Source: a virus. Taken from it: 45,169 nucleotides of DNA. Numbering within the stretch: position 1 is the first letter of the stretch; the number at the start of each line of letters is the position of its first letter. The notes below the pieces were generated by a model. The model was not told the origin of the DNA, did no database searches, and worked only from the letters and a program-made list of their open reading frames with translations. Shown here piece by piece: positions 1 to 45,169 of this stretch. A program made the position numbers and the translations under genes. The DNA lies in IMG/VR virus record IMGVR_UViG_3300029922_000122, positions 1 through 45,169 of that record. One strand, given 5' to 3'.

Positions 1-366
1 GATGTTTCGTCTTTTGAAGGATATATTTTAAAGGAAAATGCTGATGTTGTTGAATTTATGATTTTTGGTCCACCTAATGGTGGTCAAGGAGAAGTAATTA
101 ACATTCCTCAAAGTAGTATTAAATCCATTGTAGATGCCCCTATTGGGTGTTTAGAAGTTGATAATAGTACTTTGGCATTGAATAGATTCAAAACTGGTGT
201 AATCGCCTTCCTAGACGCCAATAGCGACATTGCAAACAACCCACAAACTGAAGATAACATTCATTCTGGGGATTCCTTTGAAAGCATCGAGTCGATTGTT
301 CAAAGTTTAACCAATGATCCTGATATTTTAGTCAAAATTTATCGAAAAGCACTAGAACAAAAATAA
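1..366 (+). CDS. C-terminal part of an unrecognised protein (open at left edge)
   Basis: The frame is already open at base 1 and reads 19 codons before the first ATG at 58, so this is the end of a longer gene. About 121 residues are visible. The tail is acidic with short helical stretches (a segment rich in D, E and S, then a run ending in LEQK). I see no known domain. The next gene begins 5 bases after the stop, so the two are probably co-transcribed. Its product cannot be named from this piece. Confidence 0.7.
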   Translation, partial: DVSSFEGYILKENADVVEFMIFGPPNGGQGEVINIPQSSIKSIVDAPIGCLEVDNSTLALNRFKTGVIAFLDANSDIANNPQTEDNIHSGDSFESIESIVQSLTNDPDILVKIYRKALEQK

Positions 367-371
367 TAAAA

Positions 372-1481
372 ATGAAAAAATTTGATATTCTAATTGAAAA
401 AGAATTTGATTCTATTTTAAAACCACTGTTAGAAGCGGATAACAACATTCCTACTAAGACTGATGCTTGGAAAGAACCAGAATCATTAGGAAGAAAAGTT
501 TCTAATGTTGCACAGGATGCAATTAGAGGGATATTGGGTTCTAATGGTTCAATTGGAAGTAGAGTTGGAAACAAATTGAGGGATTATTCTAGAGGACAGT
601 TTGTTGGACCTCGGAATGATAAACCTAAAAAAGGTAAAACTCTGAATATTTGGCCTAATGGTGAACCTAAAAAAGGTCAATTAATTTCTTTAGAAATAGG
701 AATTGGGAATCCCAATCCACAAAACGAACAAATTCCCACCAAAAATATTCCTAATGTTAATCCAAAAAGTAAAATGCCTCAAGTTAATCCAATTCAGCCA
801 TATAAAGTTAAATCAGAAGATGATGAACAACCTGTTCCAGTTAATCAATCAGTTACTGGTAAAATTGGTAAGAGATTCAATTACGGAACTGATGTTTATT
901 ACATTATTGATGGAATTTCTGATAAATTTCCCGATGTAAGTAAAGTTATTTTTCATTTTGACCCCAATTCAACAAATACTAATTTAATTTTTTATAGTAA
1001 AGATGGAAAATACATTAATTACGATGAAACCAACAAATACAACAATAAAAGATTGATTTACACTTCTCAAAAGGGGTGGCAAATCATTAGTAAACAAGAG
1101 TTTGACAAAAATCAATCAATTGGACAATCTTTAGGTATCGATGTATTCAGACAAGAGATTCAGGAACACATTCTCCAACAAAAAGCGGTTCATGTTCGAA
1201 TAAGAAGTAATAAAAGACAATTAATTTTCTCTTTAGATAATAACAAATGGTTCAATACATTCTTGGAGAATACAACTACTAGTATCAGTGATACTAATAT
1301 TAACAAAAATAATATTAAAATATATTTTACTAGTTTATTCTTTTGGCCATCACTGCCTAAGAAGAGAAATGTTGCTACTTTTGTTGTACAAATCCCAAAT
1401 AAACCTAATTATTATAGGGGCGATTATCATCAGAAATCAGTCAATCCAGATGATTTAATTCCTATAAAAGTACTTTTTTAA
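372..1481 (+). CDS. Unrecognised 369-residue protein with a possible capsid-targeting N-terminus
   Basis: I do not recognise the family. The first 21 residues form a hydrophobic/charged amphipathic helix (MKKFDILIEKEF...) ending in P-L-L-E-A, with a possible cut after Glu21. T4 internal head proteins have the same kind of leader, which gp21 protease removes after (L/I)-x-E. The rest has a basic stretch (about residues 45-100) with repeated P-K-K-G motifs, a Pro/Asn-rich linker (about 100-165) and a C-terminal region with beta-type character. The 98-residue protein at 27652 and the lysozyme at 27928 carry similar leaders. An internal head protein co-packaged with DNA is my inference; the ORF itself is secure. 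Confidence 0.75.
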   Translation: MKKFDILIEKEFDSILKPLLEADNNIPTKTDAWKEPESLGRKVSNVAQDAIRGILGSNGSIGSRVGNKLRDYSRGQFVGPRNDKPKKGKTLNIWPNGEPKKGQLISLEIGIGNPNPQNEQIPTKNIPNVNPKSKMPQVNPIQPYKVKSEDDEQPVPVNQSVTGKIGKRFNYGTDVYYIIDGISDKFPDVSKVIFHFDPNSTNTNLIFYSKDGKYINYDETNKYNNKRLIYTSQKGWQIISKQEFDKNQSIGQSLGIDVFRQEIQEHILQQKAVHVRIRSNKRQLIFSLDNNKWFNTFLENTTTSISDTNINKNNIKIYFTSLFFWPSLPKKRNVATFVVQIPNKPNYYRGDYHQKSVNPDDLIPIKVLF

Positions 1482-1874
1482 AATTTATTTTTTAGGGGGG
1501 TTTTCATAGGAGAAAATAAAAATATTTAAAAATAAATGCTTGACTTTTGCTATTGACAGTGTTAAATGCATTTATGCCTTCCCTACTGGAGAATTTACTA
1601 AACAGGAAGGTTAAAAGGATTGAAAAAAATAGAAAAAGGAAACTCTTAAGGGGACTAAATTAAAAAACTAAAAATAAAAGAGTAAGAAGAGTAAAAAGAA
1701 AAGAAAAGAAAACCAAACATAAACAGAGGAAAATTAACCTAAAGAAAAAATAAAGATTTAAACCTTTAAAAGTATATTTAAAAGATCTTTAAAAAGGAAA
1801 ATAATTTAACAGTAATTGATAGTTCAGGGGAGTTAAACTAATTCTTTAAATAAAAACTAGTTGATTTATGTTAA
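1482..1874 (+). other. Non-coding, purine-rich stretch
   Basis: There is no convincing gene in these 393 bases. From about 1600 to 1800 the plus strand is nearly all A and G, with few C or T. Before it, at 1540-1568, lies TTGACT, 17 bases and TAAATG, a weak sigma70-like promoter candidate. One micro-ORF at 1574-1663 is listed separately. The stretch could be a leader, an RNA or a packaging/replication region; nothing in the sequence decides this. Confidence 0.5.
1574..1663 (+). CDS. Possible 29-residue basic micro-protein
   Basis: An ATG in the phage's common tttATG context opens 29 codons. The product starts with a hydrophobic segment (MPSLLENLLN) followed by a strongly basic part (RKVKRIEKNRKRKLL). 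The Lys/Arg content follows from the purine-rich DNA, so this may be chance. It sits just after the weak promoter-like boxes at 1540-1568. Low confidence. Confidence 0.2.
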   Translation: MPSLLENLLNRKVKRIEKNRKRKLLRGLN

Positions 1875-2486
1875 TTGGATGATAAAATAAGAGATATGAT
1901 CAAGAGTATTTTTACAAAATCAGATTTAAAAGAAATTCTTCCTGAAAAGAATCATCAAGACATATATGGATTTATACGTGTGTCTAAATTTTTAGGATTA
2001 ATTGAAGAAACTGAAAATAAAAATGAATATAAATTTTTAAGCGGTGAAACTAAAATTCCTACATCAAAAAAAGATGATTATATTCCGTTTAGTAAGGAGC
2101 ATATTAAAAGACTAAAAGAGGAATTTGAAAGATCGAATTCTAACGAAGAAAATCCTGATATTGAATTAGAAAGCAATCTTAGTACATTGGATTTAAATAG
2201 TATTTCTAAAATTTTACAAGAAGAAGCAACTAAATCATTAAAAGCGGAAATTAAACCCACATTAGCCGAAATTAATAATGACGTTTTAACAAATGAAACC
2301 AACCTAACAAATCCCACATCAGAAACTATTAGTATTCCGTTAGAAGTACCCGTAGAAGCTCCTAAACAGGCACCAGACTCACCAAATAACCCTCATGCTA
2401 CCAGACCAGCACCCCTTTATAACGGTCAGTCTACAGACGGAACCTGGTTAAGTGCATTAAAAAATACAAAATGGTATAAGGGATGA
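1875..2486 (+). CDS. Unrecognised acidic protein with Pro-rich C-terminus
   Basis: The frame opens with TTG at 1875; an ATG at 1896 (seven codons later) is an alternative start. The N-terminal 80 residues look helical and winged-helix-like in spacing, but no family is recognised. Residues about 80-140 are rich in E, N and S. About 150-185 is a Pro/Ala/Thr linker, and the last 20 residues contain W and Y (WLSALKNTKWYKG). The 93-residue gene follows 8 bases later, suggesting one operon. Function unknown. Confidence 0.65.
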   Translation: MDDKIRDMIKSIFTKSDLKEILPEKNHQDIYGFIRVSKFLGLIEETENKNEYKFLSGETKIPTSKKDDYIPFSKEHIKRLKEEFERSNSNEENPDIELESNLSTLDLNSISKILQEEATKSLKAEIKPTLAEINNDVLTNETNLTNPTSETISIPLEVPVEAPKQAPDSPNNPHATRPAPLYNGQSTDGTWLSALKNTKWYKG

Positions 2487-2494
2487 ATTGATCT

Positions 2495-2776
2495 ATGAGT
2501 TTTAGAAATTTCACTAGTTCTAATTTTGGAGTTACCTATGAATCAGATTTCAATAAACATGTTGATCCAACATTAAATCTATTAGCACAAAAAATTCAAG
2601 AACACTTTCCAGAACAAAAACAAAAAGAATTAAATTTTGATAATAATTCTGGTGTTTTACCAATGAGATCTGTTGAAGATGCTATTAAGGAGTTAGAAGA
2701 ATTAGAAAAAAACCAAAAATCAACATTAGAACAACCTAAAATTAACATTAAGGATTTTGGTTTGCCTATTTTTTAG
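2495..2776 (+). CDS. Unrecognised 93-residue protein
   Basis: A small, charged protein with a predicted coiled segment near residues 55-80 (many E, K, L and Q). No family is recognised. Its last 11 bases overlap the end of phoH, which runs in the opposite direction, so the two genes converge with no space for a separate terminator. The start ATG has no Shine-Dalgarno sequence. Confidence 0.65.
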   Translation: MSFRNFTSSNFGVTYESDFNKHVDPTLNLLAQKIQEHFPEQKQKELNFDNNSGVLPMRSVEDAIKELEELEKNQKSTLEQPKINIKDFGLPIF

Positions 2777-3530
2777 GTTCAAATTCGTGGATATTTTTGA
2801 TAGTTTTGACTATTAATTTTAATAATTTAGATCTAACGATATCATCTTCTGTAAATTGAAATGCGAATATTCCATTTTCTTTTAATTCTTCATTATCAAA
2901 TCCTTTTAAATATTTTTTAAATCCACTATTGTTTATGTCATTTTGTAGGGAATCTCCTAGAATAAACATCTTACAATTTTTACCAAAACGAGTTAAAACA
3001 GTTGTTAATTCATGGTCTGAAAAATTTTGACTTTCATCAACCAATACTGCACAATTCATAAAAGTAGAACCTCTTAAATGATTAACTGGTACGCATTGAA
3101 TAATTTCTTCTTTTATCAATTTATCAGTCATGGATTTTTTAATCAACTCGTCACATTTTTCCATTAAAGGAATTGCCCAAGGTTTGATTTTTTCATTGGA
3201 GTCTCCTGGTAAATAGCCCATTTTATGTGATGCTGATTCTACTAATGTTCTAACATAAATTATTTTACTAATTTTACCTTCTTTTAATAATTTCAATGCA
3301 GCATAAATACTCAAAAAAGTTTTCCCGGCTCCTGCGGGTCCGTCAACCCAAAGCATATTAACTTCAGGAGCTAGAGCACCATCTACAAACACTTGATGTC
3401 TGGGACTTAATTTGAATTTGTTATAAACTTCCAGTTGTTGAATTAATTGATTATGATTTTCTTCAGATGGTTTATATGTAGTTATTTCTTCCTTTGAAGC
3501 CGTCCTTTTCTTTCGATTGGATTTCGCCAT
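2766..3530 (-). CDS. phoH: PhoH-like ATPase
   Basis: PhoH-family P-loop ATPase, common in large myophages; its role there is still unclear (phosphate response and RNA metabolism have been proposed). The Walker A motif GPAGAGKT is at residues 64-71 and Walker B VLVDESQN at 163-170. The region between contains the family's typical YVRTLVE...GYLPGD segment (about 93-110). The 254-residue length fits phage members that have an extra N-terminus; here the first 20 residues are basic. A TATAAATA box lies 7 bases upstream of the ATG, so it is probably transcribed as a late gene from a very short leader. It is transcribed against its neighbours. Confidence 0.95.
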   Translation of the reverse strand: MAKSNRKKRTASKEEITTYKPSEENHNQLIQQLEVYNKFKLSPRHQVFVDGALAPEVNMLWVDGPAGAGKTFLSIYAALKLLKEGKISKIIYVRTLVESASHKMGYLPGDSNEKIKPWAIPLMEKCDELIKKSMTDKLIKEEIIQCVPVNHLRGSTFMNCAVLVDESQNFSDHELTTVLTRFGKNCKMFILGDSLQNDINNSGFKKYLKGFDNEELKENGIFAFQFTEDDIVRSKLLKLIVKTIKNIHEFEPKK

Positions 3531-3537
3531 GTTTAAT

Positions 3538-3545
3538 TATTTATA
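3538..3545 (-). promoter_or_regulatory. T4-late-type promoter box TATAAATA for phoH
   Basis: A perfect match to the T4 late -10 box TATAAATA on the minus strand, with 7 bases between the box and the phoH ATG. Transcription would start within a few bases of the start codon. Confidence 0.6.
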
Positions 3546-3590
3546 GGTTATTTTCGCGCCTTTTTAATTTTGGTTTTCAATCCCAAAAAC

Positions 3591-3598
3591 GATAAATA
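3591..3598 (+). promoter_or_regulatory. Late-type box GATAAATA
   Basis: GATAAATA about 50 bases before the start of the small gene at 3650. This is the longer, conventional spacing. It lies in the divergent gap between phoH and that gene. Confidence 0.45.
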
Positions 3599-3649
3599 CC
3601 ATTTACATCAAAATTTCCACTTGATTTTTTTAATTTGTATGTTAAGTTA

Positions 3650-3865
3650 ATGAATATGGCTACTATTCTGAATGTCGAACTAAACTTTTCCAAGCATGGA
3701 AAACTTCTCAATAAATTAAACATCCAACTCGATCAAGATCAACTTGACGAAGTAATTAAAAAGAACGGTCTAAAGGCTGGAAATGATTCCTTAGATGGTT
3801 GGTTTAAGAAATTTTCGGTTCAATTTAAAGAAAAATTGGCAGAAGCACTTAAGTCTGGGAATTAA
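3650..3865 (+). CDS. Unrecognised 71-residue protein
   Basis: The frame is open from a TTG at 3635, but ATG at 3650 (MNMATIL...) or 3656 (MATILNVEL...) are likelier starts. The product is short, mixed-charge and probably helical at its C-terminus (FKEKLAEALKSGN). No family is recognised. It stands first in a plus-strand run after phoH and has a GATAAATA box about 50 bases upstream, so it may be a late gene. Confidence 0.6.
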   Translation: MNMATILNVELNFSKHGKLLNKLNIQLDQDQLDEVIKKNGLKAGNDSLDGWFKKFSVQFKEKLAEALKSGN

Positions 3866-3885
3866 ATTTAATTTATTACAAAATA

Positions 3886-4569
3886 ATGAGTGACAAATCA
3901 ACTTCGGATGTTTTATATGATATTCAAAATATATCACTTACAATTTCCTCTCTAAGTCGTGCTTATCAAAATCTAGATTGTTTAAATCTTCCCTCCGGTT
4001 ATGTGAATCCCGCTAGAACTACTATTCAAAATACTATTCTCGAAACAGTTAGTAAATTGGAAGGTATTTTAGAAGAAAAGAAGGTATTTACCGGGGAATG
4101 TTCTGTAAATGAAGATGTTGGTTCAGAATATTGGAATGAAGATTTTGATGAAGAGTCCGAAGATGAAAAAAATAATAATATATTAATAACAGAAAATAAT
4201 ATTTTTGATTCTATTGCAATTGCTATTGATAAAGTTATTGAGGAATTTAAAAATAAATATAGAATTCATAATAATGATATTTCTATTTTCGTAACCGAAA
4301 AATCAGGAGATTTCTTATTTGATCATCCAGAATTTTCATTAAAAGGAAATAATACTGGTGAATGGCGTTATGGATGGAAGATTTGTCGAGTCGAAAAACT
4401 TGATGTTGTAGAATTTCTTGTATATCCAGACAATGGTGATTACTTAGTAATTAACGCAGATTTTAAAATTACTATCTATGATAAGAATGATAAGGGTATG
4501 CCACTTAAAAATAGATTTGGAAAAATTATTGATGAAAAAGTCGGAACGGCTGTTTTAATTGATTTATAA
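3886..4569 (+). CDS. Unrecognised 227-residue acidic protein
   Basis: The N-terminal 70 residues look helical (Leu-rich). Residues about 70-105 form a very acidic linker (runs of D and E). The C-terminal half has beta-strand character with several W, Y and F. No known motif is seen. It lies 20 bases after the 71-residue gene and 3 bases before the 56-residue portal-like ORF. Function unknown. Confidence 0.65.
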   Translation: MSDKSTSDVLYDIQNISLTISSLSRAYQNLDCLNLPSGYVNPARTTIQNTILETVSKLEGILEEKKVFTGECSVNEDVGSEYWNEDFDEESEDEKNNNILITENNIFDSIAIAIDKVIEEFKNKYRIHNNDISIFVTEKSGDFLFDHPEFSLKGNNTGEWRYGWKICRVEKLDVVEFLVYPDNGDYLVINADFKITIYDKNDKGMPLKNRFGKIIDEKVGTAVLIDL

Positions 4570-4572
4570 TTT

Positions 4573-4743
4573 ATGAGAATACAAAATAACAAAAGAATGG
4601 TGTTCCATATTGATGTAGGTAATATGCCCCCTAAAGAGGCTTGGGATTTAGTGCTTTCTATAAAAAACACCAATAATAACCAATTTAAATCAAAAAAATT
4701 ATTGGAAATATTGAGTATTGCATCTTCTTTCGGAGCATTCTAA
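4573..4743 (+). CDS. 56-residue ORF resembling a segment of T4-type portal protein (gp20)
   Basis: It starts with ATG in the aatttATG context and ends with TAA at 4741. Residues 8-20 read RMVFHIDVGNMPP, followed by KEAW. T4-type portal proteins, including the cyanophage g20 genes, carry a conserved block of the form R-[IV]-F-Y-I-D-V-G-N-[LM]-P followed by a K/A-rich helix. A full portal protein is over 500 residues, so only a short segment is present, with its own start and stop. It could be a relic, a small regulatory mimic, or chance. The genes on both sides are unrelated to the portal. Confidence 0.5.
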   Translation: MRIQNNKRMVFHIDVGNMPPKEAWDLVLSIKNTNNNQFKSKKLLEILSIASSFGAF

Positions 4744-4750
4744 ATAATTT

Positions 4751-5479
4751 ATGAGAATAGCGATTTCAGGTACATCATCCATGGGGAAAACAACCCTTTT
4801 AAAAGCTTTTCTAAAAAAATATCCATCTTTTATTGCACCTGAAATTCTTTATCGTAAAAAAATCAAAAATAATACCCATTCTTCTAAAACTAACTCGGAA
4901 ACTCAATGGGAAATATTAAATTCATTAATTGATACAATTAATCCATATAAACGCAGTGATAATGTAATTTTTGATAGGTGTCCGATAGATAATATTGTTT
5001 ATTCTCTTTGGAAGAATGCTCAAGAAGATAAAGATGGTATTGATGATGCATTTATTGAGAAGTGTCTTCCACTTTCATTCGAAAGTATGAGAAAATTAGA
5101 TATTATCTTTTTTATTCCAATTAATGCCGTAAATAAACCAGTTCTAGAAGAAAGAAAGAATAGAGAAGCTAATCTGGTATATATCGAAGAGATTGATAAT
5201 CTTTTTAAAGTTATTTTTAGTACAATTGAGGATAAGAAATCACCATTTCTACCTTATCAAGATTCTCCTGCAATTATTGAGTTAAATGGTTCTGTCGAAG
5301 AACGTTTGGAAGAAATTTCTCAATATGTTAAGCCTGATGGGAATCCTTTTGGAGAAGAAGAAACATTAATTAATGGAAAAACTATTTTGGAAATGGAAGA
5401 ATTACTAGGTTTGCAAAAAGTTACGAAAGAAAGAGAAGTTTTAGAACAGTTTAAAGGTAAAATCAATGTAGATTTCTGA
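4751..5479 (+). CDS. P-loop kinase-like ATPase
   Basis: The Walker A motif GTSSMGKTT is at residues 7-15, directly after the first beta strand (MRIAIS). A second conserved segment, VIFDRCPIDN near residues 72-82, matches the DRxxxD-type motif of phage deoxynucleotide/AAA_28-like kinases. The 242-residue length fits such proteins, though the C-terminal 60 residues are extra and charged. A nucleotide-kinase or ATP-binding regulatory role is likely; the substrate cannot be told. It starts 7 bases after the portal-like ORF and has no Shine-Dalgarno sequence. Confidence 0.75.
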   Translation: MRIAISGTSSMGKTTLLKAFLKKYPSFIAPEILYRKKIKNNTHSSKTNSETQWEILNSLIDTINPYKRSDNVIFDRCPIDNIVYSLWKNAQEDKDGIDDAFIEKCLPLSFESMRKLDIIFFIPINAVNKPVLEERKNREANLVYIEEIDNLFKVIFSTIEDKKSPFLPYQDSPAIIELNGSVEERLEEISQYVKPDGNPFGEEETLINGKTILEMEELLGLQKVTKEREVLEQFKGKINVDF

Positions 5480-5484
5480 AGAAT

Positions 5485-5685
5485 ATGGCTATTGGTGAAT
5501 TTATAGAACATTTGAAAAGTGATCCTGAATATGCTTGGGGATGGTACTGCAATATTAGAATGCCTCTTTACGATAAGGGTATTTCTGCAGAAAAATCTAA
5601 AGAATGTGCTATTTTCCTAATGAAACACTTGTTTGAAATTGATATGATTGAAGTTCAGAAACAACTTCCCGGTAGTAAACTGTGA
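5485..5685 (+). CDS. Unrecognised 66-residue protein
   Basis: A small protein (MAIGEFIEHLKSDPEYAWGW...). Its composition, with W-G-W-Y and a helix near AEKSKECAIFLMKHLF, resembles small conserved phage proteins, but no function is known to me. It starts 5 bases after the kinase-like gene, so it is in the same operon. Confidence 0.6.
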   Translation: MAIGEFIEHLKSDPEYAWGWYCNIRMPLYDKGISAEKSKECAIFLMKHLFEIDMIEVQKQLPGSKL

Positions 5686-5698
5686 AATCATAAATATA

Positions 5699-5941
5699 TT
5701 GGTGAAGTTTGATGATAGTTATAAGATTTACCTAGAGCAATTTGAAGAGGATGATGAACAATTCCCCTCGCAGATTAAAAACACACAAAAAGAGTACTTT
5801 CCTAAGAAAATTAAACTTTCAAATGACTTCATAAGGCATATTAGGGGTGAATATTTGAAACTTTGTCGGCAATGTGAGTCATCCAGTCAACGAAAAAATG
5901 TGAAAGTAAGACTTCTAAAGGCTATTAAATTCCTAATCTAG
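5699..5941 (+). CDS. Unrecognised 80-residue protein
   Basis: The frame is open from a TTG at 5648, but that start overlaps the preceding gene by 38 bases. TTG at 5699 or GTG at 5702, just after that gene's stop, seems likelier; there is no ATG near the start. The product is rich in K, D and E with a helical C-terminus that includes two Cys (LCRQCESSSQRK). No family is recognised. Confidence 0.5.
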   Translation: MVKFDDSYKIYLEQFEEDDEQFPSQIKNTQKEYFPKKIKLSNDFIRHIRGEYLKLCRQCESSSQRKNVKVRLLKAIKFLI

Positions 5942-5942
5942 G

Positions 5943-5950
5943 AATAAATA
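5943..5950 (+). promoter_or_regulatory. Late-type box AATAAATA
   Basis: AATAAATA ends 6 bases before the ATG of the fibre-like gene at 5957. The close spacing is the same as at the other structural genes. Confidence 0.45.
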
Positions 5951-5956
5951 AGGGAT

Positions 5957-6499
5957 ATGCCCTTATTCAATACGGTAAATTTGTTACTGTTGCCTTCTAC
6001 TCAAGAAATTGTTGATGGGGATTTACTAATTGTCCAAAAATCAGATGGTCAAACATCTATTTTAGACTTCGAAAACTTTGTAATTGGGCCTAATAATGCC
6101 TCTTTTTATGGTCAAGTTGCTAGTTTAAGTGCAAATGTTGTTAGTTTAAGTTCAAATATGCAGAGTTTGACTGCTTATAATCAGACTCAGTTGAATTCTT
6201 TATCAACTTACATTGCAACTGCTTATAATAGGATCTATTATGCTGCAGGTAGTGCTTCAATTACATCAGGACAGACTCAGAGCGCATTAATTACCCTTAC
6301 CAATGTTCCAGTAGCACTCAATGTTCAGGACATTACCTTAGCAGCAGGAGGAAGTCCTAGTTCAAGTGTGAATATTTGGACTTCTAACCTCTCACAATCT
6401 GGTCCTGCAGGGGGATATACTTATACTTTCTACGTTAATATAAATTCTACTTTAAGTGGAACCTTTACAGTTTTGTATAATATCGGAAAACCATATTAA
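5957..6499 (+). CDS. Small fibre-like structural protein
   Basis: 180 residues. The N-terminus (residues 1-45) resembles a phage virion adaptor segment (PSTQEIVDGDLLIVQK). It is followed by a Ser/Asn-rich heptad-like helix with repeated S-L-S-[AS]-N units (about 52-75), then a beta-rich C-terminus with many G, S and T. This is a trimeric-fibre type layout. The late-type box just upstream supports a virion protein. The exact role (fibre, whisker or decoration) is not evident. Confidence 0.6.
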   Translation: MPLFNTVNLLLLPSTQEIVDGDLLIVQKSDGQTSILDFENFVIGPNNASFYGQVASLSANVVSLSSNMQSLTAYNQTQLNSLSTYIATAYNRIYYAAGSASITSGQTQSALITLTNVPVALNVQDITLAAGGSPSSSVNIWTSNLSQSGPAGGYTYTFYVNINSTLSGTFTVLYNIGKPY

Positions 6500-6547
6500 T
6501 TTAAAATGTCCTCTTGATTTTCATTAACTAGATGTTAAAATCACTCA

Positions 6548-7630
6548 ATGGCAGGCGAAAAATACAAATTTGGAGTAGGAATTTGCACTTTTAATCGTCC
6601 AAATTTTTTAAAATTATGTTTAGAAAGTCTTCCGAAGGGTGATTATCAAGTTTTTGTATTAAATGATGGGGGAAAAGATGTTAGTGAAGTAATTTCTCCA
6701 TTTAAACGTGACAATTTTAATTATATCAATAGAGAAACCAATCTTGGAGTAGCAAAAACTAAGAATGAATTATTAGAATTGCTTTTGGATCAAGGTTTGG
6801 TACATATTTTCTTAATTGAAGACGATATTATCCTAAAAGATCAGAATGTGTTTGAAAAGTATATTGAAGCAAGTTTAATTAGTGGGATAATGCATTTTAA
6901 TTATGGGCCTGGCAGTCCTTTTAATAGGAAACAGGATATTCAATTTGATTTACATAATAGACATCTACTTAAACAAAATTCCCCCCCTAATCCCAAGTTA
7001 GTTATCGAGTATGAGAAGGGTATTAAAGTTGCATTATATGAACATACTGTAGCAATGTTTAGTTATTTTAGGGATATTGTGATAAAGGATTGTGGGTTAT
7101 TTCCAACTTGTTATAAAAATTGTTGGGAACACGTTCATCACACCAATAATATCATTCAAAAGGGCTATCATCCTTACTTTTGGTGGTTTTCTGATTTATT
7201 TGAGAGTGATTTGTTATTGGAAGAAGCACCTGGTGCAATTGATAACAGTGCTATTGCTACGAAAAAGGAAGATTGGATGAAGAATGTTATGGACGGAAGA
7301 GAAATTTATAAAAATCATTTTGGTTACTATCCAAATAATCCGCCAGTTTTTAGTCAGGGACAAGTAATTGAACAATTAAAACAAATTAAAAATAAATATG
7401 CATCTAAACATAGGGGTGATAAATGTGGAAATGTGATTGATAGAGATTATAATGCTGCATTAAATTTAAAGAAGTGTGGAGAAGAATTTTTAAGACAAAA
7501 TACCGTAAGTTCTACGGGAATTAACGCTTGTGGAGACATTACCTCTTGGTCTGGAGCAATCCAGAAAAAAGTAGTACCTAAGAAACAAGAAGATAACAAA
7601 GAGTCAACAGTTTATTACTTAAAAGTATGA
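6548..7630 (+). CDS. GT2-like glycosyltransferase fused to a TnpB C-terminal tail
   Basis: Residues 1-270 form a GT-A glycosyltransferase: nucleotide-binding start FGVGICTFNRP (8-18), VLNDGG (37-42), and an acidic metal-binding motif LIEDDI (89-94). After about residue 280 the sequence changes to the end of an IS200/IS605 TnpB (OrfB) protein: DKCGNVIDRDYNAALNL (291-307), the zinc-knuckle plus RuvC III segment, then TVSSTGINACGD (319-330), a common TnpB tail. The rest of TnpB (helical domain, earlier RuvC parts, first Cys pair) is absent, and the first Cys of the second pair is Gly290. A nuclease is therefore not expected. The frame is intact across the joint. It opens the glycosylation island. 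The sugar and acceptor are unknown. Confidence 0.85.
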   Translation: MAGEKYKFGVGICTFNRPNFLKLCLESLPKGDYQVFVLNDGGKDVSEVISPFKRDNFNYINRETNLGVAKTKNELLELLLDQGLVHIFLIEDDIILKDQNVFEKYIEASLISGIMHFNYGPGSPFNRKQDIQFDLHNRHLLKQNSPPNPKLVIEYEKGIKVALYEHTVAMFSYFRDIVIKDCGLFPTCYKNCWEHVHHTNNIIQKGYHPYFWWFSDLFESDLLLEEAPGAIDNSAIATKKEDWMKNVMDGREIYKNHFGYYPNNPPVFSQGQVIEQLKQIKNKYASKHRGDKCGNVIDRDYNAALNLKKCGEEFLRQNTVSSTGINACGDITSWSGAIQKKVVPKKQEDNKESTVYYLKV

Positions 7631-7724
7631 ATTTAGATTTTTGTAGGTTTATTAGAACGGAAATTATGTTATGGAAAAATATAGAGATCCCTTGAAAAAG
7701 TTAGCCGAAAATGATTAAAAAATT

Positions 7725-8354
7725 ATGATAATTGATATAGATAACAGACAGACCGGAAAAACTACTCGTTTAATTAATGATGTAGTCAATTATGTAACAA
7801 CCAATAAAAAAGCTACTGTATTTATTGTAGTAGCAGATCATGGTTCAAGTGTACACATATATGATAAATTAAAACAAAAATTAGTAATAAAGATTAAAGA
7901 ATTGACTGAAGACCATATTAAATTAAGGAATGGTAGTGTAATTTACATAGCAGTCTTTGGTGATAATAGTGATAAATGGAGAGGACTTACTATTGACAAA
8001 TGGTATTACGATGAAGTTGGCTTTTTTGATGAAAATCCATCAATATTTTATTCTAAATCTGGATATTATTGTACATCACCTAAATCAGAAAAATTAGAAG
8101 ATGCTAATGAAACATTGAAAAAGTTAGCGGATCAAATATTTCTCCCAATTGATAATGCCGAAGAAGAAATTAATTACAAATTTCCACCAAAATGGATTGA
8201 TTGGTTATTCGAAAGGGTTGTACATTTGTTACCGAAACATTTGATTCTTTTAATTTGTGCGAAAGTGTTTGTTCATGCTTATTTCAAATTGAAAAATAAA
8301 AGAATTGGAACTATTACTTTACGAGAAGCTTTAAAATGTTGGGCGGAGAAATAA
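7725..8354 (+). CDS. P-loop ATPase-like protein with phage-specific C-terminal domain
   Basis: The N-terminus has RQTGKTT (residues 8-14), a Walker A form seen in terminase/helicase-type ATPases. A Walker B-like WYYDEVGFF sits at 93-101, with Asp96 and Glu97. No further helicase or nuclease motifs are visible, and at 209 residues it is too short for a terminase large subunit. The C-terminal part (about 150-209, with WIDWLFERV...LRELKCW-like spacing) resembles a small domain found in many phage proteins of unknown role. It overlaps the next gene by one base (TAATG), so translation is probably coupled. Confidence 0.6.
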   Translation: MIIDIDNRQTGKTTRLINDVVNYVTTNKKATVFIVVADHGSSVHIYDKLKQKLVIKIKELTEDHIKLRNGSVIYIAVFGDNSDKWRGLTIDKWYYDEVGFFDENPSIFYSKSGYYCTSPKSEKLEDANETLKKLADQIFLPIDNAEEEINYKFPPKWIDWLFERVVHLLPKHLILLICAKVFVHAYFKLKNKRIGTITLREALKCWAEK

Positions 8355-9166
8355 TGAAAATCATTATAGGTACAAATATCTTTGGAAAAAGTTTGAAACA
8401 AGATTTAGCACTTCAAACATACGCTACTCTTAAAAAAAAATATTCTGGAATTGTAGATGTTTATGCGTTTCAATTTGAAGATGATACTGTTGAAGTACCA
8501 GATGGTATTGTAGTTTCTAAATCACTCAAAAGAAGTTCTCAAGATTTTGTTATTGGGGGTAAGAAAAAAGCACCTTTAATTCGAGATTTATATGATTCAT
8601 GTGCAGAAAAAAATACGGACTATTTTATTTTCACAAATTCGGATGTAATGATTTCTAATAGACTTATTGATTATATTTTGACTGAAAAGTATATTGCATT
8701 TGGATGTTCAAGAATGGATATTAGACCAATTAAAAGTTTAGATGAATCCATGATTCCTTATAGATACGAAGTTGCAGGATTCGATACTTTTGTGATGAAA
8801 AATGATTGGTATTTGAAGAATAGAAATTTAATTAAAGATTACTTTTTAGGATCGATTTGGTACGATACAGCCATGACAACAATTCTGAAGTTGTATGGCC
8901 AAAATGATCCATTTGTGAATGATTATCCAGTGAAATGTTTACATCCCCATCATGGTTGGGGAAGTGGAACACCAAATCCTGAGAATGACTGGAATACAAA
9001 GTTGTATAATACTGAGAATAAGGATGTAATGGATTCTTGGGGATGGTTTTATCATAATGTACTGACAAAAAGAACACCGAGTTTTTATTTCTTTGATTTA
9101 CTTCCTGATGAAAAGAAAATTGAAAAGGAACATTTTGATAAGTATCTTTTAAAAAATGAATTATGA
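8354..9166 (+). CDS. Glycosyltransferase-like protein (GT-A type)
   Basis: I chose ATG at 8354, which shares a base with the previous stop and has GGAG 6 bases upstream; an in-frame ATG at 8336 would overlap by 19 bases. The 270 residues begin with a beta strand (MKIIIGTNIFG). FIFTNSDVMI at 91-100 is an xDx-type metal/sugar-nucleotide motif. HPHHGWGSG, near residue 200, resembles the catalytic C-terminal loops of such enzymes. It lies within the glycosylation island. Donor and acceptor are unknown. Confidence 0.65.
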   Translation: MKIIIGTNIFGKSLKQDLALQTYATLKKKYSGIVDVYAFQFEDDTVEVPDGIVVSKSLKRSSQDFVIGGKKKAPLIRDLYDSCAEKNTDYFIFTNSDVMISNRLIDYILTEKYIAFGCSRMDIRPIKSLDESMIPYRYEVAGFDTFVMKNDWYLKNRNLIKDYFLGSIWYDTAMTTILKLYGQNDPFVNDYPVKCLHPHHGWGSGTPNPENDWNTKLYNTENKDVMDSWGWFYHNVLTKRTPSFYFFDLLPDEKKIEKEHFDKYLLKNEL

Positions 9167-9337
9167 ATAGAGACTATTCTTTATGATAAACCCGTACAGA
9201 TTTATTCTATAGATTCTGAAAATAATAAAATTGAAAAGATAATAAAAACCCCTTTTTATTTTGATGGTGGGGGTAGTGTTTTAGAATATGATTTAGATTT
9301 TAGTGAAAAATATTTAATTAGCATTGAGGAATTATGA
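9167..9337 (+). other. 56-codon open frame after a TGA, without ATG start
   Basis: Directly after the TGA of the 8354 gene and in the same frame, 56 sense codons follow without a stop (ETILYDKPVQIYSID... to ...YLISIEEL). The text looks protein-like (hydrophobic pattern, YDKPVQI start) and ends with an ATGA overlap into the next small gene. No ATG, GTG or TTG lies near its beginning; only ATA or ATT is available. It could be a small gene with a rare start, a TGA read-through extension, or a decayed gene. Confidence 0.35.
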
Positions 9338-9459
9338 TAAAAAAAGATGAAATACAACTAGGAAATATTTATAATAAAATTATACTGGGAGAAATGTCTA
9401 GAATAATACCCCCCATTATTGTTGAAAATTTAGATGAATATGAGATATGCATTTTCTAG
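9334..9459 (+). CDS. 41-residue small protein
   Basis: ATG overlaps the TGA of the preceding open frame (ATGA), which suggests coupling and supports both as real. The product MIKKDEIQLGNIYN... ends EYEICIF. No family is recognised. It lies 9 bases before the next glycosyltransferase-like gene. Confidence 0.45.
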   Translation: MIKKDEIQLGNIYNKIILGEMSRIIPPIIVENLDEYEICIF

Positions 9460-9468
9460 AATCAAATT

Positions 9469-10203
9469 ATGAAAAAGATACTAGTAACATTTGCAACAGA
9501 TCGTTTCAAGAAATCAATGGAACATCTTATTGAAACTTCCAAACCCCATTTCGATGGAGTTGCTTCATATAATGATAAAATGATTGAACCATTTATAAAA
9601 CAAAATCCACAAATTTTTCAATACAAACGAGGATTTGGTTATTGGGCATGGAAACCCTACATTATTTTGGAAACATTGAAAAAATTAAACGATGGGGATA
9701 TTGTTTTCTATATTGATTCTGGTAATTCGATTATAAATGATTTATCCCCAATAATGGATCAAATAGGTTTTAGAGGAAACGGAATTATCCTATTTGAAAA
9801 CCGTGACGGAAATCATGAACATCAAGTTTGGAAAAATAGAATGTGGACAAAATATGATTGCTTTCATAAAATGAATTGCTTAGAAGAAAAATATATCAAC
9901 GGAGATCAAATTGATGGTTCTTATATAATTTCTGAAAAAAATGAATTTACTTTAAAATTCTATGAAGAATATTTAAATTACTGTTTAGATCCAGAAATTA
10001 TAACAGATATTCCCAATAAATATGGCCAAAATTTTCCAGAATTTAAAGATCATCGTCACGATCAATCCATTCTGAGTCTTTTGGCAATAAAATATGGTAT
10101 TCCTTTGTATAATTCTCCTTCTGAATGGGGAACACGACAAGAAAGTGAAAACCCAGATTTTGGACAATTATTTTTTCATCATCACGGTCATTGTTTTTTC
10201 TAA
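9469..10203 (+). CDS. Glycosyltransferase-like protein with GYWAWKP motif
   Basis: A 244-residue protein with FGYWAWKPYII at 56-66 and GDIVFYIDSGNSI at 76-88. This pair is typical of a poorly characterised family of capsular/phage glycosyltransferases: a hydrophobic strand ending in D-x-G replaces the DxD motif. The C-terminus ends in an aromatic/His cluster (LFFHHHGHCFF). Placement inside the island supports sugar transfer. The reaction is not known. Confidence 0.65.
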   Translation: MKKILVTFATDRFKKSMEHLIETSKPHFDGVASYNDKMIEPFIKQNPQIFQYKRGFGYWAWKPYIILETLKKLNDGDIVFYIDSGNSIINDLSPIMDQIGFRGNGIILFENRDGNHEHQVWKNRMWTKYDCFHKMNCLEEKYINGDQIDGSYIISEKNEFTLKFYEEYLNYCLDPEIITDIPNKYGQNFPEFKDHRHDQSILSLLAIKYGIPLYNSPSEWGTRQESENPDFGQLFFHHHGHCFF

Positions 10204-10246
10204 AAAATCTGTTGCAATTAATTAACAATATGATAAAATTATTATT

Positions 10247-10513
10247 ATGCTAAGATTTTCTATGTTAAAACAGATGTTTCATTATTTTTTTATAATTTTT
10301 ATTTTTCTGTATTCATTGAATTTTATACCTGATAGTACTAATTATTATATTAAATTTTTGATTGGTTGTGGTTCATTTACCTTGGGGGATTTCGTATTTA
10401 TTTTTGTGAGTATTGTAGTTGATATTGTTTATGGATTGTTCTTTGGTTATCCACGACATGATGATAATAATCCACCACCATCACAAGACACCCCAAACAA
10501 ACCTGTATTTTGA
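10247..10513 (+). CDS. Small membrane protein, two transmembrane segments
   Basis: 88 residues. The start is ATG 10247, or 10262 in the same frame. Hydrophobic helices lie at about 10-29 and 45-68 (FVFIFVSIVVDIVYGLFFG), followed by a Pro/Asp/Asn-rich hydrophilic tail. No family is recognised. It could anchor the sugar enzymes or act at the host membrane; this is inference. Its stop overlaps the TTG start of the next gene by four bases. Confidence 0.6.
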   Translation: MLRFSMLKQMFHYFFIIFIFLYSLNFIPDSTNYYIKFLIGCGSFTLGDFVFIFVSIVVDIVYGLFFGYPRHDDNNPPPSQDTPNKPVF

Positions 10514-11373
10514 ATTTTCTTTTAGTACATTTAGGGAACGTTTTACCTGATTATCTGATCGATAATGTCAGACAAATAAGACTTTGGAATCCTACAACTA
10601 AAATTACTTTGATTTTAAGTGATTGTTTAGTTGATGATAATATTATTAATATATTTAAAGAATATAGTGTGGATTTAATTAACCCATATGATATAAAATG
10701 GTCCGAAAATCATGAACATTTTTCGGACAAGTTTCATTATTATAATGAGGGATTTCGAGATGGTTTTCATAAGTCCACTATTGAAAGATTTTTCTATTTG
10801 GATTCTTTCCTACAACAGGCTAAATTGACTAATGTAATCCACGTAGAAAATGATGTATTGATTTATTTTAAGTTTGAGACATTTCTTCCTAAGTTTAATA
10901 ATTATAAGTTAGCCAGTTGTTTTGATAGTCGAGATAGGTGTGTTCCCGGTTTCTTTTTCATTAGAGAGAGTCTTTATCTGGATAATATGTGTAGATATAT
11001 TGCACAAAAGATGGATAATTTTGTAGTTGATATGGAAATTATCAATCATTATAGAGAAGATTGTACACAAATTAAAAAATTACCTTTGAATTTTGATGGA
11101 GATCCTTTTTATACTGATGGTTTTGCTAATTTTAAAAGTATATTTGATGGTGCAGCAATTGGACAATTTTTAGGAGGAATTGACCCTAGAAATAGTGGTG
11201 GTATTTCTACTGTTGGTTATATTTCTCCTGATGCTGGATATAAAGTCAATAATTGGAAAATTCGTGATACAAGGATTGATGGAAAACGTGTTTTTTATGT
11301 AGAATCTGGTGATAAGAACATCAGAATTAATAATTTACACATCCATTGTAAGGATTTAAAGAAATTTATGTAG
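10510..11373 (+). CDS. Glycosyltransferase-like protein
   Basis: Starts at TTG 10510, overlapping the previous stop (TTGA). The 287 residues carry a Rossmann-type start and VIHVENDVLIY near residues 112-122, an acidic metal-binding motif of GT-A enzymes. The family is not certain; the layout resembles uncharacterised polysaccharide-type transferases in viral genomes. It is followed by the tRNA gene. It acts presumably on a sugar-nucleotide donor within the island's pathway. Confidence 0.6.
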   Translation: MNFLLVHLGNVLPDYLIDNVRQIRLWNPTTKITLILSDCLVDDNIINIFKEYSVDLINPYDIKWSENHEHFSDKFHYYNEGFRDGFHKSTIERFFYLDSFLQQAKLTNVIHVENDVLIYFKFETFLPKFNNYKLASCFDSRDRCVPGFFFIRESLYLDNMCRYIAQKMDNFVVDMEIINHYREDCTQIKKLPLNFDGDPFYTDGFANFKSIFDGAAIGQFLGGIDPRNSGGISTVGYISPDAGYKVNNWKIRDTRIDGKRVFYVESGDKNIRINNLHIHCKDLKKFM

Positions 11374-11380
11374 TATATAT

Positions 11381-11455
11381 TGGGAAATGGCTCAATGGTA
11401 GAGCGGGGGATTGTTAATCCCTAGGTTGTAGGTTCGAGTCCTACTTTCCCAGCCA
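11381..11455 (+). tRNA. tRNA-Asn (GTT anticodon), CCA encoded
   Basis: A full cloverleaf: acceptor stem TGGGAAA with TTTCCCA, D arm GCTC/GAGC, anticodon stem GGGGA/TCCCT with loop TTGTTAA and anticodon GTT at 11413-11415, T arm GTAGG/CCTAC with loop TTCGAGT. The discriminator G is followed by an encoded CCA. It reads AAC and AAT codons. It sits between two glycosyltransferase genes. Many of the phage's virion proteins are very Asn-rich, which may explain why it is carried. Confidence 0.95.
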
Positions 11456-11461
11456 CTTTTT

Positions 11462-12349
11462 ATGAATGATTTAGAATTTATTGATGGTGATTTTTTTGAA
11501 AATTTAGCTGATTTTTCTTTTGAGAATTATGGGAAACCATTATTTTTTTATTGTAAGGAGTTTGATGAATTTCTAATTAAAAGCAAAGTAAAATTGGAAA
11601 AAGAAAAGAATAGTGACGGTTATGATCCTGATGCACAAGGATACTTGGAAACACCTATTATTATTTTCTGTGAAACACATCGTTATAGAGAAATGTTGAG
11701 GAGAATAGTTTATATTCCTAGAAATGTCGTTCTAATTACCCACAATTCAGACGTATCAATAACTGATATCCCAATTTGGCCTAAGAATCTTATCCATTGG
11801 TTTTCTCAGAATGTTGAAGTGGTGCATGATAAATTAACCCCAATTCCTATTGGATTAGAAAGAAAACGCTGGTTCCCAGAACTTAAAAAACAGGAAACTC
11901 TTAGAGAAATAATGAATATTCATTATCGAAAAGAAAATCTTGTTTATATTAATTTTTCTACTAGTACTAATCCCTATAGAAAAGAAATTATTGATTCATA
12001 TCGAGGTAAATCATGGGTAACTATTCAAGAAGATAAGATTTCCTACAAGGAATATTTAGAGCAAATTAAAAAACATTATTATGTTTTATCTCCAGAAGGA
12101 AATGGAATTGATTGTCATAGGCACTGGGAGACTTTATATTGTGGTTCCATTCCTATTACACAGTTATCACTAACTACTCTTTATGCATACAATAATATCC
12201 GTATGCCTAGAGTATCAGAATTGAAAGATTTGGATTATAATTTTTTAGAATCTTCAAAAGATAATTATAATGATTGCAATTTTAATCAATTATGCTATTA
12301 TAGTGATAATATTAGTAAAGATATAAAAAAATATGGGAACAATACGTGA
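11462..12349 (+). CDS. Exostosin-like glycosyltransferase (GT47-type)
   Basis: 295 residues. The diagnostic segment is at 207-232: YVLSPEGNGIDCHRHWE, then LYCGSIPI. This is the exostosin/GT-B C-terminal nucleotide-sugar site, where a Glu after R-x-W contacts the donor. An upstream strand, PIPIGLERKRW (128-137), also fits. It starts 6 bases after the tRNA and overlaps the next gene by 17 bases. The donor sugar is unknown. Confidence 0.75.
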   Translation: MNDLEFIDGDFFENLADFSFENYGKPLFFYCKEFDEFLIKSKVKLEKEKNSDGYDPDAQGYLETPIIIFCETHRYREMLRRIVYIPRNVVLITHNSDVSITDIPIWPKNLIHWFSQNVEVVHDKLTPIPIGLERKRWFPELKKQETLREIMNIHYRKENLVYINFSTSTNPYRKEIIDSYRGKSWVTIQEDKISYKEYLEQIKKHYYVLSPEGNGIDCHRHWETLYCGSIPITQLSLTTLYAYNNIRMPRVSELKDLDYNFLESSKDNYNDCNFNQLCYYSDNISKDIKKYGNNT

Positions 12350-12962
12350 TTTTGAATTATCAGATTATATTAAAAAGTATAATTTGGAATATTTCGTTGA
12401 AACTGGTACTTTTAAAGGTGATGGTGTGGAATACGCATTGAGATATGATTTTAAAGAAATAAATTCTATTGAGATTGACAAAGATTTGTGGGAAGAATGT
12501 AGAAAAAAATTTTTAAATAATAAGCAAGTAAAAATTTGGAGGGGTAATTCTGGTAAAGTAATGACTTTTGTTGCTGTAGAATTATATAAAAATACGTTGT
12601 TTTTTTTAGATGCTCATTTTGAAGGTGCAGATTTAGGTAAAAAGGAATATTCATTGGGGGAAAATCCAGATGAGTCTTTGCCATTAATTAAAGAATTGGA
12701 AGTAATTAAATCAAGAGTTGGTAAATATGGCGATGTGGTTATTATTGATGATCTTCGTCTATTTACTGATCAATTCACCACCCAGTCCCAAAGCTTAGAT
12801 TCTCATTTATTATCCCTTGGTAAAAATATTAAACGAAAGGATTTGGTTCATTTTGATTTATTGGAATATCTCAAAAATAACTTTTCGTCTAACTTTAATA
12901 TTGTAGTAAATCCAAAATCAGAAGGATATTTAATTTTAACACCGAAAGAACTAAAAATATGA
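12333..12962 (+). CDS. Class I methyltransferase-like protein
   Basis: FVETGTFKGDGVEYAL at residues 21-36 is a SAM-binding motif I variant, followed by INSIEID (43-49), the acidic end of strand 2 that binds the ribose. FFLDAHFEG (about 89-97) and VVIIDDLR (about 134-141) complete a Rossmann fold of the TylF/FkbM-like type. The context suggests sugar O-methylation. It overlaps both neighbours (17 bases upstream; ATGA downstream), so it is firmly in the operon. Confidence 0.7.
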   Translation: MGTIRDFELSDYIKKYNLEYFVETGTFKGDGVEYALRYDFKEINSIEIDKDLWEECRKKFLNNKQVKIWRGNSGKVMTFVAVELYKNTLFFLDAHFEGADLGKKEYSLGENPDESLPLIKELEVIKSRVGKYGDVVIIDDLRLFTDQFTTQSQSLDSHLLSLGKNIKRKDLVHFDLLEYLKNNFSSNFNIVVNPKSEGYLILTPKELKI

Positions 12963-13960
12963 GCAAGCTTATTCTAATCACAGGAGGTTCGGGATTCATT
13001 GGATATAATCTAGCAAAATTTCTAAGAAATGAAGATCCAAACCATGTAATTATTGGAATTGATATTAAACCGTTGAAATATAACTTAGAAGATAATCCCT
13101 ATAATAATTTTTATCTGCAGGATTTGACAGATTATCATTTTACTAACTTAATTTTCGATTCATTTGAATCATTCGATGAGGTTTATGCTCTAGCTGCTGA
13201 CATGGGTGGAGCAGGATACATCTTCTCAGGACATCATGATGCTGATGTAATGAGTAATTCTGCATTAATTAACCTGAATACTGCTAAAATAGCCACTATA
13301 CATAGAGCGAAAAGGTTGTTTTATTCATCTTCAGCATGTGTTTATCCAGAACATAACCAATTAGATCCAAATAATCCAAATTGTGAAGAATCTTCCGCAT
13401 ATCCCGCAAATCCAGATTCAGAATATGGTTGGGAAAAGCTTTTCTCGGAGAGATTATATTTTTCCTTTGCTAGAAATTATGGTTTGAATGTAAAAGTCGG
13501 AAGATTTCACAATGTTTATGGGGAATATTCTGAATGGAATAATGGAAAAGAGAAATCACCTGCTGCAATCTGTCGAAAAGTTATCCAAGCTGAAAATAAT
13601 GGAACAATTGACATTTGGGGGGATGGTGAACAAACGAGAAGCTATCTCTATATTGATGATTGTTTAGAAGCCATGGTTAAATTCATTAGACAGGATGAGT
13701 TTAATGGTCCGTTGAATATTGGAAGTGAGGAAATGGTTACGATTAATAAATTAGTTGAAATTGCTTGTAGTTTTGATAATAAAAAAATCAATATTAATCA
13801 TATTGATGGTCCTTTGGGAGTAAGAGGGCGTTGTTCACATAATAGTTTGATTAAAGAAAAATTAAATTGGACCCCTAAATGGTGTTTGGAAAAGGGTTTG
13901 GAGCAACTTTATAGATGGATCGAAATTCAAAATAAAAATGAAATTGCCTCTAATATATAA
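12959..13960 (+). CDS. GDP-mannose 3,5-epimerase-like SDR enzyme
   Basis: Extended short-chain dehydrogenase/reductase of 333 residues. The NAD site GGSGFIG is at 9-15. LAADMGGAGYI (78-88) and SSSACVYPE (123-131) follow the GDP-mannose 3',5'-epimerase pattern, with the epimerisation Cys at 127. The Y-x3-K pair is Tyr156/Lys160. GRFHNVYG (181-188), KSPAAICRK (199-207), WGDGEQTRSY and GVRGRCS also match GME. The known enzyme converts GDP-D-mannose to GDP-L-galactose and GDP-L-gulose, donors for the transferases around it. The exact product here is inferred. Confidence 0.88.
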   Translation: MSKLILITGGSGFIGYNLAKFLRNEDPNHVIIGIDIKPLKYNLEDNPYNNFYLQDLTDYHFTNLIFDSFESFDEVYALAADMGGAGYIFSGHHDADVMSNSALINLNTAKIATIHRAKRLFYSSSACVYPEHNQLDPNNPNCEESSAYPANPDSEYGWEKLFSERLYFSFARNYGLNVKVGRFHNVYGEYSEWNNGKEKSPAAICRKVIQAENNGTIDIWGDGEQTRSYLYIDDCLEAMVKFIRQDEFNGPLNIGSEEMVTINKLVEIACSFDNKKININHIDGPLGVRGRCSHNSLIKEKLNWTPKWCLEKGLEQLYRWIEIQNKNEIASNI

Positions 13961-14591
13961 TATACCATTTTTTATTCTCCATCACCCACCTTTGAAGGAT
14001 AGAAAGAGTATTTTAATTGGGGACTTTTCTAATAGGTATTTTTGTTGGGGGATTAATTGGGAAGAAGGATTTCCACCAGAAGAGTTGACCATACCAGAAG
14101 GGGCTATTGTTAAGAATAAGGCAGAACTTTCCCTCTATTATAAGCATCGAAAGTGTTGGGAATACCAATACAATCATAAAATCCCCTATATTATCATTAT
14201 AGAGGATGATTTTATGACACCTGAAACTGATTTGTTTAATTATTTTGTGAGACTTCATAAACAATTCGAATTAACTGATGGTGATATGATCATGTATGGG
14301 AGTTGTTGTAATATCCATCCGGTTGGGGGTCTGAACTATATCAATTGGGAAAAACCATTAATCTTTCATAATGAGGGGCAGACTACTCGTTGTTTGCATT
14401 GCTATGGATTAACCTTAGATGCATGTACGAAGATTCTGAAACATGCTTATAGTAACATTAGAGCTACTGATTTTAAATTAAATGAAATTATTTTACAGGA
14501 AAAATTGAAAGTTTTTTGGGCAGAACCAGCAATTTTACAGGCAACAGAAGAAAAATTATTTACTTCTTCTCTGAAACATGCTACAATTTAG
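13938..14591 (+). CDS. GT25-like glycosyltransferase
   Basis: A 217-residue protein that overlaps the epimerase gene by 23 bases. FFILHHPPLKDRK (11-23) is the GT25-type opening with the R that follows the first strand. SLYYKHRKCWE (65-75) matches the family's L-x3-H-x3-W/E segment, and IIIIEDDF (85-92) is the metal-binding motif. GT25 enzymes transfer sugars in LPS and in collagen-like proteins. The acceptor is unknown. Confidence 0.75.
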   Translation: MKLPLIYNIPFFILHHPPLKDRKSILIGDFSNRYFCWGINWEEGFPPEELTIPEGAIVKNKAELSLYYKHRKCWEYQYNHKIPYIIIIEDDFMTPETDLFNYFVRLHKQFELTDGDMIMYGSCCNIHPVGGLNYINWEKPLIFHNEGQTTRCLHCYGLTLDACTKILKHAYSNIRATDFKLNEIILQEKLKVFWAEPAILQATEEKLFTSSLKHATI

Positions 14592-14594
14592 TTT

Positions 14595-15392
14595 ATGGCT
14601 AAAGTTCTCGCAATCTCCGACGTTCACCTACGTCATTGGATGTTCTCCAACAAGATACAGAAGCAATTAAAACCAGATTTGACAATATTTTTGGGTGATT
14701 ATTTTGATGATTTTGGTGATACAATGGATAGAGTTGCCAAGACTGCTCAACAATTGAAATGGTCCCTTAATCATTCAGACCGAATTCACCTATTGGGGAA
14801 CCATGATGTGCATTATATTGCGAAAGGTTCTTCCCACTATGCTTGTTCTGGTGGTACTTTTATAAAACAGTGTATTATTGATGATGTTATTGATTCAGTT
14901 ACATGGAGAACCAAATTTAAATTCATTCATTGTATTGATAATATTCTGTTTTCTCATGCTGGTATTAACAAATGTGGGGGTTGGTTTATTCCAGATGATC
15001 CTAATTGTTTTAATATATCTAATGAGTCTAAGCATGAACAATGTTTTAGTGCAATTTCTAAAGATGAGATGGTTCCAATGCTTGAAGGAAGTTCTTATAG
15101 GGGATTTAATTGGGTTCCTACTGGTATGGCTGGTGTTACTTGGATGGATTGGCGAGAATTGGAAGTACTTGATAATTATTACCAGGTAGTTGGTCATTCT
15201 ACACATTTGGATGTTGCAGTACAAAGAAACCTAATAAATGGTACTGGTTGTTTTAACATTGATATTGATACACATTCCCACCATATTCTACTGATTGATA
15301 CTGAAAAGAAAGAATTTTTAGTTTATGATATTGACAGAGAGTTAAAAATCTCTAATGAAAGAAATGTAAAGGATATTATATGCAGAATTTAA
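14595..15392 (+). CDS. Calcineurin-like metallophosphoesterase
   Basis: 265 residues with all metal-ligand motifs in order: SDVH (8-11), GDYFDD (34-39), GNHDVH (68-73), SHAG (about 125) and GHST (about 205). Such enzymes hydrolyse phosphomonoesters, diesters or nucleotides with two metal ions. Within a sugar island it could trim sugar-phosphates or act on nucleic acid; the sequence does not tell. It overlaps the GT10 gene by 13 bases. Confidence 0.9.
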   Translation: MAKVLAISDVHLRHWMFSNKIQKQLKPDLTIFLGDYFDDFGDTMDRVAKTAQQLKWSLNHSDRIHLLGNHDVHYIAKGSSHYACSGGTFIKQCIIDDVIDSVTWRTKFKFIHCIDNILFSHAGINKCGGWFIPDDPNCFNISNESKHEQCFSAISKDEMVPMLEGSSYRGFNWVPTGMAGVTWMDWRELEVLDNYYQVVGHSTHLDVAVQRNLINGTGCFNIDIDTHSHHILLIDTEKKEFLVYDIDRELKISNERNVKDIICRI

Positions 15393-16318
15393 AAATTTGG
15401 TTTACGGATTTTTGGGGATTTGAGCAGTTTGTGTTTAATCCCAAGGATAATTATTTCTATGACTTGATGTCTCAAGAATTTAATGTGGTTTTAGATCCAA
15501 ATCCTGATATTTTGTTTTTTTCATGTTTTGGTAATGATAATTTAAACTTTAAAAACTGCAAAAAAGTTTATTTTTGTGGGGAAAATCAAGGAAATAACTT
15601 TAAACATCCTGAAAGTGTAATCTGTGATATGTCCTTTTCCCATTTTGGACAACACATTGATGATAAACCCTCTAAGCACATTTATTTTCCCCTTTGGGTA
15701 CTCTTTGTCGATTGGTACAATAAAACTCAACCTAGACCCCTTCCAAGCAATCCTACGCATCATATTGATCCATACTTTCTTTCTAGAAAACAAGATGTCT
15801 ATAAAAAAACTAAATTTTGTGCATTTATCAATAATAATCCTATTCAAGATCGTTTAGATATTTTCCATATTCTTTCGCAGTATAAAAAAGTGGATAGTTA
15901 CGGTAAATTACACAATAACATGGGATTTAATCTTAGAGGAAGTGAAGAAGATAAAATTAATCTGTTAAAAGACTATAAGTTCACCATTGCTTTTGAAAAT
16001 TCTTTTCATGATGGTTACAATACAGAAAAAATTATCCAACCTTTATCCGTAGGATGTATTCCTTTGTATAAAGGTGGTGAAAAATGGAAAAAATACTTCA
16101 ACAGTAATCTTGTGTTTAATTTTAACGATAGAAATAATTGGGAAAATTTGGTTAAATGGGTAATTCAATTGGATAATAATGAAGAAGAGTTTAGTAATTT
16201 GTGGTTGAATAACCGTGCTTGTAAATATACTTGTTTGGAGGGAACTAATGATTACTACCCTCATTATTTTGAATTTTTACCCATGTATATTAGGAGAGAA
16301 ATTAAAAGAATCTTATGA
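15380..16318 (+). CDS. GT10 family fucosyltransferase-like protein
   Basis: The C-terminal donor-binding block is clear: YKFTIAFENSFHDGYNTEK (199-217), then PLSVGCIPLYKG (221-232). This is the alpha-1,3/4-fucosyltransferase signature, which binds GDP-fucose. KFCAFINNNP (145-154) corresponds to the strand before it. The length, 312 residues, is normal for bacterial GT10. The GDP-sugar epimerase two genes upstream could supply a GDP-L-sugar such as GDP-L-galactose, a close analogue of GDP-L-fucose; this link is inference. It overlaps the next gene by ATGA. Confidence 0.88.
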   Translation: MQNLKIWFTDFWGFEQFVFNPKDNYFYDLMSQEFNVVLDPNPDILFFSCFGNDNLNFKNCKKVYFCGENQGNNFKHPESVICDMSFSHFGQHIDDKPSKHIYFPLWVLFVDWYNKTQPRPLPSNPTHHIDPYFLSRKQDVYKKTKFCAFINNNPIQDRLDIFHILSQYKKVDSYGKLHNNMGFNLRGSEEDKINLLKDYKFTIAFENSFHDGYNTEKIIQPLSVGCIPLYKGGEKWKKYFNSNLVFNFNDRNNWENLVKWVIQLDNNEEEFSNLWLNNRACKYTCLEGTNDYYPHYFEFLPMYIRREIKRIL

Positions 16319-17313
16319 AAACAATTGCTTTTTATCAGCCGCATTTAGACATTCAAGGGACGGGTGTTTCTTATTTTGATTATGCATATTACAATGAAAA
16401 AATCTTAGGAAATAAATCCATCATGATTTGTGATAAGGATGATCCCAGAAGTCATCCACATGCAATCAAAAAATTCAAGGATTCTTTACATGTAGTTGAG
16501 ATTGAACCCAGAGAAAGAATGGATATTTTAGAAAATACCTTGAAAGAATTGGGTGCTGATGCACTTTACATTCAAAAATGTGGTAAAAGAGATGATGGGA
16601 GATTTGTGAGTAATATTCCTACATTTATTCATTGTGTAGGTTGTGTGAATGATCCTCATGGAACTGTTTATGCCTATGTTTCCCCATGGTTAGCCAAAGA
16701 AATTGGAAAAGAACAGCATCCATATGTTCCTTATATGATTAATCTTCCCAAGATTAGTCCACAAGATAATTTAAGACATTCACTGGGGATTCCTCCTTCT
16801 GCAATTGTTTATGGAAGAACTGGGGGGATGTATTCTTGGAATATACCTTGGGTTAATGATGCTATCAAACAATCTTTAGATTTAAATCCCAATATTTGGT
16901 TTTTGTTTTTGAATACTCCTCAATTTATTAGACACGAGAGAGTGTTATACATGGAACCTTTTTCTGATTTAAACTTGAAAGTAAAATTTATGAATACATG
17001 TGATGCCATGTTACATGCTAGAAATGAGGGCGAATCATTCGGGGCTAGTGTAGCTGAATTTGTTAAGTGTAATAAACCAATTATAACTTACGAGCATTCA
17101 CCTGAGAAAAATCACTTATATATGTTGGGACAATACGCTATTAAGTATACCAATAAGGAAACTTTAGTAGAACTTCTGCATCATAAAGTACCTAAATTTG
17201 ATAGGTTAAGGGATATGTGGGGTTGGTGGAATGCTTATGGTGAACTTTATGAGGAATGTTCACCTAAGAATGTTATGAATAAATTTAAATCTGTTTTTAT
17301 CGATAAATTATGA
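16315..17313 (+). CDS. GT-B glycosyltransferase (GT4-like)
   Basis: 332 residues. DAMLHARNEGESFGASVAEF at 230-249 is the E-x7-E donor-binding motif of GT4-type retaining transferases, followed by NKPIITY. The N-terminal Rossmann domain (MKTIAFYQPHLDIQGTG) lies where the acceptor binds. It overlaps both neighbours by 4 bases (ATGA). The donor is unknown. Confidence 0.8.
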   Translation: MKTIAFYQPHLDIQGTGVSYFDYAYYNEKILGNKSIMICDKDDPRSHPHAIKKFKDSLHVVEIEPRERMDILENTLKELGADALYIQKCGKRDDGRFVSNIPTFIHCVGCVNDPHGTVYAYVSPWLAKEIGKEQHPYVPYMINLPKISPQDNLRHSLGIPPSAIVYGRTGGMYSWNIPWVNDAIKQSLDLNPNIWFLFLNTPQFIRHERVLYMEPFSDLNLKVKFMNTCDAMLHARNEGESFGASVAEFVKCNKPIITYEHSPEKNHLYMLGQYAIKYTNKETLVELLHHKVPKFDRLRDMWGWWNAYGELYEECSPKNVMNKFKSVFIDKL

Positions 17314-18101
17314 GAAATTTGTTAATAAGACAACCTGCAGGTTTGGGTGATATTTTCTTTTCACAAAAACTCGTGAAATCAATGATTCACCATAATAAAT
17401 GCGATGTTATATGGCCAGTAATTCCTCAATATTCTTATATATCAGATTATTTTTATTTTCAGTATATTCATTATCTTTCAATGGATTCGGAAGAATTTAG
17501 AGAAGATTATGAATGGGATTTTAATTTAATTCGAAAGGGTGATATTATAACAAATCGAAACATTACCCCCAAACCAGAAGATCAATTATTAAAAAATGTT
17601 TATATGGGTATTGGTTTGGATGGAATGAATCTACCTAATTTCGGAGTAATGACTTCTAAATATGAATTTTTTAGACAAACTTGGAATGATTGGAGTAATT
17701 ATTTTAGTTTCAAAAGAAATTGGAAAAAAGAAGAAGAATTGTATTATTTTATTTTGGGATTAAAAGATAATGAGGAATATATTGTAATTAATAGGAAGAT
17801 TGGTTCACCTGGACATGAGAGTTACTGGAATTATTGTTTTCCTACCAATAAAAAAGTAATTGAAATTAAAGAATATCCTAACATAACAGTTTTTGATTGG
17901 TGTAAAGTATTGGAAAATGCTTCGGAATTTCATATTATGGAAACATGTTTTTGTTATATCATTGAAATCTTAGAAACTAAAGAAAATGAATATGTTATGT
18001 ATCATCGTTCACCCACCAATTCTAATAATTTTAAAGAATTGACAAAAATATATAGTAAACCTAAAAAACATGTGGGTGCAGAATGCATCACCAAAGTATG
18101 A
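17310..18101 (+). CDS. GT9-like glycosyltransferase
   Basis: 263 residues starting LLIRQPAGLGDIFFSQKL (4-21), the N-terminal motif of GT9/heptosyltransferase-like GT-B proteins (R-x3-G-x-GD). The C-terminal half has PGHESYWNY and FHIMETCFCYIIE, the latter in the position of the family's E-T-S/C donor site. It is the last transferase of the island and ends 40 bases before a small gene. The sugar is unknown. Confidence 0.65.
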   Translation: MRNLLIRQPAGLGDIFFSQKLVKSMIHHNKCDVIWPVIPQYSYISDYFYFQYIHYLSMDSEEFREDYEWDFNLIRKGDIITNRNITPKPEDQLLKNVYMGIGLDGMNLPNFGVMTSKYEFFRQTWNDWSNYFSFKRNWKKEEELYYFILGLKDNEEYIVINRKIGSPGHESYWNYCFPTNKKVIEIKEYPNITVFDWCKVLENASEFHIMETCFCYIIEILETKENEYVMYHRSPTNSNNFKELTKIYSKPKKHVGAECITKV

Positions 18102-18141
18102 AGATTATTATTGAAAAAGTGACTTGTAATTTTAAGAAGTT

Positions 18142-18399
18142 ATGTTAGAATTAATTTTTATGGTAAATGAACAGGAATTGGATGTATGCTTTAATAATGG
18201 TAAGCGTGTATCAGTAATTGGAATTGGGGATGCGAATACTATTGCTATATCACATATGCAACATGTAACTGGAATAACTTCATATAGAATAGTTCCTACC
18301 GGAACACAATTTGATGAAGATTATCCAAATAGTGAAGAACAATATAAATCGTGCAATAGGAAATTAAAAAATTGGATTCAGAAAATATTTAAAATCTAA
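18142..18399 (+). CDS. Unrecognised 85-residue protein
   Basis: The start is ATG at 18142, or ATG at 18160 (MVNEQELDV...). It has a beta-rich centre (VSVIGIGDANTIAIS) and a basic C-terminal tail. No family is recognised. Confidence 0.55.
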   Translation: MLELIFMVNEQELDVCFNNGKRVSVIGIGDANTIAISHMQHVTGITSYRIVPTGTQFDEDYPNSEEQYKSCNRKLKNWIQKIFKI

Positions 18400-18416
18400 A
18401 AATAAAAGTTAAATTT

Positions 18417-18857
18417 ATGAGTGAAAATATTGAAAAATTAAGTGTTTTTGAGAGTGTTAATTGGATTAGGAATTATATTTTGAAGTACACCGGGGAAGTA
18501 TTAAACTATAAAAATTGGGGGGCGGAATTTAGTTATGAACAATTAATGAAAAGTGTAGATTCTTTTAATCAAAAGCATTCTAAATATTTGAATTTAGAGA
18601 TATGTGAATTAACTTATGAACAATTAGAACAACTAGGTTTTGGAAAATGGAGTGATGATACCCCACTACGTTTAATTCCCTTGTGGTTATTCCCATTTTT
18701 ACCAGAAACTATATATACTGGTATTGGAGAAGAACAATTAAAAAAATCGGAGATGGATACTGATCACAGATGCGGATATTTGGCATACGGAATCGTATCC
18801 AGAAATGAATATAAATCCGAAAATCATAAAAAGATAATCACTTCTACAATTTCTTAA
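18417..18857 (+). CDS. Conserved phage-type protein of unknown function
   Basis: 146 residues. The segment LGFGKWSDDTPLRLIPLWLF (about 72-91), followed by PFLP and, later, HRCGYLAYGI, resembles a family seen in many tailed phages whose role is unknown to me. The start ATG lies in aaatttATG context with no Shine-Dalgarno sequence. It stands between the 85-residue gene and the methyltransferase. Confidence 0.6.
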   Translation: MSENIEKLSVFESVNWIRNYILKYTGEVLNYKNWGAEFSYEQLMKSVDSFNQKHSKYLNLEICELTYEQLEQLGFGKWSDDTPLRLIPLWLFPFLPETIYTGIGEEQLKKSEMDTDHRCGYLAYGIVSRNEYKSENHKKIITSTIS

Positions 18858-18862
18858 AATTT

Positions 18863-19468
18863 ATGGCGGATTATAGAGATAAAATGGATAGAAAAGAACT
18901 ATTCGAAAAAGAAGATTACTTATCACCCGAAGAAGGGTATCCTGAAAGATCTATTTCAAATTGGTTCCTTCCAATTATTCTTCCAAATGTACTCGATAAT
19001 GTTATTTCCAATAAGAATATTTTGGATGTTGGTTGTTCCTTCGGATATTGTTCAAGAGAATTTTCAAAACATTTCACTAATGTACTGGGGGTTGATCTTG
19101 CACAAAATAGAATTGATTACGCTAAAAAATACGAAACGAAAAAACTCAACTTCCTTCAAATTGATCTTTCCAAAACTCCTCTGATTCAATACACAGGTTC
19201 TTATCAGTTTGATAATGTTTACACTAGTGCAGTTATTCAGCATATTCCATTGGAAGGAAAACCTTTTGCAATTAGAAATATTGCAAGCGTTACAAAAACT
19301 GGTGGGAAATTATTAATGTTTGATCACAGGGAAAAAGAAGAAATTCGAGATGATTTTGTGGGAAGTTATAATGAAAATTATTTTATCAATAACTTTCCAG
19401 AGTGGAAATTTTTAAGTGTGGAATTTATTGTGGGGGATACTTGGTTTTATCAATTTGAAAAAGTTTAA
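18863..19468 (+). CDS. SAM-dependent methyltransferase
   Basis: 201 residues. Motif I ILDVGCSFGY is at 53-62, the acidic post-I position GVDLAQNRIDYA at about 75-86, and YTSAVIQHIP further on corresponds to motif IV/post-IV (methyltransf_11/25 type). These enzymes methylate small molecules or sugars. It lies 5 bases after the previous gene, just beyond the glycosylation island, so a sugar substrate is plausible but unproven. Confidence 0.8.
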   Translation: MADYRDKMDRKELFEKEDYLSPEEGYPERSISNWFLPIILPNVLDNVISNKNILDVGCSFGYCSREFSKHFTNVLGVDLAQNRIDYAKKYETKKLNFLQIDLSKTPLIQYTGSYQFDNVYTSAVIQHIPLEGKPFAIRNIASVTKTGGKLLMFDHREKEEIRDDFVGSYNENYFINNFPEWKFLSVEFIVGDTWFYQFEKV

Positions 19469-19471
19469 TTT

Positions 19472-19651
19472 ATGAGTAAAAAAACAGAAGAATCAGTATT
19501 GGGTGAGGTTTTCGTGGAAGATAAAAATTATGAAAATGTGGAAGATGGTTTTCACAAGATTATTGCTCCTACAGGAGAAAGTTTTGTGATTTCAGAATGT
19601 AATACGGAAGAAATCCTAGACCTGTTCAACAGTCTTGGTGATATTCCTTAG
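19472..19651 (+). CDS. 59-residue acidic protein
   Basis: Starts with ATG in the tttATG context 3 bases after the methyltransferase stop and ends with TAG at 19649. The product (MSKKTEESVLGEVFVE...) is acidic and ends EILDLFNSLGDIP. No family is recognised. Its length, context and spacing support a real gene. Confidence 0.6.
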   Translation: MSKKTEESVLGEVFVEDKNYENVEDGFHKIIAPTGESFVISECNTEEILDLFNSLGDIP

Positions 19652-19681
19652 AGTTTTCAGTCTTAGAAGAGGTTTCATCAA

Positions 19682-20143
19682 ATGGTGAAAAGTGAAATAT
19701 CCTGGGAAAAGTATGCATTAGAAATTGCAAAAGTAGCTGCAATTAAATCTAAAGATCCTTGGGTTAAGGTGGGGTGTTGCATATTACGTAAAAGTAATAA
19801 TTCCGTGGCTTCTACAGGTTTTAACGGAGCACCTGCTAAGCTACCTATTGATTATGGGGATAGGAATTCTAGACGACCTAGAACTATCCATGCTGAATCT
19901 AACGCAATTAAATTTGCTTCTCCATATTGTGTTCCTGGTGATTGTTATCTTGCTGCTACTACACTATTTCCATGTTTGGACTGTTTTAAGCAATTAGTAA
20001 ACTTCGGAATTACTAAAATAGTTTATGGTGAAGAAAGTTCTAATCCAGAATATCAAGGTGATTTAGTGAAACAAATTGCTAAAGAATGGGAAATAGAATT
20101 GATTCATTTACTGACTAATCGGATATCGGTGAACTACCAATAG
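19682..20143 (+). CDS. dCMP deaminase-like enzyme
   Basis: 153 residues. The zinc site is complete: HAESN at 70-74 (His70, catalytic Glu72) and PCLDC at 97-101 (Cys98, Cys101). TGFNGAP (45-51) is also typical. dCMP deaminase makes dUMP for dTTP synthesis, in line with the A+T-rich genome. The stop codon lies inside the left 55-bp inverted repeat, so its last four codons (V-N-Y-Q) are repeat sequence. Confidence 0.9.
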   Translation: MVKSEISWEKYALEIAKVAAIKSKDPWVKVGCCILRKSNNSVASTGFNGAPAKLPIDYGDRNSRRPRTIHAESNAIKFASPYCVPGDCYLAATTLFPCLDCFKQLVNFGITKIVYGEESSNPEYQGDLVKQIAKEWEIELIHLLTNRISVNYQ

Positions 20144-20183
20144 GCTGAAGACCTATGGGATTTCTTATCTTAGTGAGTTAAAA
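20129..20183 (+). repeat. Left copy of a 55-bp perfect inverted repeat
   Basis: These 55 bases are the exact reverse complement of 21884-21938. Inside is a hairpin: CCAATAGG (20137-20144), loop CTGAAGA, CCTATGGG (20152-20159), eight pairs with one mismatch. A T-rich run follows, so the element may itself act as a terminator. It covers the end of the dCMP deaminase gene. Confidence 0.95.
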
Positions 20184-20213
20184 AAGATTTTGCTTGTCAA
20201 AATCCCCAAATTT

Positions 20214-20221
20214 GATAAATA
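20214..20221 (+). promoter_or_regulatory. Late-type box GATAAATA
   Basis: GATAAATA 49 bases before the ATG of the secreted 3D-domain gene. Confidence 0.4.
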
Positions 20222-20270
20222 AGGCAGAACATTTTGGTTGATAATTTCGACCAAAAAACAAATAAAAAAT

Positions 20271-20726
20271 ATGAAAAAAATATTAATGTTAGTATTGATG
20301 GTTATTGCCGTAAATTTATTTAGTGTTTCCAGTTATGGAAAAACAGATGATTCTGCAATAAATTATGCCAAAACATATCCTGTGGAGTGTTCTAGCGGAA
20401 AAAAAGTGAAAGTTAGAATTACAGTTTATTGGGCAGATGGTGGGGAAACTGATGATTGGAGTTCGTCTATGGAGTCTTCTACAGGTGAAAAACTGAGAGA
20501 TAGGCAAACTTGTGCAGTTGATCCGAGAATTTTCCCTTATTATTCCAAAATTTATATTCCAGATCTTGATAAAACTGTTGTGGCAATTGATACAGGAACA
20601 GCAGTTCTCAAAAAGAAAGCTTCTCATGGTCGTTATCCTGTAATTGATGTGTTCTTCAAAAGGAAACGTGATGCCGAACGTTTTGAAAAGAATGCAGACG
20701 AGATTGCAACAGTAACAGTAATGTGA
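20271..20726 (+). CDS. Secreted 3D-domain protein
   Basis: An in-frame TTG at 20238 exists, but ATG 20271 gives a clean signal peptide: MKK, hydrophobic core ILMLVLMVIAVNLF, then SVSSYG. The mature part has the 3D (three-Asp) fold of murein-acting proteins: CAVDPRIFPYYSKIYIPDL (about 80-98), AIDTGTAV (about 104-111) and YPVIDVFF (about 121-128), with the conserved Asp residues. These domains are found in lytic transglycosylase/RlpA-like proteins that cut or bind peptidoglycan. It has a paralogue in the C-terminus of the 30587 gene. It lies inside the inverted-repeat cassette. Confidence 0.8.
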   Translation: MKKILMLVLMVIAVNLFSVSSYGKTDDSAINYAKTYPVECSSGKKVKVRITVYWADGGETDDWSSSMESSTGEKLRDRQTCAVDPRIFPYYSKIYIPDLDKTVVAIDTGTAVLKKKASHGRYPVIDVFFKRKRDAERFEKNADEIATVTVM

Positions 20727-20743
20727 ACTTATTAGAATTTATC

Positions 20744-20751
20744 GATAAATA
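20744..20751 (+). promoter_or_regulatory. Late-type box GATAAATA
   Basis: GATAAATA ends 6 bases before the ATG of the neck protein gene at 20758. Confidence 0.5.
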
Positions 20752-20757
20752 TTATGA

Positions 20758-21765
20758 ATGGGACTCCTGTGTTCACAAACAAATAGTTTATCTACTTTCT
20801 ATTCTACTGCATTAAACAGTAAGATTAAGAGTTATAATGACATGGCAACAAGAATTTTAAGATTCTTGGGTGCTCCAATGGTTACTGTTCAAATTCACCA
20901 GGATCAGGTTTATGAGGCGATTTCTCAATCTATTGAGATGTTTACCAAATTTGCTGGATATACTCAAGAATACCTAATTTTCAACTCTTGTTTGTATGAG
21001 TGTGGAAAAGGTATTAGAATGGATGTATTATTCTCAATTACCCCCGATTTTGACTATAGATCACCAGATGGTAATAAAGATATTCAAAGTGTTTACAATA
21101 TAGGTAAAATGATAGTTGGCGATCCTAAAGAACCATTTGCATTTACTGTAGGAGAATTGACCGAAACTAATCAGAAAAAATTGAACATATTGGAATCCTA
21201 TGATTATTTGGTGCAAAGTCATAGAAAAGTTATTGATTGCTACGATTTTCAAGAAGGTTCTAATAATGGGGTTAATACTTTATTCACTATTGAACAAACT
21301 TTGGCTCAACAAACTTATTTCTCCTATTCTTTGGGAAATTATGGATTTGATTTAGTCTCTTGGTATACATTAAAAAATTGGTTAAGTGTTCGTGAGAAAA
21401 TGTTGGCAATTAAACGTAGTATTAAATTCAATCCTGATACCCAAATGCTTACAATGTATCCAGATCCAGGTAGTGAAGGTAGTGTTGGACAATTTTATGG
21501 AATTGTATCCTGTTATGTTGAAAAACCTATTTCAAATTTAATGAAAGAACAATGGATACAACAGTATGCTCTAGCACTTTGTAAAATAATGGTTGGAAAT
21601 ATTCGTGGTGCATATACTAATATCCCACTTTTTGGCGGTGGAACTATTAATTATCAAGATTTCCTCTCTCAGGGGTTAAAAGAAAAAGAAGAACTCGAAA
21701 GAAGACTTTATGAAGGTTCCGCTGGTCTTGGTGATGCTCCTCCACCAGCATTTTTCTTAAAATAA
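20758..21765 (+). CDS. 13: T4 gp13-like neck / head-completion protein
   Basis: 335 residues. The N-terminal segment after residue 29 (ATRILRFLGAPMV...YEAISQSIEMF) and the C-terminal one (IQQYALALCKIMVGN..., FGGGTINYQDFLSQG, KEKEELERRL) follow the pattern of T4-type gp13, where a LPGG-T-ln segment is followed by an E/K-rich helix and a short hydrophobic end. gp13 closes the head portal after DNA packaging so the tail can join. An ATG at 20754 in another frame stops after 10 codons. A GATAAATA box precedes it closely. Confidence 0.65.
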   Translation: MGLLCSQTNSLSTFYSTALNSKIKSYNDMATRILRFLGAPMVTVQIHQDQVYEAISQSIEMFTKFAGYTQEYLIFNSCLYECGKGIRMDVLFSITPDFDYRSPDGNKDIQSVYNIGKMIVGDPKEPFAFTVGELTETNQKKLNILESYDYLVQSHRKVIDCYDFQEGSNNGVNTLFTIEQTLAQQTYFSYSLGNYGFDLVSWYTLKNWLSVREKMLAIKRSIKFNPDTQMLTMYPDPGSEGSVGQFYGIVSCYVEKPISNLMKEQWIQQYALALCKIMVGNIRGAYTNIPLFGGGTINYQDFLSQGLKEKEELERRLYEGSAGLGDAPPPAFFLK

Positions 21766-21883
21766 ACTAATTGCCGATCTTATTTCCGATATTTTACGTT
21801 TGTAATTATATGTTAATTAACTACTTATAGAGTAGAACAAGTCTAAAATCAACATAATATTGCCGATTATTTTAGATAATCCA

Positions 21884-21938
21884 TTTTAACTCACTAAGAT
21901 AAGAAATCCCATAGGTCTTCAGCCTATTGGTAGTTCAC
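21884..21938 (-). repeat. Right copy of the 55-bp inverted repeat
   Basis: Exact reverse complement of 20129-20183. It lies between the neck protein gene and the convergent gene at 21935, and includes the stop codon of the latter (21935-21937). Together the two copies enclose 1,700 bases. The flanking bases differ at both ends, so the repeat boundaries are sharp. Confidence 0.95.
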
Positions 21939-22843
21939 TTGGCTAATTGGGGACTTAAAACCGCTGAATTAGATTTATTGGAAAGAATATTATCCACTTT
22001 TCTTTGTAAAATATCTTGCTGCTGGATTGCACCTTCAATATTAACATTGATAACAAATGGGGGGACACTTATAAAGTTACTATTCACATCCGATGAATTG
22101 AATCTATTATAAAAATCTACTACATTGAAAAATCCCCCCAAGTTTTGTTGCAAATTTTGATATAAAGTGGAATTAATATCATTCATTCTTTTAACATGTT
22201 GCGCATCCGGTACTAAATTTTGTCCATGAGAATTCGTAGATATATTAACTTTCTCTTGAATTGGATTAATATTACTCCTATGAACACTATTACAAATCTT
22301 TGATAACGAAAGATTTACAATATTTGCAGTAGGAGAAACTTTATTTGCAATACTGATACCTTGATAGGACGGAATTGGCATAACACCACTGTTAATATCT
22401 GATATACTGCAAGTAGAATCATCATAAATATTATTCCCAATTCTTGCAAATAACCCAATAGAATCGGAAACTGGTTGAAAATAACCAGTTTTACCAATAG
22501 TTGAATAAACTTGTCTTTGTACTAATTCCAGAGAACTCCTGAAATTTTCCAAATGTTTTGCCACAAATTGGGCATCCATATTAGCAAAACCCTGACTATT
22601 AAGTGTGGAATATACATTGGCTTGGGTACTTATGGGGTCATTGGAGACTTTAGCAGCATCAAATGCAGCATTATAATCGGTCTGTGATTGAAAATTAGCT
22701 AAAAGATCTAATAAATTGGATGCATTTGAAGAAAAATCTTGACCATAAAATAGATTAATCTGTGTCATTTCAGGATCAATAGATCTCTGATTGTTGGTGA
22801 AAAGTCCCATTTCAGTATTTACGAAAAGTTTTTTTCCTTGCAA
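21935..22843 (-). CDS. Unrecognised structural-type protein
   Basis: 302 residues, rich in N, S, Q and I as other virion proteins here. It starts at TTG 22843; an ATG at codon 12 (MGLFTNNQ) is an alternative. Long helical stretches such as FVAKHLENFRSSLELVQRQV suggest a tail or head component. No family is recognised. Its stop is inside the right inverted repeat. Confidence 0.6.
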   Translation of the reverse strand: MQGKKLFVNTEMGLFTNNQRSIDPEMTQINLFYGQDFSSNASNLLDLLANFQSQTDYNAAFDAAKVSNDPISTQANVYSTLNSQGFANMDAQFVAKHLENFRSSLELVQRQVYSTIGKTGYFQPVSDSIGLFARIGNNIYDDSTCSISDINSGVMPIPSYQGISIANKVSPTANIVNLSLSKICNSVHRSNINPIQEKVNISTNSHGQNLVPDAQHVKRMNDINSTLYQNLQQNLGGFFNVVDFYNRFNSSDVNSNFISVPPFVINVNIEGAIQQQDILQRKVDNILSNKSNSAVLSPQLAK

Positions 22844-22871
22844 TTCATAGTTAATATGCTAAAATATTGAT

Positions 22872-23159
22872 ATGATAGTTACTTCAGAAAAAGAAAATGG
22901 TGATTTAAAATTTACATTTTCAAAGGGCTATTATAAAATATATTTTATAGTTAGTCAGGAATGTGTTGATGATATTAAAAATACTTACGGATTGGATCTT
23001 ACTGTTTATGCCAAAATCGCTTCAGAAAAATATATTCTCTGGCTGGAAAGATGTAATGAACATTATACAATTTATCAATTAGTTTTTTCTTTGGAATTAG
23101 AAGGTCATTTAACTAATACTTTAAAAGTTACGCCACAATTTCAATCCATTGACGAGTGA
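22872..23159 (+). CDS. Unrecognised 95-residue protein
   Basis: A small protein with aromatic beta-strands (YYKIYFIVS, YTIYQLVFSLEL). No family is recognised. It is divergent from the 21935 gene and lies just before the spike gene. Confidence 0.55.
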   Translation: MIVTSEKENGDLKFTFSKGYYKIYFIVSQECVDDIKNTYGLDLTVYAKIASEKYILWLERCNEHYTIYQLVFSLELEGHLTNTLKVTPQFQSIDE

Positions 23160-23168
23160 TTTTTCCTC

Positions 23169-23176
23169 TATAAATA
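23169..23176 (+). promoter_or_regulatory. T4-late-type box TATAAATA for the spike gene
   Basis: A perfect TATAAATA ending 6 bases before the ATG at 23183. Transcription would begin at or next to the start codon. Confidence 0.65.
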
Positions 23177-23182
23177 CTGGGA

Positions 23183-25528
23183 ATGGATATTTCATCCCAG
23201 AAAGATAAGAGATTTTATGGAAATTATCTAGGAATAGTTATTCAAAATAATGATCCTGATAAATCAGGTAGAGTTAAGGTATTTGTTCCTCACATTTCTC
23301 CCAATAGTTTCAATAATTGGATAGCAGATCCTAAAGACAAGTATTTTTCGTTTCTTGGGACTAATGTTAAGTCTGAATTAAATTTAATTTTGGATGATCT
23401 TAAGTTAACATTACCTTGGGCTGAATTAGCATTACCAATTACTGGGGAATGTTCTTCTGGAAGGTATCATGCAACGCTTAAACAGGGGTCTATAAGTGAT
23501 TCTAACTACTTACCCACTACTACTCCACTATCCTCCTTCACAACTTCGGCCTATTCTCAAAATTTAGATGGTTTTGGCGAAAAGCCTGCCAATATCTTTG
23601 AGAAAGCAGAAACTATTCTCCAAGATGCATTTTTTTCACCTGCCGCAAATTATACCCAGAAACATAATGTTTATTCGTCTAATTATAAACCCAATTCTTA
23701 TTCAAATTCTACTAAAGGAACATTCACAATTCCTTCGGTAGGTTCTCACGTATGGGTATTTTTCCATGATGGTGAACCACAAAAACCAGTTGTTTTTGCG
23801 ACAAGTTATGGACAAGCTGATTGGGCATCAATTTATCAGGATGATAGTGGTGTAGCTTCTCAATATCCTGGTGCTTATGAAAATGTAGATGCAAATAATA
23901 CCGCCACTACTGTTGATCCAACTGATGTTGCCACCTTTAGACATAAACACGTAATCAATACTAAAGGTGGTACTTTAGAATTTAATTCAACAGATAATCA
24001 AGAATCTGTTAAAGTAACACATTATTCTGGTTCATTCATAGATATGAATAATCAGACAATGATTACTTTAGCAACTAAAAATGAACAAAAACTGGTTTTG
24101 GGCGATTCCTTTGAAACATTTAAAGGACATGGGAATCAATATACGCAAAGAGACTTTGATTTCAATGTAAGAGGGGACCATTACATTACTATTGGCGATC
24201 AAAATCCATTGGTTATGAGTCAATTGAAGAGTATATATGATTCAATTGCTGATACTAAACAATTATTTGAGGTACAGAGAACTTCTGGTATGAGTTCTAA
24301 TAATTTACTCAAAAAAACAAGTACACAACAACAACAAAGTGGTTCTCCTGCACAGTGTCCGGTATGTGCTCAACAATATCCCGCACTGAATAATAATTTC
24401 ATAAGTGTTCCTACTAATATTGTAAACAATTCCACTGATGGAATTTATAATTTTACTTCTGTAAATCCCTTCGGGATGTTATTACCCGTCCAGCCAACAA
24501 GCATTCTACAAGCATCGTGTCCTTCATGTGGTGGTCAAGGAACTTCCCAATCTAGTCAAAGTGGTAATTGGAATACGGAATCTAAAAAAGATAATATTAA
24601 GACAATTTTAAGTAATAATTCCCAACAAATAACTAAACTAGAACAACAACTTGGCCTTGGTGGAAGTCAAATTATAACTATTGCTAAACATAAAACAGAA
24701 ACTATTGGTATTCTAGCTAATGATTTACCTTCAATTCGTGTAGATCCTAATGGAAAAATTAATAATAGTAATGTTGTCATTTCCAGAGAAGCTGTATTTC
24801 CAAATCAAACACCAACACCTTTATTAGAACCTGTTCATGTTGATCAATTACCCGGTGGTGTTTACTCATTAAATGTTTCCGACCGTTATAATCTATTAGT
24901 GGGAAGTGGGGGTATTAGTATTAAAACTTCTGGTCAATTAAACATGACTGGTACTCTTACTAATATAACCGGTGAACAAGTAAATATATCTTCTGTTAAT
25001 GAAGTTAATATTAATTGTTCTAATAGATTAAGTTTACTTTCCAATATCCTTACATTAAAAGCTACTAGTGGGCAAGTTTTAATTAATGATAGTAATTTGG
25101 GAGTTACGGATAATTTGATTGTGAATGGTGGGGCAATGATTGAGGGAGAATTGTTTGTGGAGCATATTAGTGCTCCTGTATCGATAAGACGCACCTTAGA
25201 CACAATTTTGTGTGGCTGGACCGATCCTGGTGTAATTGTGGGGTATGTTGGTGGTAATCCAGACCAACCAGTTTATGGTTCAGGACATAATAATGGTCAA
25301 ACCAATCCAAATTCGGTTATTAATTATCCACACTCACACTTCCATTATGCTATACCCACAAAATATTATATCGGTAATGCAGATTTAAGATCTGCTGCAA
25401 TGGCTTGCAATGGAACTTCACCAGTTCCTGCTCTACCACAAGATAATGGTAATGATCAAATATTTGGTTCTGGAATTGAAAATACCAGTGGAGATGCTTT
25501 CTCAAGTGCTGGGTCAGGTGCTTTTTAG
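23183..25528 (+). CDS. 5: gp5-like baseplate central spike protein
   Basis: 781 residues. The N-terminal OB-fold, YLGIVIQNNDPDKSGRVKVF (14-33), is typical of T4 gp5. GSHVWVFFHDGEPQKPVVFA follows near 190. A gp5/VgrG-like beta-helix with repeated N-x-[TS]-[GN] strands fills the C-terminal half, ending in a PHSHFHY cluster at 716-722 like the iron-binding HxH tips of spike proteins. T4 gp5 has a lysozyme domain between the two parts; none is seen here. Instead there are two Cys pairs, CPVC (392-395) and CPSC (446-449), probably one zinc site. It pierces the host outer membrane. Confidence 0.85.
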   Translation: MDISSQKDKRFYGNYLGIVIQNNDPDKSGRVKVFVPHISPNSFNNWIADPKDKYFSFLGTNVKSELNLILDDLKLTLPWAELALPITGECSSGRYHATLKQGSISDSNYLPTTTPLSSFTTSAYSQNLDGFGEKPANIFEKAETILQDAFFSPAANYTQKHNVYSSNYKPNSYSNSTKGTFTIPSVGSHVWVFFHDGEPQKPVVFATSYGQADWASIYQDDSGVASQYPGAYENVDANNTATTVDPTDVATFRHKHVINTKGGTLEFNSTDNQESVKVTHYSGSFIDMNNQTMITLATKNEQKLVLGDSFETFKGHGNQYTQRDFDFNVRGDHYITIGDQNPLVMSQLKSIYDSIADTKQLFEVQRTSGMSSNNLLKKTSTQQQQSGSPAQCPVCAQQYPALNNNFISVPTNIVNNSTDGIYNFTSVNPFGMLLPVQPTSILQASCPSCGGQGTSQSSQSGNWNTESKKDNIKTILSNNSQQITKLEQQLGLGGSQIITIAKHKTETIGILANDLPSIRVDPNGKINNSNVVISREAVFPNQTPTPLLEPVHVDQLPGGVYSLNVSDRYNLLVGSGGISIKTSGQLNMTGTLTNITGEQVNISSVNEVNINCSNRLSLLSNILTLKATSGQVLINDSNLGVTDNLIVNGGAMIEGELFVEHISAPVSIRRTLDTILCGWTDPGVIVGYVGGNPDQPVYGSGHNNGQTNPNSVINYPHSHFHYAIPTKYYIGNADLRSAAMACNGTSPVPALPQDNGNDQIFGSGIENTSGDAFSSAGSGAF

Positions 25529-25852
25529 TAATTCCTGAATCCAATAGAAAACATATGGATTATCATACATAACGGAAATCAAACCTTTTGAAAAAGTCGT
25601 GACAAGATATTCGTCGATATCTTCAGAATATTTTTCTGGAATTTGAATTCCCATTGCATCATAAATTGCATGCATAATTTCATGTAATAGTATTTCTGCT
25701 GTTCTTGTTGGAGAATAAGAATCACATATACTAATTTTTTGATTGGTTACATCACACCAACCCATTTTTTCCGAAATATCCGAAATTGATTTATCAAAAT
25801 ATTCAATAGTAAAAAGAAATCCCAATATTCGGATTTTAGTTGGCCTATCCAT
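25514..25852 (-). CDS. HExxH zinc metalloprotease-like protein
   Basis: 112 residues with LLHEIMHAIYDAMG at about 55-68, a HExxH zinc-protease helix of the kind in ImmA/IrrE-like and small phage peptidases. A third ligand may be the Glu/Asp-rich helix near EDIDEYLV. The gene converges with the spike gene and overlaps its last 15 bases. An AATAAATA box lies 6 bases before its ATG, so it is probably late. The target is unknown. Confidence 0.65.
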   Translation of the reverse strand: MDRPTKIRILGFLFTIEYFDKSISDISEKMGWCDVTNQKISICDSYSPTRTAEILLHEIMHAIYDAMGIQIPEKYSEDIDEYLVTTFSKGLISVMYDNPYVFYWIQELLKST

Positions 25853-25858
25853 AATTAC

Positions 25859-25866
25859 TATTTATT
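25859..25866 (-). promoter_or_regulatory. Late-type box AATAAATA
   Basis: Reads AATAAATA on the minus strand, 6 bases before the ATG of the HExxH gene. Confidence 0.4.
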
Positions 25867-25872
25867 CGACAT

Positions 25873-26382
25873 TCAAAATTTGGCATTTCCCACGATATAA
25901 AGTCCCGAATATGCAATCTGTTGGAATATTGGTATCTCATTGTCAAAATTTATCAAATACCATCCCGATAATCCATTTGGATTTTCACCCATTAATTCTG
26001 TAATATATTCATTATCAACAGGATATAGATTCAAATTGTAATTTAAATAATTTTCAGAAGAATATAGTCCATATTCTTTCAAGATATCATTGTAAGCAGG
26101 GATTAATTGTTTTTTTGGTAGAGAATTATCTAATTTATAAAGTTCTTGAAGAAGGGTATTATAACGGGAATCCAATGGTCTGATGATTCCGTATAATTTG
26201 ACATAATCATTGTCAGTTTCTACGGAATAATATTTCGCATTGAATTTATCATTAATTTTAAGTCTTTCTTCATCATATTGTGACTTAATTAAAAACCCAT
26301 AGAATGTATGGGGTTCTGTAATTAGAATAGTATTATCTAGATTTGGTGGAATTGATGTTTTTTCATGGTCGAGTATCTTCAT
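25873..26382 (-). CDS. Unrecognised 169-residue protein
   Basis: Mixed alpha/beta character with many Y, N and L (for example YNLNLYPVDNEYITEL). No family is recognised. It lies in a minus-strand pair with the HExxH gene, 20 bases away. Confidence 0.6.
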   Translation of the reverse strand: MKILDHEKTSIPPNLDNTILITEPHTFYGFLIKSQYDEERLKINDKFNAKYYSVETDNDYVKLYGIIRPLDSRYNTLLQELYKLDNSLPKKQLIPAYNDILKEYGLYSSENYLNYNLNLYPVDNEYITELMGENPNGLSGWYLINFDNEIPIFQQIAYSGLYIVGNAKF

Positions 26383-26472
26383 AAATCATATTTAAATAAT
26401 AACATATAGTTTTTGTTTGTCAATGCTTTAGTTATTCTTATATCAAAAAATTAAGCAAATGTGATTTACCGG

Positions 26473-26480
26473 ATTAAATA
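26473..26480 (+). promoter_or_regulatory. Late-type box ATTAAATA
   Basis: ATTAAATA ends 12 bases before the ATG of the collar-domain fibre gene. Confidence 0.35.
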
Positions 26481-26492
26481 CTAAAATAAGTT

Positions 26493-27647
26493 ATGCCAAC
26501 AACGACCCAGTTAATACAATTTAGATCTGGAACAAATGCCAATAGACTAAATACGATTTTAAATGTTGGTGAACCTGGATATGCAATTGATACCAATCGT
26601 GTATATGTAGGAAATGCTGTAGTAAGTGGTGGTAATCCGATAGGAATGAAGAACTTAGGTTATACTAATTTTTCAGGTGGTAATTCGGGGGTAACTACTT
26701 GGGGAGAAATTGGAGATTTGGTTTTTGATTTAAATTCCAATTTACTTTATACATTAACTAGTTCTGATTTTCCTCATGTTAGTGCATATAGACCTTATGG
26801 AACCACTTATTCGCCAGATAATCTTACAATTAGTTCTAATAATAACATTATAAGTGTAAAATTACAATCATTGAATGCGAATTATTTCCAGACTAATTTT
26901 TATGGTCCAGGTTTAGTACAAAGTGGTACTGAAATTAAAGTGGCTATTGGTGCGGGATTAGGTTTTGATGCTTCAAATAACTTAACTATCGCCCAGAATG
27001 GTGTTACAAATTCGAATTTATCTAATGTTGCGCCAAATACTATTAAAGGCAGATTAAATTCCACTGGTCCCGTTCAAGATTTAACACCTGCACAAGTTGC
27101 ACAATTATTGTCGGGTATTGTTAATAGCGTTCCAATTGGTAGTGTAGTGGATTTTGCTGGTATTACATCTACAATACCTGGTGGATACCTCAATACAGAC
27201 GGCTCAGTATACGCAATTTCTGCTTATCCATTACTTTTTTCTGCTATTGGTAATGTTTGGGGATATGGATATGGAGATGGTCTAACATTTAATGTTCCTA
27301 ACTTATCTAGAAAGACTACGATTGGTTCTGGTGGTACAGGTTCTAGTGTAGTTGCAAATACGGTTGGTAGTACTGGTGGCGAAGAGAGTCACTTATTAAC
27401 ACAAGCTGAAGGTAAATTCGAATTTGGTTTGGGTGTTAATTTTCAAAATCGTGGCAATCAAACTGGTTCGGATAGCGTTGGTTATGTTGCTGGATTGACT
27501 ATTACGAATGCAAATGGTTCAGTTTCTCTCCCATATCCTATAGCAGGGGGAACCAATGCGTCTACTAATGTGGGAAATCTTTCTGCTAGTCCCCACAATA
27601 ATATGCCTCCCGTTGCAGTTATGTTGAAAATTATTCGAGCTTACTAA
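26493..27647 (+). CDS. Tail fibre with phage collar domain (short-tail-fibre type)
   Basis: 384 residues. The first 50 (TQLIQFRSGTNANR..., GEPGYAIDTNRVYVGN) match the N-terminal attachment domain found in many tail fibres (Mtd-N-like). About residues 213-290 are a phage tail collar domain: IPGGYLNTDGSVY, YPLLFSAIG and FNVPNLSRKTTIG. The end (NNMPPVAVMLKIIRAY) is the classic tail of T4 gp12-like and microcystin-dependent proteins. It probably binds the host surface. The next gene begins 4 bases after the stop. Confidence 0.85.
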   Translation: MPTTTQLIQFRSGTNANRLNTILNVGEPGYAIDTNRVYVGNAVVSGGNPIGMKNLGYTNFSGGNSGVTTWGEIGDLVFDLNSNLLYTLTSSDFPHVSAYRPYGTTYSPDNLTISSNNNIISVKLQSLNANYFQTNFYGPGLVQSGTEIKVAIGAGLGFDASNNLTIAQNGVTNSNLSNVAPNTIKGRLNSTGPVQDLTPAQVAQLLSGIVNSVPIGSVVDFAGITSTIPGGYLNTDGSVYAISAYPLLFSAIGNVWGYGYGDGLTFNVPNLSRKTTIGSGGTGSSVVANTVGSTGGEESHLLTQAEGKFEFGLGVNFQNRGNQTGSDSVGYVAGLTITNANGSVSLPYPIAGGTNASTNVGNLSASPHNNMPPVAVMLKIIRAY

Positions 27648-27651
27648 ACCT

Positions 27652-27948
27652 ATGAAAAAATTTAACACACTTTATGATCATTACTTAAAAGAAGCTGGGG
27701 AATATGCTGGTGGTTCATTCGATGCAACGGCTTCACCAAGAACACAAGGAAAAGATCTAGATTGGGGTCGAAATTCGGACAATAACGCCGCAGGTTTCTT
27801 GGGTGATGGTTACAATGGTAAACGTATGGATTGCTACCTGAAAGAACCCAAAATACTTGATATTGATTCAGGTGATGCACATCGTATTCGAAAGAAACTT
27901 TGTAAATTTATAAAACTCTTCAAAAAACTATCCGCCAATTTGGGATAA
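27652..27948 (+). CDS. 98-residue protein with capsid-targeting-like leader and cationic tail
   Basis: The first 14 residues, MKKFNTLYDHYLKE, form an amphipathic helix ending L-K-E followed by Ala15, matching the (L/I)-x-E cut site of T4 prohead protease. The middle is Gly/Asp/Asn-rich. The last 25 residues (HRIRKKLCKFIKLFKKL...) make a strongly basic amphipathic helix. Together this suggests a small internal head protein bound to DNA. It converges with the lysozyme gene, overlapping by 21 bases. No family is recognised. Confidence 0.6.
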   Translation: MKKFNTLYDHYLKEAGEYAGGSFDATASPRTQGKDLDWGRNSDNNAAGFLGDGYNGKRMDCYLKEPKILDIDSGDAHRIRKKLCKFIKLFKKLSANLG

Positions 27949-28497
27949 TAAATTCAAATTTTTCTGAAATCTTCCAGTTCTTGGAAGTTTAGAATTCTGA
28001 AGTTCTTCAGCAGCTTTTTTGAAATTATTTTGTCCAATTGCGGCAATAAATTTTTGAAATTTGGAAAATCTATGCTCTCCTAAATTATAAATCAAATCAA
28101 ATAAAACCATCTGAATTTGAAATGGTAATGCATCATAATTCGGAATATATTTTTGAATACTCTTCCGAAAAATCTTCTCATATTCTTGAAATACTTTAAA
28201 CATTCCCCAATCAGTTAAACCTTTATCTCCACTTTTAATTGCTTGAAAGTCTTCTTCGGAAATACCCGCATTTAAAAAACATTTTTCCGATAGTTTATCA
28301 TTCAGATTAAATCCAAGACCAATGGTTGGATTACCTTTAGTATCCTTATAAACAAAGTGTTCCGCACCTTCATTTTCTTTTTCCATTGCAACTAATGGAT
28401 TACTATAAGCTTGTTGTACCATTTGAACTTGATTTGGTGGTAAATCAATTGCTTCATTCAATATTTCTTCTAATAATTTATTAAAATTAATTCTCAT
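27928..28497 (-). CDS. T4-type lysozyme (GH24) with capsid-targeting-like leader
   Basis: 189 residues. The T4 lysozyme triad is intact with exact spacing: Glu43 (NEGAEHF), Asp52 (YKD) and Thr58 (NPTIGLG), that is E-x8-D-x5-T as in Glu11/Asp20/Thr26 of T4. It cuts the NAM-NAG bond of peptidoglycan. Ahead of the domain are about 40 extra residues. The first 15 (MRINFNKLLEEILNE) form a helix ending L-N-E followed by Ala16, a T4 gp21 cleavage pattern. There is no signal peptide. The enzyme could be an endolysin or an internal virion enzyme. Confidence 0.88.
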   Translation of the reverse strand: MRINFNKLLEEILNEAIDLPPNQVQMVQQAYSNPLVAMEKENEGAEHFVYKDTKGNPTIGLGFNLNDKLSEKCFLNAGISEEDFQAIKSGDKGLTDWGMFKVFQEYEKIFRKSIQKYIPNYDALPFQIQMVLFDLIYNLGEHRFSKFQKFIAAIGQNNFKKAAEELQNSKLPRTGRFQKNLNLLSQIGG

Positions 28498-28501
28498 AAA
28501 T

Positions 28502-30571
28502 TTAGCAACAGATTGGACTTAGTAAGGTAGAACCAAGAATGGTATCCATTGGTGTTCCGCCATAAATTGTAATTAATTCGCAATTACTTGTGACAGGAGT
28601 TGTGCAGGTAAATGGAACTAGTAAGTTCAATCCATTTATGCTATAAAGTGGTGTGGAACCAATAATAGTAACCAATTCGCATAAAGTTGGTGAAGGTTCA
28701 TAATTAGCAGGATAAACATATGGGCAATTCATTGTATAAACGAAATTGCCACTAACCATTGTTTGAATACCAATATTAGTATTATCCATTAATCTAATTA
28801 CACAAGCGGGAAGTATTGGATATTGAGTGAATTGTGGTCCACAAAGTAAATTATACACATAAAAATTGTTGGTATCTCTTACTGTAACTTTATTTCCACT
28901 TATGTTTAATTTTCTACTGTATTGAACATTTGGTTGTGGATTAGAAGATGAGTAATTCCATTGATATTGATATAATTCCCCATTTAAAGTATCCTTGTAA
29001 TAATATGCTGATCCAGAATTTAAAAGATACGAATTGGGATAACCAGGAGCACCAATTAGTAAGTTTTGGCCATCTAATTTGACCGACCATCCAAAATTAG
29101 AACCTAATAATGAACTACCAAATATTTTTTGATAAAATTGCCATGTCCCATTTATAATTTTATAGATATATACACTTCCATCATTTGTATAGATATTAGA
29201 TTGTGTAGGTGCTCCAACTACTGCTATCCCATGTTTTAAATCTAAATCAAATCCAAATGAATAATCACCATTTCCATCCGTAATATTGAAAATATTTGTT
29301 TCTATCCATGTTCCATTCTGTTTTTGAAATATATGTAAAGTATTTGTAGCACTTGTTATTGCAATTGTATTCCCATCAATTTTAATTTTTCTTCCAAATC
29401 CACTAACATAATTAGCAGAAGTCATCAAATTCTGAGTACTGTTCCACGTATTAAATGTTCTAGAATATACTCCAACTGAGATATTGCTATTATTGTATAC
29501 AACAGTGTCTATCTTTGAATCCATATCGCCAACACTTCCAAAAAATGTACTTCCAGTTAAAAAGTTATTCTTTAATACCCAATTATTACCCTTAAATTCA
29601 TATAAATTTAAATCCAAACTATTAGTTCCTTTTGCCAACAAATAATTATTCTTAAAACTTAATGCGCTTCTGGTAACATCATAATTCAACGAATTAAAAA
29701 ATTGAAACCCTTGACTTACCCATTCCTGATCTTCATATAAATTAACGTAATTATTACTACTGGACTCTATTAATAGATAGTTATCAGTTATCCATAAATT
29801 ATCACTCTCAACTTCCGCCGAATCAAATGGTAATGTTGGGAATACTTGAGTGCAAACAACTTCACTTGATACCGTATTATCATTTTGTGTAGTCCCAGTC
29901 ACATTAAAATGACCCAAATTAAATTGTGTAGAAGTATCTTCACTACAAAATGTCAAACTTATTCCTATATTATTACTAGGTAGATATGTCAAATTTTGTG
30001 TTGTAATTGTTTGATAATAACCATTTATAAATAATTGGACATTAATAGTTTGAGAGTTATTTGTGAGGATTATTCTACATTTTTTACTACTAGGAGATTG
30101 TGTACCAGTTAAAGTATCTGCAATAGTGAAATTAGTTAAAGGTTGGAGTGAAAGGAGAGAGTAATTATTATCTTCTGAGGAACGAATTACCAAAGAATTT
30201 GGGGAAGTATAGAAACCGCCGGTAGTTCTTCCTTCGGATGCTTGGGAAAATTTACCTTCGAAATCTAGTGCGATTCCAGCGAATGCACCAATCATTCCGC
30301 TGAAACTAGAAACCCCATTTACTAAAACTCCAGATGCATTAGTATAACCCAGAGCACCAGCAGGACCACCTCCTTGAGGAATATCTATGGCATTATCATA
30401 AAATGCTAAGCATAATCCACCAGTTGGTGAACCTGAGTAATTGTACATTTCATATTGAAAAGATACAACTATATCGTGTAAAGGATTTAGAATTTCCTTA
30501 TTATAAATGCGATAAAAGGCAAAACCAGATGGTAAAGACAACATTACAAAGTATTTATCTGGGAATTTCAC
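28502..30571 (-). CDS. Virion adhesin: lectin-like N-terminus and FG-GAP beta-propeller
   Basis: 689 residues from GTG 30571. Residues about 30-225 resemble an L-type lectin fold: GMIGAFAGIALDFEG and NSLVIRSSEDNNYSLL. About 250-570 contain FG-GAP-like blades (FGWSVKLDGQNLLIGAPGY, FGFDLDLKHGIAVVGAPTQ), giving an integrin-type beta-propeller. Near the end there are two similar Cys-flanked copies, CELVTIIGSTPLYSI and CELITIYGGTPMDTI. Sugar or surface binding is likely. It is divergent from the 30587 gene, only 15 bases apart. Confidence 0.7.
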   Translation of the reverse strand: MKFPDKYFVMLSLPSGFAFYRIYNKEILNPLHDIVVSFQYEMYNYSGSPTGGLCLAFYDNAIDIPQGGGPAGALGYTNASGVLVNGVSSFSGMIGAFAGIALDFEGKFSQASEGRTTGGFYTSPNSLVIRSSEDNNYSLLSLQPLTNFTIADTLTGTQSPSSKKCRIILTNNSQTINVQLFINGYYQTITTQNLTYLPSNNIGISLTFCSEDTSTQFNLGHFNVTGTTQNDNTVSSEVVCTQVFPTLPFDSAEVESDNLWITDNYLLIESSSNNYVNLYEDQEWVSQGFQFFNSLNYDVTRSALSFKNNYLLAKGTNSLDLNLYEFKGNNWVLKNNFLTGSTFFGSVGDMDSKIDTVVYNNSNISVGVYSRTFNTWNSTQNLMTSANYVSGFGRKIKIDGNTIAITSATNTLHIFQKQNGTWIETNIFNITDGNGDYSFGFDLDLKHGIAVVGAPTQSNIYTNDGSVYIYKIINGTWQFYQKIFGSSLLGSNFGWSVKLDGQNLLIGAPGYPNSYLLNSGSAYYYKDTLNGELYQYQWNYSSSNPQPNVQYSRKLNISGNKVTVRDTNNFYVYNLLCGPQFTQYPILPACVIRLMDNTNIGIQTMVSGNFVYTMNCPYVYPANYEPSPTLCELVTIIGSTPLYSINGLNLLVPFTCTTPVTSNCELITIYGGTPMDTILGSTLLSPICC

Positions 30572-30573
30572 TC

Positions 30574-30581
30574 TATAAATA
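30574..30581 (+). promoter_or_regulatory. T4-late-type box TATAAATA
   Basis: A perfect TATAAATA in the 15-base gap between the divergent genes, 5 bases before the ATG at 30587. It can serve only the plus-strand gene; the adhesin on the other strand has no clear box here. Confidence 0.6.
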
Positions 30582-30586
30582 ATTAG

Positions 30587-31726
30587 ATGTCTTTACCAAA
30601 TATTAATAGTCTTTTACAAGGAATTGGGAATGATATTTCTGGAAAATTAGATGTTGGAGTGAGTTTAAATCAGGTACTTGGTACAATACAACCACCACCT
30701 TTACCACCAGGTGTCGGCCAAATGGTAGGTCTTTTAGCTCAAAATTTATCTACAGTTAGTTCTAGCGGTAATCCCTCCGAACTCCCTTCTACAAATATTT
30801 TGAATTCTATTCAGAATTCCATTCAGAATTTACTTGGGAATATTTCTTCTCAAATTTCCAATGCTGTTAATAGTGTAATAGGGATATTCAGTATTCCACA
30901 AAATCCACAGAATCTTTCCCAACAATTTTCTGATTTACAAACACAATTCTCTTCTAATGCACAAACATTACAATCTGGAATAAGTTTACAATTGAATTCT
31001 CAATCATCCAATCCGACAACTGGGACACAATTTGGTCAATTTCAGAACATTATATCACAACAAGGAAGTCAGTCTAATAGTCTTTCACCAAAAAAAATAA
31101 GAGACTTATCTACCGATCCTGAAACATATGATCAATATATTACAGATAATACACAAACTGCTGCACAGAGTGTAGGACAAGCTGCACAATCAAATGCTAC
31201 TGATTATACTTCTAATTCAGTTGTAACAAATACCTCTCAGACTAAGGGAACAATTCTGAATCCTGATCCATCATTACCAACAGATCAACAAATGACAATT
31301 AGAAGAACGGGATATTGGGCAAGGCCATTAACTGATCCAAGTGTAGATGCAGATAGTGCTGCATTGAATTCTTCCACGGGTGTTGGAAATTTAAGAGAGG
31401 GGATTTCTTGTGCTGTCGATCCATCAGTTATTCCCTATGGAAGTAAAATTATTTTTCCAGATATTGGTGTAAGAATTGCGATGGATACTGGAAGTGCTGT
31501 AGATAGTAATCAAGCAGCAGGTTCTAGCGGTCAAAGTGTTTCTACTACTATTGATGTTTTTTATGTCAACAAATCCACTTCTGATACCCAATTAAATGCT
31601 TTACCAGAAGTTGTTACGGTTACTGTACAATTTCCAAGAAGCGGTGTTAAAAAAGTGGGGAATAATGTTCTTGCAGCTAATAATTATCGTTACAACCAAT
31701 CCGCAGATGAAATATCCATGGATTAG
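30587..31726 (+). CDS. Virion protein with C-terminal 3D domain
   Basis: 379 residues. The first 220 are Q/N/S-rich with helical repeats (SQQFSDLQTQFSSNAQTLQ), typical of a tail or baseplate component. The C-terminal 140 residues hold a 3D domain: CAVDPSVIPYGSKIIFPDI, AMDTGSAV and TIDVFYVNK, with the same order of Asp residues as the secreted protein at 20271. It could be a tail-associated peptidoglycan-degrading or -binding unit. It precedes the prohead protease gene. Confidence 0.7.
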   Translation: MSLPNINSLLQGIGNDISGKLDVGVSLNQVLGTIQPPPLPPGVGQMVGLLAQNLSTVSSSGNPSELPSTNILNSIQNSIQNLLGNISSQISNAVNSVIGIFSIPQNPQNLSQQFSDLQTQFSSNAQTLQSGISLQLNSQSSNPTTGTQFGQFQNIISQQGSQSNSLSPKKIRDLSTDPETYDQYITDNTQTAAQSVGQAAQSNATDYTSNSVVTNTSQTKGTILNPDPSLPTDQQMTIRRTGYWARPLTDPSVDADSAALNSSTGVGNLREGISCAVDPSVIPYGSKIIFPDIGVRIAMDTGSAVDSNQAAGSSGQSVSTTIDVFYVNKSTSDTQLNALPEVVTVTVQFPRSGVKKVGNNVLAANNYRYNQSADEISMD

Positions 31727-31767
31727 GTAAAATAATTAGTTTGGATATAGAAATAAATAAAATAACG

Positions 31768-31775
31768 CATAAATA
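31768..31775 (+). promoter_or_regulatory. Late-type box CATAAATA
   Basis: CATAAATA ends 9 bases before the ATG of the prohead protease gene. Confidence 0.5.
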
Positions 31776-31784
31776 GTTAATAGA

Positions 31785-32456
31785 ATGAGCTTAAAGCTGA
31801 TAACAGACCAATTTGTACCTGATGATGAATTTGAATATGTACATGAGGAAAAGAATTCAACACAACCCGCTACATTGTATATAAAAGGACCATATTTAAT
31901 GGCCGAAGGTATTAATAAGAATAAAAGAATGTATCCCATTCTGGAAATGCAACGAGAAGTTGCTCGTTATACAGAGGAAATGATTAAAAATAATCGTTCT
32001 ATGGGAGAATTAAATCACTCTTCTGTACCTGAAGTTAATCCAGAGAGAGCCTGTCATATGGTTGTAGAACTAAATCAGGATGGAAATGTTTTCTATGGTA
32101 AATCCAAAGTTCTTTCTACTCCAATGGGACTCATTGTAAAGAGTCTTATTAATGATGGAGTAAGATTAGGAATGTCTTCTAGATCCTTGGGTGGACTAGT
32201 CGAAGAAGGTTCCATCAATAGAGTAACCAATCTCCGTTTAATTTGTGTGGATTGTGTTGCAGATCCTTCTTTTCCAAAAGCTTTTATTAATGGAATTTTA
32301 GAGTCTAAACAGTATGTCTTGGGTAAAGATGGAAAATATGAAGAAATCTATGATGTTTTCCAAGAAGCATTGAACATTCTACCTAAAAAACAAGTAGAAG
32401 CTTATTTAAAGGATGAAGTAATTAAGTTCATTCGTAATATTAATCTAGCAATTTAA
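31785..32456 (+). CDS. 21: Prohead core protease (gp21-like)
   Basis: 223 residues of the T4 gp21/U9 serine protease family. The catalytic His lies in GELNHSS (His78) and the Ser in GMSSRSLGG (131-134). VDCVADPSFPKAF (about 155-167) carries the acidic partner region typical of the family. The protease matures scaffold, capsid and internal proteins by cutting after (L/I)-x-E. It stands directly before the core, scaffold and capsid genes, the T4 order. Confidence 0.92.
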   Translation: MSLKLITDQFVPDDEFEYVHEEKNSTQPATLYIKGPYLMAEGINKNKRMYPILEMQREVARYTEEMIKNNRSMGELNHSSVPEVNPERACHMVVELNQDGNVFYGKSKVLSTPMGLIVKSLINDGVRLGMSSRSLGGLVEEGSINRVTNLRLICVDCVADPSFPKAFINGILESKQYVLGKDGKYEEIYDVFQEALNILPKKQVEAYLKDEVIKFIRNINLAI

Positions 32457-32463
32457 CTAAATA
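32456..32463 (+). promoter_or_regulatory. Late-type box ACTAAATA
   Basis: ACTAAATA ends 7 bases before the ATG at 32471; it overlaps the end of the protease gene by one base. Confidence 0.35.
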
Positions 32464-32470
32464 ATATATC

Positions 32471-32674
32471 ATGGAAAAGAAAATTAATGTAGAGGGTTTA
32501 ATTCACAAATTCATTGATTCTATTACAAATAATGATTTTGCCAATTGTCATAAATTATTGAGTACTATTGTTGAAAAAAAGATCCAAAAAAAGATTAAAA
32601 AAGTAACTCTCGGAAAGAAAAAGGCAAAAAAAGGTGTAAAACCTTGGGAAAAAGAAGTCAAGAAAACTAAATAA
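32471..32674 (+). CDS. Small Lys-rich prohead core protein (gp67/68-like in position)
   Basis: 67 residues with a helical N-terminus (GLIHKFIDSITNNDF) and a strongly basic C-terminus (runs of KKIKK, KKKAKKG). The position between protease and scaffold, its size and its charge recall the small T4 core proteins gp67 and gp68, which in T4 precede gp21. Sequence similarity is not evident, so the assignment rests on context. Confidence 0.55.
   Translation: MEKKINVEGLIHKFIDSITNNDFANCHKLLSTIVEKKIQKKIKKVTLGKKKAKKGVKPWEKEVKKTK
32666..32673 (+). promoter_or_regulatory. Late-type box ACTAAATA
   Basis: ACTAAATA overlaps the end of the core gene and ends 12 bases before the scaffold ATG at 32686. Confidence 0.3.
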
Positions 32675-32685
32675 TTAACAGTCAT

Positions 32686-33579
32686 ATGAGCAAACAAATC
32701 GCAGCTATTCTAAAACAAGTTTCAAAAGATGTACTTTCTGAGGAAGTATTAAAAGAGATTCAAAGTGCTTTTGAAAAATCTGTAAGTGATACTGTTTCTC
32801 TTCATGTTAGCAAAGCTTTGAATGAGCAAGATGAAGATTATGCAAAGAAATTAGAAAGTCTTTTAGAGACTATTGATAATGACCATACTGTTAAGCTCGG
32901 TAATCTTATCAAGAATATTGACAAAAGCCATTCCAAAAAACTTGGCAATGTTATTAACAAGTTTGAAAAAGAACTCAATGAAAGTGCTCGTAAATTCAAA
33001 AAGAGTACTACTAGTAAAATTTCTGATTACATGGATCTTTATTTGGAAAAGACTATTCCCAAAGATCAAATCAAACAAGCGGTTCAAAATAAACAGGCCA
33101 AGATGGTTTTGGAAAAAGTAAAAAGTATTTTGGGCATTAATGATATTATTTCGAACAAGAAAGTTCGTGAAGGAATTGTGGATGGTAAAAATAAACTGAA
33201 TGAGTCTAGTGAACAGATCAAAAAACTAGCAAATGAAAATAAACTTTTGAAAGAACAAGTTGAAAGTACAAAACGCGAAATTCTTTTAGAGAAAAAGACT
33301 GTTGATTTAGATAGTCGAAAAAAGAAATTTATTTGTAATATGTTTGAAGATAAAACCATAGATTTTATCAATGAAAATTTTGATTATGCTCTTCGTATGT
33401 TTGATAAGACAGAATCCAAAAGAGTTAAGCAATTAAAGGATGAAGTTTTAGAAGAGAGAGTTGCTAATAAAGATTTAAGTGATGTTGTTAAAGGTGAGGA
33501 TGTAATTGAAGAAGGTGTTAATGATAACGGTTCTTCTTACGTTGCTGGTAACTATATGTTGGAGTTACAGAAATACTAA
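32686..33579 (+). CDS. 22: Prohead scaffold protein (gp22-like)
   Basis: 297 residues, highly charged and almost entirely helical/coiled-coil. It contains a short internal repeat of about 16 residues, with HTVKLGNLI followed by HSKKLGNVI near 65-90. Leu heptads run from about 180 to 215 (SSEQIKKLANENKLLKEQV). Its position between gp21 and gp23 and its composition are those of the T4 scaffold. gp22 fills the prohead and is degraded by gp21. Several L-x-E sites such as LLE near residue 65 could be cut. Confidence 0.85.
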   Translation: MSKQIAAILKQVSKDVLSEEVLKEIQSAFEKSVSDTVSLHVSKALNEQDEDYAKKLESLLETIDNDHTVKLGNLIKNIDKSHSKKLGNVINKFEKELNESARKFKKSTTSKISDYMDLYLEKTIPKDQIKQAVQNKQAKMVLEKVKSILGINDIISNKKVREGIVDGKNKLNESSEQIKKLANENKLLKEQVESTKREILLEKKTVDLDSRKKKFICNMFEDKTIDFINENFDYALRMFDKTESKRVKQLKDEVLEERVANKDLSDVVKGEDVIEEGVNDNGSSYVAGNYMLELQKY

Positions 33580-33659
33580 TAACTAAATGATTTTTTTGAG
33601 GTGAATAACCTGAGCTATATAATATATGTTAAGTAAAATTAACAATATTGGTCGAAAAA

Positions 33660-33667
33660 GATAAATA
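33660..33667 (+). promoter_or_regulatory. Late-type box GATAAATA for the capsid gene
   Basis: GATAAATA 18 bases before the capsid ATG, with AAAGGA (33671-33676) between. This is one of very few Shine-Dalgarno-like sites at a start in the window. A small hairpin, GTTAA-gtaaaa-TTAAC, lies just upstream. Confidence 0.6.
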
Positions 33668-33685
33668 AATAAAGGAAAAAATATA

Positions 33686-35161
33686 ATGAAAAGAATTGCC
33701 CCCACACAAGCATACATTGACGTAAATCGTGCTAAGCTTCTGATTGAAAAATGGAAACCCGTCCTAGATTATTCTAGCGAAGGTGTATCTCCTATTCATG
33801 ATGATCGTACACGTCTCAATACTGCCATGGTTCTTGAAAATCAAGAAAACTGGTGTATCAACGAGAGCGGAAACGTATCGCAAAACGGTGGTGTATTCGG
33901 TGCGGGAACCTCTATCGGAAGTATTTTCAATCCTCCTGGAACAGTTCAGTCTAACGACGGATATGCCCAGGGTGATGCGAGATTACCCAAGATTCTGATT
34001 CCCATGATTCGTCGTACTTTCCCTGAATTAATCTCCAATGAAATCGTTGGCGTACAACCTATGTCAGGCCCAGTCGGACTAGCTTTCGCCTTACGTTATC
34101 AATATGAAGCGAATCAACTCGGTAATAACGGCGTTGACGGTAGCGGATCTAATGCAAATGCTGCAATGAACAACCCACAGGCTGTTTCACAAGGCGTTGA
34201 ATTAGGTTATCAATACCTCGATACTCGTTATACTGGTACTTCGTCTTCACAACTTTCTGGAACTAATGGTGCTTATGGCACATTATTCCCAATGGTTGGC
34301 CAAGACACTGGTGTTGCTGCTATTCTAAGTCAATTTGAGCTGAGTGGAAACATTCCTCAAATCCAACTTACCTTACAGAAAACCGCTGTTGAAGCTGGTA
34401 CACGTAGGTTAGCTGCCCGTTGGTCCGTCGAGTTGGAACAAGATCTACGAAACATGAATGGTATCGATGTCGATACTGAGCTTACAAACGCTATGAGTTA
34501 TGAGCTTCAGGCCGAAATTGACCGTGAAATGATTATTCGTATGATTCAAGTTGCACTCAACGCTGGCTTCGGAACTGGATACTCTGTATGGAGTCCTGCT
34601 TCCGCAGACGGTAGATGGTTGGCTGAACGTAATCGTGACTTCTATCAGAAGTTGATCATTGAAGCAAACAGAATCGCAGTGAGAAATCGCCGTGGTTCTG
34701 CAAATTTCGTCGTAGGTACACCTCGTGTGTGCGCTATTCTCGAAATGCTTCCTGAATTCACCTTCTTGCAAGTTAACGGTAACGTGAACACTCAACCTGT
34801 AGGTATTGCTAAAGTCGGTTCCGTTGGTGGTAGATTTAACATTTATCGTGATACTCGAACCGAAGCTCAGGCTGAACAAACCACAACTGGTGGACCTGCT
34901 CTTCGTGCCGCACGTATCGAGTATGCTCTACTCGGTTACAAAGGCCCAGAGTTTTACGATACTGGTATCATTTATTGTCCTTACATTCCTGTCATGGTTC
35001 AAAGAACTATCGGCCCGAATGACTTCTCCCCTCGCGTAGGCTTGCTTACCCGATACGGTGTCGTGGATAATATTTTTGGTGCAAATCTGTACTATCACGT
35101 AGTATTAATCAGTGGAATTGATCAGGCGTTTACCCCCGGTACACAATCTGTTTACTTCTAA
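33686..35161 (+). CDS. 23: Major capsid protein (gp23-like)
   Basis: 491 residues. T4 gp23 features include KLLIEKWKPVLD near residue 18 (T4 has a similar LLNKWKPLLE start), LENQENW (50-56), and the later IPMIRRTFPELISNEIVGVQPM-type block about 100-125, the capsid fold hallmark. A gp21 cleavage site I-N-E/S at Glu60 fits T4's cut at Glu65. The DNA of this gene is clearly richer in G and C and uses CGT, GGT, AAC and TTC more than its neighbours, consistent with high expression. Ends at a strong terminator. Confidence 0.95.
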   Translation: MKRIAPTQAYIDVNRAKLLIEKWKPVLDYSSEGVSPIHDDRTRLNTAMVLENQENWCINESGNVSQNGGVFGAGTSIGSIFNPPGTVQSNDGYAQGDARLPKILIPMIRRTFPELISNEIVGVQPMSGPVGLAFALRYQYEANQLGNNGVDGSGSNANAAMNNPQAVSQGVELGYQYLDTRYTGTSSSQLSGTNGAYGTLFPMVGQDTGVAAILSQFELSGNIPQIQLTLQKTAVEAGTRRLAARWSVELEQDLRNMNGIDVDTELTNAMSYELQAEIDREMIIRMIQVALNAGFGTGYSVWSPASADGRWLAERNRDFYQKLIIEANRIAVRNRRGSANFVVGTPRVCAILEMLPEFTFLQVNGNVNTQPVGIAKVGSVGGRFNIYRDTRTEAQAEQTTTGGPALRAARIEYALLGYKGPEFYDTGIIYCPYIPVMVQRTIGPNDFSPRVGLLTRYGVVDNIFGANLYYHVVLISGIDQAFTPGTQSVYF

Positions 35162-35195
35162 AAACTTTTTTGTTTTTGTGGTATGTCCCACTTTT

Positions 35196-35229
35196 AAAAA
35201 AGGCGAATCAGAAATGGTTCGCCTTTTTT
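35196..35229 (+). terminator. Intrinsic terminator after the capsid gene
   Basis: AAAAAAGGCGAA, a 10-base loop, TTCGCCTTTTTT: a 12-bp stem with a GGCG core ending in a T run. It may work on both strands. Confidence 0.9.
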
Positions 35230-35292
35230 GTTTTTAAAAATATTTTTAAAAAATCTATTGACTTTGTTTATTGATTATGATATTATAATTAA

Positions 35293-37281
35293 ATGATAGA
35301 AAATACAGTGAACAGACCTACTCTAGGTGATAAATCGTATATAACTATTTCTCGTAATAAAGAATTAGTAAAACAAATTAAAAATTTCGTAGAATCTGAG
35401 GGATTTGATATTACCAAAATGCATTTAAAAGAAATGATGCATATTATAGAAAATAATGTGAAAGAAATTCCTAATTGTAAATTTTGTAAAAATCCCGTTA
35501 AATTTAGTTTATCATATGGAAAAGACTCATATTTAAACTATCCTAAATACTGTTCCTCCAGATGCAGCTTGAAAGACCCAGAATTTCAAAAATCCATGAG
35601 AGAAGGATTGATTGAAAAGTATGGGGTAGATAATTGCCAAAAAGTAAAATCTATTAAGGAAAAAACCGTGAATACCCTAATAGAAAAATATGGAGTAACT
35701 AATCCAACATATCTTCCACAAACAAAGATGGCAAGTGATAATTATTGGAATAATTTATCTGATATTGAACTTCAAAAAAGAAATCTAAAAAGAGAACAAA
35801 CATCTTTAGAGAAAACCGGATATAAGCATAATTCTCAAAACCCAGAAGTAGTGATTCAACGTAAAGAAACTTGTAATGAGAGATATGGAGGTAATGCACC
35901 AGCTTCTTCACCAATCGTTCAGGAAAAAATTAAACAGACAAATTTGGAAAAATATGGTGTAGTTACTAATCTCATTGGTGAAGAAAATCTAGCTTATCTT
36001 CGTCAACCATATGATATCAGATATGAAGATAATTATGTAGAAGTTATGGAAAATAGGAAGAATGCTTTCCTAGAAAAATGGGGTGTTGAGAATCCTTTTG
36101 AAAATGAAGAAATTAAAGAAAAAATTAAGCTGACTAATTTAAAAAATTTGGGAGTGGAAAACCCAATGCTATCAAAAGAATTAGTAAACAAAAAGAGTTT
36201 GGCTTACAATATTGAATTTTATTATGACTTTTTTAAACATCCAGACTTTAAGGATATTGAACCAGCATTCCCTGTAGAACAATGGATTAACCATAAGAAA
36301 TATGATATTTTCCAATGGAAATGTAAAAAAACCGGTCAAATATTCCAAGATTACTACGCAAATGGGTGGATTCCAGAATGTCCATGCTGCCATATAAAGA
36401 ATGGGTCCGATATTGAATTATTATTCAAGAAAATAATTGAACCTTATAAATTAAACTATAATTTTAGGGATAGAAATAATCTTGATGGATTAGAGATTGA
36501 TTATTATTTTCCCGATAAGAAAATTGGATTTGAAATAAATGGATTATATTTTCATTCTGCTTCTATGTTAGAAAAACAGGGTAAAGATCCTAAATTCCAT
36601 CATATTAAGAAGACTAATATTGCCAAAAAGAATGGTATTCGTCTTATTCAGATTTTTAGTGATGAAATTATACTTAAAACTAAGCTAGTTAGAAGTAAAA
36701 TTAAGAATATTTTAGGACTCAATACCAGAACTATCTTTGCTAGAAAATGTGATATTCGTGTAGTAGATTTAAAAACAAAAACTAAATTTCTCAATAAGTA
36801 TCATATTCAAGGAAGTGACCATGGAAGTATTGGTTATGGTTTATATTATAAGAATAGGTTAGTTTCTTTGATGACCTTTGGTAATACTAGGGTTTTTATG
36901 GGTAAATTTGATGCGGATTCTGAACTATACAGGTATGCCTCTATTTTCAATTTTAATATTGTTGGGGGTGCGGGTAAACTACTTAGTCATTATATCAAGA
37001 TACACAATCCTAAGAGTATTGTGAGCTATTGTGATACTAGATGGAGTTATGGTAATCTTTATAAATCTTTGGGATTCACTTTAGATCATGAATCCCCCCC
37101 TAATTATTGGTATACTAGAAATCATACCCATCGGGAATACCGATATGGTTTTGCGAAACATAAATTAATTGGAAGTTACCCTCAATATAAAGATCTATCA
37201 GAATCAGAAATTATGAAACTTCTCAAGTTTGATAAAGTTTGGGACTGTGGTAGCCTATGTTTTGTCTGGAAAAGAGATTAA
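35293..37281 (+). CDS. Homing-endonuclease-like protein with VSR-type nuclease core
   Basis: 662 residues. The N-terminus has Cys pairs (CKFCKNP, YCSSRC) followed by four or five repeats of the form [IL]-E-K-[YW]-G-V-x-N (about 105-290), as in DNA-binding repeats of phage homing endonucleases. Residues 400-465 have the VSR/EDxHD-like core: GLEIDYYFPDKK, FEINGLYFHS, then a His/Lys helix and GIRLIQIFSDE. The C-terminal 190 residues are a second conserved domain. It stands alone right after the capsid gene, a usual site for free-standing homing genes. A TATAAT (35284-35289) lies just before the ATG. Confidence 0.8.
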   Translation: MIENTVNRPTLGDKSYITISRNKELVKQIKNFVESEGFDITKMHLKEMMHIIENNVKEIPNCKFCKNPVKFSLSYGKDSYLNYPKYCSSRCSLKDPEFQKSMREGLIEKYGVDNCQKVKSIKEKTVNTLIEKYGVTNPTYLPQTKMASDNYWNNLSDIELQKRNLKREQTSLEKTGYKHNSQNPEVVIQRKETCNERYGGNAPASSPIVQEKIKQTNLEKYGVVTNLIGEENLAYLRQPYDIRYEDNYVEVMENRKNAFLEKWGVENPFENEEIKEKIKLTNLKNLGVENPMLSKELVNKKSLAYNIEFYYDFFKHPDFKDIEPAFPVEQWINHKKYDIFQWKCKKTGQIFQDYYANGWIPECPCCHIKNGSDIELLFKKIIEPYKLNYNFRDRNNLDGLEIDYYFPDKKIGFEINGLYFHSASMLEKQGKDPKFHHIKKTNIAKKNGIRLIQIFSDEIILKTKLVRSKIKNILGLNTRTIFARKCDIRVVDLKTKTKFLNKYHIQGSDHGSIGYGLYYKNRLVSLMTFGNTRVFMGKFDADSELYRYASIFNFNIVGGAGKLLSHYIKIHNPKSIVSYCDTRWSYGNLYKSLGFTLDHESPPNYWYTRNHTHREYRYGFAKHKLIGSYPQYKDLSESEIMKLLKFDKVWDCGSLCFVWKRD

Positions 37282-37319
37282 CTACTCTTAAATATCAACA
37301 AACAAATTATAGTTGCAAC

Positions 37320-37350
37320 CTTAACTTAGCAATAATCCGAGTTAAGTTTT
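37320..37350 (+). terminator. Possible terminator after the endonuclease gene
   Basis: CTTAACT (37320-37326) pairs with AGTTAAG (37340-37346) across a 13-base loop, followed by TTTT. The stem is short and A+T rich, so the signal is weak. Confidence 0.4.
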
Positions 37351-37357
37351 GTTCTCA

Positions 37358-37386
37358 CGACAAATTGTCGCAAGAATTGTCGCAAG
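37358..37386 (+). repeat. Tandem 12-bp repeat with palindrome
   Basis: AATTGTCGCAAG occurs twice in direct succession (37363-37374 and 37375-37386). The first copy is part of the palindrome CGACAAATTGTCG (37358-37370). It lies in the gap between the endonuclease gene and the convergent minus-strand genes. It could be a protein-binding site; there is no further evidence. Confidence 0.7.
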
Positions 37387-37390
37387 CTTA

Positions 37391-37600
37391 TTAAGTTAAC
37401 AGGATAAGATTCTTATCAACTTCTACAAATTCGCCCATAATATCAGGTGTAGAAGGAATATTATAAGGGGGCTCAATCTTAAAAGAACCTCCTCCAGAAC
37501 CCATTTTAATAAGTTGGTTACTCTGTTTAGAACCTTTGGTCATATAACCGGAAGTGTTTGACATCTTAACAGGAGGAGCAGGAATCATCATGTCAATCAT
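37391..37600 (-). CDS. Unrecognised 69-residue protein
   Basis: A small Met/Pro/Ser/Gly-rich protein (MIDMMIPAPPVKM...). Its ATG overlaps the stop of the upstream gene (ATGA). No family is recognised. It is last in a minus-strand run. Confidence 0.5.
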   Translation of the reverse strand: MIDMMIPAPPVKMSNTSGYMTKGSKQSNQLIKMGSGGGSFKIEPPYNIPSTPDIMGEFVEVDKNLILLT

Positions 37601-37887
37601 AAAGGTAAAGGAATATTGTTCAAAATTTCATTAAAATTAGTATTATTGAAATGCTTCATCAAAAAAGTATTTAACGATTTTTGGTGTGATAACTGTCTAG
37701 ACTTCAACTCTTTCAATTTTTCTACATTAGGATCTTCATGAATAACTGCACAATTGGAATCATTAGATGCTTCACTCGACCGTTCATCAACATCCTTAAG
37801 CTTATTAATCTCCCCCTCCAACCAAAATTGTTGTTTTCTGAACAAATAAAGATGTTCAATAATTTCTTTTGTATAAGGGGGGTTCAT
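37597..37887 (-). CDS. Unrecognised 96-residue protein
   Basis: A helical, charged protein (KEIIEHLYLFRKQQFWLEGE, later EKLKELKSRQLSHQKSL). No family is recognised. It overlaps both minus-strand neighbours by ATGA, so translation is probably coupled. Confidence 0.55.
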   Translation of the reverse strand: MNPPYTKEIIEHLYLFRKQQFWLEGEINKLKDVDERSSEASNDSNCAVIHEDPNVEKLKELKSRQLSHQKSLNTFLMKHFNNTNFNEILNNIPLPL

Positions 37888-37970
37888 GGGATATTTTCTT
37901 TGAATTTAAAACATTCGGAAGGTAATGGTTGATAGGTATAAAATGTGATTCCTCTAAAGTTTTCATACAT
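37884..37970 (-). CDS. 28-residue micro-protein, translationally coupled
   Basis: The ATG at 37970 lies 5 bases before the end of the upstream gene (ATGTATGA); its own TGA overlaps the next ATG (CCATGA). The product MYENFRGITFYTYQPLP... is aromatic. Overlaps at both ends support a real gene despite the small size. No family is recognised. Confidence 0.45.
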   Translation of the reverse strand: MYENFRGITFYTYQPLPSECFKFKENIP

Positions 37971-38277
37971 TTTTTTCCAAAATTACTCCATTGGAAGCAA
38001 CTTTTTTAGTTTTTCTACCATCCAAATAATGATTTTCCACCTTACTATTTGGAGGTAAATTATACAACTTAACCAAAGAATAAAAAATATCTGATTGGAA
38101 TTTATCGCTAATACCATTTACATTTTTAATCTTAACCTTCCAGCCATTAGCATTCAAATTCTTATGATTCCTAACTGGTTTGGAATCTTCTAAACATTCA
38201 TTCTCAATGTTATTTGTTCCATCAAATTCCCAAAAGGTATGACCTTTCTTGAGATTTCTTACAAAAATATCTTTCAT
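37963..38277 (-). CDS. Unrecognised 104-residue protein
   Basis: A basic, Asn-rich protein (NGWKVKIKNVNGIS, LDGRKTKKVASNG). No family is recognised. It begins with an ATGA overlap to the decayed methyltransferase gene, so it was once downstream of it in one operon. Confidence 0.55.
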   Translation of the reverse strand: MKDIFVRNLKKGHTFWEFDGTNNIENECLEDSKPVRNHKNLNANGWKVKIKNVNGISDKFQSDIFYSLVKLYNLPPNSKVENHYLDGRKTKKVASNGVILEKNV

Positions 38278-38708
38278 AATTCTTGTAATTTAACACGTTT
38301 TTTGATTATGTCAAAATATTTTTCATCTTTCTCCATTCCTATAAATTTTCTATTTAGATTTTTACAAGCCGATAAAGTCGTACCACTTCCCGCACAATTA
38401 TCTAAAACTAAATCATTCTCGTTGGAATAAGTTTTAACCAAATATTCAAATAATTCTAAAGGTTTTTGTGTAGGATGTAATCTCTAAGGAGAATCATTAT
38501 TCACCACATTAAACTTTAGAATAGGAAATGTTAAAATATTTTTATAATTATGAAAAAATTAACGAAATTCAACCCCCATTTGAAAATGGGGGCTTTCTTT
38601 CTACAGATGATACGGTAAATCACAAAGAATAAGGTCAATTGATTCTGAATCTATTTGCTCCATTAATTCTAAGCAATCGCCTAAGTAACAGTCATTGAAA
38701 TTTAACAT
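38274..38708 (-). pseudogene. Decayed DNA (N6-adenine/N4-cytosine) methyltransferase
   Basis: Two pieces of one methyltransferase are visible on the minus strand. The first, 38708-38601, reads MLNFNDCYLGDCLELM..., then SIDLILCDLPY (motif IV, D-L-P-Y) and stops at TAG. The second lies in frame between stops: NILTFPILKFNVVNNDSP, a TAG at 38486-38484, then RLHPTQKPLELFEYLV and LVLDNCAGSGTTLSA (motif I), ending LQEL at 38274. The middle, including most of the catalytic and target-recognition part, is missing, and a GC-rich hairpin sits in the gap. Frame breaks and the internal stop make a working enzyme unlikely. Confidence 0.85.
38573..38600 (+). terminator. Hairpin inside the methyltransferase relic
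   Basis: CCCCCATT-tgaa-AATGGGGG (38573-38592) followed by CTTTCTTT on the plus strand. Terminator-like, but no plus-strand gene ends here. On the minus strand the T-run is weaker and more distant. Confidence 0.5.
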
Positions 38709-38766
38709 AAAAACAATTTAATGTTTAAACTGTCAAGGATTACTTGACGGGTGAATAAAATTTCAA

Positions 38767-39237
38767 TTAATGAATATTCAGTTCTTTTTCAGTTAAAATG
38801 ATAAATTCCATTCCATGTTCTTTAGCCCAGACTTTGGCAGCATTCCATTTAACCTGATTAACAACCCATTGGGTTTGTTCATAGATTATCGTACTTTGTT
38901 TTCTGGTTCCGCCTTTTTTTCCCAAATTTGAAGGTTCTTTTGTTTGAGAAAAAGGTTTAATTTCCACCAAATATTTTTTAATTTTATCTCTCTCCTTAAT
39001 TTGCATACTTCCATCCACGAAATAATTCCTTTTAACATGTAATAATGGGTGGATATAGGGAATAACTATACTTTCACTTTGCCAAGATAAAACATTCGGA
39101 TTGTTATCACAAAATTTAAAAAAATGCAACTCAAAACTAGAACGATAAATCGGGAAATGATCTCCTTTATACTTCTCTTTATGAACAGGATTGAAAATAC
39201 CTTGTTGAAATTTCTTATTTTTAACCAATCCTAACAT
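38767..39237 (-). CDS. 4: Head-completion protein, gp4-like nuclease fold
   Basis: 156 residues. YRSSFELHFF (31-40), VIPY (58-61), the acidic Asp75 (YFVDG) and YLVEIKP (89-95, Glu92/Lys94) make a PD-(D/E)xK-type nuclease arrangement. The whole pattern matches T4 gp4, which seals or trims packaged DNA so the neck can bind. Length is right for the family. It lies one base from the end of the large structural gene at 39239. Confidence 0.85.
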   Translation of the reverse strand: MLGLVKNKKFQQGIFNPVHKEKYKGDHFPIYRSSFELHFFKFCDNNPNVLSWQSESIVIPYIHPLLHVKRNYFVDGSMQIKERDKIKKYLVEIKPFSQTKEPSNLGKKGGTRKQSTIIYEQTQWVVNQVKWNAAKVWAKEHGMEFIILTEKELNIH

Positions 39238-39238
39238 A

Positions 39239-42031
39239 TTAATTCAAAAATTGAAATCCAATAACAGGAACATCTGGCAAAGAAAAAGTAATTAAATATG
39301 AATGTCCATTCCAAGTTACCGTAGTTGTTTGATTATTTGTTGTAAAAATAGTTTGATTTGGTCCATTATAATCAAATACTATTTGGTCATAAACATCCTG
39401 AATAATGAAGTTTCTACTTCCCAAGGTTATTGTAATTGAATCTGTATAAGTATTATCAAAAACGACTTGTAAACTTGCGCCTACGGGGAAGTAATAACCA
39501 CCACTGGAAAGATAAAGATAATTAGTATATTGGGTAGAACTATTTCCAAATACAAATGTTCCTGCATTATAATTTTGATAACCAACCAATTGGGAATAAT
39601 CTGCTTTATATCTTACTTCAAAATCGGCATCATTATTGATATAGTTCTTATCATGAAGATAATAATTGGGGGAGAGGAAGCTTATTCCGTAACTGCTAAC
39701 GTAATTCACAACATTTTTAAAGGTTTCATTTACGAAAAATGGAATAGTATTTTCATTTATTGCTCTGTAAGACACGTTGAGTGTTTCCAAATCGGTAGAG
39801 TAATTAATCTGGGGGGAGTCTGTCTGTACTACATTTATAAATGTATTTGTCCCTGTTAAACTGTAATAACTTAAACTCTGTAAATTAATTGGATAGTTTG
39901 GATATATTTGAGTATACTGTAATGTGTCAATATCTATATCATATAATACGGGATATAACATTTTATAACTTGTTGCACTTAAACTTGGATATAATCTCAA
40001 AAATCCCATCGTAACTATATCCGTGTCTTCATTATAAAAAAATTTCAAATATCTTTCTAATTTATTACTCAACAAATACTTACTGAAATAATTTGGAATA
40101 GTAGTCGAATTGGAAATGTTGTTATTATTATAACTAAATTCTATTTTATCATAGATAACATAATTCTGAGTTTCTAAAATTAAAAAATCATAAATTATGG
40201 TGAAATCTATAATTCCATTATTAATTTCATTTTGGATATTAATTGGGTATTTTTGGATGAGAGATGTGAATATTGCCGAAAATGGTTGTACGATAGTACT
40301 CACATTGTTTCGGAAGTATAATTTCCCAACTAAGGAATCTCTTTGGGAAACCAAATTAGCAAATGCCGGATTATAGTTGTTACTAAGATAGGTGCTATTT
40401 GTGCTCAAATTGCCTTTTAAGGCACTTTGTTCTTCCGAGGGGTGTATTGGCTTAAAAAGTGCATATTCGTTGCCGTATATGTCACTAAACCACTGTGTAA
40501 CGGTATCATTAGTAAATAGTAAAGTCTGATTTCTGGAATTAATTGGATAAACATCATTTTCAATCAAGGGGAAAATATTCTCCTGATTCCAATTGAAAGG
40601 TGAATTTGGATTCCAAAAATCTACAATATCCGAACTTCTAGAAATTCCTGCAGTGAAGGCGTTTTCCATTTCACTTTGAGAAAGATATGCCCAAAATTTT
40701 TGTTTGAATGAATCACTTTTTACATATCCCCAATGTTGCTGATTAGAAGATTTTACTCTATTCCACGAAACTTCAGTGGAAAATATGATGGGAATATCGA
40801 AAGTATCTTGTTTAGAATTACCTATGTGATTTAAATATTTTTGAGGGTCTGGATAAACATAAACAGTATTGGGTTGTAAGATACCTATATTAACTTCAAA
40901 GGTCTTACTTGGTGCATACCAATATAAAAGACCCATGTTTTGTGGTAAAAAGAAACTTCCAATCTGTTCTTCGGTATATAATTGAGTTGTATCTGGAATA
41001 CGATTAATGGAAATATTATTAACATTTAAAAGATTCTGGTAAGGATTAGATGCTTGAAATAATAAAGCACTCACATAAGCAGTTCCGGTATTATTTGTGG
41101 AAAGATAATAAAAATCTGTTCCAGAATATTGCTCAATCAATGTTTTTTGATTTTGGAGATTTAAATTTGCTGAATTACCATCATTTAGTGTTGATATAAA
41201 ATCTCTATTTTTTAATAAGTTTATGTCGTTTATGGTAAAATCCAAATTAATCGAAAAATTTCCGAATAATTCGGTAATAAACATGGGATATGAACTGATC
41301 GCATTAACCAATGCAGAATTGAAATCATAAAATAATCTCGGATCTACTGGAATAATATTATCAGAATAAAATTTATTTCTAAATGGATCATTGGATGTAG
41401 AACCCAATGGTTTATCGTAATAATCTGATGATAAATCATATAGTTCACTTATAGAAACATTTAAGTTACTATTAATAGCTGAGAGTGGGGGGATATCTAA
41501 TGGAACATCTTCAAATTGATTTATTAGGGAGAGGTTTAGTATATATTTTTTAATTAGGGATTCGATTCCGAAGTTAGAACCGCCCAAATTTGATGCGATA
41601 ACTTGATTGGGGATTTGATCTCTTACTTTAGAATAATATATACAAATATTTTTAATTTTCCGTGTAAAGAAAGGGAGAGCAATTTCAATATCATGAATAT
41701 TGGTAAAGTCTAGGTTTGAGAGGAATCTTTTTTCATCAGGGGTTGAATATTTTAGGGAAATTTCTTGTAAAAGATTGATATAAGACTGTTGAATTATATT
41801 TTGGTTAGATTGGGTTGAAGTTTTGGAAATAGTATTCCAGACTTCTATATATTTTGAATAGAGATTTAGGAATTCGTTGGGGGAATTTTGTATTCCACGG
41901 TAATAATTAAGCCAATCTAAGAAAGGTAATGGTGCATTTTGGTCAATTGCGGAAGCAGATGATGTAGGAGAAAGCGTAAGAATTGAATTAGGAATCAATT
42001 CAAACGAAAAATTTATATCATTTCTAGTCAT
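39239..42031 (-). CDS. Large virion/baseplate structural protein
   Basis: 930 residues, one of the largest genes here. It is rich in N, S, Y, I and T with long beta-type stretches and no enzymatic motif. The N-terminal 180 residues have helices (FLDWLNYYRGI, EKRFLSNLDF). The C-terminus is beta-rich with GG-Y and TYTDSITITLG segments. Composition, length and the CATAAATA box 6 bases upstream indicate a late virion protein, perhaps a tail/baseplate or whisker component; no clear T4 counterpart is recognised. Confidence 0.65.
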   Translation of the reverse strand: MTRNDINFSFELIPNSILTLSPTSSASAIDQNAPLPFLDWLNYYRGIQNSPNEFLNLYSKYIEVWNTISKTSTQSNQNIIQQSYINLLQEISLKYSTPDEKRFLSNLDFTNIHDIEIALPFFTRKIKNICIYYSKVRDQIPNQVIASNLGGSNFGIESLIKKYILNLSLINQFEDVPLDIPPLSAINSNLNVSISELYDLSSDYYDKPLGSTSNDPFRNKFYSDNIIPVDPRLFYDFNSALVNAISSYPMFITELFGNFSINLDFTINDINLLKNRDFISTLNDGNSANLNLQNQKTLIEQYSGTDFYYLSTNNTGTAYVSALLFQASNPYQNLLNVNNISINRIPDTTQLYTEEQIGSFFLPQNMGLLYWYAPSKTFEVNIGILQPNTVYVYPDPQKYLNHIGNSKQDTFDIPIIFSTEVSWNRVKSSNQQHWGYVKSDSFKQKFWAYLSQSEMENAFTAGISRSSDIVDFWNPNSPFNWNQENIFPLIENDVYPINSRNQTLLFTNDTVTQWFSDIYGNEYALFKPIHPSEEQSALKGNLSTNSTYLSNNYNPAFANLVSQRDSLVGKLYFRNNVSTIVQPFSAIFTSLIQKYPINIQNEINNGIIDFTIIYDFLILETQNYVIYDKIEFSYNNNNISNSTTIPNYFSKYLLSNKLERYLKFFYNEDTDIVTMGFLRLYPSLSATSYKMLYPVLYDIDIDTLQYTQIYPNYPINLQSLSYYSLTGTNTFINVVQTDSPQINYSTDLETLNVSYRAINENTIPFFVNETFKNVVNYVSSYGISFLSPNYYLHDKNYINNDADFEVRYKADYSQLVGYQNYNAGTFVFGNSSTQYTNYLYLSSGGYYFPVGASLQVVFDNTYTDSITITLGSRNFIIQDVYDQIVFDYNGPNQTIFTTNNQTTTVTWNGHSYLITFSLPDVPVIGFQFLN

Positions 42032-42037
42032 TTATAC

Positions 42038-42045
42038 TATTTATG
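42038..42045 (-). promoter_or_regulatory. Late-type box CATAAATA
   Basis: Reads CATAAATA on the minus strand and ends 6 bases before the ATG of the 930-residue gene. Confidence 0.5.
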
Positions 42046-42052
42046 ACCATTT

Positions 42053-44158
42053 TTATCCCAAACCAAGAATTGAAGAACCATTTACTCCACGGCCTGTTAT
42101 TTGTCTGGATATAGCAGCGGAAACCATAGGTGCAACATACGCATGTGCAGCGATAGAGAACGTGTTATTATTGATATAATAATTACTATTACCCATAATA
42201 CTGGATACTCCTAATTCTACGAATTGAACACCTTTATCTTGTGGATACGCTGCTTGATATGCAGTTACTCCATTGTATAATGCAGAATAATATGACTGAT
42301 TATATGTAGGTGCATATGTAACAGCATAAAAAGTACTATTATATGTAGCACTATTTTTTAATGTAAATGGAGCTAAAACTATGATTTGAGTAGAAGGTGC
42401 TGCAGCACGTAATGATGATAAGCATTGAGTTACACTTGCTTGTGAGTCCGATACACTTACCCCACTCAAAGCATCATTCTTCATTAAATTTATTAATATA
42501 GCTGCAGGTATAGTTCCGGTTGAACCAAATGAACTAATCTGTCCATTTGAATCTAATAAACTAACTCCTTGATCTATTTTATTCCATCTACTAGCAGAAT
42601 CGTTATAAACACCACCCAAACCATTAGAAGAGCCTGATAATGAATAATATGCAGGAACATCAGTAGGTGAATCCCCATAACATAACCACCCATTATAATC
42701 ACATGAATTTACACAATATTCGTAACCCGAATTTAATAATTGTCTGCCTACTAAGAATGAATATGCGTCTGTGTTCCAGTCCCCAGACGGATAGGAGGTA
42801 TCTTCGTCCCCGACTATCATTACCCAATTATTTGAATAACTAACTGGAATTGGTGATGATGAACCATCTAATGTTATTCCTGATATTTGTACTGTCGAAG
42901 TACCATTATTCCACCTACTAAGAGAAAGATCATTATTATAAATTATTTCTAAAGTATTTAATGAATTTGAAATTATTTTATTGTTTAAATTAATTCCCGT
43001 AAACTGAATATCATTATAAAAAATCCCATTTAAATAATAACCCACATAAGTATTTCCACCACCATTTACATTAAGTATAATGGAGGGTGAGTTACTAGCT
43101 ATCCAATTGAATCTAAAATAGGCTCCTATATTCCAAGTTTGTCTCCAATTACCACCACCTCTTCCGACATCCCCCTTCCAATTTCCTGGTGAAAAATAAA
43201 ATGCATTAGAACTTACTGGTATGCTTTGGGTAGTTGAAAGAATAGAAAAGAAAGTTGTGCTAGATATTGTAGAGAGTCCTGCACTATTTGTTATTGATAT
43301 ATTATAAACACCAGTATTTGGGGGTGTATAGGTAAATGTAGCCGAAGGTACACTTGTAACACTAGCAAATAAAGTTACGGAGGATGGCGAAAATGTACCC
43401 GTACTTGAATCAGTAGGAGTCACAATAACATTACTCGATAAGGAACCATTTACAATAGTTGTAAAATTATATGATGGATTGTTTGGATAACCAATTGGTG
43501 GCCCGTAAAGATTTATTGCAGTGGACTGGTTTAATTTATCTATGAAAGTATTATATGCCGTTACAGTAGTAATTGTATTTGTATAAGATAATCCCTGTAA
43601 TCCAGTTAAATTTTGAAGTATTGTAGTACTATCCTGGCATGAACAACCATAAACAAATGTTACCCCGTCGTTTTTATAGATGGTGCAACTTAGAATCGTA
43701 CTATTTGTAGTATTTTGAAAAACGTGTGAAACTAACCAATACGGCGTATTAGCTACTAATCCTGGTGAAAAAGAAGAAAGACTATAAAAATTATTGGTAT
43801 TAAAACGAAAGAAATTTAAACTAGTCCCACCAAACTGACCAAATCCAATACCATAACCAATAGCTTTTCCTGGAAATCCAGATAGACGATGTATAGTATT
43901 AAAGTATGCTGAACTCATATACTTAAATTGAACTCTGGATCTAGAGTCGCATGCAGCTTCGAATTGTGGTCTAGTAAGCGTTTGATAATTCCACGGATAA
44001 TTTGACATATTTTGTATGACTAATTGAGCACTACTGTTTACGTACCATTGATATCCAATTGGATCATTAAAACCATAACTAGTTAGCAATCCAGGTGAAG
44101 CAATTGCGGGTATAGTTATATTTGGTGCAACAAAATTATATCTCTGATACCAAGTCAT
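42053..44158 (-). CDS. Tail fibre with Ig-like and SGNH-like domains
   Basis: 701 residues. The N-terminus is an unrecognised beta-rich domain. About 230-310 is a bacterial Ig-like domain (SSNVIVTPTDSSTGTFSPSS, TYTPPNTGVYNISITNSAG). From about 440 the layout is that of an SGNH/GDSL esterase: WVMIVGDEDTS for block I, ILINLMKND for block III, QIIVLAPF and AHAYVAPMVSAAI at the end. The usual nucleophile Ser of GDS is Glu here, and the D-x-x-H pair before the last helix is not seen, so it may bind glycan without cleaving it. Confidence 0.65.
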   Translation of the reverse strand: MTWYQRYNFVAPNITIPAIASPGLLTSYGFNDPIGYQWYVNSSAQLVIQNMSNYPWNYQTLTRPQFEAACDSRSRVQFKYMSSAYFNTIHRLSGFPGKAIGYGIGFGQFGGTSLNFFRFNTNNFYSLSSFSPGLVANTPYWLVSHVFQNTTNSTILSCTIYKNDGVTFVYGCSCQDSTTILQNLTGLQGLSYTNTITTVTAYNTFIDKLNQSTAINLYGPPIGYPNNPSYNFTTIVNGSLSSNVIVTPTDSSTGTFSPSSVTLFASVTSVPSATFTYTPPNTGVYNISITNSAGLSTISSTTFFSILSTTQSIPVSSNAFYFSPGNWKGDVGRGGGNWRQTWNIGAYFRFNWIASNSPSIILNVNGGGNTYVGYYLNGIFYNDIQFTGINLNNKIISNSLNTLEIIYNNDLSLSRWNNGTSTVQISGITLDGSSSPIPVSYSNNWVMIVGDEDTSYPSGDWNTDAYSFLVGRQLLNSGYEYCVNSCDYNGWLCYGDSPTDVPAYYSLSGSSNGLGGVYNDSASRWNKIDQGVSLLDSNGQISSFGSTGTIPAAILINLMKNDALSGVSVSDSQASVTQCLSSLRAAAPSTQIIVLAPFTLKNSATYNSTFYAVTYAPTYNQSYYSALYNGVTAYQAAYPQDKGVQFVELGVSSIMGNSNYYINNNTFSIAAHAYVAPMVSAAISRQITGRGVNGSSILGLG

Positions 44159-44165
44159 ATTCCAT

Positions 44166-44173
44166 TATTTACT
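44166..44173 (-). promoter_or_regulatory. Late-type box AGTAAATA
   Basis: Reads AGTAAATA on the minus strand, 7 bases before the ATG at 44158. The first bases deviate from the consensus. Confidence 0.3.
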
Positions 44174-44176
44174 CAC

Positions 44177-45169
44177 TTAATATCCTGGCACGAATGCAAC
44201 TACATCCCAAGTACTTTTTGTTGCATTATAACATATTGAAATCAAATCTGTTGCATAAGCTGCTGTGCTAAATGGTAAAGGTGTGGTTGCACTACTTGGA
44301 ATATTCCAATTTGAACCTAAAGTAACTCCTCTATTTCCAATTGAATCCTGCCTAATTCTTATTGCTATTGTTTGAAAATCATAACCCGCATTAGTAATTA
44401 TTAATGTCGTATTTCCAGTTAATGTTAAATTGTAATCTTTTGTTGATAAAACTGGTGAAATCGTAACAGAAAGCGCATATGTTAATGTTCCAACAGAAGG
44501 AATTTGATTAACTGAGGTATTCCAAGTTGCACTATTAGTACTAACAGCAGTATATAAAGCTAGATAATTAGCTGAAGTTGAATTGGAAAATGTATCAGAA
44601 TTATTCCAAAATGCAGAATTAGTGTTAACTAATGCGTTAACATAAGCGTTTCCTGAACCACCTCCTGCTCCCCATGTTGAACTATTTGCGGAAACAGCAG
44701 TATAAAGAGCATAATAATTCGCACTAATATTTTCTACAAACGTAATGACTGCCGGTAATGCAGGATTAGCACCTGCTCCCCATGTAGCACTATTTCCTGA
44801 AACTGTTGTATACAAAGCTAGATAATTAGCAGAAGTTGAGTTGGAAAATGTGTCTGAATTGTTCCAAAAGGCTGAATTAGCGTTGACTAATGCATTGACA
44901 TAAGCATTTCCCGAACCTCCACCACTTCCCCATACAGAAGAATTAGCACTAACAGCCGTATAAAGTGCTAGGTAGTTGGCAGAATTATTTGCTGTAAAAT
45001 TACTAGAATTTATCCAGAAGGCGGAATCGGAATTAACCAATGTGTTTACATAAGGATTATCATATGCCCATTGTGAGCTATTTGCACTTACTGTACTATA
45101 CAAAGCCAGATAATTTGTCGATATGGAATCAGTGAAAGTGGATGAATTATTCCAAAATGCACTATTAGC
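44177..45169 (-). CDS. Repeat-rich tail fibre, 5' end beyond the window
   Basis: The frame stays open to the right edge; the first start-like codon inside (TTG at 45103) is in the middle of a repeat, so the true start lies outside. The visible 330 residues hold about four imperfect repeats of 36-50 residues with the pattern SANSS-x-W, VNALVN-x-NSAFW-NNS, SANYLALYTAV. They end in a beta-rich domain (NLTLTGNTTLIITNAGYDF..., DSIGNRGVTLGSNWNIP). Such repeats form trimeric fibre shafts. The gene precedes the SGNH-like fibre by 18 bases. Confidence 0.8.
   Translation of the reverse strand, partial: ANSAFWNNSSTFTDSISTNYLALYSTVSANSSQWAYDNPYVNTLVNSDSAFWINSSNFTANNSANYLALYTAVSANSSVWGSGGGSGNAYVNALVNANSAFWNNSDTFSNSTSANYLALYTTVSGNSATWGAGANPALPAVITFVENISANYYALYTAVSANSSTWGAGGGSGNAYVNALVNTNSAFWNNSDTFSNSTSANYLALYTAVSTNSATWNTSVNQIPSVGTLTYALSVTISPVLSTKDYNLTLTGNTTLIITNAGYDFQTIAIRIRQDSIGNRGVTLGSNWNIPSSATTPLPFSTAAYATDLISICYNATKSTWDVVAFVPGY
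44560..44940 (-). repeat. Near-identical DNA repeats inside the fibre gene
   Basis: The segments around 44570-44690 and 44815-44935 differ by only a few bases and encode two copies of the same unit (NAYVNALVN...NSAFWNNSDTFSNSTSA). Such repeats can recombine and change fibre length. Confidence 0.7.

Follow-up and report, generated by a model that had tools for sequence, protein, structure and literature searches.

Why does a phage glycosyltransferase gene run, in frame, into the end of a transposon gene? The window analyzed here is an entire virus record of 45,169 bases that encodes a T4-type major capsid protein at 33686-35161. Its open reading frame (ORF) at 6548-7630 specifies a 360-residue protein that consists of a phage glycosyltransferase (GT) and a C-terminal tail derived from TnpB. 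We propose that a transposon inserted beside the GT stop codon, lost its left part and thereby extended the GT by accident. The tail is thus very probably a transposon scar rather than a new protein module.

Is the GT itself intact? Residues 10-101 match the Pfam family Glycos_transf_2 (PF00535; E 1.7e-7, 31.8 bits against a curated cut-off of 23.3), which identifies a family 2 glycosyltransferase, and the GT also matches PHROG 2456 (E 4e-17). We compared it with 80 IMG/VR relatives that share 49-58% identity over approximately residues 7-283. The C-termini of 74 of the 80 lie at residues 276-295, four continue into unrelated sequence and two leave the contig. Because the relatives end at 276-295, the GT is essentially complete, and the tail starts within a few codons of the usual stop. 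The TnpB tail is absent from every relative with a visible end, which rules out a usual part of the GT family and bears out the expectation that relatives would lack it. Four relatives (L002, L003, L010 and L029) reach approximately 490 residues with other C-terminal sequence, so the GT has been joined to extra sequence elsewhere too.

The origin of the tail is visible in its DNA. At the protein level, the scores are weak when taken alone: residues 287-307 match the TnpB TNB domain (PF07282; E 0.0016, below the curated cut-off), residues 279-319 match NCBIfam IS607_TnpB (E 5e-4, far below the cut-off) and residues 285-319 match the PHROG 506 transposase (E 2e-4). At the DNA level, positions 7487-7660 differ from another phage contig (L082) at one of 174 nucleotides and are 95.4% identical to a further one (L083), and positions 7416-7493 are 90% identical to L084. 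The similarity stops at the same right-hand base (...AACGG) in the window, L082 and L083. Such identity to other phages rules out a chance match and, on sequence grounds, decisively settles the tail as the remnant of a TnpB transposon. The right border of the remnant is exact and the left one is uncertain by some bases, which gives a length of approximately 245 bp. A left end (LE) was not found in the window or in L082, even with up to three mismatches allowed. The window copy holds only the TnpB tail, with no transposase or nuclease gene, and is not a functional IS607 element. Thus, the original prediction of a GT that continues in frame into a TnpB-transposon remnant is confirmed by the DNA identity and by the tailless relatives (Table 1).

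Table 1. Features of the glycosyltransferase gene and the adjoining remnant, in window coordinates
Feature	Position	Strand	Basis
GT domain, residues 1-288, essentially complete	6548..7411	+	PF00535, PHROG 2456, 35-sequence alignment, relatives' ends, high-confidence model
Tail residues 289-360 plus stop codon, in frame with the GT and derived from the tnpB 3' end; a single zinc Cys and RuvC-III DRD	7412..7630	+	
IS607-type transposon remnant: end of tnpB and right end (RE)	7416..7660	+	DNA identity to L082, L083, L084
reRNA hairpin 1, CCGTA-AGTTC-TACGG	7503..7517	+	Paired in all 14 copies; both sides change in 4 of 5 pairs
reRNA long-range helix 7527-7530/7586-7589 around helix 7535-7540/7573-7578 and variable hairpin 7553-7562	7527..7589	+	Compensatory changes
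RE subterminal hairpin	7633..7652	+	97% of cells paired, mostly invariant
Putative guide position in the right flank (AAATTATGTTATGGAA), provided that the reRNA is made	7661..7676	+	Inferred from the reRNA architecture in PMC8612924 and the IS607 boundary in PMC10711439

Which transposon family did the remnant come from? Degenerate patterns of the right end (RE) and the LE occur at 17 and 14 places in viral contigs, respectively, counts that include near-identical copies of one insertion. Several copies are whole, with an LE (GGTTGNCAACAGT...), a tnpB gene of approximately 400 codons and an RE that ends in AACGG. The two whole elements whose inner ORFs were examined (L277 and L278) encode a TnpA in which a MerR domain is combined with a resolvase domain (Resolvase E ~1e-24); this serine recombinase with its MerR-type helix-turn-helix is absent from the window remnant. 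Another element (L201/L271) accommodates LE, tnpB and RE inside 1,558 bp and has no tnpA. The relatives carry GG at both ends (left GGTTG, right AACGG), of which the window keeps the right one alone, and this test is partly circular because the pattern searches required those bases. Both the terminal GG dinucleotides and the serine recombinase are features of IS607 transposons (PMC10711439). The L271 TnpB scores below the curated models of both families (279 bits against 350 for IS607_TnpB and 347 against 425 for IS200_TnpB) and exceeds the general guided_TnpB model (334 against a cut-off of 100). The family call therefore stands on TnpA and the ends, which characterize the parent as IS607-type. 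The IS605-type assignment made originally was wrong.

The parent family resembles known IS607 transposons such as ISXfa1 (PMC10711439) in its GG ends, in the serine-recombinase TnpA and TnpB of the whole relatives and in a guide RNA (reRNA, or omegaRNA) drawn from the tnpB 3' end and the right end. The window copy differs in that it lacks the LE, tnpA and most of tnpB and is joined to a GT gene. Residues 3-379 of the L271 TnpB can also be aligned with ISDra2-type TnpB structures, among them 8bf8, and, as in ISDra2 (PMC8612924), the guide RNA overlaps the tnpB 3' end. However, ISDra2 is an IS200/IS605 element with a Y1 transposase, whereas the transposase in the relatives studied here is a serine recombinase. 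IS607-type TnpB elements likewise occur in isolated Microcystis and Nodularia cyanophages, but their TnpBs are only 39-42% identical and the elements are whole and unfused. In bacterial genomes, a strict pattern search for the parent gave none, and a profile scan returned only distant TnpBs among the matches listed. A group I intron of the IStron kind was rejected, with no intron match in the whole element at L277 5800-9000 and no informative Rfam match in the window. In that same L277 element, tnpA and tnpB are separated by an ORF (6856-7563) whose sequence, judged by eye, suggests a DNA methyltransferase, a possible cargo gene of the element.

Among the phage copies, successive stages of decay are visible. 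Whole elements are followed by copies in which an LE is joined to a shortened tnpB through internal deletion (L083, L084 and L194/L270), by an RE with the start of tnpA (L284, ~72 nt) and by an RE that lacks the LE (~245 bp in the window, ~180 bp in L082 and 34 bp in L279). The internally deleted copies, which keep the LE and a shortened 3' part, resemble the MITE-like non-autonomous derivatives of insertion sequences; the window copy, by comparison, keeps one end and is therefore not mobilizable via the usual two-end route. The L082 tail lies in frame with the start of another ORF and constitutes a second fusion with a different partner, for which no match was found among isolate phages. Because the window tail differs by a single base in 174 from this copy in another phage contig, it is probably recent. 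Among the codon differences between the window tail and L083/L084, 11 of 15 are synonymous. The sources therefore diverged as coding tnpB and were truncated afterwards.

Several further observations touch on these copies and on the window. The 34-nt RE copy at L279 2961-2994 is isolated, 100% identical to L271 and accompanied by no recognizable rest of an element. The L082 contig, which bears the second fusion (G002 28517-28705 and L090 1375-3121), also contains two full-length TnpB genes of other families, one of which adjoins a serine recombinase. Window positions 38520-38614 are 91% identical to L100 5125-5219, a stretch of the L082 contig that immediately precedes a different TnpB gene, and include a CCCCCATTTGAAAATGGGGG palindrome; they appear to be another transposon-end remnant and sit inside what seems, by eye, to be a broken minus-strand DNA methyltransferase gene. 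At 35198-35233, 36 bases identical to L100 9373-9408 form a hairpin and T run just past the major capsid gene that looks like a terminator. The capsid gene also adjoins a 662-residue ORF (35293-37281) with PHROG homing endonuclease (E 4e-109) and DUF7487 matches. Downstream of the GT, the sole match of a 209-residue ORF at 7725-8354 is a weak one to the terminase N-terminus, and a search of IMG/VR gave no relative.

What does the retained DNA encode, if not a transposon protein? In ISDra2, an reRNA is established to derive from the tnpB 3' end and the RE (PMC8612924). We aligned 14 copies of the corresponding region, for which RNAalifold gives a consensus of 25 pairs, 13 of which change on both sides. 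Paired cells amount to 94.6%, compared with 76.5% in shuffles (none of 500 reaches the observed value) and 35-53% when the partner strand is slid. As the copies are related, the counts from the shuffles should not be read as probabilities. Relatedness is preserved in the slid control, although a structure derived from its own alignment tends to beat such a control. A covarying scaffold thus lies between the tnpB 3' end and the RE, as is characteristic of an reRNA, and the window keeps 23 of the 25 pairs, as do copies that adjoin intact tnpB genes. The RE hairpin adds little covariation support because it is mostly invariant. More distant TnpB genes show a similar hairpin with compensatory differences. 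Single-sequence folding gives no excess stability (z ~ -1.1), and the RNA claim therefore rests on covariation, which indicates that the TnpB-tail residues overlie the reRNA scaffold. The stretch TVSSTGINACGD that had attracted attention in the original prediction overlies the first conserved guide-RNA hairpin, and NTVSSTGINACGD is largely a translation of hairpin 1 and the conserved stretch beyond. The transposon end that was to be sought near the stop codon is likewise present as the RE hairpin and a guide-like flank.

How could the fusion have arisen? An IS607-type transposon of a family that circulates in environmental phages would have inserted at or just downstream of the GT 3' end. Deletion would then have removed the GT stop codon together with the left part of the element (LE, tnpA if present and most of tnpB), unless these were never copied, and only the last ~245 bp would remain, with the tnpB end, the reRNA scaffold and the RE. 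With a junction in frame by chance, translation of the GT would continue into the last tnpB codons and end at the tnpB stop. Of the possible histories, insertion and later deletion is the simplest. It is consistent with the DNA identity to other phage contigs and the common right boundary, with whole elements that contain an LE, a serine recombinase and TnpB, with GT relatives that end at the junction, with similar decay in other copies, with mostly synonymous codon changes and with a tail that is disordered in the model. Against it, the junction is in frame in both the window and L082, for which the chance is approximately 1 in 9, and this coincidence could hint at selection for the fusion; moreover, the disorder prediction was made without aligned relatives of the tail. 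Relatives with an empty site were sought and none was found, so neither the insertion point nor the deletion is directly visible. L076, which shares the gene at 8336-9166, was rejected as an empty site, given that it has tandem GT copies and another gene between.

The left truncation may alternatively result from interrupted repair copying, a reading of the scar's formation that does not conflict with insertion and subsequent loss. A TnpB cut would be repaired from the RE side, copying would stop early and the free end would be joined nearby. This route, which we consider possible and rather unlikely, would explain a constant right boundary combined with left borders of varied length and the missing LE in the window, L082 and L279. 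It would also fit the near-identity of the window and L082 tails despite different left junctions, from which truncation seems to have occurred soon after arrival. However, ordinary deletion after insertion yields the same products, and internally deleted copies with both ends also exist. Because no empty site was found, deletion and interrupted copying are not separable.

Has the remnant instead been kept for its RNA? The GT transcript would carry the intact reRNA scaffold and a guide from the right flank, and it is improbable, in our estimate, that the remnant is retained as a targeting RNA that acts in trans. It is equally doubtful that a matching TnpB from the same phage, a co-infecting phage or the host processes this RNA and cuts DNA at the uninterrupted site. 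The covarying scaffold, preserved as in copies beside intact tnpB, and its complete retention in the window, L082 and L083 are consistent with such a role, and TnpB can produce its guide RNA by 5' processing of its own mRNA (PMC10278001). However, the window, L082 and L083 contigs, all possibly fragments, contain no matching full-length TnpB, and the target search was without result, as the DNA searched gave only the copies themselves and isolated weak matches. Remnants that lack the scaffold survive too (34 nt in L279 and ~72 nt in L284), and the window copy seems too young to show whether selection acts on it. The general proposition that phages carry stand-alone guide-RNA genes, in which an RE-only remnant shares the transcript of a phage gene and its RNA serves the TnpB of another element in trans, has a similarly small probability. 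If it were true, the window would contain a guide-RNA gene that overlaps the GT 3' end, and its RNA would direct cuts in competing or empty-site DNA. No description of a solo or remnant reRNA was found in the literature searched, which covered few subscription journals. Regulators of the TldR type keep a protein, whereas the window remnant keeps only the RNA-coding end; like that remnant, the phage-encoded TldRs represent a guide system of TnpB origin in phages (PMC13418256).

Could the tail serve the GT as a protein? The original prediction suggested a binding or stability module, which is not supported, and the loss of one zinc cysteine, which needs correction. The first zinc knuckle lies outside the remnant and the ECVKC of L084 reads RGDKC in the window, so three of the four cysteines are absent, which also excludes a zinc module. 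As had been expected, only the end of TnpB is present: RuvC-I and RuvC-II are missing, and, in comparison with L084 and L201, the RuvC-III DRD motif and one cysteine do not amount to an active TnpB nuclease. An AlphaFold2 model built from 35 aligned sequences has high confidence to approximately residue 290 and a pLDDT of ~32-54 from residue 291, predicting a disordered tail, although the tail had no aligned relatives in this job, which itself lowers confidence. That the tail was captured and retained for GT binding or stability is therefore very hard to credit: its junction is in frame with an otherwise complete GT, but it is predicted to be disordered, lacks RuvC-I, RuvC-II and three of the four zinc cysteines, is absent from all 80 relatives examined and is apparently recent. 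The 72 extra residues are most likely an unfolded, dispensable by-product, and the conservation of the tail is explained by the coding constraint on tnpB before truncation and by the guide-RNA structure. An assembly artefact is just as implausible, since an assembler could jump between phages only within the repeat that several of them share, whereas the GT-tail junction is unique sequence and would still be real in one genome, with only the right flank doubtful.

The transposon scar has implications for how phage proteins are annotated. When an unrelated phage protein ends in a TnpB-like tail, that tail can be the translation of a guide-RNA gene, and a TNB or 'transposase' domain label on it is therefore misleading. 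The phage copies range in steps from whole IS607-type elements down to an RE of 34 nt, with a strongly covarying guide-RNA fold. With this series, one can test whether an RE-only remnant is still able to guide TnpB in trans, and by what route such remnants originate.
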